DNA from: an uncultured Eubacteriales bacterium
GTDB taxonomy: Bacteria; Bacillota; Clostridia; UBA1212; CASDQQ01
Length of the DNA: 38,261 bases
Direction: 5' to 3'
Assembly (NCBI GenBank): GCA_949282945.1
Contig: CASDQQ010000080.1
Span: forward strand, 1-38,261
Below the pieces are notes generated by a model. It did no database searches and was not told the origin of the DNA. It saw nothing but the letters and a program-made list of their open reading frames with translations. Position 1 is the first letter of the stretch. Each line of letters begins with the position of its first letter. A program made the position numbers and the translations under genes. This document shows positions 1-38,261 of the stretch, in pieces.

Positions 1-409
1 CTATGTCAAGACAGTGTTTGGGAGAGGCGAATTTTTCTTCTGATTTTATATATCCGTCTGAATATACTATTTCTATATCCTCCCAACTGTTTCCGTTTAT
101 TTCCTCTATGCTTTCATCATAGATATATTTTGTCAGAAAAGCGAACCCCGCCATATCGTTATAAAGTTTTTCTATAAGCTTTTTATAATCTTCCTCTTGA
201 TATACAGTTACTCCGTTTTCAAAAATAAATTTCTCTATAAGATCCTTTACCATATTTTCTGAATTTCTGTCGTCTATGAAATCCGCCAGATCTCCGGAAT
301 GTTTCTCACTTATATAAATTTTGATCCTTTCCAGTACATCGGAATAGCTCATGCTTTGTTTATTGCGATTCTCATATAAAATATTTTTTATGTTAAATCC
401 GTCGGTCAT
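1..409 (-). CDS. cpaF: CpaF/TadA-type secretion ATPase, N-terminal part (cut by window edge)
   Basis: The frame opens with ATG at 409-407 and stays open to base 1, giving 136 residues with no stop. The visible part is the N-terminal region of a CpaF-like ATPase: a charged helical segment, then a stretch around residues 112-120 (SIEEINGNS, WEDIEIVYSDG) that matches the family's 'I.EI.vNG...I.v...G' N-terminal domain before the Walker motifs. The Walker A/B motifs would lie outside the window. CpaF ATPases power assembly of Tad/Flp pili at the inner face of the membrane. The start lies 5 bases past the stop of the CpaE-like gene and after the CpaB-like gene, a Tad-locus order that supports the call. 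The family is fairly certain from context plus motif. The catalytic part cannot be checked here. Confidence 0.75.
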   Translation of the reverse strand, partial: MTDGFNIKNILYENRNKQSMSYSDVLERIKIYISEKHSGDLADFIDDRNSENMVKDLIEKFIFENGVTVYQEEDYKKLIEKLYNDMAGFAFLTKYIYDESIEEINGNSWEDIEIVYSDGYIKSEEKFASPKHCLDI

Positions 410-413
410 ATTT

Positions 414-1142
414 TTATATTGCCTCCAACTCTAAAAACATATCTCTGATAATCTTTATGAATGCTCTGTGTCCCATAGCCGCCTCAGAAAAATAAATAGG
501 AAGTCCGGACATTGTACATAGCTCCATATCTCTGCAATAAGGAAGCTTATAATCAAACTTATATCCAAGCACGCACTCGGCTCCTTTCAGGTCCTTTATA
601 TATTTGTTTGCCGCGGCTACCCGCTTTAATACACAATTTTCACTCCTTAATTTTTCTAAGATCCTTTCCGAGGACAGTTTATAAGAAAGTCCCTGAATGG
701 ATACATCCACCACGTCGAAAATTACTTTTGATCTCAAGATTGCTGAAATTCCCAAAATATTTGAGGAAATTTCCGATGTTTCAGTTAAAACATAATCAAA
801 GAGTTTTTCACATTCTTTCCAAAATACTTCGCTGTCATTTCTGCTCTGGCATCCTTCCATATGATCTTCCCCTGCCGAAGTCCCGCATATATAAAGATTT
901 TTTACGCCGTCAGCCTTTATAAAATATTTTTCCGGACAATATATATCTCTTTTCTGAAAAAGCCGTCCTATAGATTTCTCTCTGGGTATATTAGTACTGC
1001 CGAAAAAATACTGTATGGACTGAAAACTCATATCCGTTGGCACTATAGCCGTTTTGTATCCTTTATCCGCCATACAACAGGCTAAATTTACCATTAATAC
1101 CGATTTACCGGATGCCGGCTTTCCTGTTATTCCTATCAGCAT
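414..1142 (-). CDS. CpaE-like P-loop ATPase of the Tad locus
   Basis: A 242-residue protein starting at the ATG at 1142, one base after the stop of the CpaB-like gene. The longer frame to 1169 has no ribosome site and would overlap that gene. Residues 3-15 carry a deviant Walker A (GKPASGKS) with the extra lysine typical of the MinD/ParA/CpaE class, followed by a helix and a strand ending in VPTD, as expected for a SIMIBI-class P-loop fold. CpaE-type proteins localise Tad pilus assembly. The usual N-terminal receiver-like domain of CpaE is absent, so this is the short Clostridia form. Later motifs of the fold are poorly conserved, and ATPase activity is inferred only from the P-loop. Position between cpaB and cpaF supports a Tad role. 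Confidence 0.65.
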   Translation of the reverse strand: MLIGITGKPASGKSVLMVNLACCMADKGYKTAIVPTDMSFQSIQYFFGSTNIPREKSIGRLFQKRDIYCPEKYFIKADGVKNLYICGTSAGEDHMEGCQSRNDSEVFWKECEKLFDYVLTETSEISSNILGISAILRSKVIFDVVDVSIQGLSYKLSSERILEKLRSENCVLKRVAAANKYIKDLKGAECVLGYKFDYKLPYCRDMELCTMSGLPIYFSEAAMGHRAFIKIIRDMFLELEAI

Positions 1143-1143
1143 T

Positions 1144-1779
1144 TTATTTCCTTTCCGAAAAAACAACATGCAATATACCGCTGTATTCCGCTTCTATAAG
1201 TTTTAAAGCCTGTCCTTTATCCGCACGAAATGTAATACACTCTATACGGTTTTGTTGATCATTCCCGGTTTTATTTACGGCTAATATTTCAAGATTTTTC
1301 AATTCCGGATCTTCTGATACATATGTGGATCCTCCTTCCTGTATATATGTAATCACATCCACTATATCTCCCTTTTCAAGCCTTCCCGAAAAACCCGCCG
1401 CATCGCTTTTAAGACTTACAGAAACTGCTTTTTCCTTTTCAGAAAGCTCATACATAAACGCGTCTTCCGTATTTTTTCTTTCTGTAAATCTCTCCGGAAA
1501 AAGATTGTCTCCCGGAAAAATCTCCGTATTTGAATATTTGCCTGTTATAAAAGATTTTTCTTTTATAATGTTTTCAGGGAGATTGAGTTTCCCCACTTTC
1601 ACTGTTTCCAACATATCGTCTGTTATTAACGTACCGGGCAAAACGGTATCTTTGACCCTTACCACAAAACAGGTATCCTCGTATAAATTTACAGCTGATA
1701 AAACAGCCGTAAAGGCCGCGGCCACAGCTATGATAAATGAGACAGCCAAAAAAAAGTATCTGTTTTTAAATATCTTCAA
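1144..1779 (-). CDS. cpaB: CpaB/RcpC-like SAF-domain pilus assembly protein
   Basis: A 211-residue protein with a TTG start at 1779, chosen because GGAGAG sits six bases upstream. Residues 7-30 form one hydrophobic segment (membrane anchor or uncleaved signal). Residues 40-100 fit a SAF domain (VLPGTLITDDML, then a 'FPGDNLFPERF' stretch). Residues 115-210 resemble the RcpC/CpaB C-terminal domain (VSVSLKSDAAGFSGRLEKGDIVDVI pattern, split around the GDIVDV core). CpaB proteins sit on the outer side of the membrane and help gate the Tad secretin in Gram-negatives. In Gram-positives they are kept as membrane-anchored, wall-facing proteins. It is the first gene of a leftward operon with the CpaE- and CpaF-like genes, read from the promoter at 1871-1900. 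Confidence 0.75.
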   Translation of the reverse strand: MKIFKNRYFFLAVSFIIAVAAAFTAVLSAVNLYEDTCFVVRVKDTVLPGTLITDDMLETVKVGKLNLPENIIKEKSFITGKYSNTEIFPGDNLFPERFTERKNTEDAFMYELSEKEKAVSVSLKSDAAGFSGRLEKGDIVDVITYIQEGGSTYVSEDPELKNLEILAVNKTGNDQQNRIECITFRADKGQALKLIEAEYSGILHVVFSERK

Positions 1780-1870
1780 ATATATCTCTCCTTTCCATTT
1801 TGATTGGATATATTTTAAGATTTAACCTGTATTGCCTCAATTATTTCCCCTATTTCCCATATTTTATTTT

Positions 1871-1900
1871 TTTATAGCGCAAACAAGAGCTTTCTTTCAA
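1871..1900 (-). promoter_or_regulatory. Promoter of the Tad operon
   Basis: On the minus strand TTGAAA (1900-1895) and TATAAA (1876-1871) are separated by 18 bases. Each matches 5 of 6 consensus sigma-A positions. This leaves a leader of about 85 bases before the TTG start of the CpaB-like gene. Confidence 0.6.
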
Positions 1901-1960
1901 TTTTGATTCTTTCAGTAACAAAAAATTAAACTATTTTTAAAATTTACCAGTAAAAATCTA

Positions 1961-1988
1961 TTGACTTTTTATTTCAAAAATATATACT
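1961..1988 (+). promoter_or_regulatory. Promoter of perR-rbr
   Basis: TTGACT at 1961-1966 and TATACT at 1983-1988 with a 16-base spacer, 41 bases upstream of the perR ATG. It is a good sigma-A type promoter, directly followed by the PerR/Fur-type box. Confidence 0.75.
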
Positions 1989-2007
1989 AATAATAGTAAT
2001 TATTATT
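1989..2007 (+). promoter_or_regulatory. Fur/PerR-type operator
   Basis: The 19-base near-palindrome AATAATAGTAATTATTATT starts just after the -10 box, so it covers the expected transcription start. By eye it matches 14 of 19 positions of the classical Fur box. Bound PerR here would block its own transcription and that of rbr, which is the usual autoregulation in this family. The site is seen in the sequence. Binding is inferred. Confidence 0.65.
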
Positions 2008-2029
2008 GATTGTGAGGAGGTTGGAACTG

Positions 2030-2428
2030 ATGATAAGATATAGTAAACAGCGGGAATGTATACTCAATTATCTAAATTCGGTTACATGCCATCCTAATGT
2101 TGAAAAGATCTATACTGAGGTAAAGAAAGAAATTCCCAATATAAGTTTAGGGACAGTATACAGAAATCTGAATCAGCTTGCCGAATCAGGAAAGATACAA
2201 AAGCTTATAACGGGAAACAACGCCGAGCATTACGACGGAAGAACTGATCTGCACAGCCATGTAATATGCAGAAAATGTGGTAAAATAGAAGATATTTGCA
2301 CAGATTTTTCCGAACATATTGAATTGGAAAGTATCAGCGATTACAGTAATCTTTCCTATAAGCTCACATTTTACGGAATATGTCCCGAATGTTCCCGCGA
2401 AGAGAACGCTAAGATCAATAACAGTTAA
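2030..2428 (+). CDS. perR: Peroxide-responsive repressor PerR (Fur family)
   Basis: 132 residues. The ATG at 2030 is chosen because AGGAGG at 2015-2020 sits nine bases upstream; the longer frame would start inside this ribosome site. An N-terminal winged helix (to about residue 65) is followed by the dimer domain. The structural zinc site is C80/C83 and C118/C121. The regulatory metal ligands of Bacillus PerR align exactly as H21, D69, H75, H77 and D88. The aspartate at the last position, where Fur proteins have glutamate, marks this as PerR rather than Fur. The protein senses peroxide by metal-catalysed histidine oxidation and derepresses its targets. It probably forms an operon with the reverse rubrerythrin gene 73 bases downstream. 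Confidence 0.9.
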   Translation: MIRYSKQRECILNYLNSVTCHPNVEKIYTEVKKEIPNISLGTVYRNLNQLAESGKIQKLITGNNAEHYDGRTDLHSHVICRKCGKIEDICTDFSEHIELESISDYSNLSYKLTFYGICPECSREENAKINNS

Positions 2429-2501
2429 TTTTTCTTCTCTTTTTGGAGAAGGCTTAAGATTAGATATAAATTATTTTTTATTTTGAAAGGAGATTTTTAT
2501 C

Positions 2502-3047
2502 ATGAAAAAGTTTGTATGTCCAGTTTGCGGTTATGTTTATGAAGGAGATTCCGCTCCTGAAAAATGTCCACAGTGCGGGGTTCCGGGCAGTAAGTTCAAA
2601 GTTAGCGAAGAAAATGAAATGGCTTGGTCCGCAGAGCATGTTGTAGGGGTTGCAAAAGATGTTGCTCCTGAAATAGTCGAAGGACTCCGTCAGAACTTTA
2701 ATGGAGAGTGCACAGAAGTTGGTATGTATCTTGCAATGGCAAGAGTAGCTTTCAGAGAGGGATATCCGGAAATTGGAATGTACTGGGAAAAAGCAGCTTA
2801 TGAAGAGGCTGAGCACGCGGCAAAATTTGCTGAACTCCTAGGAGAAGTTATAAGCGATTCTACTAAGAAGAATCTTGAAATGAGAGTTATGGCTGAAAAC
2901 GGCGCTACCGACGGAAAGACCCAACTTGCTAAAATGGCTAAAGAACAGGGGCTTGACGCAATACATGACACCGTCCACGAAATGGCAAGAGATGAAGCAC
3001 GCCACGGAAAAGCTTTTGCAGGCTTGTTAAAGAGATATTTCGGTTAA
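2502..3047 (+). CDS. rbr: Reverse rubrerythrin (peroxide/oxygen reductase)
   Basis: 181 residues behind GAAAGGAG. A rubredoxin-type [Fe(SCys)4] domain comes first (CPVC at 6-9, CPQC at 22-25), followed by a four-helix ferritin-like di-iron domain with the ExxH pairs seen in YEEAEH and ARDEARH. Classical rubrerythrin has the opposite domain order, so this is the 'reverse' type known from clostridia. That type reduces hydrogen peroxide (and oxygen) with electrons passed from NADH through rubredoxin partners. It lies directly after perR and ends at a strong terminator, so it is most likely derepressed by peroxide. Confidence 0.9.
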
Positions 3048-3077
3048 AATTAAGTCCATACAAAAATAATCACTAGG

Positions 3078-3117
3078 AAAAGCCATCCCAAAAGTAAAAT
3101 TTTGAGATGGCTTTTTT
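3078..3117. terminator. Bidirectional terminator after rbr
   Basis: A hairpin with arms AAAAGCCATC and GATGGCTTTT, extended by an inner AAAA/TTTT pairing, is followed by TTTTTT on the plus strand and TTTT on the minus strand. It sits between the convergent rbr and the surface-protein gene ending at 3194. Confidence 0.85.
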
Positions 3118-3193
3118 AATATTCTAAAATTTCGGGGCTGTATTATAAAGAGTCCACAAACATGCACAATTTTTATGTAGTTGATTTACTTTA

Positions 3194-4015
3194 TTACTTA
3201 ATTGCCTTCCTTCCAAGTCTAAATCCGCCTAATGCCGCTATAGCCGCAGTCAATAATGCGGCAGCTGCAGAAACATCCGCCGTCTTTGGTATTTCTTCTT
3301 CAGTAGTACTGTCTCCTGTATCATTTCCTATACTGTCATCCGCGCCGTCGTTCTTGCTGTCATCAGTTTGTTCTACTCCGTCAGGAGAGTCGGTACCATA
3401 GAATATAAAGTCTGCCAGTTTCGCTGAAATTCCCGAAGCTTCCTCAACCTCTACTTTTACATAAATATCATAGGTGCCTTGCGCCAGTTTTACAGAGGCA
3501 GTCATAGGTTCTCCTATCCCGTCATAAAAATCCTCCCAATGTTCAGTTGCCAGTCCGTCGGCAATTTCCTGTTCCTTATCATATCCTAAAACTCCCACTA
3601 AATTCGCGTCTGTGATAGCATCTGCCTGCGCTGTTCCAGGATGTGCGGCATATACATAATATTTTGCGGATTTTACAGAATCGTTGTTCATATCATAGCC
3701 ATAGTAAATTGCTATTTCAACCGCATCTCTTGTCAACGTTGCATTAGAAAACAGGAATAATGCGCCATCAAGATTTACTTCTGTATAATATTCTGCCGTA
3801 GATGCAGCATCATTCAATCTTGCAGGAGCAGGGTACTTTTCAGCATCGATCAGCTCACCATAAAGTTCCATACCTCTCTTTTCTCCAAAAAAATTGCGGT
3901 ACGCAATCAAGTCTGCCTTTTCACCATTTAAAGGGTAGTAGGATGCTCCCCATACTTCCGTAGAAAAGGCCAAAATCACTGTTAGACATAATAAAGCGGC
4001 TAAAAATTTCTTCAT
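3194..4015 (-). CDS. Wall-anchored surface protein, paralogue of the next gene
   Basis: 273 residues. The ATG at 4015 is preferred over the TTG at 4021 because GGAG lies nine bases before it but only three before the TTG. A signal peptide is likely cleaved near residues 23-24 (VWGA). The mature protein begins with a YRNFFG motif (39-44). A beta-rich domain follows to about residue 205, ending in a SAKLADFIFY strand. Then comes an acidic Asp/Ser/Thr linker, IPKTAD as a variant of the LPxTG sortase motif, a hydrophobic helix and a basic tail (GRKAIK). I do not recognise the domain. It is clearly related to the protein encoded at 4131-5024, which shares the YRNFFG start, a GTAQ..A.TD stretch, YDIYV/YDIWV and the SAKLA strand. 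Function is unknown. Binding of a surface ligand or glycan is possible but only guessed. Confidence 0.8.
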   Translation of the reverse strand: MKKFLAALLCLTVILAFSTEVWGASYYPLNGEKADLIAYRNFFGEKRGMELYGELIDAEKYPAPARLNDAASTAEYYTEVNLDGALFLFSNATLTRDAVEIAIYYGYDMNNDSVKSAKYYVYAAHPGTAQADAITDANLVGVLGYDKEQEIADGLATEHWEDFYDGIGEPMTASVKLAQGTYDIYVKVEVEEASGISAKLADFIFYGTDSPDGVEQTDDSKNDGADDSIGNDTGDSTTEEEIPKTADVSAAAALLTAAIAALGGFRLGRKAIK

Positions 4016-4130
4016 TCTCAAAAACTCCTTTCATAAAATATATTTTTTGATATAATACCGAATCCTTTTTATGTACAAATACTTTAGATTTTACGTCATG
4101 TCTCGCAAATACCAAAACAAATTTTATATA

Positions 4131-5024
4131 TTATTTATTTTTTTTGTTTCTTATCATTAAAATGACGATACCGACAATCACCACAGCACAAATTACGATT
4201 ACAACGGTCCAAACCAAGGCACCCGCGTTGTTTATGTCTGTTGGGGCGGATTCGCCAGACACAGCATCATTTCCTAAAGACTGGCTTTGGGGAACTGTTG
4301 TTTTGGGAGCTCCAGTGGTCATAGCAGGCGTAGGTTCCTTTGTAAATGTGGCCGCAATAATATCCGGGTTGCTGTAAAAATTAATTTCCGCCAGTTTTGC
4401 AGAAACATTGGAAGTATTATCCTCAAACGTTTCCTCTAACTCAGGCATATCCACTAAAACCCAAATGTCATAAACTCCTGCTTTTATATTCGTAGTCTCT
4501 ATCATAGGGCCATAGTTGGTGTCGCTATAAAAATCGTTCCAGGAAGCCGTGGATACATCTTCATATTCCTGATCTTCTTTGTTATAGCTTAGTACTGCCG
4601 CCAAATAAGAGTCTGTCATGGCAGTTTCCTGTGCGGTTCCTACAGGAGATACATATACATAGTAATCAGCTGAAAGTACTAGCCCATTATATCTATCAAA
4701 ATCATAAAAGATAGCTATTTGATTGGAATCCTTTGTAATATCGGCATTTTCAAACTTAAAAATCGCGCCGTTCCAGTTTGCTTCTGAATGATAGAATTCA
4801 GGGCGAGCGCCTTCATTTACATATACGGGAATAGGATATTCTTCCGCCGTAATTTCCACTCCATTTACCATTTCCGGTTCACGCAGCTTACCAAAAAAAT
4901 TTCTGTATGTCAGCATATCTCCTTTTGTGGCCGGATCATAAGAAGCAAATACGTTGACAGACGCAGTTGCCAACATGAATATGGCCATGACTAAAAACAT
5001 AGTTCCTTTAAAATACTTTTTCAT
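4131..5024 (-). CDS. Membrane-anchored surface protein, paralogue of the previous gene
   Basis: 297 residues behind AGGAGG. The signal peptide is likely cleaved after A27. YRNFFG at 40-45 opens the same beta-rich domain as in the 3194-4015 protein, to about residue 215. A Thr/Pro/Ser-rich spacer follows, then a C-terminal transmembrane helix and the tail IRNKKNK. Unlike its paralogue it shows no LPxTG-like motif, so it is probably held by the membrane helix. The gene begins 12 bases after the GxGYxYP lipoprotein gene and is almost surely co-transcribed with it. The product therefore acts outside the membrane, possibly as a binding partner of that enzyme-like lipoprotein. No family name can be given with confidence. 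Confidence 0.8.
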   Translation of the reverse strand: MKKYFKGTMFLVMAIFMLATASVNVFASYDPATKGDMLTYRNFFGKLREPEMVNGVEITAEEYPIPVYVNEGARPEFYHSEANWNGAIFKFENADITKDSNQIAIFYDFDRYNGLVLSADYYVYVSPVGTAQETAMTDSYLAAVLSYNKEDQEYEDVSTASWNDFYSDTNYGPMIETTNIKAGVYDIWVLVDMPELEETFEDNTSNVSAKLAEINFYSNPDIIAATFTKEPTPAMTTGAPKTTVPQSQSLGNDAVSGESAPTDINNAGALVWTVVIVICAVVIVGIVILMIRNKKNK

Positions 5025-5036
5025 ATCATTTCCTCC

Positions 5037-7298
5037 TTAATTAATGCCAATCTCTCGTATAGCACTTTCCCCATTTTTCAATTCAATGATTACTGAACTA
5101 TTTTTTCCTTTAAATTTAGAAAGGTCAATTTTTATAGTCTGATAATTCCCGGCTGTATCTATTGCAGTAAACTCTGTTGCATTACATATTCTATGATCTT
5201 CAAACACCCGCACTCTCATGAAGGTATCCTCAAAATTGCCAACTATCTGCAAAGTTACCGTTTCCTTATCCGGAAGTATAAAATTGTTGTATAAATAAAC
5301 ATCTGGTTCATATCCACCATTGTCCGCGGGTATGGATATAGAAAGTACCCCGGCTCCGCCCTGATTTTGAATATCACAAGTCACGTTATCTGCTGCCGCC
5401 CTGGTAATCTGCGTTGCCCATGAACCTATGCCATTTTTAAATTCTGTTCTGAGAGAACTACTGTAAGGCAAAGAAAAGACCTTTTTCGTTCTTATGTAAT
5501 AATGCAGCATCTGTTCATATTCAGTACTGTTTATCTGATCATAGTGAAAGCCTGTATAATCCGGATCGGTAACATAGTTTCGAGAAGTCTTATCTTTTAC
5601 ATTTTCAGTCATAATTTCAATCAATTCATCGCAGGAAACCACTACCACATCTTCATCCAACATAGAAACTAACGTTGCGTAATCCTTTTCATAAACATCA
5701 GAAAGTCCGGCTGTCAAAAACATAACGCTGTACCCTTCGATCACAGTAGCGTCTTTAGTACGGTGATTAATCTTATATGCCAATTTTGCTAATTCTACCT
5801 CGCGCTTCTGGTCGCCGTCGCCATCCGTTACATTGGCAAACCAAGTACCGCCTCTTAAGCTTACAAAAGGTTTTCCGTCAGACCATGTAACACCGCCGGC
5901 ATTGAAATCGTCCAGTACATATCTGTCCCCAAAATAAAAGAATCCGCCTTTTACCTCTTCATATTTGGAAAAGGTATCCGCTACAAACTGTAATGTAGAG
6001 CTATTACGATTTCTGTCCTGTGCCATTTCCCCGCTTATAGCATTTCCGTCAAAGATCATAGCAATATTAGAAAGTCCTGTTTGCCCCATATAATAAGCCG
6101 TGGTTTTTGCAAAGTCGTTTAGTTTATCTTTAGGCCAACAACCTGCATTAATATATCCTACTCCGGAAAGAGAACACACAAAATTATCATTGCTTGTCAT
6201 ACTGCTATAGTAATGTGTTAACAAGTGAGGCGCAAAATCATATACTAGCGGCGTCAACGTCCAACTTACAGCTCCAAAACGGTCTACATTTTCGTTAAAC
6301 CCTCTGTCCCCTAATACATCGCTTAAATGATAAGTCATATTATCGCCGTCAGAAAGCATAAAAGCAACATAATGCTTATCTGTACCCTCAAAATTATTAC
6401 TTTGTTCCTTTTGTGAAACCTTTTCGTTATTATCATTGGCGCTTAACGCCGCATATACTGTAAGATTAAAAGCATAATCGCTAGGAAGAGTCATCACCTG
6501 ATATTTAGAACCCATTTCTACTCCTTTAGGCTCATTATTATGCCACCCCATAATTATACCCATATCATCCATCCACTCATAGATCTGTTCCAGTTCATTC
6601 CATGTTTTATCCGTGTAAGCATAAAAATATAACGCGCCAATAGCAATTCCAAAATCCCTTAAATGATAAATACCCGGTCGTTGGTTTAAGATAATGCCTG
6701 TATTTAAAGTAGTTTTATATTTTTCAAACAACTCATACGAAGTATATTGGGTGCCGTCCTCCATTTGTACAAATCCCATAGACTCTACTTTATCTTTCAC
6801 AGTATCTCCTACTACCAGATAACTTTCCTGTCCGGAAATAGTACACGCATTGTTAATAGATTGGGCAATTTTTTCTTCTTCCTCCTGATAATTGTCATCT
6901 GTTACGGAAACATAACTGACGTAGCCCATGTTCTTGATTTCTTCCTTATATTGTTCCAGCAACGCATATGGATCCTCCACTTTCACAAAATTAAATCCAT
7001 AATCTTCCTCTAGCACTTTGAACCACTTTCGTTCTGCGCCAGAATAGGAAATAAAGAGCCTGGACTCCTTTTTAGCCAAAATACCTTGCAGCGAAGAAAA
7101 TAAAACTTTTTCCTCAAAAGAAAGGTTATCTCCTGAGATATATTGCATCTCTTTATTTATGTCCACATTTAAGTGAGAAAAATATTCTCGGTATCTTGCG
7201 ACTTCCGTTGTACCCATGTTTGTTTTTCCCTCCTGACATCCGGAAAAAGTTCCGAGTATTAGTGCTATTGTAAAAATCAAAAATAAAAATTTTTTCAT
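5037..7298 (-). CDS. GxGYxYP-family lipoprotein, putative glycoside hydrolase
   Basis: 753 residues behind AGGAGGTG. The N-terminus is a lipoprotein signal with lipobox FSGC (acylated C21). Residues about 60-270 fit the N-terminal region and 300-600 the catalytic-like region of the GxGYxYP family. Markers are FMLSDGDN (313-320) and the SGVGYINAGCWP stretch (378-389), in which the last two positions of the name motif are Asn-Ala rather than Tyr-Pro. A beta-sandwich of about 120 residues at the C-terminus (from about 630) looks like a carbohydrate-binding module. The family is annotated as putative glycosidases from structure and gene context; no reaction is established. Near the N-terminus it has YREYF (36-40), reminiscent of YRNFF in the two surface proteins behind it. 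It is the first gene of a leftward operon, divergent from the AraC gene. Confidence 0.75.
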   Translation of the reverse strand: MKKFLFLIFTIALILGTFSGCQEGKTNMGTTEVARYREYFSHLNVDINKEMQYISGDNLSFEEKVLFSSLQGILAKKESRLFISYSGAERKWFKVLEEDYGFNFVKVEDPYALLEQYKEEIKNMGYVSYVSVTDDNYQEEEEKIAQSINNACTISGQESYLVVGDTVKDKVESMGFVQMEDGTQYTSYELFEKYKTTLNTGIILNQRPGIYHLRDFGIAIGALYFYAYTDKTWNELEQIYEWMDDMGIIMGWHNNEPKGVEMGSKYQVMTLPSDYAFNLTVYAALSANDNNEKVSQKEQSNNFEGTDKHYVAFMLSDGDNMTYHLSDVLGDRGFNENVDRFGAVSWTLTPLVYDFAPHLLTHYYSSMTSNDNFVCSLSGVGYINAGCWPKDKLNDFAKTTAYYMGQTGLSNIAMIFDGNAISGEMAQDRNRNSSTLQFVADTFSKYEEVKGGFFYFGDRYVLDDFNAGGVTWSDGKPFVSLRGGTWFANVTDGDGDQKREVELAKLAYKINHRTKDATVIEGYSVMFLTAGLSDVYEKDYATLVSMLDEDVVVVSCDELIEIMTENVKDKTSRNYVTDPDYTGFHYDQINSTEYEQMLHYYIRTKKVFSLPYSSSLRTEFKNGIGSWATQITRAAADNVTCDIQNQGGAGVLSISIPADNGGYEPDVYLYNNFILPDKETVTLQIVGNFEDTFMRVRVFEDHRICNATEFTAIDTAGNYQTIKIDLSKFKGKNSSVIIELKNGESAIREIGIN

Positions 7299-7729
7299 GC
7301 CGCACCTCCTTTAAACATTCACATTTCGGAGATTTCAACCGTCATCTCCTTCTACTTTAGAATCGATAATGTCTGCAAAATCCTGCATAATGCCGCTTCA
7401 AGCAGCTAAAATCTTTTCATCATATCTTGAAAAGCCATATGAGCAGAAACGGAGCATAAGTCTGAATTTTCAGAAGAGATTTAAGACAAAAATTGCGACA
7501 CTTCCAAATAGTCCAATAAGCTCTCCGCCGTCATACCTTATAGCTTTTACTTTACGAAAAGTTCTTTTTAAAATCTCTTTCCCCCTGTTTTACAAAAACC
7601 ATTTCTTATTTTTTTTGATGACCACATTGACATGGTAAAATAGCAACTGTTATAATGCAAGACAATATAAAAAGAAATTTCAGACATATATTGCTATACC
7701 TATATCTATGGAGGAAGGGAGAAATATAT
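7299..7729. other. Divergent regulatory region between the GxGYxYP and AraC genes
   Basis: 431 bases with no credible gene. It holds the strong AraC-gene promoter (7627-7656) and, on the other strand, presumably the promoter of the GxGYxYP operon. I could not find a convincing -35/-10 pair for the latter, so it may need an activator. An 89-codon open frame here (7369-7638) lacks a ribosome site and a recognisable product. Confidence 0.5.
7627..7656 (+). promoter_or_regulatory. Promoter of the AraC-type regulator gene
   Basis: Perfect TTGACA (7627-7632) and perfect TATAAT (7651-7656) with an 18-base spacer, 74 bases before the ATG. TGACCACAT at 7619-7627 abuts the -35 box and recurs upstream of the GH3 gene. 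Confidence 0.75.
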
Positions 7730-8521
7730 ATGGACGTTTTTTATGAAAACAGAGGCAATATCATCGACAAATATCCCTTCGGAGGGCTGTCTTTTCTACC
7801 GCATTTTCACGAACAAATAGAATTGGTCTATCTGAAGGAGGGAAGTACACGTGTAGAAGTCAATTTCAAAGAGTTTTCCGCAAAAGACGGAAATTGGATC
7901 ATCATTTTCCCCAACCAGATCCATTCTTATATAGATACACGACCCTGTTCCGGACATATCTTCATTTTTTCCGCAGCGCACTGCAGCCGGCTGACCAATA
8001 CCTTTATGAACATGAGCCCTGTCTCCCCCATAATATCTTCTATACCTCCGAAACTGTCGGAAATGATCCTAAAAGAGATGTTAAATGAGTCAGAGCAGGT
8101 TTCGCCATATTCTGCTTTGATCGAAGACGGATATTTGTGGATTTTACTTGGAAAGTTGTTTCAATCTATGGAATTTGAGCCCATCAGTTCCTGTACTGAA
8201 AGCACCATTAAAAACGTGCTTACTTACTGCCTTTCCAATTATAAAGAAGCAATTTCTTTGGATTCTCTCGAAGAAAACCTCCATATCAGTAAATATCATA
8301 TTTCTCATTTATTTTCTCAAAAAATGAAAATCAGTTTCAGCAATTATATCAATAAGCTCCGTCTTAATGAAGCAAGTCGTTTGTTAAAAGAGGGAAAATC
8401 TATCACAGACACTTCTTTTGAGTCCGGATTCGGCTCAATCCGTTCATTTAATCGCGCGTTTACCCATCAGTTCGGGGTTTCTCCGTCTGAATATAAAAAA
8501 CTATTTATCCACAATAGTTGA
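7730..8521 (+). CDS. AraC-family transcriptional regulator
   Basis: 263 residues from the ATG at 7730, preceded by GGAGGAAGGGAG; the longer frame from 7655 has no ribosome site. The N-terminal part (about residues 15-95) is a cupin-like sensor domain (FLPHFHEQIELVYLKEG start, IIFPNQIHSY). The C-terminal 100 residues hold the double helix-turn-helix, including ISKYHISHLFSQKMKISF and the signature GFGSIRSFNRAFTHQFGVSPSEYKK. Such proteins usually bind a sugar and activate adjacent carbohydrate genes. It sits between the divergent GxGYxYP operon and the co-directional GH3 gene, so both are likely targets. No terminator separates it from the GH3 gene. Confidence 0.85.
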   Translation: MDVFYENRGNIIDKYPFGGLSFLPHFHEQIELVYLKEGSTRVEVNFKEFSAKDGNWIIIFPNQIHSYIDTRPCSGHIFIFSAAHCSRLTNTFMNMSPVSPIISSIPPKLSEMILKEMLNESEQVSPYSALIEDGYLWILLGKLFQSMEFEPISSCTESTIKNVLTYCLSNYKEAISLDSLEENLHISKYHISHLFSQKMKISFSNYINKLRLNEASRLLKEGKSITDTSFESGFGSIRSFNRAFTHQFGVSPSEYKKLFIHNS

Positions 8522-8567
8522 CCGCTGCTTTTAATTTATTGTCTTTTTGGTATCCATAGAAAGATAG

Positions 8568-8589
8568 TATAATGTTTCCGTGACCACAT
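8568..8589 (+). promoter_or_regulatory. GH3 gene -10 box and candidate regulator site
   Basis: TATAAT at 8568-8573 has only TTTTGG at the expected -35 position. This is the weak form typical of activator-dependent promoters. TGACCACAT at 8581-8589, just after the predicted start of transcription, repeats the nine bases next to the AraC-gene -35 box. Confidence 0.45.
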
Positions 8590-8624
8590 AATTGAATAAC
8601 AAACTATATAAAGGAGTTTTTCGT

Positions 8625-11600
8625 ATGAAAGAATTTTTTGGAAAACAGATTGTTCTCTCAGTGATTCTTATTACTGTTGTGGTAATCCTTATTGTGAGCA
8701 TTATATTTTTACTTATTTCAAAATACTCATCTATAAATTCGCCTGACTTCTATTACACACGCCCTGAGGTATCTCTGTGCCAGGAAACAGCAGAAGAAGG
8801 TTTTGTCTTAATGGCAAATAGAAACCATTCTCTCCCCATCCCAAAGGATAAAGTCAAAAGTGTGGCCCTCTTTGGCGGTTGTGGCGCTATGCGTACTGCC
8901 AAAAGCGGTACTGCCGCAGGAGACACCAAATCCGATTATGTAACTAGCATTTATCAGGGCTTAAAAAATGCGGGTTACAAGATCACTTCCGAAAAATGGC
9001 TGCAGGCATTTGACACCCAATATGCGGAAGAACTTGCTCAATGGGAATTTACCGTATGGGGACATTTTAAAATAGAAGAACCGCTTCTTACGGATGACGA
9101 CATACAGGAAGCTTCCGCTGATACCGATACTGCCATTTATGTAATACGCAGAATTTCGGGTGAAGGTACCGACAGAGTCAATGAAAAAGGAGACTATCAG
9201 TTAAGCGAAACAGAATATGCCAATCTAAAAAAAATTGGCGGATCCTTTGACAACGTCATCGTTATCTTAAATACCTGCGGCGTTATAGACACTAAATTCT
9301 TTGATGAGATTTCCGGTCTGGATTCCTTATTATTTGTATCTTTGGGCGGTATGGACATCGGTGACGCAGTCGCTAACGTAATTTCAGGCAAAGTCACTCC
9401 TAGCGGGAAACTTACGGATACCTGGGCAAAGAATTATGAAGATTATCCATCTTCCGCTAATTTTGGAACATGCAATGTAAACTATTATGAGGACATTTAT
9501 GTTGGATACCGTTATTTTGAAACCTTTACAGAAGCAAGAGACAAAGTAAACTATTGCTTCGGCCACGGACTTTCCTACACCAAATTTAATATTGCCTGTA
9601 AACAGTTCAGCTACGGCCAAGACGGTACGGTTACCGTTACATTGGAAGTTAAAAACACTGGCGACTATGCGGGAAAAGAAGTTGTACAAATTTATTATGA
9701 CGCCCCCTCCGGAATGCTAGGGAAAGCTGCAAAATCTCTTATTGCCTTTCAAAAAACAAAGCTTTTACTTCCCGGAGAGACTCAGACAATTGTTTTCACT
9801 TTACATCAGAATGACATGGCCAGTTATGATGATACGGGCAAAACGGATTATAAAGCGGCTTATGTATTAGAAGCGGGAGAATATAAGGTTTACGTCGGCA
9901 ACTCTGTACGAAACGCGGGAGAAAATATGGCCGGCTCTTTTTATATTCCTCAGACTGTTTGTGTAGAGCAGCTTTCTACATTATGCTCTCCTGTAGATTT
10001 AAAAGAACGTCTTATTTCAAATGGCAGCGGACAGATACTTACAGAATCTTTGGAGGATCAGATTTTTGAAGTCCATGACGATCATGAAGAATTTTTAAGC
10101 AAAGAAATTATCGGAACCGGTTCCGAATTTTTAGATTTTTACGATGTCTATAAAAATCCAACTCTTTTGGATAACTTTATTGCCCAACTGACCAACGAAG
10201 AACTGGTAGATCTGGCGCAGGATAAAGACCCGAACATTGGCAGCGGCAATATCGGCGATCTTGGAAAATATAACATTCCTGCCGCAATTTCAGCGGACGG
10301 CGCCGCGGGTCTCCATGTAGGGTCTAAGATAGCGTGGCCCTGCCCCACTTTGATGGCTTCTACCTGGAACATAGAACTTCTTTATAAAATAGGAGAAAGT
10401 ATAGGTACAGAAGGTAAAAATGCCGGTGTAGATTTCTGGTTAGCCCCGGGATTAAATATTCACAGAAACCCTTTATGCGGAAGAAACATAGAATACTATT
10501 CCGAAGATCCTCTTCTGAGCGGCATAGTTGCAAGTGAAGTGACAAAAGGCGTACAGTCTCAAAGAGTATCTGTAGTAATAAAACATTTTGCCGGCAACGA
10601 GCAAGAAACTGACAGAGGGGAAAGTGACAGCCGAATTTCAGAGCGCGCCCTCAGGGAAATTTATCTAAAAAGTTTTGAAATCGCTGTAAAAGCCGGAAAC
10701 GCATGGGCTGTCATGACTTCCTATAATTCCATTAACGGTGTGGATACTGCTGAATATGGTGATCTTATAAACGGTATTTTAAGAGGCGAATGGAGCTTTA
10801 AAGGTTTAGTAATGACTGACTGGGGTAACGGAAGCACCCCTTACTTAGAAGTTCTCGCCGGCCATGACATACGCATGGGTTCTCCAAATAACACAATCAA
10901 TTTGGACGCTTTAGCCCGCGGATATATTACCCGGGGCCAATTACAGCAAAATATAAAAAGGATTCTCTCCACCATGCTGAAAACAAATGTTATGGAGCGG
11001 AACTCCCGCTCAGTAGAATATACAAACCTTTCCTGCGAAACAATATCTACTTTTACTACCGGCGAAACCACTTTACATTTAAAAAGTACTGTTACTAATA
11101 CCTATACCGTTACGTTATCCATTGACGGCAATAAATCCGGCACTCAGGATCTTTCTCTTATGTCCGGAGAAGTTGTTCTTTCTAGTGACTACACATCAGA
11201 ATATGACGCGGCCGCGGACAAAACAAAGCTTATCTTCCCAAAAGTTGTTATCCCTCATGGGTTACATCAACTTTGCTTAAATATAAAACACGCTTTACAT
11301 TGCGTTGAATTTATTCCTTTAAAAAGGCCCCTGGCAATTGCTTCTGTTCCAGAGGAAATACAAAAATCCGTGGATTTCGGAACTTCTTTTGAAAGATTGT
11401 CTCTGCCAACGCAGGTAGAAATCACATTGACGGACGGAACTTCCTTAGAATGTAACGTAGTTTGGAATACTAACTCCTACAACCGGCATAGAGCCGGCAT
11501 ACAGCAGTTAGTAGGAGAACTGGAATTGCCTGCCTTCATTGATAATCCTCAAAACCAGAAAATTTCCGCAGAAATTATAGTTTCTGACAGCAGTTCCCAA

Positions 11601-12266
11601 ATTACCGGTATCTTTATAAGTACCCCAAATAATACTAAATTAATACGCGGAGAACAGTTACAATTGACCGCCACTGTTGAGGGACTTGATAGCTTCAGTG
11701 AGGAAATTATCTGGAAGACTAGCAGTTCCCGTTCTACTATCAGCCCAGAAGGTATTCTTACTATCGGCCAAGACGAATGCGACAACGTCATTACAGTTAC
11801 GGCCTGCGCGGCGGACAATACTAATTATTCAGATACCATAACCATCACGGTAAAAGATACTTTTAAAAAGATCCTTTCTGAAGGAGAAACCCGTATAAGA
11901 TTAATAGATTACGATCAGGCTTCTTCTAACTTTTCAAAGGAAAATTGTAATGACGTCGACAGCAGTTCAAATTTAACAAACCTGACCGGCGGGCAATGGG
12001 TAGAATTTAATATTGTAGTTGAAAAGTCCGGTATCTACTCCATTGATTTCAGATATGCTTCTCCTGTAGATTCCGCAGGCCCTATAAATATTCTTATCGA
12101 CGGATCTCATTCGGCTTCTGCTGAAGGCATGAAAATTACCGGCGGTTGGCAAATATGGGGCACACATACGATAGATCAGATATTTCTCCCCGCTGGCGAG
12201 CATATTCTTCGCCTGGACTGTCAGGGACATAGCTACAACCTGAACTGGATCCGAATATATAAATAA
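8625..12266 (+). CDS. Membrane-anchored GH3 glycosidase with swapped domains, Big and CBM6 modules
   Basis: 1213 residues from the ATG at 8625 (AAGGAG upstream). One hydrophobic segment (about residues 8-31) anchors or exports it. The GH3 domains are in reversed order. First comes the alpha/beta-sandwich domain (about 60-310, ending GHGLSYTKF), then the fibronectin-III-like domain (about 320-430), then the TIM barrel (about 510-790). The barrel has K653-H654 of the KHFAGNEQ motif and the nucleophile D732 in MTDW. The tail holds a Big_4-like domain (about 905-988), a Big_2 domain (about 990-1080) and a CBM6-like module (about 1092-1213). The reversed order is known from rumen beta-glucosidases such as those of Ruminococcus and Butyrivibrio. 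The likely role is removal of terminal beta-linked glucose (or xylose) from glycans at the cell surface. The exact substrate is unknown. Expression is probably driven by the adjacent AraC regulator. Confidence 0.85.
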   Translation: MKEFFGKQIVLSVILITVVVILIVSIIFLLISKYSSINSPDFYYTRPEVSLCQETAEEGFVLMANRNHSLPIPKDKVKSVALFGGCGAMRTAKSGTAAGDTKSDYVTSIYQGLKNAGYKITSEKWLQAFDTQYAEELAQWEFTVWGHFKIEEPLLTDDDIQEASADTDTAIYVIRRISGEGTDRVNEKGDYQLSETEYANLKKIGGSFDNVIVILNTCGVIDTKFFDEISGLDSLLFVSLGGMDIGDAVANVISGKVTPSGKLTDTWAKNYEDYPSSANFGTCNVNYYEDIYVGYRYFETFTEARDKVNYCFGHGLSYTKFNIACKQFSYGQDGTVTVTLEVKNTGDYAGKEVVQIYYDAPSGMLGKAAKSLIAFQKTKLLLPGETQTIVFTLHQNDMASYDDTGKTDYKAAYVLEAGEYKVYVGNSVRNAGENMAGSFYIPQTVCVEQLSTLCSPVDLKERLISNGSGQILTESLEDQIFEVHDDHEEFLSKEIIGTGSEFLDFYDVYKNPTLLDNFIAQLTNEELVDLAQDKDPNIGSGNIGDLGKYNIPAAISADGAAGLHVGSKIAWPCPTLMASTWNIELLYKIGESIGTEGKNAGVDFWLAPGLNIHRNPLCGRNIEYYSEDPLLSGIVASEVTKGVQSQRVSVVIKHFAGNEQETDRGESDSRISERALREIYLKSFEIAVKAGNAWAVMTSYNSINGVDTAEYGDLINGILRGEWSFKGLVMTDWGNGSTPYLEVLAGHDIRMGSPNNTINLDALARGYITRGQLQQNIKRILSTMLKTNVMERNSRSVEYTNLSCETISTFTTGETTLHLKSTVTNTYTVTLSIDGNKSGTQDLSLMSGEVVLSSDYTSEYDAAADKTKLIFPKVVIPHGLHQLCLNIKHALHCVEFIPLKRPLAIASVPEEIQKSVDFGTSFERLSLPTQVEITLTDGTSLECNVVWNTNSYNRHRAGIQQLVGELELPAFIDNPQNQKISAEIIVSDSSSQITGIFISTPNNTKLIRGEQLQLTATVEGLDSFSEEIIWKTSSSRSTISPEGILTIGQDECDNVITVTACAADNTNYSDTITITVKDTFKKILSEGETRIRLIDYDQASSNFSKENCNDVDSSSNLTNLTGGQWVEFNIVVEKSGIYSIDFRYASPVDSAGPINILIDGSHSASAEGMKITGGWQIWGTHTIDQIFLPAGEHILRLDCQGHSYNLNWIRIYK

Positions 12267-12278
12267 TCATTTTTTTTA

Positions 12279-12322
12279 AACCCCTGCTGTGAAATCATAT
12301 ACATGTCAGGGATTTTATTTTT
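12279..12322 (+). terminator. Terminator after the GH3 gene
   Basis: CCCTG (12282-12286) pairs with CAGGG (12307-12311), flanked by AA/TT pairs, followed by ATTTTATTTTT. The short stem with a 20-base loop gives moderate strength. Confidence 0.5.
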
Positions 12323-12337
12323 ACTTACATTTCCTGC

Positions 12338-12366
12338 TTGCCGCAAAAAATATAAAGTGATATATC
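12338..12366 (+). promoter_or_regulatory. Possible promoter of the rhamnosidase gene
   Basis: TTGCCG (12338-12343) and TATATC (12361-12366) with a 17-base spacer, 29 bases before the ATG. Each box matches 4 of 6 positions. Confidence 0.4.
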
Positions 12367-12394
12367 TAAAAAAAAGATATCGGAGCTAAATCAA

Positions 12395-14461
12395 ATGACA
12401 GATAAAAGAATATTTTTCGGAAAATGGATATGCGCGGAAGAATTTAACAAAATAAACATAAGCGGCAAACCCGCGCCCCAAAATTTTCATTCGGTCTTTA
12501 AAAAAGTTTTTACATTGAAGGCCGTTCCTAAAAACGCGAAAATACGCATTACCGCCGACGATTATTATAAACTTTATATTAATGGAAAATATGTTGGAGA
12601 GGGTCCGGCCCCGGGATATAACTTTGCCTACAACTATAATGAATACGATCTTTCAAAGCTTCTTCGCGCAGGTGAAAATATTATTAAAGTTAAAACATAT
12701 TATCAGGGACTTGTAAACAGAGTATGGTGCAGCGGCGACGGAAGGCAGGGAATGACCGCGGATATCTATTGTAACGGTGAGCTTTATTTTTCTACAGACT
12801 CAAGCTGGCTTTATGCTGTAGATCTGTCATACACAGATAAAAGAAAAACAGGCTACGACACAATGTTTTTAGAGGACAGGGATTTGCGGAAAGGTTTAAC
12901 TCCATGGAAAAATTGCTGTGAAACAGATCACGACTATATATTTTCACCCGAGCCGTTTCCAAGTATCCAGGTTTATCCCAAAGAACCCGTCTGCAGCAAA
13001 ACACTGGAAAATGGAACCGTATTTTTCGATTTTAAGCAGGAAATGGCCGGATGTCTTAAATTACATATATACGGGAAAAGCGGAGATAAAATAATTATCC
13101 GCGCGGGTGAAGAGTTAAATGCTGACGGCTCAGTGCGATATGATATGCGCTGCAACTGTTTATATGAGGAGTACTGCATATTGGACGATGGGCTGAACAT
13201 TATAGAACAGTTTGATTATCGGGCATTTCGTTATGCTGAAATAGTCCCCTGCAATGTTCAGGAATTAAATATAGAAAAATTTGAATTAATGGTACGCCAT
13301 TTTCCATTTTCAGATCGGTCATGTGTTTTAGAGACTGATGACGAAATCCTGCGCTCAGTTTTCACGCTTTGTAAAAATACTATTCATTATGGATGCCAGG
13401 AAGTATACGTAGACTGTCCCACACGAGAAAAGGGACAATATATAGGCGACGCGGCAATTTCAGGTTTTTCTCAATTCTGGCTTTCCGGTTGCGACGGCAG
13501 ACTTTTAAAAAAGGCAATTATGAATATAGCTCAGTCTTTGACTTATGACGGTGAGATACTGGCCGTTACACCCTGCTCTCTCAGGCAAAAAATTGCCGAC
13601 TACACTCTGCTGTTTCCGCTGATTTTATTTGATTATTGCCGTTTTACAAACGACATGGATTTTTTAAAGGAAATGCTTCCTGTATGCGAACAGATCAATC
13701 AATATTTTTCAAAATTTTCAAGGGCGGACGGCCTGCTTGAACATGTTTGCACACAATGGAATATGGTGGATTGGCCGGAAAACCTTCGGGATAATTATGA
13801 TTTTAAGCTTACCGACCCTATCGGAGAGGGGTGTCATAACGTAATAAACGCTTTTTATATAGGAAGTATCATAACAACGGAAAAAATAAAAAAGAGCCTT
13901 GATATTGCCTATACTCCCATTTCCAGTCCTCTTATAGAAGCATTTCATAAGTGTTTTTACGATAAAGAAAAGTGTCTTTACACAGACAGCGAAGTAAGCG
14001 CTCATTCCTCCCTGCACGCCAATTGTATTCCGGTATTTTTTGGATTTTCTCCGGAAACAGGCAGAGAAAAACTCGCTAAATTTTTATTGAACAAGGGATT
14101 TAGCTGCGGAGTGTATATGTCTTATTTTTACTTAAAATCCCTTTGCATTTTAGGAAAGTACAGCGATGTGTACGATATGATAATTTCCAGGGAGAAGCAT
14201 TCCTGGTACAATATGCTAAGAGAAGGCGCTACCACCTGTTTTGAGGCCTGGGGCAAGGAAGAAAAATGGAATACAAGTCTTTTTCACCCATGGGCATGCG
14301 CTCCTGTACGCATTTTAATAGAAGATCTGTTAGATATGGAAGGGAAAATGCATCGGGATACTTCCGTCATACGCTTGCCGAAAAAAGCCGGATATTTTAA
14401 GCTTGCCCTAAATACCCCTGGTCACGGTACATTATATATTGAAGCAAATAAAAAATCCTGA
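12395..14461 (+). CDS. GH78 alpha-L-rhamnosidase
   Basis: 688 residues behind CGGAG. It has no signal peptide, so it is probably cytoplasmic. The N-terminal beta-sandwich (about 45-150) has the accessory-domain pattern of bacterial rhamnosidases (ADDYYKLYINGKYVGEGP). The (alpha/alpha)6 barrel follows (about 310-640). The catalytic-site motif DCPTREKGQYIGD places D340, E345 and D352 with exactly the spacing of D567, E572 and D579 in Bacillus RhaB. E617 in TTCFEAWG corresponds to the general base E841. A short beta domain closes the chain. The enzyme removes terminal alpha-L-rhamnose by inversion. It is short for the family because it lacks extra N-terminal modules. The cytoplasmic location implies import of rhamnosylated oligosaccharides or glycosides, but no sugar transporter is encoded nearby. 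Confidence 0.9.
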   Translation: MTDKRIFFGKWICAEEFNKINISGKPAPQNFHSVFKKVFTLKAVPKNAKIRITADDYYKLYINGKYVGEGPAPGYNFAYNYNEYDLSKLLRAGENIIKVKTYYQGLVNRVWCSGDGRQGMTADIYCNGELYFSTDSSWLYAVDLSYTDKRKTGYDTMFLEDRDLRKGLTPWKNCCETDHDYIFSPEPFPSIQVYPKEPVCSKTLENGTVFFDFKQEMAGCLKLHIYGKSGDKIIIRAGEELNADGSVRYDMRCNCLYEEYCILDDGLNIIEQFDYRAFRYAEIVPCNVQELNIEKFELMVRHFPFSDRSCVLETDDEILRSVFTLCKNTIHYGCQEVYVDCPTREKGQYIGDAAISGFSQFWLSGCDGRLLKKAIMNIAQSLTYDGEILAVTPCSLRQKIADYTLLFPLILFDYCRFTNDMDFLKEMLPVCEQINQYFSKFSRADGLLEHVCTQWNMVDWPENLRDNYDFKLTDPIGEGCHNVINAFYIGSIITTEKIKKSLDIAYTPISSPLIEAFHKCFYDKEKCLYTDSEVSAHSSLHANCIPVFFGFSPETGREKLAKFLLNKGFSCGVYMSYFYLKSLCILGKYSDVYDMIISREKHSWYNMLREGATTCFEAWGKEEKWNTSLFHPWACAPVRILIEDLLDMEGKMHRDTSVIRLPKKAGYFKLALNTPGHGTLYIEANKKS

Positions 14462-14511
14462 CTTGTGCGGCACTCCGTAAAGAAGAATCTACCACGGATA
14501 TTGTAAACAAA

Positions 14512-14541
14512 AAAAGTCCCTCCAGATGAGGAGGGGCTTTT
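14512..14541. terminator. Bidirectional terminator between rhamnosidase and XRE genes
   Basis: Arms AAAAGTCCCTCC and GGAGGGGCTTTT (one G-T pair) around the loop AGATGA, with T-runs on both strands. It serves both convergent genes. Confidence 0.85.
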
Positions 14542-14634
14542 CCTTTTGAACGGTATGGATTTTGGGGTAAAAATCCGATGCTCGCCGCCGCACTTACGGA
14601 CAATGCAGGGAATCCCACTTCATAGGCAAGGTGA

Positions 14635-15168
14635 TTAAATCACATTGTATTTTTTGGCATATTCACAAACCAAAGACCGAAAGTGTTCATGCTTGAAATT
14701 TCTGTTTATATCCGTAATATCCACGTATAATCCTGCTTTTAAATTCTGTATGATTGCCTCACCGACAAAAGCTTCAAAAATATAATCGTCAGAAAAAGCA
14801 GCTTCGATTTCCGTATTCATCCCTGAATCGATCCCTTGAATTGCATAACGATAAATAATGTTATGGTTGCCTAACAGTTCGCCCATCCTTTTCAAGCAAT
14901 TAATTCCCTCAATCATATCGTGTACTTTTATTTTGCCTTTAAAAATCACGTGGTGTTCTCCGCCCAAAAGAATATTGTCAATAGTGGTTTCGAGAACGTT
15001 TGCAAGATCTGGTAAAACGGAAACATCAGGCAATGTTTCACCGCGTTCCCATTTGCTGACCGATTGGAAAGTTACTCCTATACGCTCTCCTAACTCATTC
15101 TGTGTGATACCTTTTGAAGCACGAAGTAAAGCAATTTGCGTGCCTACTTTTTTATTATCAATATTCAT
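14635..15168 (-). CDS. XRE-family transcriptional regulator
   Basis: 177 residues. Residues 6-62 form a clear Cro/C1-type helix-turn-helix (ITQNELGERIGVTFQSVSKWERG), close to those of many small Firmicute regulators. The rest (about 75-177) is an uncharacterised ligand or dimerisation region that I do not recognise. AAAGGG sits 12 bases upstream, a weak ribosome site. It is a single-gene unit with its own promoter (15221-15249) and a near-palindromic operator candidate (15201-15214) in its leader, which suggests autoregulation. Other targets are not evident; the divergent corA gene is the nearest candidate. Confidence 0.8.
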   Translation of the reverse strand: MNIDNKKVGTQIALLRASKGITQNELGERIGVTFQSVSKWERGETLPDVSVLPDLANVLETTIDNILLGGEHHVIFKGKIKVHDMIEGINCLKRMGELLGNHNIIYRYAIQGIDSGMNTEIEAAFSDDYIFEAFVGEAIIQNLKAGLYVDITDINRNFKHEHFRSLVCEYAKKYNVI

Positions 15169-15200
15169 ATATTCCGTACCCTTTCATTGTATTTTATATC

Positions 15201-15214
15201 GCAATCCGGTTTGC
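15201..15214. promoter_or_regulatory. Candidate autoregulatory operator of the XRE gene
   Basis: GCAATCCGGTTTGC is a 14-base palindrome with one mismatched pair, placed directly downstream of the XRE -10 box. That is where a repressor of this class would block its own gene. Confidence 0.45.
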
Positions 15215-15220
15215 AATATA

Positions 15221-15249
15221 ATTATACTGTTGGACCTTGAATTAGACAA
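15221..15249 (-). promoter_or_regulatory. Promoter of the XRE gene
   Basis: On the minus strand TTGTCT (15249-15244), a 17-base spacer and perfect TATAAT (15226-15221), 53 bases before the ATG. Confidence 0.65.
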
Positions 15250-15307
15250 TAACTTGGAACGTTAGTTTTTTTCAAAATTGTTTTCGGTAAACAACTATGT
15301 AAAACTC

Positions 15308-15343
15308 AAAAAAAGAGGCACCTTCCTTACGGAAGCCGCCTCT
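15308..15343 (-). terminator. Leftward terminator-like hairpin upstream of the XRE promoter
   Basis: AGAGGC..CTTCC-TTAC-GGAAG..GCCTCT forms a two-part stem. On the minus strand it is followed by TTTTTTT, the intrinsic terminator layout; on the plus strand no T-run follows. It lies in the 358-base gap between the divergent XRE and corA genes, outside the predicted transcripts of both. What it terminates is unclear. Confidence 0.6.
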
Positions 15344-15412
15344 TATCGCCCCTTTTATTATGAAGCCGGCTAAATTTTAGTTTTGAATGCAAAAATAATC
15401 AGTAAAAAAAGA

Positions 15413-15441
15413 TTGCGGAATCTTGATTATTTATTTATAAT
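15413..15441 (+). promoter_or_regulatory. Possible promoter of corA
   Basis: TTGCGG (15413-15418), a 17-base spacer and perfect TATAAT (15436-15441), giving a leader of about 80 bases. I see no M-box-like structure in that leader. Confidence 0.5.
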
Positions 15442-15526
15442 TTGCCAAAGCAGATATTTATATTGTTTACACAAGCCGGAAATATTATTAAGAAGGGAAT
15501 TTTACTTACAGAACAGGAGAGCTAAA

Positions 15527-16471
15527 ATGATAGAATTTTATAAAACCTTTGATACGCAAACACAAAAGATCGATACTTTGCAGCCTGGAAGTTGGATCAA
15601 TGTGGTTTCTCCCACAGAAGAGGAAAAACAATTTCTGATTGATGAAATAGGAATCGTTCCCGAATTTGTCCAGTCATCATTAGACGCTGAGGAAAGTTCG
15701 CACCTTGACTTTGATGATGACCGCAATCAGACACTTGTTATCATAGATTATCCAAGCGCCGAAGAAATAGACGGAGGTTATAATAAAAAAACTCTGCAAT
15801 ATACCACATTACCGTTAGGTATCGTTTTGATGAAAGGCTATATCATTACTATCTCATTGTATGAAAATTTAAATATTGAAGATATTGCTACGGGCAAAAT
15901 CAAAATAAACACAGAAATGAAAACAAGATTTTTACTGACTTTATTACTTAGAATATCCCAAAGATTTTTGATTTATTTGCGCCAGATCGACCGCCTTTCC
16001 TCCTTGACGGAAAAAAGGCTGTATAAGTCAATGCAGAATAAAGAGTTGATCCAAATGTTTGGTTTGGAAAAATCTCTTGTTTATTTTTCCACATCGTTAA
16101 AGACTGATGAAATTACTTTAAATAAAATTATGAGAGGAAAGGTCATCAAACTTTATGAAGAAGATCAGGAATTATTAGACGACGTGCTTATAGAAATTCA
16201 CCAGGCTATTGAAATGTGTAATATTTATTCAAACATTTTATCCGGAACAATGGATGCTTTTGCGTCCATCATCTCAAATAATCTAAATATCGTCATGAAA
16301 ATTTTAGCGGTGGTTACTATAGTTATGTCTATACCGGAAATTATTTTCAGTTTTTACGGCATGAATGTTACAGGTATGCCGCTGTCAACCTGGTGGTTTC
16401 CAACACTATTAGCCGTAGTTGTATGTATCATAGCAATATTTATCTTTAAAAAGAAAAATATGTTCCGTTAA
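15527..16471 (+). CDS. corA: CorA-family divalent metal ion transporter
   Basis: 314 residues from the ATG at 15527, which has CAGGAGAG in front; the frame extends to 15383 without another credible start. A long cytoplasmic alpha/beta and helical domain (about 1-250) is followed by two C-terminal transmembrane helices. The signature YGMN (277-280) ends the first helix, and a basic tail (FKKKNMFR) closes the protein. The pentameric channel carries magnesium (or other divalent metals) into the cell. The extracellular loop after GMN reads VTGMPL, as in the Clostridia branch. The gene stands alone, convergent with hslO. Confidence 0.9.
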   Translation: MIEFYKTFDTQTQKIDTLQPGSWINVVSPTEEEKQFLIDEIGIVPEFVQSSLDAEESSHLDFDDDRNQTLVIIDYPSAEEIDGGYNKKTLQYTTLPLGIVLMKGYIITISLYENLNIEDIATGKIKINTEMKTRFLLTLLLRISQRFLIYLRQIDRLSSLTEKRLYKSMQNKELIQMFGLEKSLVYFSTSLKTDEITLNKIMRGKVIKLYEEDQELLDDVLIEIHQAIEMCNIYSNILSGTMDAFASIISNNLNIVMKILAVVTIVMSIPEIIFSFYGMNVTGMPLSTWWFPTLLAVVVCIIAIFIFKKKNMFR

Positions 16472-16486
16472 AAATAAATCAAAAAC

Positions 16487-16525
16487 AAGCAGGGAGATTT
16501 GTTATTCAACATAATCTCCCTGCTT
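16487..16525. terminator. Bidirectional terminator between corA and hslO
   Basis: A perfect 13-base stem, AAGCAGGGAGATT with AATCTCCCTGCTT, and a 13-base loop. The T-rich run is best on the minus strand (GTTTTTGATTT) and weaker on the plus strand. Confidence 0.85.
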
Positions 16526-16548
16526 ATATAGTAATATATTTATTTTTA

Positions 16549-17421
16549 TTACTTTAAAAGATTTTTTAATTCTTCAGATGAAAAAATATATTTTGAATTG
16601 CAGAAATGGCACACTATTTCTGTTTCAGGAGCTTCATCAGCCAACTCCTCAATATCCTTTTTCCCAAGGCTTATCAAATTCCTTTCCATACGTTCTCTTG
16701 AACAATCACATCTATATCCGCATGGCCGTTCTTCAAGAAAAATCACTTCTTTATCGTTAAATATTTTTTTCACCATATTTTTTACGTCGTGTTCTTCATC
16801 TATAAGCTCAGTGACCGTTGGCAGTTCCGTAAGCCTTTTTTCTAAAAACGCTATATGCTCTTCTTCAGCGCCCGGCATAAGCTGGATCATATATCCTCCG
16901 GCTTTTTGCACCGACCCGTCAGGGTTTATGAGTACGCCAAGGCCTATAGCAGAATTTATCTGCTCCGACACCGCAAAATAATATGTCAGATCCTCCGCTA
17001 TCTCGCCCGATATGAGATTTACCATTCCCACATATGGTTCTTTAAGGCCTATATCTTTTATGACCTGCAAATATCCTCTTCCTACGGCGCCCTTTACGTC
17101 AAGCTTTCCATCCGGGCGTATAGGAAGGTCGCACCCCGGATTATTTACGTAGCCTTTAACAAACCCAAACTTATTTCCCGTAACGACTATTCCTCCAAGA
17201 GGACCGTCTCCTTTAATTTGCAGAGTAAGTTTATCAGTATCATTCTTGAGCATATTGGACATCAATACTGCCCCGGTCAATGAACGTCCCAGAGCCGCTG
17301 CTGAAACAGGCGTCAGATTGTGTATCCTTACCGCTTCAGAAACAGTGCTGCAAGTGACGGCCGCATTTATACGTACAGCTCCTCCAAAAGCTATTGCTGA
17401 AATCATTTTATCATTATCCAC
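16549..17421 (-). CDS. hslO: Hsp33 redox-regulated chaperone
   Basis: 290 residues. I place the start at the GTG at 17421, which has GAGG eight bases upstream. The TTG at 17427 is too close to that site, and the ATG at 17406 is too far. The N-terminal domain has the family pattern (AAALGRSLTGAVLMSNML, then IKGDGPLGGIVV). The C-terminal redox switch holds the four zinc cysteines as CDC (in RCDCSRER) and CHFC near the end. In reducing conditions zinc keeps the chaperone off. Oxidation by peroxide or HOCl with unfolding releases zinc and turns on holdase activity. It fits the peroxide-defence theme of perR-rbr, though it is transcribed separately, downstream of a cold-shock gene and its terminator. 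Confidence 0.93.
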   Translation of the reverse strand: MDNDKMISAIAFGGAVRINAAVTCSTVSEAVRIHNLTPVSAAALGRSLTGAVLMSNMLKNDTDKLTLQIKGDGPLGGIVVTGNKFGFVKGYVNNPGCDLPIRPDGKLDVKGAVGRGYLQVIKDIGLKEPYVGMVNLISGEIAEDLTYYFAVSEQINSAIGLGVLINPDGSVQKAGGYMIQLMPGAEEEHIAFLEKRLTELPTVTELIDEEHDVKNMVKKIFNDKEVIFLEERPCGYRCDCSRERMERNLISLGKKDIEELADEAPETEIVCHFCNSKYIFSSEELKNLLK

Positions 17422-17462
17422 AATCAATTCCTCACTTTTAGTATATTGATATATTATATTTT

Positions 17463-17491
17463 AAAAAGACCCGGCTTCATATGAGCCGGGG
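17463..17491 (-). terminator. Terminator after the cold-shock gene
   Basis: CCCGGCT (17470-17476) pairs with AGCCGGG (17484-17490), followed on the minus strand by TCTTTTT. Read-through could feed hslO, for which I find only a weak -10 (TATACT) and no clear -35. Confidence 0.75.
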
Positions 17492-17532
17492 CCTTTGAAT
17501 TTCATTTTGTCTCAATTTATGTAATTGGTTAA

Positions 17533-17733
17533 TTAAGATCTCTGAACATTTGCTGCCTGTGGTCCCTTTTCTCCGTCTACTACATTGAAAACAACTTCTG
17601 CTCCCTCTTCAAGAGTTTTAAATCCATCCATTTCAATTGCTGAAAAATGCACGAACACATCATTTCCGCCTTCTCTTTCGATGAATCCAAATCCCTTTTC
17701 CGCGTTAAACCACTTAACTTTTCCTTTTTCCAT
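17533..17733 (-). CDS. csp: Cold-shock protein (CspA family)
   Basis: 66 residues from the ATG at 17733 with AGGAGG upstream; the frame extends further but without a ribosome site. The full-length single OB-fold has RNP1 (KGFGFIE, residues 13-19) and RNP2 (VFVHF, 26-30), the aromatic RNA-binding surface. It binds single-stranded RNA or DNA and melts RNA secondary structure at low temperature or in stationary phase. It has its own promoter, a leader of about 60 bases and its own terminator. Confidence 0.95.
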
Positions 17734-17802
17734 CTTTATTTCCTCCTGATAATATACAGCTGTGCGTAGAGTTAAACAAGGTAAAATCCCACACATGATA
17801 TT

Positions 17803-17831
17803 ATCTTACCAATTTTACTAATATTTGTCAA
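17803..17831 (-). promoter_or_regulatory. Promoter of the cold-shock gene
   Basis: Perfect TTGACA (17831-17826), a 17-base spacer and TAAGAT (17808-17803) on the minus strand. Confidence 0.7.
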
Positions 17832-17930
17832 ATAATTTAATTAACTGAAATTTTTATAAAAAATACGCCTCGCTGTGATCAAATAAAAATATTTTTGTTT
17901 CCTCTGCATGATCTATCAGCCGACCAAAAA

Positions 17931-17968
17931 TCAGGATTTCTCTTTTTATCCTTATGACATTAGTCATA
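17931..17968 (-). terminator. Possible terminator of the ftsEX operon
   Basis: Two small inverted repeats follow the methyltransferase stop: TATGAC-ATTA-GTCATA (17953-17968) and AGGAT/AATCCT, with GATTTTTGG after the second on the minus strand. The stems are short, so efficiency is doubtful. Confidence 0.35.
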
Positions 17969-17975
17969 TTAAAAT

Positions 17976-18704
17976 TTATAATTTGGGCTTTTGTCCTGCA
18001 AAATATATTCTTTCTCCCTTTTTATAGCTCCTTATATTTATAAATCCGGCTTCCTTTAAAAACTCTTTCATTTCCTGTATGCCGTACGCTTTTTCCCTTA
18101 TGGAACATTCAGACTTTTTATAAAGGCCGTTTTCCTCCTTTATAAAGAATGTCAGCTCACAGCGACATATTCTGCTTTTCGCATTATAATTGCTCTGCCA
18201 GATATATGACACATCGTCGTCTATATCATAGAAAACATTGTTCCCCAAAGTTTCAGAAAGCTTTTCCTCAGAATTGATATCAAAAATAAAGACACCACCA
18301 TAATCCAGATAATTGAGAGCAAGTTTTAACAGCCTTTTAAGCTTTCTGACATCGGTTATATGATTTACACCGTCCGTCAGGCATGTAATCATAGCCACAG
18401 TACCGTAAAGCTCAAAATCTGTCATATCCTGGTTTAGAAAAAGAATATTTTTACCGGCGGCTTCGGCATTCTCCGTTGCCTTTGAAAGCATATCCAAAGA
18501 TATGTCAATACCTATCATATCAAAACCCTGTTCGGCTAAATCTATGCACATCTTTCCCGTTCCGCATCCCAGATCCAGAGCAAGGGCCGGAGACGTTACT
18601 CCATACTTTTCAGCGATCTTCAAAACATATCTGCATACCTTGCCATAATCCACATCGTACATGAGCGAATCATAATATTTTGCAAAGACATCATAATCAC
18701 TCAT
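17976..18704 (-). CDS. Class I SAM-dependent methyltransferase
   Basis: 242 residues from the ATG at 18704, which overlaps the end of the S41 gene by eight bases (ATGAGTGA) and has GGTGA in front. The Rossmann motif I is ALDLGCGTG (about residues 39-47). An acidic strand end follows (MIGIDIS), then the 'FDINSEEKL' stretch after motif III. The opening YDVFAKYYDSLMYDVDY is typical of the small-molecule methyltransferase group common in clostridia. The substrate is not predictable from sequence. As the last gene of the ftsEX operon it is translationally coupled to the S41 protease, but no cell-division role can be claimed. Confidence 0.8.
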   Translation of the reverse strand: MSDYDVFAKYYDSLMYDVDYGKVCRYVLKIAEKYGVTSPALALDLGCGTGKMCIDLAEQGFDMIGIDISLDMLSKATENAEAAGKNILFLNQDMTDFELYGTVAMITCLTDGVNHITDVRKLKRLLKLALNYLDYGGVFIFDINSEEKLSETLGNNVFYDIDDDVSYIWQSNYNAKSRICRCELTFFIKEENGLYKKSECSIREKAYGIQEMKEFLKEAGFINIRSYKKGERIYFAGQKPKL

Positions 18705-19929
18705 CGCTTTCACCATTAAGCAATTCTAAAGCGGCGTTTAGCTGAACGTCATTTTCTCTCGGAATATACTGCACGCTTGTATTCTTATATTCCTCCATAG
18801 GTTCGATTTCTTTATCTGGCAAAAGCCCCGTATCCTGTATATTGTACCCTGATTTTGTGTAATACTGAGACACAGTAAAAACAAGCCCTGTACCATCCTC
18901 AAAAGGAACTGTGATCTGAGCCGCCACTTTTCCGTAAGTTTTAGTTCCCACCAGTTCTGCGGACCCGCTGTCCCTCATCATAGACGCCATCACCTCGGCG
19001 GCGCTTGCCGTACTCCCATTCACAAGGACTACGATAGGTATGCTCAAAGCTTTAGCATCTGAATATTTCACATTCTTTTTTTCTCCGGAACGATCGATCT
19101 CATAATACATAAGTTCTCCGTCAGGTAAAATGGAATCCGCTATCCTGGACATTTCCGAGGCAAGTCCGCCGCTGTTATTTCTCAGATCTAATATAAGCTG
19201 TTTCATACCTTTTTTCAAAAGGCCGTCAATCTCAGTTTCAAAATCTGCGGAACAGTTTGCGTCAAACATAGATATTCTTATATATCCCGTTTGTGGATCG
19301 AGCATTTCCGAAAAAACAGTCTGTTCCACTATATTGTTCACAGTAAGATCGGCTTCCACGCTCTCTTCACCTCTGATTATCGAAAGCACTATAGTCCTGC
19401 CGTTTTCAGTAAACATATTCCATATTTCGTCATTCGTATATTCGGCAAGAGTCTTCCCGTCAATAGCTACTATTCTGTCCCCTGCCTTTATTTCGGCATA
19501 GTCCGCAGGCGTGTCGTCCTTTACGCTTCCTACCAAAATATATTCCTCAGTCTGCACGCTTACCGAAATGCCTGTTCCTACATATTCTCCCTGCAGCTTA
19601 CTTTCTCTGTCTTTCATTTCCTGCGCCGAATAGTATTTTGTATACGGGTCCCCAAGTCCATCTACCATACCTTTTATAGCACCCTCTACAAGATTATTCT
19701 CATCATATTCAAGAAAATATTCAGTCTCTATGCGCCTCTTTATCTCCATAAATTTTGATATAATATCGGCGTCCACTTCGTCCTCATTAAAGCTTATCTT
19801 ATTGCTTTTATTAAGAAAAAATTCATCTTCAAAGCTGTTGTACGCAGTCTTAAAAGATATTACGGCAGTTAAAGCTATCAATACCGCCGCCGCAAGAAAA
19901 GCGCAAATCCATTTAAGTGCCTTTTTCAT
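18697..19929 (-). CDS. S41-family C-terminal processing protease with PDZ domain
   Basis: 410 residues. One N-terminal membrane helix (about 7-27) places the rest outside the cell. A helical N-domain leads to a PDZ domain (about 115-200, starting at the GTGISV region) and the S41 protease core. The catalytic set is S309 (in STASAAE), K334 (TYGK) and Q338, the same spacing as the Ser/Lys/Gln triad of Bacillus CtpB. Such proteases cut substrates after their C-terminus is bound by PDZ. Here the order FtsE, FtsX, M23 hydrolase, S41 suggests that it processes or degrades the cell-wall hydrolase or its regulators. It starts 15 bases after the M23 gene. Confidence 0.9.
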   Translation of the reverse strand: MKKALKWICAFLAAAVLIALTAVISFKTAYNSFEDEFFLNKSNKISFNEDEVDADIISKFMEIKRRIETEYFLEYDENNLVEGAIKGMVDGLGDPYTKYYSAQEMKDRESKLQGEYVGTGISVSVQTEEYILVGSVKDDTPADYAEIKAGDRIVAIDGKTLAEYTNDEIWNMFTENGRTIVLSIIRGEESVEADLTVNNIVEQTVFSEMLDPQTGYIRISMFDANCSADFETEIDGLLKKGMKQLILDLRNNSGGLASEMSRIADSILPDGELMYYEIDRSGEKKNVKYSDAKALSIPIVVLVNGSTASAAEVMASMMRDSGSAELVGTKTYGKVAAQITVPFEDGTGLVFTVSQYYTKSGYNIQDTGLLPDKEIEPMEEYKNTSVQYIPRENDVQLNAALELLNGESDE

Positions 19930-19944
19930 AATATAACACCCCTA

Positions 19945-21111
19945 TCATCCTTTAAGATACGGTATCGGGTCTACATGCCTGTTATTTTTTCTTACCTCAA
20001 AATGCAGGTGATATCCAGTTGACCTGCCTGTAGTTCCCACTCTCGCTATAAGGTCTCCCTTTTTAACTTTTTCTCCGACCTTTACCAAAAGCTCGTCGCA
20101 ATGTCCGTAGAGAGTTAATATCCCTCCGCCATGGTCTATTTTTATGCAATTTCCAAAGCCTCCGTTTACTCCTGACATAGTGACCACTCCGTCAGCCGCC
20201 GCCAAAATAGCGCTTCCCTTAGGCGCGGGTATATCTATTCCGGTGTGAGTTGCCGTAGCTCCCGTTATAGGATCCTTTCTGGTACCGTATCCGGAAGATA
20301 TCCTCGTAGTATACGGAACAGGCCAGAGCATTATTCCCCCGGTATACTGACTTCCTCCCGAGGTGTTGGTACCTGAATCCTGAAGCTTTTTGAGTTCAGC
20401 TTCCACCGCGTCCAGATCGTCCTCTATAGAGTCTTCAAGCTCCTTTATCTCGTCCATAAGAGCCTGCGCGCTGCTTACCTTTTCTTCCAGCTCAGCTTTA
20501 GACAAAGTTATATTATCTAACGTTAACTCCCTGTCAGATATCATTTCATTGATTATCTCAGCGCATTCTTCCTGGTACTGCTTTTTATATTCGTACTCCT
20601 GCTTTGTTTCCATCAGTCTCTCAAGAGCTTCATTGTCTTCTTCAGACACAAACAGTATGAATTTTACTCTTTTGAAAAAATCCGAAATACTGTCTGAACC
20701 TGCCAGTATTTCCAACGGTGATTTACATGAGTAAAGATACATAAGCCTGGATTTTTCAAAAAATTCTTCTTCAGCTTCTCTGTATTCCCTTTCCGCGTCC
20801 TCGCAGGCTGCTATAATGGCCTCTCCGTCAGCATAAATACTTAAAAGCTGTGCTGCCAGCACCTCTTTTTCCGCCTCGGCAGCATTAGCCTCTGCCGTAA
20901 GCTTATCTTCTTCGTCTTCAGAACTTTTTATTATTTCCTGATATTCTTTAAGTTTGCTTTGAGCTTCTTTAAGCTGCTTTTCAAGTTCAGCTTTTTTATT
21001 TTGCGCCTTCTGTAAAGCTGTTTCCGCGTATATGTATGTTTCCCTCCTCGGAACGCATATACTGGAAAATGTTATACAAAAAGCCAGTATAAAAGCTATT
21101 GTTTTTTTCAT
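19945..21111 (-). CDS. Coiled-coil M23 peptidoglycan endopeptidase (EnvC-like)
   Basis: 388 residues. The ATG at 21111 has AGAGG seven bases upstream; the GTG at 21117 is too close to it. A signal peptide comes first (to about residue 29), then a long charged coiled coil (about 30-245), a Gly/Ser linker and a C-terminal M23 domain (about 260-385). The zinc ligands H289, D293 (HTGID) and H370, and the catalytic histidines H337 (YGH) and H368 (HLHFE), are all present. It should therefore be an active endopeptidase, unlike E. coli EnvC, which only activates amidases. FtsEX normally controls such proteins through the coiled coil, and the gene directly follows ftsX. Confidence 0.9.
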   Translation of the reverse strand: MKKTIAFILAFCITFSSICVPRRETYIYAETALQKAQNKKAELEKQLKEAQSKLKEYQEIIKSSEDEEDKLTAEANAAEAEKEVLAAQLLSIYADGEAIIAACEDAEREYREAEEEFFEKSRLMYLYSCKSPLEILAGSDSISDFFKRVKFILFVSEEDNEALERLMETKQEYEYKKQYQEECAEIINEMISDRELTLDNITLSKAELEEKVSSAQALMDEIKELEDSIEDDLDAVEAELKKLQDSGTNTSGGSQYTGGIMLWPVPYTTRISSGYGTRKDPITGATATHTGIDIPAPKGSAILAAADGVVTMSGVNGGFGNCIKIDHGGGILTLYGHCDELLVKVGEKVKKGDLIARVGTTGRSTGYHLHFEVRKNNRHVDPIPYLKG

Positions 21112-21123
21112 TTGCACACCTCT

Positions 21124-22089
21124 CTAATTTTTTATATGCCTGTTGGCCGCAAGCATGGCGCCTAACCCGCCTATAACACAGCCTACAAATATAAGTCCGA
21201 AAATAACAGCAGCGCCGAATGAGCCGAAGGGTAAAAGCTCTAATTTGAATACTCCTGCCGTAACTCCTCCTTCTCCCATAGCCCCTGTTATAAGTCCGTA
21301 AATTCCTTTCAGAATAAACACTGCCGCGACTGCGCCCGCTAATCCTATCAAACATCCTTCTACAATAAAAGGTCCTTCTATATAATATTTTGTAGCGCCT
21401 ATATGATTCATGATCTCTATTTCTTTTTTTCTTGCAAAAACTGAAAGCATGATCGTGTTTGAAATTATTACCACAGAGAAAAATACAAGTAAAGCGGTAA
21501 TCAAAATTCCCGCTATATTCACTCCGTTCCTTATTTTTATGACTTTGTTCATGAGATCTTCTGTAGAAGAATATTCCCATATGACCTCGTTTTCAGCAAC
21601 TTCATCTTCCCCCGGCTCGGCATTTATATCATTGAAATTTACAAGTATAAGTTTTTCCAAAAGCTCTCCCGTCTGGTCGCTGTCGTAGAGGGTAATATTA
21701 AAGGATACCGGAAGAAAATCTTTATCCTTTTCCCCGAATATATAATCAAAAGCTTCCTCTGAATAGTTATCGCGGTAATCGTTATACGCGTCCTCTTTCG
21801 ATACATATTCATATGACTTTACCCGTTCATCCTCGTCAAGTATCTTTGCAAAGCCCTTGGCCTCTTCGTCAGAAATACTCGCCCTGAGATATACCGAAAG
21901 AGAATATTCCTTTTCTATGTACAGGTCGATCTGATGATTTATATTTCTCGCAACCGCAAAGCACGCTCCCAATACAGTGAGAGTTATTACCGTTACAAGA
22001 AAAGAGGCGAATACCATCATTTTATTTCTTAAAAGCCCCTTGAAACTTTGCTTCAATATTCTTCCAAACTGTACCGTCTTATTGCTCAT
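21124..22089 (-). CDS. ftsX: Cell-division protein FtsX
   Basis: 321 residues from the ATG at 22089, seven bases after GGAGGG. The ATG at 22095 lies too close to that site. The start overlaps the end of ftsE by 11 bases. The topology is that of FtsX: a cytoplasmic N-terminus, one helix (about 25-45), an extracellular domain (about 46-175) and three more helices, the last two near the C-terminus. The region IEIMNHIGATKYYIEGPF is the conserved coupling segment. With FtsE it forms an ATP-driven, non-transporting complex that switches on peptidoglycan hydrolases during division or elongation. The target here is most likely the M23 protein encoded next. Confidence 0.93.
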   Translation of the reverse strand: MSNKTVQFGRILKQSFKGLLRNKMMVFASFLVTVITLTVLGACFAVARNINHQIDLYIEKEYSLSVYLRASISDEEAKGFAKILDEDERVKSYEYVSKEDAYNDYRDNYSEEAFDYIFGEKDKDFLPVSFNITLYDSDQTGELLEKLILVNFNDINAEPGEDEVAENEVIWEYSSTEDLMNKVIKIRNGVNIAGILITALLVFFSVVIISNTIMLSVFARKKEIEIMNHIGATKYYIEGPFIVEGCLIGLAGAVAAVFILKGIYGLITGAMGEGGVTAGVFKLELLPFGSFGAAVIFGLIFVGCVIGGLGAMLAANRHIKN

Positions 22090-22765
22090 TATCATACCCT
22101 CCGTTTGATTCGTCCCTTATGATAACGCCCTTATTTATTTCTATAACTCTTTTATTCATCGTATCCACCAAATTTTTATCATGGGTAGTTACTATTACGG
22201 TGGTTCCCTTGTTATTTATAGCTCTCAAAAGCTTCATTATCTCAATAGAATTTTTCGGATCCAAATTTCCCGTAGGTTCGTCCGCGATTATAATATCGGG
22301 AGCGTTTACTATGGCCCTGGCCAAAGCGGTCCTTTGCTGTTCTCCCCCCGAAAGCTCGGAAGGAAACGCGTCCGCTTTCTTTGACAGCCCTACTATCGAA
22401 AGAGCGGTGGGGACTTTTTTTTCTATTTCCTTTTGATCGCTGCCCACGATCTCCAAAGCAAAAGCCACGTTTTCAAAAACTGTCTTCTGAGGAAGCAGTC
22501 TGTAATCCTGGAATACTATCCCTATCTTTCTGCGTAAAAAGGGAATCTCCTTATTTTTCAGCTCATTCACATTTTTCCCATCCACAAAAACCGTTCCGGA
22601 CGTAGCCTTTTCCTCCCTCCATATGAGCTTCTCCACCGTAGACTTGCCCGCTCCTGAAGGTCCTATGAGAAAAACGAACTCTCCGTCCTCTATTTCAAAA
22701 GAAACTCCCCTGAGCGCATGCGTTCCGTTTGGATAATCTTTAACAACTTTATCAAATTTTATCAT
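22079..22765 (-). CDS. ftsE: Cell-division ATPase FtsE
   Basis: 228 residues, the usual FtsE length. The ATG at 22765 overlaps the stop of the PucR-type gene by four bases (ATGA). AGGAGG lies within the end of that gene. Walker A is GPSGAGKST, the signature is LSGGEQQR, and Walker B is IIIADEPTGNLDP. It hydrolyses ATP at the inner face of the membrane to drive FtsX. The coupling to the upstream regulator gene means its translation probably depends on that gene. Confidence 0.95.
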   Translation of the reverse strand: MIKFDKVVKDYPNGTHALRGVSFEIEDGEFVFLIGPSGAGKSTVEKLIWREEKATSGTVFVDGKNVNELKNKEIPFLRRKIGIVFQDYRLLPQKTVFENVAFALEIVGSDQKEIEKKVPTALSIVGLSKKADAFPSELSGGEQQRTALARAIVNAPDIIIADEPTGNLDPKNSIEIMKLLRAINNKGTTVIVTTHDKNLVDTMNKRVIEINKGVIIRDESNGGYDNEQ

Positions 22766-23649
22766 CCCAAAAGTTTCCTCCTTACCATCAACGCAAACTT
22801 TACGGTACATGCGTCATTAAAATCAGAAAGATTATATCCAGATATCTTATTGAATTTTTCTATTCTGTAAACTAATGTATTTCTGTGTATATAAAGCTCT
22901 CTCGCCGTTACGCTTATATTAAGATTATATTTGAAAAATGTATTTATAGATTCGAGCATCTCGTTTCCTTCAAGCTCTTTTTGGGTCTCCTCGTTAAAGG
23001 TTTCTTCAAGGAAAGTCCTGCACTGATCCTCTGTCATATTATAAACAACCTTCACGGCCCCTAATTTGTCATATTCGTATACATTGGAATCATCAAGGAT
23101 TATCTTTCCTGCTCCCAACGCCAGTTCCGCCTTAAGATAGGATTCTTTTGCCCGAATAAAATTTTCATAGCTGTTTCCTATTCCCACAACTATATTTACT
23201 CCCAGTTCCCCCGCCAGGGTCTCCGTAAGAGCCATAGAAAACTCCCTGGAATCATCCTCCGCGCTTATATCGTATATTATAGCGGCGCAGTTATGGCCTA
23301 CGGGAACAGTATAATTTTGGCCGTTCTTCGACTCTATTATAGAATCTATAGTTTCCACTATGGTTTCAACATCACAGTTCGAAGCAAAACCCACAAGGAT
23401 AACTTTGCTTTTTACATTTCTGATGTCCAGTCTGTATGCCTCAAATTCTGCTTCACTTTGGGAAATCTCTTTAAAAAAAGTATTTCTGTACAGATTTTTT
23501 ATATCGGATCTACTGAACTCCGAAAAGTTACGGTCTTCATAAAGCATAGTTCTGACAAAATCAATTACAGGCTGAGGGTTTTCGCATCCGGAGTTTTTCA
23601 AAACGTTGGAAAGCCGACCTATTTTGCTCTCAATGTCGTAATATGCCAT
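22762..23649 (-). CDS. PucR/CdaR-type transcriptional regulator
   Basis: 295 residues behind GGAGGTG. The C-terminal 60 residues form the PucR-type helix-turn-helix (NISVTARELYIHRNTLVYRI). The middle (about 100-210) resembles the degenerate GGDEF-like domain of CdaR regulators. The N-terminal 100 residues do not resemble any sensor domain I know. The signal is unknown. It is the first gene of the ftsEX operon, with its own strong promoter, and its stop codon overlaps ftsE. It may control the wall-hydrolase operon itself, which is inferred from position only. Confidence 0.75.
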   Translation of the reverse strand: MAYYDIESKIGRLSNVLKNSGCENPQPVIDFVRTMLYEDRNFSEFSRSDIKNLYRNTFFKEISQSEAEFEAYRLDIRNVKSKVILVGFASNCDVETIVETIDSIIESKNGQNYTVPVGHNCAAIIYDISAEDDSREFSMALTETLAGELGVNIVVGIGNSYENFIRAKESYLKAELALGAGKIILDDSNVYEYDKLGAVKVVYNMTEDQCRTFLEETFNEETQKELEGNEMLESINTFFKYNLNISVTARELYIHRNTLVYRIEKFNKISGYNLSDFNDACTVKFALMVRRKLLG

Positions 23650-23683
23650 TTTTGCACCTCCGTAATTTTAACATACATTGTAG

Positions 23684-23712
23684 ATTATACCCTAATATTT
23701 CGACAAAATCAA
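23684..23712 (-). promoter_or_regulatory. Promoter of the pucR-ftsEX operon
   Basis: TTGATT (23712-23707), a 17-base spacer and perfect TATAAT (23689-23684) on the minus strand, about 35 bases before the first start codon. Confidence 0.75.
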
Positions 23713-23732
23713 ATTTTATAGTATATTATTTA

Positions 23733-24296
23733 TTATTTTAAAGTATTGTTGCGTTCGAGCATTCTTTTCAGCCTTGCCACAGGCAGTCCGACCACATTAT
23801 AATAATCGCCGTTTATCCCCTTTACCAAAACCGCGCCTTTTCCCTGTATACCATATGCTCCCGCTTTATCCAAAGGCTCTCCGGTAGAAACGTACTCTTC
23901 TATCTCTTCCTCCGAAAGACTGTAAAACTCCACCTCTGTGACCTGGCTGAAAGAAAAGCTCCCTCTTTCAGAAAATACAGCGCACCCGGTCACCACAAAA
24001 TGCTTTTTTCCTGACAGCTCTAAAAGCATACGTTTAGCGTCACCTTCGTCCCTGGGCTTGCCCAATATTTTGTCGTTGGATATGACCACAGTATCGCAGC
24101 CTATTACCGTTCCCCCGTGTTTTTCAAAGACATACTTTGCTTTTTGTACCGCAAGATATTCGGGCGCTGAAAAAGCATCTATATTTTCCGGTATTTTTTC
24201 TTCCCATTCTGAAGGTATAACTTCAAAATATTCTGAAATAAGCTTCATAAGCTCCCTTCTTCTCGGAGACGCAGAGGCCAAAATCAATTTATCCAT
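23733..24296 (-). CDS. maf: Maf-family nucleotide pyrophosphatase
   Basis: 187 residues behind AGGAGC. It opens with the family signature LASASPRRRELM (residues 5-16) and has the VIGCDTVV and GKPRDEGDA stretches that line the nucleotide site. Another conserved block is GAYGIQGKGA near the C-terminus. Maf proteins hydrolyse dTTP, UTP or modified pyrimidine nucleotides and are linked to house-cleaning and to septum formation. It ends about 20 bases before the pucR-ftsEX promoter and is transcribed the same way. Confidence 0.95.
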   Translation of the reverse strand: MDKLILASASPRRRELMKLISEYFEVIPSEWEEKIPENIDAFSAPEYLAVQKAKYVFEKHGGTVIGCDTVVISNDKILGKPRDEGDAKRMLLELSGKKHFVVTGCAVFSERGSFSFSQVTEVEFYSLSEEEIEEYVSTGEPLDKAGAYGIQGKGAVLVKGINGDYYNVVGLPVARLKRMLERNNTLK

Positions 24297-24341
24297 AGCA
24301 GAATGCTCCTTATAAAAATTTTGTCAATACGTATAATATAA

Positions 24342-24378
24342 TAAAAATAATAAACAGGCAATCTATCAGATCGCCTGT
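24342..24378 (-). terminator. Terminator after the 61-residue protein gene
   Basis: ACAGGC (24354-24359) pairs with GCCTGT (24373-24378), with an inner ATCT/AGAT pairing. The minus strand continues with TTTATTATTTTTATT. It separates the pantothenate-kinase operon from maf. Confidence 0.7.
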
Positions 24379-24420
24379 CCTTTAGACCAATTGATACCAG
24401 TTTTTATCAAACAGATATTA

Positions 24421-24606
24421 TCACCTGGCAATACCGTTCACATATTTTTCCATGGCGTCGCGGCTTTGACAGCTTCTTGCTCCGTCTATTATTTTTCTCT
24501 GCCTTTCGTCAGGGAGGCTGTTAAAATACATAAACGCGTTTTTATTCTGCATAAGCTGCATGCCGAATCCAAGCGGAACGCCGTTATCTCCGAGAATACT
24601 TCCCAT
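24421..24606 (-). CDS. Conserved small protein of unknown function (61 residues)
   Basis: It starts at the ATG at 24606 with AGGAGG eight bases upstream. The composition is ordinary and soluble, with no membrane segment. It resembles small clostridial proteins that share a 'LGFGMxLxQNxxAxxxFxxL' half and a C-terminal 'S+xxMxxYVxxI' half around a helix-rich core. I know no function. It follows the pantothenate kinase gene by 51 bases and ends at a terminator. The strong ribosome site and the family-like pattern make it a real gene. Confidence 0.75.
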   Translation of the reverse strand: MGSILGDNGVPLGFGMQLMQNKNAFMYFNSLPDERQRKIIDGARSCQSRDAMEKYVNGIAR

Positions 24607-24657
24607 CAAAAACACCTCCTGATATATTTTTTGCATAAATTTTAAATATATTCAATA

Positions 24658-25479
24658 TCAAAGAGCGCAGAGGGCGGCGCCTAGCGCAGTCCTGTTTTCC
24701 GGATCCCCGGGCACAAAAAATTTAATTGAAAACATTCTCTCAAGCATACTTAAGATTTTTTTACATTGAGGCAGCAGAGCCAATCCTCCTATCAGTATAA
24801 AATCATTTATTCCGCTTTCCCTTGAAGCTAATACAGCCGTTTCTCCAATAGTCTGCAAAATAAGATTTACTATTCCGCACGCCACGTCGTTTTTATCTGC
24901 AAAGTCCGTCACCTTTCCAAAACTCGAAGCGGTAGCGTAAAAAGGAAGTCCCGGCAAAGGCTCGGGCGATATATCTTTAATTAGCAGATCTATTTTATCT
25001 ATATCGCCCTTTTCTGACATTTGTATGATTTCCTCCACGTTATCCGTTCCGAGCATAAGTTTGGAAAGTCCAAGAAAAGTCCCTCCTCCCAGGCCTATGC
25101 CCCCAAGATGAGTATATTTTCCATCCTTCCATTTAATAATAGATGTTCCCGTTCCCATGCTCACCAGAATAAAATTTTCCAGTCCGGTCTTATAAGCGCC
25201 TCCAACCGCGTCTGCCTTAAATTCGTCCGTCAAAATCACCGGAATATCATGAAAATCTTTTGGACAGCCCGCGCTTCCCACTCCGGTGGCCGCTATTTTT
25301 TTCACGTCTTTGTATAAAATACCGTTCTTCTCACAAATATGCTCTAAAAGCGCTTTTACATCCCTTACCTTTTTATAGCTTTCATCAACTTTGACCGTCT
25401 CGTATTCTCCCGTAGCCGTAAAAAGCTTTACCGCTTTAACCGCGCCGGTGCCCAAATCAATTCCAAGAATAACACTCAT
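24658..25479 (-). CDS. coaW: Type II pantothenate kinase
   Basis: 273 residues behind AGGAGG. The ASKHA fold has the phosphate-1 loop GIDLGTGAVKAV (6-17), the VSMGTGTS loop in the middle, a GIGLGGGTFLGL stretch, and the adenosine motif ILIGGLAL. These match the CoaW/Fumble type of clostridia and staphylococci rather than the CoaA or CoaX types. It phosphorylates pantothenate, the first step of coenzyme A synthesis. Bacterial type II enzymes are usually insensitive to CoA feedback. It is co-transcribed with the two-component system; its start lies 19 bases after the kinase stop. Confidence 0.9.
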   Translation of the reverse strand: MSVILGIDLGTGAVKAVKLFTATGEYETVKVDESYKKVRDVKALLEHICEKNGILYKDVKKIAATGVGSAGCPKDFHDIPVILTDEFKADAVGGAYKTGLENFILVSMGTGTSIIKWKDGKYTHLGGIGLGGGTFLGLSKLMLGTDNVEEIIQMSEKGDIDKIDLLIKDISPEPLPGLPFYATASSFGKVTDFADKNDVACGIVNLILQTIGETAVLASRESGINDFILIGGLALLPQCKKILSMLERMFSIKFFVPGDPENRTALGAALCAL

Positions 25480-25498
25480 AAACGCCTCCTAAAATAAA

Positions 25499-26542
25499 CT
25501 ATATTTCCGAACCTGCCGGGAGGTATACATAAAAATCAGTTCCCCTGCCGATTTCGCTTTCCACAGAAATAAATCCTCCGCAAAGTTCTACTATCCTTTT
25601 TACAAGCGGAAGCCCCAGGCCGTTTCCATCCGAGGCCCTTGAGGAGTCCCCCTGATAGAACTTTTCAAAAATCCGGTCCATAGTATCCTTATCCATACCC
25701 TCTCCCTTATCCGATATTCTTACTTCTATATCGTCGCGGATTTTAGCGCAGGATACCGTAATCTCGCTGTCCTTCGGGCTGAACTTTATAGCGTTTTCCA
25801 AAAGATTTATCCACACATGAGACAGCATTTCCTCATTGCTGTAATATTCCGTTTCGACAAGATCGATATTGAACGCTATATTTTTTCCCACCCACTTCTT
25901 TTCAAGGAGCAAAATACATTTACGGATCTGCTCGTCTAAAAAAAATTTGCTCTTGTCGGAGATTATCTGCTGGCTTTCAAACTTTGTGAGCAAAAGTATA
26001 TTAGAAGACATATTAGTAAGACGTTCAGATTCAGAAATGATTATATCAACATATTCTCTTCTTTCCTCCGGCGAAAGTTCTTCATTTTTAAGCTGCTTTG
26101 CAAATCCCCTTATTGATACTATTGGCGTTTTAAATTCATGAGAAAATGTATTTATAAAATCTTTCCGGAACATTTCTATACTGGAGAGTTCCTCCGCCAT
26201 TGTGTTAAAGCTGCTTAAAAGCTCCTCCATTTCGCATGCCGCGGATTCCACGTCTATCCTGGGTGAAAAATCCCCTTTCGCCACTTTTTTCATAGCTTTT
26301 ATCAGTTCATTTATCGGCCTTAGTATCCTCTTGCTTACAAAAGCTCCCAATAAAGTACCTATAAGTATACAGGATATTGCCGTGACGATTATGACCACCA
26401 ACGGAGTATACCTTAAAGCGGGAAAGATATTCACAAGGTGGAGCAGCGCCAACACAGCCACCGTAAGAAACCCTGACAAAAACATTATAAACAAAACTGC
26501 CATAACCGCGTTGGCATACAACGTCCGAAACTTTCTCTTCAT
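25499..26542 (-). CDS. Sensor histidine kinase with very short extracellular loop
   Basis: 347 residues. Two membrane helices (about 12-35 and 47-69) are separated by only about 10 residues, so the signal is probably read within the membrane or through a partner. HAMP follows (about 70-122), then HisKA with H135 in FSHEFKTP and a full HATPase domain (N box LLENAIKF, G1 ISDKGEGMD, G2 GNGLGLPLV). The start overlaps the response regulator stop by four bases (ATGA). It phosphorylates that regulator. Kinases of this short-loop class often work with ABC transporters against antimicrobial peptides, and a fused ABC transporter gene diverges from this operon. Confidence 0.9.
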   Translation of the reverse strand: MKRKFRTLYANAVMAVLFIMFLSGFLTVAVLALLHLVNIFPALRYTPLVVIIVTAISCILIGTLLGAFVSKRILRPINELIKAMKKVAKGDFSPRIDVESAACEMEELLSSFNTMAEELSSIEMFRKDFINTFSHEFKTPIVSIRGFAKQLKNEELSPEERREYVDIIISESERLTNMSSNILLLTKFESQQIISDKSKFFLDEQIRKCILLLEKKWVGKNIAFNIDLVETEYYSNEEMLSHVWINLLENAIKFSPKDSEITVSCAKIRDDIEVRISDKGEGMDKDTMDRIFEKFYQGDSSRASDGNGLGLPLVKRIVELCGGFISVESEIGRGTDFYVYLPAGSEI

Positions 26543-27210
26543 TTTTTCACCGCCTTATATCCAAGGCCTCTTACTGTAACTATCTCAAAGTCGCGGTTTT
26601 CCTTGGTCCTGTCTCTCAGCCTGTTTATATGTACGTCCACCGTACGTTCATCAGTGGTGCTGTCCATATCCCATATTTCGTCCATGATCTGTCTTCTGGT
26701 AAAAATTTTATCCGGATATGAAAGCAGCTTGTAGATCAGCATAAATTCTTTTTGGGGAAGCTCCTGTCTTTCACCGTTCGTAATAAGGGTCATAGCGTCG
26801 TAATCCAGGACCGTATCCCCCATTATAAGCTTATGCTCGTTTGCTATTTTAGCCCTTCTTAAAAGCGCAGCTATGCGCAAAAGCATTTCTTCTTCGTCCA
26901 CAGGCTTTATCATGTAATCATCTGCTCCTGTAAGAAAGCCTTTCTTTTTATCCTCAAAGGCTTCCTTCGCTGTGACCATTAATATAGGAATATCACAACC
27001 GCTCTCCCTCAGTTCTTTAGTAAGAGCGTATCCGTCCATTTTAGGCATCATTATGTCCAAAATTATAAGGTCTATATGCTTTTTATCCAATATTTTTAAA
27101 GCCTCGTACCCATCCCCGGCCAATACCGGATCATATCCTCCGTTTTTCAGTACGGCCTCCATAAGCCGCCTGGTACCTATATTATCTTCGACCACCAGTA
27201 TATGAAACAT
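26539..27210 (-). CDS. OmpR-family response regulator
   Basis: 223 residues from the ATG at 27210; the frame extends upstream without a ribosome site, and GGGGT is the best candidate here. The receiver domain (about 2-115) has the acidic pair E8/D9, the phosphorylation site D52 (LDIMMP) and the conserved T (VTAK) and K (IKPVDEEE). The winged-helix DNA-binding domain follows (about 130-222; TTDERTVDVHINRLRDR recognition region). It is the first gene of the operon with the kinase, pantothenate kinase and small protein. The divergent ABC gene is its most likely target. Confidence 0.93.
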   Translation of the reverse strand: MFHILVVEDNIGTRRLMEAVLKNGGYDPVLAGDGYEALKILDKKHIDLIILDIMMPKMDGYALTKELRESGCDIPILMVTAKEAFEDKKKGFLTGADDYMIKPVDEEEMLLRIAALLRRAKIANEHKLIMGDTVLDYDAMTLITNGERQELPQKEFMLIYKLLSYPDKIFTRRQIMDEIWDMDSTTDERTVDVHINRLRDRTKENRDFEIVTVRGLGYKAVKK

Positions 27211-27406
27211 TTTTTTACCCCAATTATAAATAGATTTCACTTAATAATAGCATATATTTCCAAAATTTGTCTTTATATGTTTACATACTTTTAATATTTT
27301 CTATGGTTTCAGTTTATATTCAATTTACAATAATTGCATATACTATGTTTCCGGCAAATATTTCCGGGTAAAATACATAATAAACGTAAGGGAAGGAGAA
27401 ATAATC

Positions 27407-30019
27407 ATGCTTAGCTTAAAAGGCATTACTAAAAAATATATTTTAGGCGTTACTGAAATAAACGCTCTTAAAGGTATAGATATAGAATTTCGCAAAAACG
27501 AATTTGTATCCATTCTGGGTCCTTCAGGCTGCGGAAAGACTACTCTTCTAAATATTATAGGAGGTCTGGATCAATACACGGAAGGAGATCTTATAATCAA
27601 CGGAAAATCCACAAAGGATTTTACAGACAGCGACTGGGACAGCTACAGAAACCACTCTATAGGCTTCGTTTTTCAAAATTACAATCTTATCCCTCATCAG
27701 ACGGTACTTTCAAATGTAGAGTTGGCTTTAACTCTTTCCGGCGTTTCAAAATCTGAAAGAAGGCAAAGAGCCATATCCGCCCTGGAAAAGGTAGGCCTTA
27801 AAGATCAGTTAAATAAAAAGCCAAACCAGATGTCCGGAGGTCAGATGCAGCGTGTGGCCATAGCCAGAGCTCTTGTAAACAATCCTGATATCCTTCTTGC
27901 CGACGAGCCAACCGGAGCCCTTGACTCGGAAACAAGCGTACAGATCATGGAAATACTCAAGGAAATATCTAAAGATAAGCTTATAATAATGGTCACGCAC
28001 AATCCAGATCTGGCGGATCAATACTCTTCGCGAATAGTAAAACTTTTGGACGGGCTTATAATAGACGATTCAAATCCTTACAACGCCAATATAGTCCAGC
28101 CTATAAAGCCGCCGGCAGAAAAAAGTTCTAAGGTAAAAACGCCTAAAACATCCATGTCCTTTTTTACCGCATTATCCCTGAGCCTTAATAATCTTATGAC
28201 TAAAAAGGCCAGGACGTTCCTTACCTCCTTTGCCGGAAGTATAGGTATAACAGGAATAGCCCTTATCCTGGCTATATCTTCAGGCGCTCAGTCCTATATA
28301 ACCAGAGTGGAAGAGGATACCCTTTCCAGTTATCCCATAACTATAGAGAAAAGTACTATAGATCTTAACGGGCTTTTGTCCTCAGTCATGAGTTCAAATA
28401 CAGACAATGAGGAACACGGCACGGATAAAGTTTACTCCAACGATATAATGAGCGAAATGCTTAAAACGATGATGAGCGAAATTTCCGTAAATAATATGAA
28501 GGACTTTAAAGAGTTCATAGAAAGCGACAAGACTGATCTTTCCGAGTATACAAGCGATATAAAATACGGGTATTCTACGGTAATGAACATTTATAAAGAA
28601 GATTCTATGGAGGAAATAATCAAAGTCAACCCAAGCACGGTATTTGAAGAGTTAGGCTTTATGCAGTCGGGCGCGTCCTCTTCTGAAACCAGCTCTCTTT
28701 TCACAAGCGGAGCCTCCGATATGAATGTGTGGAAGGAGCTCACAGGAAATACCGAACTGCTGAAATCCCAATATGACATTGTTTCCGGCAGACTTCCCGA
28801 AAGCTACGACGAAGCGGTGATCGTAACCGATAAAGATAACGAAATAAGCGATTTTACTCTTTACTCTTTAGGCCTTAAGGATATTGACGAGCTGAAACAG
28901 ATGCTTAAGGATATTTCCGATGGTAAAGAGGTAGAGCTTACTCAATCGGAATACACTTACGAGGAACTTTTAGGCCTGAAATTCAGGCTTGTAACAAATA
29001 CGGACTATTTTGAGAAAAATGCGGACGGTCTGTGGGAAGATAAAAGTCAGGACACGGAATATCTAAAAAATATAATTGAAAATGGTACGGAAATAAAAAT
29101 AGTTGGAATACTGTGCCCCGCCGAGGGAGCCGTTACTTCCAGTTCAGGCGGATTTGTAGGATATACCTCAGATTTAATGGAACATCTTATAAACAGAGTA
29201 AATGACAGCGAAATAGTAAAAGAACAGAAAGCTAATCCTGAAAAGGATATTTTTACCGGAAAGCCTTTTTCCACCGGAGAAGATATAGATTATTCAACTT
29301 TTGACCCCAGCGTTTTGTCTCCCGAGCAGCAGGCCTACTTTGCTACTCTCAATGAAGAGGAAAAAGAAGCGGCGATACAAAAGTATTTTTCAAGCCTTTC
29401 TTCCGAATCCACCTACGAAGCGAACTTGGAAATACTTGGCGTTTCCGACCTGAATAATCCGAGTACGATATATATATACCCCAGGGATTTTGAAGCAAAA
29501 GAAAAAATATCCGATATTATAAATGATTACAATGAAGGCGTTGAAGAAGAATATAAAATACAGTATACAGATTATATAGGGCTTATGATGTCCTCCGTAA
29601 CTACGATAATCAACGCTATAAGTTATATTTTAATTGCTTTTGTGGCAATTTCCCTTATCGTTTCCTCTATAATGATAGGAATAATAACCTATATATCAGT
29701 ATTGGAAAGAACCAAGGAAATTGGTATACTCAGAAGCATAGGCGCGTCAAAGAAGGATATATCCAGGGTGTTCAACGCAGAGACCCTTATCGTGGGATTC
29801 GCGGCCGGCGCCATAGGTATAGGACTGACCCTTATACTGACTATACCGGTAAATATAATAATAGATTCTGTTTCAGGCATAGGCTGGATCGTGGCTTTGC
29901 CCGTAGCGGGAGGCGTTATTCTGGTAGCCATAAGCATGCTCCTGACATTTATAGCAGGTCTTATACCCGCAAAAATCGCAGCGAAGAAGGATCCTGTTGT
30001 GGCGCTGAGGACAGAATGA
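27407..30019 (+). CDS. ABC transporter, ATPase fused to FtsX-like permease
   Basis: 870 residues behind GGAAGGAG. The ATPase domain (1-225) has Walker A GPSGCGKT (38-45), the signature MSGGQMQR and Walker B LLADEPTGALD. A basic, Pro-rich linker leads to the permease: one helix (about 265-290), an extracellular domain of about 430 residues, then three helices (about 730-865) with the FtsX-type GILRSIGASKKDISR coupling segment. This is a MacB-like layout in one chain and should work as a dimer. Such mechanotransmitters export lipoproteins or peptides or expel membrane-active antibiotics, rather than carry solutes. It diverges from a two-component operon, its probable regulator, and is followed by a DUF5685 gene 30 bases on. 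Confidence 0.9.
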   Translation: MLSLKGITKKYILGVTEINALKGIDIEFRKNEFVSILGPSGCGKTTLLNIIGGLDQYTEGDLIINGKSTKDFTDSDWDSYRNHSIGFVFQNYNLIPHQTVLSNVELALTLSGVSKSERRQRAISALEKVGLKDQLNKKPNQMSGGQMQRVAIARALVNNPDILLADEPTGALDSETSVQIMEILKEISKDKLIIMVTHNPDLADQYSSRIVKLLDGLIIDDSNPYNANIVQPIKPPAEKSSKVKTPKTSMSFFTALSLSLNNLMTKKARTFLTSFAGSIGITGIALILAISSGAQSYITRVEEDTLSSYPITIEKSTIDLNGLLSSVMSSNTDNEEHGTDKVYSNDIMSEMLKTMMSEISVNNMKDFKEFIESDKTDLSEYTSDIKYGYSTVMNIYKEDSMEEIIKVNPSTVFEELGFMQSGASSSETSSLFTSGASDMNVWKELTGNTELLKSQYDIVSGRLPESYDEAVIVTDKDNEISDFTLYSLGLKDIDELKQMLKDISDGKEVELTQSEYTYEELLGLKFRLVTNTDYFEKNADGLWEDKSQDTEYLKNIIENGTEIKIVGILCPAEGAVTSSSGGFVGYTSDLMEHLINRVNDSEIVKEQKANPEKDIFTGKPFSTGEDIDYSTFDPSVLSPEQQAYFATLNEEEKEAAIQKYFSSLSSESTYEANLEILGVSDLNNPSTIYIYPRDFEAKEKISDIINDYNEGVEEEYKIQYTDYIGLMMSSVTTIINAISYILIAFVAISLIVSSIMIGIITYISVLERTKEIGILRSIGASKKDISRVFNAETLIVGFAAGAIGIGLTLILTIPVNIIIDSVSGIGWIVALPVAGGVILVAISMLLTFIAGLIPAKIAAKKDPVVALRTE

Positions 30020-30049
30020 TAAAATATTTTACGAAAGGAGGATGTTATC

Positions 30050-30883
30050 TTGTTCGGATATGTAGTAGTTAATACGGAACATTTATCAGAAGAGGACAGA
30101 GAATACTATCAGGCATGCTACTGCGGCCTGTGCCGGGCATTAAAAAAAAGATACGGCAACATCGGACGTATTACCCTGACTTACGATATGACGTTTCTCA
30201 TACTGTTTTTGGAAGCGGTCTATAGTTCGGACCCGGATATATCTAACAGGAAGTGCGCTCTCCATCCTTCAAAACCTGGAGATTTTTTCTCCGATCCAAT
30301 TATAGACTATGCCGCGGACATGAATATAGCTTTGGTATATTATAAGTTCCTGGATGACTGGAACGACGATAACAGCCTTTTTTCTCTTATGAAGTCAAAA
30401 CTCTTTAAGGAAAAGGTGGTAAATACATCTGTAAGATTTCCGAGGCAGTACGCGGCTATAGAGAAGGGACTTTCAGAGCTTTCCATCGTTGAAAAAGCCG
30501 GCGAGCTCAATCCGGACATACCTGCAAATATTTTCGGGAATATCCTGGGAGAAATATTTGCCATACATGAGGATGAGTTTTATGAGCCTCTTAAAGATTT
30601 CGGAAAGGCTTTAGGTAAATTTATATATGTATTGGATGCATGTATGGATTTAAAATCGGACATAAAAAAACGCCGCTACAACCCGCTCATACTTTATTCT
30701 TCTACAGAATTTAAAGAAATACTCAGCCTGCTCATGTCCGATTGTACTGAAAAATACAAAGAGTTGGCCATAGACCCGCGGCGCAAAAATATCATAGAAA
30801 ATATTCTTTATTCTGGAATATGGACAAAATTCCAGTCGGTATTTCCAACAAAGGAAAAGGAGGTGCCAGAAGATGCCGAATAA
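30050..30883 (+). CDS. DUF5685-family protein with isoprenoid-synthase-like Asp-rich motifs
   Basis: 277 residues from a TTG at 30050 with AGGAGG eight bases upstream. The N-terminus has the family pattern MFGYV...[13 protein letters not shown]. The chain is mostly helical with no membrane segment. A potential metal site is formed by C23, C25, C28, C69 and H72. Two Asp-rich motifs stand out: DDWNDD (102-107) and D196xxxD200xxxD204 followed by RRYNP (208-212). Their order, spacing and surroundings resemble the two diphosphate/Mg sites of squalene and phytoene synthases. The function of DUF5685 is not known to me. The enzyme-like reading is inference from motifs. The gene lies between the ABC transporter and the J-domain gene and overlaps the latter by 11 bases. 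Confidence 0.75.
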
Positions 30884-31526
30884 TCCTTACACTGTTTTAG
30901 GAGTTTCCCCGGACGCGTCCGAGGAAGAAATCACAAAGGCCTACAGAAAACTTGCCAAAAAATATCATCCCGACTTGAATCCAGGCGATAAAGCCGCGGA
31001 GGAAAAAATGCGTGAAATAAATGAAGCTTATTCTAGCATAAAGAACGGAACCGCGTCCGCTCAAAACTCATCAGCGGGCGGAGGCTCAGGCCAGGGATAC
31101 GGCGGCGGATACCAGTACGGTCCGTTCGGATATGGTCCATTTGGAGGATATTATTCTTATGGAGGACAGCAACAGCAGCGTCAGTCCTCCCCCTTTGATC
31201 CGGTAAAAACTTATATAAGAGCCGGTTATTATAATGAAGCTTTGAACGTTCTCGCGAATATAAAAGAAAGATCCGCGGAGTGGTATTATTACAGTTCTGT
31301 GGCAAATTACGGTCTGGGAAACAAAATTACCGCCCTTGAGCATGCTAAAGAAGCCGCGCGCCTCGATCCTAACAACCCGGTATACGCGCAGAACCTTTCC
31401 AATATCCAAAGCGGCGGAAAAGCTTATCATAAAGAAAGCGCCGAATTTGGATTCCCTGTTGCAAATATGAACAAAATATGCTTTGGGCTATGTCTGGCAA
31501 GATTTTTCTGTCCATTTTGCTGCTGA
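30873..31526 (+). CDS. J-domain protein with helical repeat and Cys-rich tail
   Basis: 217 residues behind AAGGAGG. The J domain (residues 5-60) has the HPD tripeptide at 32-34 that stimulates the ATPase of DnaK. A Gly/Tyr/Gln-rich linker (about 64-105) is followed by TPR-like helices (about 108-180). The end is unusual: [15 protein letters not shown] packs five cysteines into the last 14 residues, possibly a metal site or a membrane-associating tail. It lacks the zinc-finger and C-terminal domains of DnaJ, so it is a specialised co-chaperone, recruiting DnaK to a particular client. Co-expression with the DUF5685 and zinc-ribbon proteins suggests they are partners. Confidence 0.85.
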
Positions 31527-31567
31527 CTTTAAATATATAACATAGCTAAGAGAGGAGATTTTATATA

Positions 31568-31975
31568 ATGGCTTTTAAAGATAAAATGATCCGTTTTATG
31601 TACGGACGCTACGGGATCGATCAATTGTATTACGCCATGCTTATTCTCTACGTAATACTTATAATAATGAATATATTTATAAATTCGCTTATACTTGGGA
31701 TTTTGGTCTGGGTAATATTCGCACTAATGGTTTTTAGATCTTTTTCAAGAAATATATATAAGCGCAGAAAGGAAAACGACGCCTTTTTAAAACTTTGGAA
31801 TCCGGTAAAAGGCTGGTGGAATCTTAACGTCCGCAAATTAAAGGATATTAAGACCAAGCGTTACCGTAAATGTCCCAACTGCAAGGCAGTGCTGCGTCTG
31901 CCGAAGAAAAAGGGAAAAAATATAGTGACCTGTCCATGCTGTAAAAAAGATTTTACCGTAACGGTAAGATTTTAA
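31568..31975 (+). CDS. Membrane protein with C-terminal zinc ribbon
   Basis: 135 residues behind AGAGGAG. Two membrane helices (about 20-38 and 41-58) are followed by a basic amphipathic stretch and a zinc ribbon with C102/C105 and C122/C125 (CPNC, CPCC). Both ends are predicted cytoplasmic by the positive-inside rule. The function is unknown. Its place as last gene after the ABC transporter, DUF5685 and J-domain genes suggests a membrane docking partner for the co-chaperone. A C-terminal zinc ribbon next to a short hairpin membrane anchor is seen in several small uncharacterised clostridial proteins. Confidence 0.75.
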   Translation: MAFKDKMIRFMYGRYGIDQLYYAMLILYVILIIMNIFINSLILGILVWVIFALMVFRSFSRNIYKRRKENDAFLKLWNPVKGWWNLNVRKLKDIKTKRYRKCPNCKAVLRLPKKKGKNIVTCPCCKKDFTVTVRF

Positions 31976-32066
31976 AAAAGAATGGTAAATAAGTCATTTA
32001 CCGTTTGAATGCCTATCACATTTGTCGTACTGAACAGGTAAAAAGTTTTCTTGATCTCCTTTGTCC

Positions 32067-32116
32067 GCCCCGGCGGTCTTAATCCGAAATGTTTTGGTTC
32101 CGCCGCGGCGCTTTTT
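32067..32116 (+). terminator. Candidate terminator, GC-rich hairpin
   Basis: GCCCCGGCGG (32067-32076) pairs with CCGCCGCGGC (32100-32109) with one mismatch across a 23-base loop, then GCTTTTTG. It could terminate the ABC-DUF5685-J-domain operon. The long loop is atypical. Confidence 0.4.
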
Positions 32117-32182
32117 GAAACTTATCATGAAATAAATATCATAAATTCCAACACATAAATTTTAAAAGAATATTCAATAATA

Positions 32183-32212
32183 TTGACAGCGAACATGCTC
32201 ACACGATAGTAT
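32183..32212 (+). promoter_or_regulatory. Promoter of the NSS transporter gene
   Basis: Perfect TTGACA (32183-32188), an 18-base spacer and TAGTAT (32207-32212), about 60 bases before the ribosome site. Confidence 0.55.
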
Positions 32213-32280
32213 AAACAGAAACATATTAAAGACTTGATCGTGCTTAAAGTAAATTTATATGTAAAATAAGGAGAATCGTT

Positions 32281-33669
32281 ATGAGCAATCATAAAAATAT
32301 CGTAAGTTCCAGATCTGACCGCGGCAGTTTTTCCGGAAGGCTCGGATATGTTATGTCCGTCGCCGGTTCGGCGATAGGACTGGGCAATATTTGGCGGTTC
32401 CCCTATTTGGCGGCAAAATACGGCGGAGGCATGTTTTTGTTGGTATATCTTATACTTATGCTTACATTCGGATACGCTATGATCATTTCTGAAACGGCTC
32501 TGGGCCGTATGACAGGCAAAAGCCCGGTAGGCGCTTTTAATTCCTTTGGCAAGGGACTTCCCTTTCGCTTCGGTGGTTGGATCAATTCGATCATTCCTAT
32601 GTTGATAGCCCCTTACTATTGTGTGATTGGCGGTTGGGTAACAAAATATCTTTTTGAATATCTTCGAGGCAACGTGCAGCTTTTAGCTGAAGATAATTAT
32701 TTTTCAACATTTACCCAGGAATCATGGGCGGTGGAATTCTGGTTTATCATATTTGCGGTTTTTGTATTTTTTATAATCCTGGCAGGAGTAAAAAACGGCG
32801 TCGAATTGGTTTCAAAAATAATGATGCCTTTACTGATCCTTCTTGCCGTTTTTGTTACCATATATTCAATTACACGCCCCGGAGCTATAGAGGGCGTAAA
32901 ATACTTCCTTATTCCAAATTTTAAAAATTTTTCATGGATGACCGTGGTAGCGGCCATGGGTCAGATGTTTTATTCACTGTCTATCGCCATGGGTATCCTA
33001 TACACATACGGTTCTTATATAAAAAAGGATGTGGATATCGAAAAGTCCACAAAACAGGTAGAGATGTTTGATACTTCCATTGCCATACTGGCAGGTCTTA
33101 TGATAATTCCGGCCGTTTTCGCTTTTTCCGGAGGAGACGCGTCAGCTCTGCAGGCTGGTCCTGCGCTTATGTTCATTACTATTCCCAAGGTTCTGGCAAG
33201 CATGGGTTTTGGAACTCCGGCAGGCATAATATTCTTTTTGCTTGTTTTGTTCGCGGCCCTAACAAGCGCCATTTCCCTCGTAGAAACAGGCGTTTCCACA
33301 TTTATGGACCAACTTGGCTGGAGCCGTTTAAAATGCAGTTTTATCATGGGAGTCATTTTATTACTTTTAGGATCGGCTTCTGCTCTTGGTTTCGGTGTTT
33401 TAGATTTTATAAAAATATTCGGAATGTCTATTTTAGACTTTTTTGATTTCCTTTCAAACTCCATCATGATGCCTATAGCGGCTTTAGCTACCTGTATTTT
33501 AGCAGTACATGTGGTGGGACTGAAAAAAATAGCGGAAGAGGTGGAAATCTCTTCCGCGTTCAAACGCAAAAAAACGTATAACTTTTTTATGAAATATCTG
33601 GCGCCGTTTTTCCTGGCGGTAATTTTAATAAGCGCTGTAGCCGATGTTTTTGGGATAATCAAGCTTTAA
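32281..33669 (+). CDS. Sodium-dependent symporter of the NSS/SNF family
   Basis: 462 residues behind AAGGAG. The first helix carries the family signature AGSAIGLGNIWRFPYL, which forms part of the substrate and sodium sites, followed by KYGGGMFLLVYL. Eleven hydrophobic segments can be counted. Bacterial members (LeuT, TnaT, MhsT) take up amino acids with sodium. The substrate cannot be read from sequence with certainty. It forms a single-gene unit. Its end overlaps the end of the convergent sigma-factor gene by 11 bases. Confidence 0.92.
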   Translation: MSNHKNIVSSRSDRGSFSGRLGYVMSVAGSAIGLGNIWRFPYLAAKYGGGMFLLVYLILMLTFGYAMIISETALGRMTGKSPVGAFNSFGKGLPFRFGGWINSIIPMLIAPYYCVIGGWVTKYLFEYLRGNVQLLAEDNYFSTFTQESWAVEFWFIIFAVFVFFIILAGVKNGVELVSKIMMPLLILLAVFVTIYSITRPGAIEGVKYFLIPNFKNFSWMTVVAAMGQMFYSLSIAMGILYTYGSYIKKDVDIEKSTKQVEMFDTSIAILAGLMIIPAVFAFSGGDASALQAGPALMFITIPKVLASMGFGTPAGIIFFLLVLFAALTSAISLVETGVSTFMDQLGWSRLKCSFIMGVILLLLGSASALGFGVLDFIKIFGMSILDFFDFLSNSIMMPIAALATCILAVHVVGLKKIAEEVEISSAFKRKKTYNFFMKYLAPFFLAVILISAVADVFGIIKL

Positions 33670-35308
33670 TAAATATGACTGTCCCTTCGGCTCCCGTCTT
33701 ATTTTCGGGAGCTTTCATTACTCCTCTTTCTATACACTTTTCTATTATACAACCTAAAATTGGAATACTTGCCCCCATATTAAATATGCCATATTCGTTT
33801 ATAAGATGTTGGGGAAGGTTTTCCTTCATAACCTCTTCCAAATCCGCCGCGATATTTTTAGATATATCATCCACATTGTCAAAAAGTAAATCTGAAAGAG
33901 CCTCAAAATTCGATTTATCTTCCGCATTAACTACAAGTACTTTAGGATATAGCATATCTCCACTTCGTATTATATATCCCTGTTTTACTGCTTTTGCGGC
34001 TATCTCCGACTCTTCCTCGCTAAGCTCGCTTACCTTTAGACCATTTATAGCTTTAATCGCAGTCATAAGCTCCATATCGTTTGCTATATTGTGTCCACAT
34101 GAAAAATGTTTTTCTATATATTTTCCGTAAACATTTGTAATGAACACGTTTTTATATCCGCAAATATTATCCGCCCATATCCCGTCGCATCCATAAGGAT
34201 TCAAATACAGTCCCTTATCCATGTCATAAGCAAAAGCAATCGTAGAAAATTCCCTTTTTGAGGCAATATCCTCCACATCGTCGCCCAATCTTTCTTTTAA
34301 AGAATTACCCACTTTATCCTCAAGACTCCAAACCGCTCTCGATATAATGCTCCATAATATAAATCCCGTGTCATTTTGCGTATTTACAAAAGGAAATCCA
34401 GTTATTTTTTCTTTGTATTTTTTTAGGTTTTTTTCAATGCTTTCACTCAATATATCCACATATTTTAAGTAAGTGCCTGTTGCCTTTTCCTTTGTATCCG
34501 GATCAAATATAACTATATTTGAAATATATTTATCGCGTCCTTCTTTTCTGAGCAATCCATACCTTCCATTTTCTCCGTTTACCTGTATTTCAAGTTCTTC
34601 CTCGACAAAAATCATAGGAACAGACAGCTTTTCAGCCAATTCTTTGGCCGTCATAGCTTTTTTCCGGCAAAGATATAATAGATTTTTTGAAAAAGTTCTC
34701 TCGGCCTTTGTTTGGGGATCGTTTCCTATAGGATTTCCGGTTCCTATAAAAGCCATATCAATAAGTTTTAACGTGTTGATATTATCTGTTTTCATAAATT
34801 TTACCTCTTTTCTGATAATGTTTCGGGCCGAAAAAAGTCTTTGCTTCACAGTTGTTTCAGAACAGGCTAGCCTTTCAGCTATCCGAGAAATTTTCATATT
34901 TTCTAAATAATAGAGTATCATCACTTCCCTGTATGCTTTGGAAAGATACATAATTCTTTGCATTATTTTATCTGCAAGGATACGGTCTTCTTCATTTTGC
35001 AAATACTCTTCAATACAATCTTCCTGCATATCGGATCGGTCTTCTTTCTCATCGTAGGATATAATCCTGTCTTTGTATTTTTTACGTTTTTCGCAAAAAT
35101 CGGAATATACGTGGTGGGCCACCGTCCATACATAGGCTTTTACATTTTCCACAAAGTCTTTTTTCGAAAGACTTTTTACAGCTGACACAAGTATGTCCTG
35201 GCATAGGTCCTCCGCCTCATATGATGTCCCGCAGTGTCTATAACAAAACCCGTATATCTCTTCTATAAAATCACCGCTGAGCTTGCTCTGAATCTCTTCT
35301 GCTTTCAT
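33659..35308 (-). CDS. ECF-type sigma factor with large C-terminal extension
   Basis: 549 residues from the ATG at 35308 (GAGAGG upstream). Residues about 10-75 are sigma region 2 (AEDLCQDILVSAVKSL; YVWTVAHHVYSDF). Residues about 118-170 are region 4 (YREVMILYYLENMKISRIAERL, then SETTVKQRLFSARNII). After M172 comes an extension of about 378 residues: a winged-helix-like segment (about 210-270; KAMTAKELAEKLSVP), then two alpha/beta stretches of unknown type. Typical ECF factors are about 170-200 residues. Sensor-like extensions occur in some clostridia. It may recognise its signal directly instead of through an anti-sigma factor, and no anti-sigma gene is adjacent. Target promoters are unknown. 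Confidence 0.85.
   Translation of the reverse strand: MKAEEIQSKLSGDFIEEIYGFCYRHCGTSYEAEDLCQDILVSAVKSLSKKDFVENVKAYVWTVAHHVYSDFCEKRKKYKDRIISYDEKEDRSDMQEDCIEEYLQNEEDRILADKIMQRIMYLSKAYREVMILYYLENMKISRIAERLACSETTVKQRLFSARNIIRKEVKFMKTDNINTLKLIDMAFIGTGNPIGNDPQTKAERTFSKNLLYLCRKKAMTAKELAEKLSVPMIFVEEELEIQVNGENGRYGLLRKEGRDKYISNIVIFDPDTKEKATGTYLKYVDILSESIEKNLKKYKEKITGFPFVNTQNDTGFILWSIISRAVWSLEDKVGNSLKERLGDDVEDIASKREFSTIAFAYDMDKGLYLNPYGCDGIWADNICGYKNVFITNVYGKYIEKHFSCGHNIANDMELMTAIKAINGLKVSELSEEESEIAAKAVKQGYIIRSGDMLYPKVLVVNAEDKSNFEALSDLLFDNVDDISKNIAADLEEVMKENLPQHLINEYGIFNMGASIPILGCIIEKCIERGVMKAPENKTGAEGTVIFIKA
33690..33715 (+). terminator. Terminator of the NSS gene inside the convergent sigma gene
   Basis: GCTCCCG (33690-33696) pairs with CGGGAGC (33706-33712) followed by TTT. 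The hairpin lies in the 3' coding part of the sigma factor gene, an economical arrangement of two overlapping convergent genes. Confidence 0.5.
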
Positions 35309-35329
35309 TTTTTCTACCTCTCGATTTAC

Positions 35330-35341
35330 CGTTCATGAACG
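35330..35341. promoter_or_regulatory. Perfect palindrome in the leader of the sigma-factor gene
   Basis: CGTTCATGAACG is a perfect 12-base palindrome located 22 bases before the sigma-factor start codon, between it and the upstream NUDIX gene. It could be an operator. No matching site was noticed elsewhere in the window. Confidence 0.35.
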
Positions 35342-35394
35342 CTTTCGTAAATAAAGTCGGAACAAAACACTGTCGGTTAGGCATATATTTAATT

Positions 35395-36027
35395 TTAATC
35401 AAAAAAAACTTTCCAATTAGGATCGGCCTCCGCCTCAAAACACATTTTTATCTGTTCTCTGTTTGTCTTTTCCTCAGCCAGAGGAGGAAGCTCATCAACA
35501 GAAAAATACCCGCTTGACAAAGTCTCGGGATTTTTCACAAAGTTTCCGCGTATATATCTGCAAAGTACGAACACCTTACATATCCCATAAGCGTAGACAG
35601 GCTTATTATGCTTGTTTCTATCCTCAAGGGCTATAATTTTTTCGGCCTCGACTATAAGCCCCGCCTCTTCAAAAACTTCCTTTTCCGTATTGCTTTTTAC
35701 CGACTGATTGACATCCGTCCAACCTCCGGGAAGAGCCCATCTCCCGTCGGCCTCCTGTACAAGCAATATTTTTCCCTGAGAAAACACGGCGGCCCTTGTC
35801 TCAAGCTTCGGGGTCTGATAACCGGTTTCATTGCAAAATATATTTTTTACTTTATCTAGCGGAATTTCCGACTTAAAGCTTATTATCTCCGCCGAAATTT
35901 CTCTTATGCGTTTAAATCTTTCTATATCAAAAATATCCTTTGAATAGGTCAGCCCGTTTTGCGCAAGAAACTGCAGCTCTTTAGCCCATTCAAGCCATTT
36001 AATTTCATTAAGTTCTCTATCGTCCAT
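35395..36027 (-). CDS. NUDIX hydrolase with N-terminal NUDIX_N domain
   Basis: 210 residues behind AAGGAG. A helical N-terminal domain (about 5-65) is of the type found in clostridial and bacillar ADP-ribose or nucleoside-diphosphate-linked hydrolases (YjhB-like). The NUDIX domain follows (about 72-195). The NUDIX box reads GWTDVNQ...EKEVFEEAGL. The core EVFEE is intact, but the first glutamate is Gln and the usual Arg before Glu is Lys. It cleaves a nucleoside diphosphate linked to another moiety; the substrate is unknown. It starts 15 bases after the MFS gene and is transcribed with it. Confidence 0.85.
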   Translation of the reverse strand: MDDRELNEIKWLEWAKELQFLAQNGLTYSKDIFDIERFKRIREISAEIISFKSEIPLDKVKNIFCNETGYQTPKLETRAAVFSQGKILLVQEADGRWALPGGWTDVNQSVKSNTEKEVFEEAGLIVEAEKIIALEDRNKHNKPVYAYGICKVFVLCRYIRGNFVKNPETLSSGYFSVDELPPLAEEKTNREQIKMCFEAEADPNWKVFFD

Positions 36028-36042
36028 AAAAAATCTCCTTTC

Positions 36043-37221
36043 TTACTTCTTTTCTCTTAGAGCTTTTAATCCTACTATAAGAAGTACCGGAAAAATAACG
36101 GCGCTCAAAAGGCCCGCTTTCAGATCCTGCCCCATTTTTTCCGACACTATCCCTACAAGATAAGGTCCTGCTGAACACCCCAGATCTCCAAAAAGAGCAA
36201 GTATGGCAAAAACAGCCGTCCCTCCGTTTTTTACACTTTTTGCCGCAATGCTTATGGTTCCCGGCCACATAATCCCTACAGAAAAGCCGCAGAGCGCGCA
36301 GCCAACCAGCGCTATCACAGGATTTGCCGACAGAGAAGCTATAAGATAGCTTATTACACATAAGATCGCGCTGTACGATATAAAATTTTTCAAACTTATT
36401 TTTTCACTGAATTTTGCGTACAAAACTCTGGCCACGCCCATAAGCGCAGCAAAAGCACACGGCCCCGCCAAATCGCCCGCTGTTTTTGAAACATTCAGTC
36501 CGGCCTCCGCAAATGCCGACGCCCATTGGCTCATTCCCAGTTCCGAGGCTCCGGCGCACATCATAAGCAGACACAAAATCCAAAAATCTTTATTTTTAAA
36601 AATCGTTTTAACAGGAATTTTTTCTTCTTCAGAAACAAGCATTTTTACAGGTACCTTTGAAAAATACACACAATTAAAAAGCGGTATCAAAGCCCATATA
36701 CAGGCAAGTATCTTCCAGTTTTCTATTCCGAAGATACCGAAAAATACAGTAGAAAACAAAGTTACAAATACGACGCCCCAACAATAAAAAGAATGCAGCA
36801 GACTCATTGCCGCCTCTTTACGTTCTGTTGGGCATGCTTCTACAATGGGACTTATAAGCACCTCTATAATGCCCCCTCCCACGCCGTACAGAGCAACTGC
36901 GGCCACTATTCCATAATATTCCGAAGGAAAAATATCAGGGAATACCGCAAGGCCTATGAGTCCCGCCGCGGCAAAAATATGGGCCGCGATTATTCCCCTT
37001 TTATAGCCTATCCTCTCGGCGTATCTTGCCGATAAAAGATCCACTGCAAACTGCACCCCGAAATTAATGGTTATAAGGAGCGCGAGCTTGTCAAAAGAAA
37101 TTCCGTACTGTGTATTTAACGTTATAAATAAAAGCGGCAAAAAACAATTTACTATTGCCTGAGTTATATATCCTATGTACGAAGCGTAAATTGTGTGATT
37201 ATAATTTCCGTTTATTTTCAT
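36043..37221 (-). CDS. MFS transporter
   Basis: 392 residues behind AAGGAG, with about 12 hydrophobic helices in two halves. Between helices 2 and 3 lies the conserved loop (ARYAERIGYKRG) of the major facilitator family. The IGxxPGxISIAA-like stretch late in the protein (GIMWPGTISIAA) fits the sugar/FucP-like or unknown-substrate MFS branch common in Clostridia. The substrate cannot be assigned. It is the first gene of a two-gene unit with the NUDIX hydrolase. The tetR-family gene upstream is on the same strand and may control it. Confidence 0.85.
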   Translation of the reverse strand: MKINGNYNHTIYASYIGYITQAIVNCFLPLLFITLNTQYGISFDKLALLITINFGVQFAVDLLSARYAERIGYKRGIIAAHIFAAAGLIGLAVFPDIFPSEYYGIVAAVALYGVGGGIIEVLISPIVEACPTERKEAAMSLLHSFYCWGVVFVTLFSTVFFGIFGIENWKILACIWALIPLFNCVYFSKVPVKMLVSEEEKIPVKTIFKNKDFWILCLLMMCAGASELGMSQWASAFAEAGLNVSKTAGDLAGPCAFAALMGVARVLYAKFSEKISLKNFISYSAILCVISYLIASLSANPVIALVGCALCGFSVGIMWPGTISIAAKSVKNGGTAVFAILALFGDLGCSAGPYLVGIVSEKMGQDLKAGLLSAVIFPVLLIVGLKALREKK

Positions 37222-37243
37222 ATTTTTCTCCTTGCTAAATATT

Positions 37244-37271
37244 GATTTAGATATTATAGCACAGAGAAAAA
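37244..37271 (-). promoter_or_regulatory. Promoter of the MFS-NUDIX unit
   Basis: On the minus strand a TATAAT lies about 25 bases before the MFS start codon. TAGACA lies 16 bases upstream of it as -35. Coordinates are approximate by a few bases. Confidence 0.5.
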
Positions 37272-37313
37272 TCTTGTCTAATAAAAATTTATTTTATTAT
37301 CCGCACCTCCGCT

Positions 37314-37351
37314 GTCTGGAACGTCCGGCTCTCGCCAGACGAAAACCAGAC
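37314..37351. repeat. Long GC-rich two-part hairpin
   Basis: GTCTGG (37314-37319) pairs with CCAGAC (37346-37351). Inside it CGTCCGGC (37322-37329) pairs with GCCAGACG (37334-37341) around the loop TCTC. No T-run follows on either strand, so it is not a standard terminator. It lies between the tetR and MFS genes and could be a structured RNA element, a transcriptional barrier or a remnant of a palindromic repeat. Confidence 0.6.
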
Positions 37352-37383
37352 CTTTATAAATTGATAAATACTGTTTAAAAGCA

Positions 37384-37965
37384 TTATATGTTTTTATCTT
37401 TTACTACACTCGACATTCCATTGCAGATCAGTTTTGTAGCAATCTCGATCAGTTCTTCTATCGGCAGTTTTTTCCCGTCGGCTACCCACTGCCGGTACAA
37501 AAGTGTGGAATTTGCTCCATAATAAGCAAAGACCAGATTTTCTGAATACTCATTCATGCCGAAAACACCCCGGTTGGTTTTGCGCCGGTAATCCATGATA
37601 CGTTTGTTGATCTCTTCCCATACCGGATAATAACTTCCGCTGCACATCAGGCGCTCATGAAGCAACGGCATATTTGTAGCATGTTCAAAAAATAGCCTGA
37701 TTAAGTCCCGAATGTCTTTCATGCTGCTGTAAGATACCTTACGGCTAATAAAATTTTCCGCAATTTCTTCCTGAAGTTCTTCAAGCAAATCATCCAGGTC
37801 GGTGTAATGAAGGTAAAAGGTTTTCCGGTTAACCTGCGCCCGTTGAGTTAATTCCTTTATAGTGATCTGATCATAATCCATTTCGCATATCATTGCTTTG
37901 AATGCGTTATGAATTGCCTCTCTGGTCTTTTTAACACGCAAATCTTCTTTTTTTTCCTGTTCCAT
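37384..37965 (-). CDS. TetR-family transcriptional regulator
   Basis: 193 residues behind AAAGGGG. The N-terminal helix-turn-helix (about 14-60) contains TIKELTQRAQVNRKTFYLHY, the hallmark of the family. The C-terminal two thirds is a helical ligand-binding and dimer domain like that of the 'TetR_C_7/AcrR-like' clostridial regulators (YGANSTLLYRQWVADG). It probably represses genes for export or for metabolism of its ligand. The MFS-NUDIX unit downstream on the same strand is the nearest candidate. Its own promoter (38061-38089) is strong. Confidence 0.88.
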   Translation of the reverse strand: MEQEKKEDLRVKKTREAIHNAFKAMICEMDYDQITIKELTQRAQVNRKTFYLHYTDLDDLLEELQEEIAENFISRKVSYSSMKDIRDLIRLFFEHATNMPLLHERLMCSGSYYPVWEEINKRIMDYRRKTNRGVFGMNEYSENLVFAYYGANSTLLYRQWVADGKKLPIEELIEIATKLICNGMSSVVKDKNI

Positions 37966-38261
37966 TTAGAATTCCCCTTTATTTTGCCATAAAAATCATA
38001 TTTATGTTGCATATTACACAAAATATTTTTTTATGCCCATTGATTCAGAGCTTTGCCTCTATTATAATACAGCCGTGAGGTAAAATCAACACATAAGAAA
38101 TAAACCTCTTATAGAGTTTAATTACTCATGTGTGTAACATTAAAAAAATATGGTCTGGCTGCTTAAATGTATTGCTTATGAAAAGAAAATAGCTTGGATC
38201 ACACGAAAAAATTAAAGATTCAGACAAATCTTATACGATATTTTCACACACCTTATTTTCA
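37966..38261. other. Intergenic region at the right edge
   Basis: 296 bases. It contains the tetR promoter and leader. The remaining 170 bases to the edge are AT-rich and hold no clear gene, terminator or promoter I can defend. Confidence 0.6.
38061..38089 (-). promoter_or_regulatory. Promoter of the tetR-family gene
   Basis: TTGATT (38089-38084), a 17-base spacer and perfect TATAAT (38066-38061) on the minus strand, with a leader of about 90 bases. Confidence 0.75.

Follow-up and report, generated by a model that had tools for sequence, protein, structure and literature searches.

The window, by which I mean the whole stretch of 38,261 nucleotides analysed here, is a contig (C80) of an uncultured Eubacteriales bacterium. 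Three genes of interest lie side by side on its minus strand. The first of the set (5037-7298) encodes a putative glycoside hydrolase of the GxGYxYP family (PF14323, 128.2 bits against a cut-off of 27) with an N-terminus that looks, by eye, like that of a lipoprotein (FSGC). Its end lies 12 nt before the second gene, which encodes a protein of 297 amino acids here called P2 (4131-5024, minus strand). The third encodes P1 (3194-4015, minus strand), 273 amino acids long if translation starts at the ATG, which is preceded by GAAAGGAG. A TTG offers an alternative start (3194-4021), but the ATG is preferred.

P1 and P2 are paralogues. They are 40% identical over 230 amino acids (BLASTP, E 1e-46), and their domains align with a score of 370, as against a maximum of 60 among 500 shuffles, so the resemblance cannot be put down to chance. 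An earlier note on this DNA had held that the two proteins have in common a YRNFFG motif and a whole domain, and so they do. Behind a signal peptide each carries the domain, some 190 residues long, and YRNFFG stands close to its beginning. The domain extends over 3389-3946 (minus strand) in P1, as judged by the paralogue alignment and by a match to a profile of which P1 is itself a row, and over 4365-4946 (minus strand) in P2, as judged by the same alignment and by a structure model. A third copy of the domain, with YRNFFG again identical, is found in a protein of 305 amino acids elsewhere in the genome (C125:227-1144, L086). That protein has a membrane-type tail, and its contig of 4.8 kb carries no matching sortase-type partner.

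Some of the neighbouring genes are also concerned with glycans. On the plus strand, Pfam matches identify a divergent regulator of the AraC family (7655-8521), possibly the regulator of the locus, a GH3 enzyme with a CBM6 module and, by eye, an N-terminal membrane helix (8592-12266), and an enzyme of the alpha-L-rhamnosidase family (12395-14461). The GH3 enzyme has its domains in reversed order, the GH3 C-terminal domain and Fn3 standing ahead of the N-terminal domain, with Big_4 and CBM6 near the C-terminus. Just before the AraC gene (7627-7656, plus strand) is a perfect sigma-70 consensus, TTGACA-18-TATAAT, 12 of 12 positions, with TG preceding the second hexamer, in a scan that overall found such sites no more numerous than in shuffled sequence. 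The annotated start of the AraC gene at 7655 overlaps this match, so a later start is likelier. On the other side of the set, an inverted repeat seen by eye near 3076-3118, between P1 and a rubrerythrin gene, could be a shared terminator; it is absent from the list produced by the pattern scan. Near the edge of the contig (414-1779, minus strand) an RcpC/CpaB-like protein adjoins a P-loop NTPase-like protein, which suggests a Tad/Flp-type pilus locus.

What is the shared domain? Searches of Pfam, NCBIfam, PHROGs and the sequences of the PDB gave no convincing match to it; the weak ones had E values of at least 0.015, reached no curated cut-off, and for P1 and P2 fell mostly on spacers or tails. 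The earlier note did not recognise the domain and named a match to a well-characterised family as a result that would refute its reading; by sequence no such family was matched. In particular, PF03422 (CBM6) gives no match to P1 or P2 at E up to 1, against 51.4 bits for the GH3 enzyme of the window, and with the same threshold Pfam shows no NEAT domain in either protein. DUF916 and WxL are absent from the Pfam matches of the nine window proteins that were scanned. A comparison of the profile of the shared domain, a very thin one, with the CBM6 of the GH3 enzyme found nothing.

Among the genomes searched the domain is also rare. A profile made from the three copies finds it in one of 31 genomes of the order and in one of a class-wide sample of 391, in each case that of the window itself. 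A peptide-pattern search of genome contigs, possibly not including the window's own genome, matched 59 stretches, none of which was confirmed. With P2 as a single query there were matches in seven other genomes. In six of these the match begins no earlier than residue 191, and so covers the end of the domain, the spacer and the tail; in one it begins at residue 153. Close homologues that might show whether IPKTAD is conserved were found in this genome only, and the one further copy there is of the membrane type. A membrane-type protein beside a rhamnosidase-like gene (C43:8591-9736, L087, in the window's genome, G000) matches the domain faintly (27% over 103 amino acids, E 3e-4) and is possibly a distant relative.

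Then there is the matter of fold. An AlphaFold model of the P2 domain, made from two sequences, is of low confidence (mean pLDDT 53.9, pTM 0.63). Its first 57 residues fall below a pLDDT of 50, and the better parts are residues 61-80, 91-120 and 151-170. A second model, with P1 first, is poorer (pLDDT 48.4, pTM 0.53). A Foldseek search with the P2 model, a check that the earlier note had suggested, gave a CBM6 as the best match in the PDB (E 3.7e-3); the model, low as its confidence is, resembles a CBM6. VIA-align agrees: its top 14 PDB rows (Z 8.4 to 6.8) comprise ten CBM6 modules and four xylan- or arabinoxylan-type enzymes, the best being a CBM6 with Z 8.4 and an rmsd of 3.3 over 101 aligned residues, again on a model of pLDDT 53.9. 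From Z 6.7 down come unrelated proteins (XRCC1, Cry toxins and others), and a Z of about 8 may signify no more than an arrangement that is common. I take these neighbours as a lead towards a carbohydrate-binding jelly roll, not as proof of one. Any resemblance to CBM6 modules lies in the predicted structure of the P2 domain; in sequence neither protein matches PF03422.

The two proteins part company at the C-terminus. In P1 the domain is followed by an acidic spacer (37% D/E) and then by EEEIPKTADVS, a hydrophobic stretch and GRKAIK; this tail occupies 3197-3292 (minus strand), with a match to the pattern PKT[G/A]D at 3275-3289. P1 thus has the whole layout of a sortase substrate: signal peptide, motif, hydrophobic stretch and positive C-terminal tail. 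In P2 there is a spacer rich in proline, threonine and serine (36% P/T/S), a transmembrane helix and the lysine-rich tail RNKKNK. Profiles of the two kinds of tail match, in this genome, 15 places of the sortase type (E up to 1) and 28 of the membrane type (E up to 0.5), counting the tails used to build them, which match by construction. Fourteen of the former, 18 of the latter and two further proteins with a C-terminal helix were compared. When each tail was left out in turn, all 34 returned to their own class, the classes having been assigned beforehand from the motif. Against a sortase-type model from which it had been withheld, the tail of P1 scored 40.6 bits, and against the membrane-type model -1.2; the corresponding scores for the tail of P2 were 9.0 and 25.2. 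The claims made earlier, that P1 ends in a sortase-type IPKTAD plus helix, that P2 has a Pro/Thr/Ser spacer with a plain transmembrane helix, and that one domain is therefore joined to two types of anchor, all withstand this comparison. Tails of the second kind, with a Pro/Thr spacer, a transmembrane helix and a KKKK-like end, are abundant in the order: with E no higher than 0.001, 28 of the 31 genomes show them, one as many as 53 times (G028, G030 and G021 are examples).

The sorting motif of P1 deserves a closer look, since the bond to be cut would be T-A, not T-G. Sorting-type motifs in this genome include IPKTAD, VPKTGD, PPKTGD, PAKTGD, PVKTGD, IPVTGE, VPVTAD and others. Alanine where glycine is usual had been remarked upon, and unusual it is, but it is not unique: among the tails that were read there is one other with T-A, the VPVTAD on contig C17. 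P1 reached none of the curated LPXTG anchor models, its only NCBIfam match being NF053819 (E 0.24, 11.9 bits, cut-off 47). One might suppose from this that IPKTAD is never processed, that the tail of P1 has decayed or serves as an alternative transmembrane anchor, and that both proteins stay in the membrane. C. difficile offers a precedent, in that SPSTG and SPQTG are cleaved as peptides in vitro, yet proteins bearing these look-alike motifs were unanchored in cells, according to the passages available (PMC5569036). I think this improbable, given the score of the P1 tail with a model of other sorting tails, the second T-A-D tail, and a class B sortase in the genome. Moreover, NCBIfam gives one class D sortase model the title 'LPxTATN-specific', indicating that alanine after threonine is in use elsewhere.

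Which sortase might act on P1? The genome encodes five: three of class C (over cut-off), one unclassed and one of class B. Those of class C adjoin proteins with LPETGG or LPxTG tails, pilin-like by eye, and the unclassed one adjoins an LPQTG protein. The class B sortase, on contig C136, is over the TIGR03064 cut-off, as is one in 30 of the 31 genomes of the order. Another genome of the order, G017, has many such tails, and the search that gave these figures showed a single candidate in it. A class B sortase is thus the likely enzyme for tails of this kind, and so for IPKTAD. In C. difficile, the relevant passages say, a single SrtB with a housekeeping role serves (S/P)PXTG signals, for example SPKTGD (PMC4155245). 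The likeness is in a single class B enzyme and in signals of that sort; the differences are that IPKTAD begins with isoleucine and has alanine at the cleavage position and that the window's genome has four further sortases.

The arrangement is not confined to the window. This genome contains six adjacent, same-strand pairs in which a sortase-type and a membrane-type protein have a common ectodomain: P1 and P2 themselves (C80, 43% identity over 190 amino acids), C95 (46%), C148 (LamG, 63%, the membrane partner also having, by eye, a phosphoesterase-like region), C122 (LamG, 90%), C64 (32%) and C17 (47%, CBM35-like though far below cut-off). BLASTP E values for the ectodomains are about 1e-44 or lower for C80, C95, C148 and C122, 2e-23 for C17 and 2e-21 for C64. 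Five types of domain are represented, as judged by sequence: those of C80, C95, C64 and C17 do not match one another, and the two LamG loci belong to the same Pfam family, with no direct match between them. One domain on two anchors is thus a design repeated with unrelated domains. In five of the six pairs the gene for the sortase-type protein precedes its partner; at C80 it follows. Matches across the two classes occur between distant genes as well (C47/C60, C93/C122a, C136/C95). For nine of the 15 sortase-type places no matching partner lies next door; a contig end cuts three of the nine (C108, C93 and a second place on C95, the last outside the BLASTP comparison).

Eleven further mixed pairs, the two members of each lying at one locus, turn up in two other genomes of the order, bringing the total to 17. 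In G017, three of ten sortase-type proteins are matched at their locus by one of the membrane type: on C36 (CAJFUB010000036.1; 62% over 336 amino acids), on C40 (36% over 239) and, with one gene between, on C2 (46% over 249). G406 has eight, found in stretches covering 22 of its 29 tail matches. This genome is apparently identical to G019, C53 having the same length and gene coordinates in both, and so belongs to the same order. Its adjacent pairs are two on C43 (SVJB01000006.1, Oscillospiraceae MAG SIG424; 55% and 38%) and one each on C40 (35%), C29 (24%, E 7e-12), C27 (35%) and C11 (55%), the last with the sortase-type motif NPPTSD, which the pattern caught only by way of a nearby T-A-E. Genes intervene in a pair on C12 (30% over 114 amino acids) and in a second on C40 (35%). 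The count leaves out two sortase-type proteins of G406 whose matching neighbour lacks a C-terminal helix (C45 and C21), as well as a similarity between sortase-type proteins within the C40 cluster, weaker than the matches there between classes. G017:C36 and G406:C43 have one arrangement in common: sortase-type gene, membrane-type gene, GH127 lipoprotein.

Five of the eight non-sortase partners in G406 (both on C40, those on C27 and C12 and one on C43) end in a different, conserved tail, here called GCG-type, which may not be a plain membrane anchor. Of the form ...GCGSSSAIAQVMLILGAALIIKKRK, or similar to it, the tail is strongly conserved, each of the six instances seen having Gly-Cys-Gly ahead of the helix (among them L180, L183, L176, L188 and L185 of G406), and five of the six belong to the non-sortase partner of a mixed pair. 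The three such proteins of G406 that were scanned reached no NCBIfam cut-off; a match below cut-off points in the direction of MYXO-CTERM tails, to which I take the GCG-type to be somewhat similar.

Mixed pairs are common in three genomes, but this is no law of the order. Twelve stretches around tail matches, from 34 listed places outside G000 and G017, gave no mixed homologous pair in nine other genomes (the stretch from G019 coming from the same genome as G406), where the comparison took in proteins flagged by a simple rule as having a C-terminal helix. Two of them gave homologues both of the sortase type, at G021:C207 (one gene between) and G023:C89, and another such pair is at G017:C48. 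Seven further stretches gave two pairs of membrane-type homologues, both in G004. At G028:C160 (L193) three homologous proteins lie together (391-1533, 1728-4274 and 4393-5730), of which the third alone has a tail of the sortase type, and at G001:C6 a sortase-type and a membrane-type protein adjoin without homology.

These counts bear on a different view of the pairs: that a tandem duplication is followed by exchange of tails, that the point of the duplication is divergence, each copy coming to bind another glycan, and that tails shuffle freely, the anchors being incidental. Very similar tails do occur on unrelated domains, same-anchor pairs do exist, and the partners in 16 of the 17 mixed pairs are only 24-63% identical. 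Random assignment of tails would by itself make about half of all pairs mixed, and the six out of six in this genome would then arise with a probability of roughly 0.015 (taking 15 sortase-type and 22 membrane-type tails and assuming independence). A result of this size counts against plain duplication and only modestly against free shuffling of tails. Set against this view are the C122 pair, whose domains remain about 90% identical and yet have two tails (the DNA is about 85% identical as far as the spacer and about 48% beyond it), and the excess of mixed pairs over pairs of sortase-type proteins around sortase-type genes, 17 to 3 in the stretches read, a count in which pairs of membrane-type proteins away from such genes do not figure. 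I consider incidental anchors a somewhat unlikely explanation, though a serious one.

Consider now what lies beside the pairs. An enzyme or putative enzyme named by Pfam adjoins ten of the 17, the ten being those that were scanned. The neighbour is GxGYxYP at C80 and C148, DUF2961 at C95 and C122, an alpha-L-arabinofuranosidase without apparent signal peptide at C64, GH127 at G017:C36 and at one of the G406:C43 pairs, DUF4838 at G017:C40 and G017:C2, and GH32 at G406:C11. Nine of the ten appear to be held in the membrane, by a lipobox (as judged by eye) or a terminal helix. Neighbours of this kind tie the pairs to the use of glycans, and within the pairs themselves there are domains of carbohydrate type: LamG in two of the window's genome and CE2_N in one of G406. 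The same linkage could be read in another way, in which the domains are adaptors between proteins, binding the neighbouring enzyme or each other to form a surface complex like those proposed for the csc clusters. The operon-like association with a lipoprotein enzyme would fit, and csc clusters do join a membrane-anchored CscA with an LPxTG-type CscD in proposed complexes, as the relevant passages have it (PMC1534035). It is difficult to reconcile adaptors with domains that differ from locus to locus and include several folds of carbohydrate type (LamG, CE2_N and, if the model can be trusted, one like CBM6), and I regard the idea as quite improbable.

I propose instead that the pairs display one glycan-binding module at two depths of the envelope, so as to concentrate substrate for an enzyme of the membrane. 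The paralogy, the two classes of tail, the recurrence and the enzyme neighbours are observed; from them I infer the anchoring chemistry, the ligand and the hand-over, and I give the whole an even chance. P1 and P2 would be two copies of one beta-sandwich domain, probably glycan-binding. The class B sortase would cleave P1 at IPKT|AD and attach it to peptidoglycan, where P1 would catch polysaccharide or fragments of it. P2, with similar specificity, would remain in the membrane on a stalk rich in Pro and Thr, next to the GxGYxYP lipoprotein enzyme of the upstream gene, and would hold the glycan near that enzyme and the importers. The suggestion in the earlier note of a two-stage capture chain is in this sense plausible; glycan would pass from one copy to the other. 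Membrane-type spacers in the seven usable pairs run to 23-74 residues, counted from the end of the alignment and so understated where the alignment enters the spacer (left out are C148, whose partner is larger, and G017:C40, whose alignment extends into the tails). Such spacers may be too short to clear a Gram-positive wall of typical thickness.

A broader proposal is that the order builds many glycan systems on one plan: a binding module is duplicated, a sorting signal is added to one copy and a membrane (or GCG-type) tail to its twin, and the two are set beside a membrane-held enzyme, giving for each glycan a wall-to-membrane relay of a single domain type, with tails as interchangeable cassettes across unrelated domains. 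I put this forward tentatively, as possible but doubtful, the more so because five of the 17 non-sortase partners are GCG-tailed and because the two LamG loci reduce the number of domain types.

Comparable systems are known. In the Isd/NEAT and Shr-Shp-HtsA relays of S. aureus and S. pyogenes, as described in the relevant passages, surface proteins with different anchors (Shr has a C-terminal transmembrane domain and charged tail) carry binding domains that are related and pass a nutrient, haem, towards a lipoprotein of the membrane (PMC2266757, PMC5026354). The hand-over proposed for P1 and P2 would be analogous. The differences are that haem is not a glycan, that those relays use one domain family, and that P1 and P2 match no NEAT model. 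Haem relays are not known to have pairs of paralogues at locus after locus, or a neighbouring glycosidase. The csc clusters (CscA-D) of Lactobacillus plantarum and relatives are likewise repeated, are proposed to deal with plant sugars, contain some ConA-like lectin domains, and combine a membrane-anchored with a sortase-anchored protein. In them, so far as the passages describe, the membrane and wall proteins come from different families (DUF916 versus very short LPxTG peptides), whereas P1 and P2 share a domain (PMC1534035). GxGYxYP hydrolases, the family to which the operon's first gene belongs, are tied to carbohydrate loci and occur with CBM6, LamG and PA14 domains in other proteins, according to passages of PMC4071793; at the P1/P2 locus the putative binding modules sit on proteins of their own, with anchor-type tails. 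Neither the haem-relay nor the csc accounts, as far as these passages go, describe pairs that share a domain and recur with several domains unrelated to one another. A literature search for a binding domain present both in the wall and in the membrane found no description in titles and the starts of abstracts, which is weak evidence of novelty, as subscription literature is little covered.

If the proposal is true, then repeated, domain-matched pairs on two anchors would be a glycan counterpart of the haem relays. How bulky fragments of glycan are transported across a thick Gram-positive wall to the enzymes and importers of the membrane is, to my knowledge, poorly understood. The pairs would also supply a simple genomic signature, neighbouring paralogues with different tails, by which receptors may be found, including new families of binding modules like the shared domain of P1 and P2. 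As such pairs are built on several unrelated domains, probably sugar-binding ones, the bacterium may use one scheme over and over to catch food sugars at two levels of the cell envelope.
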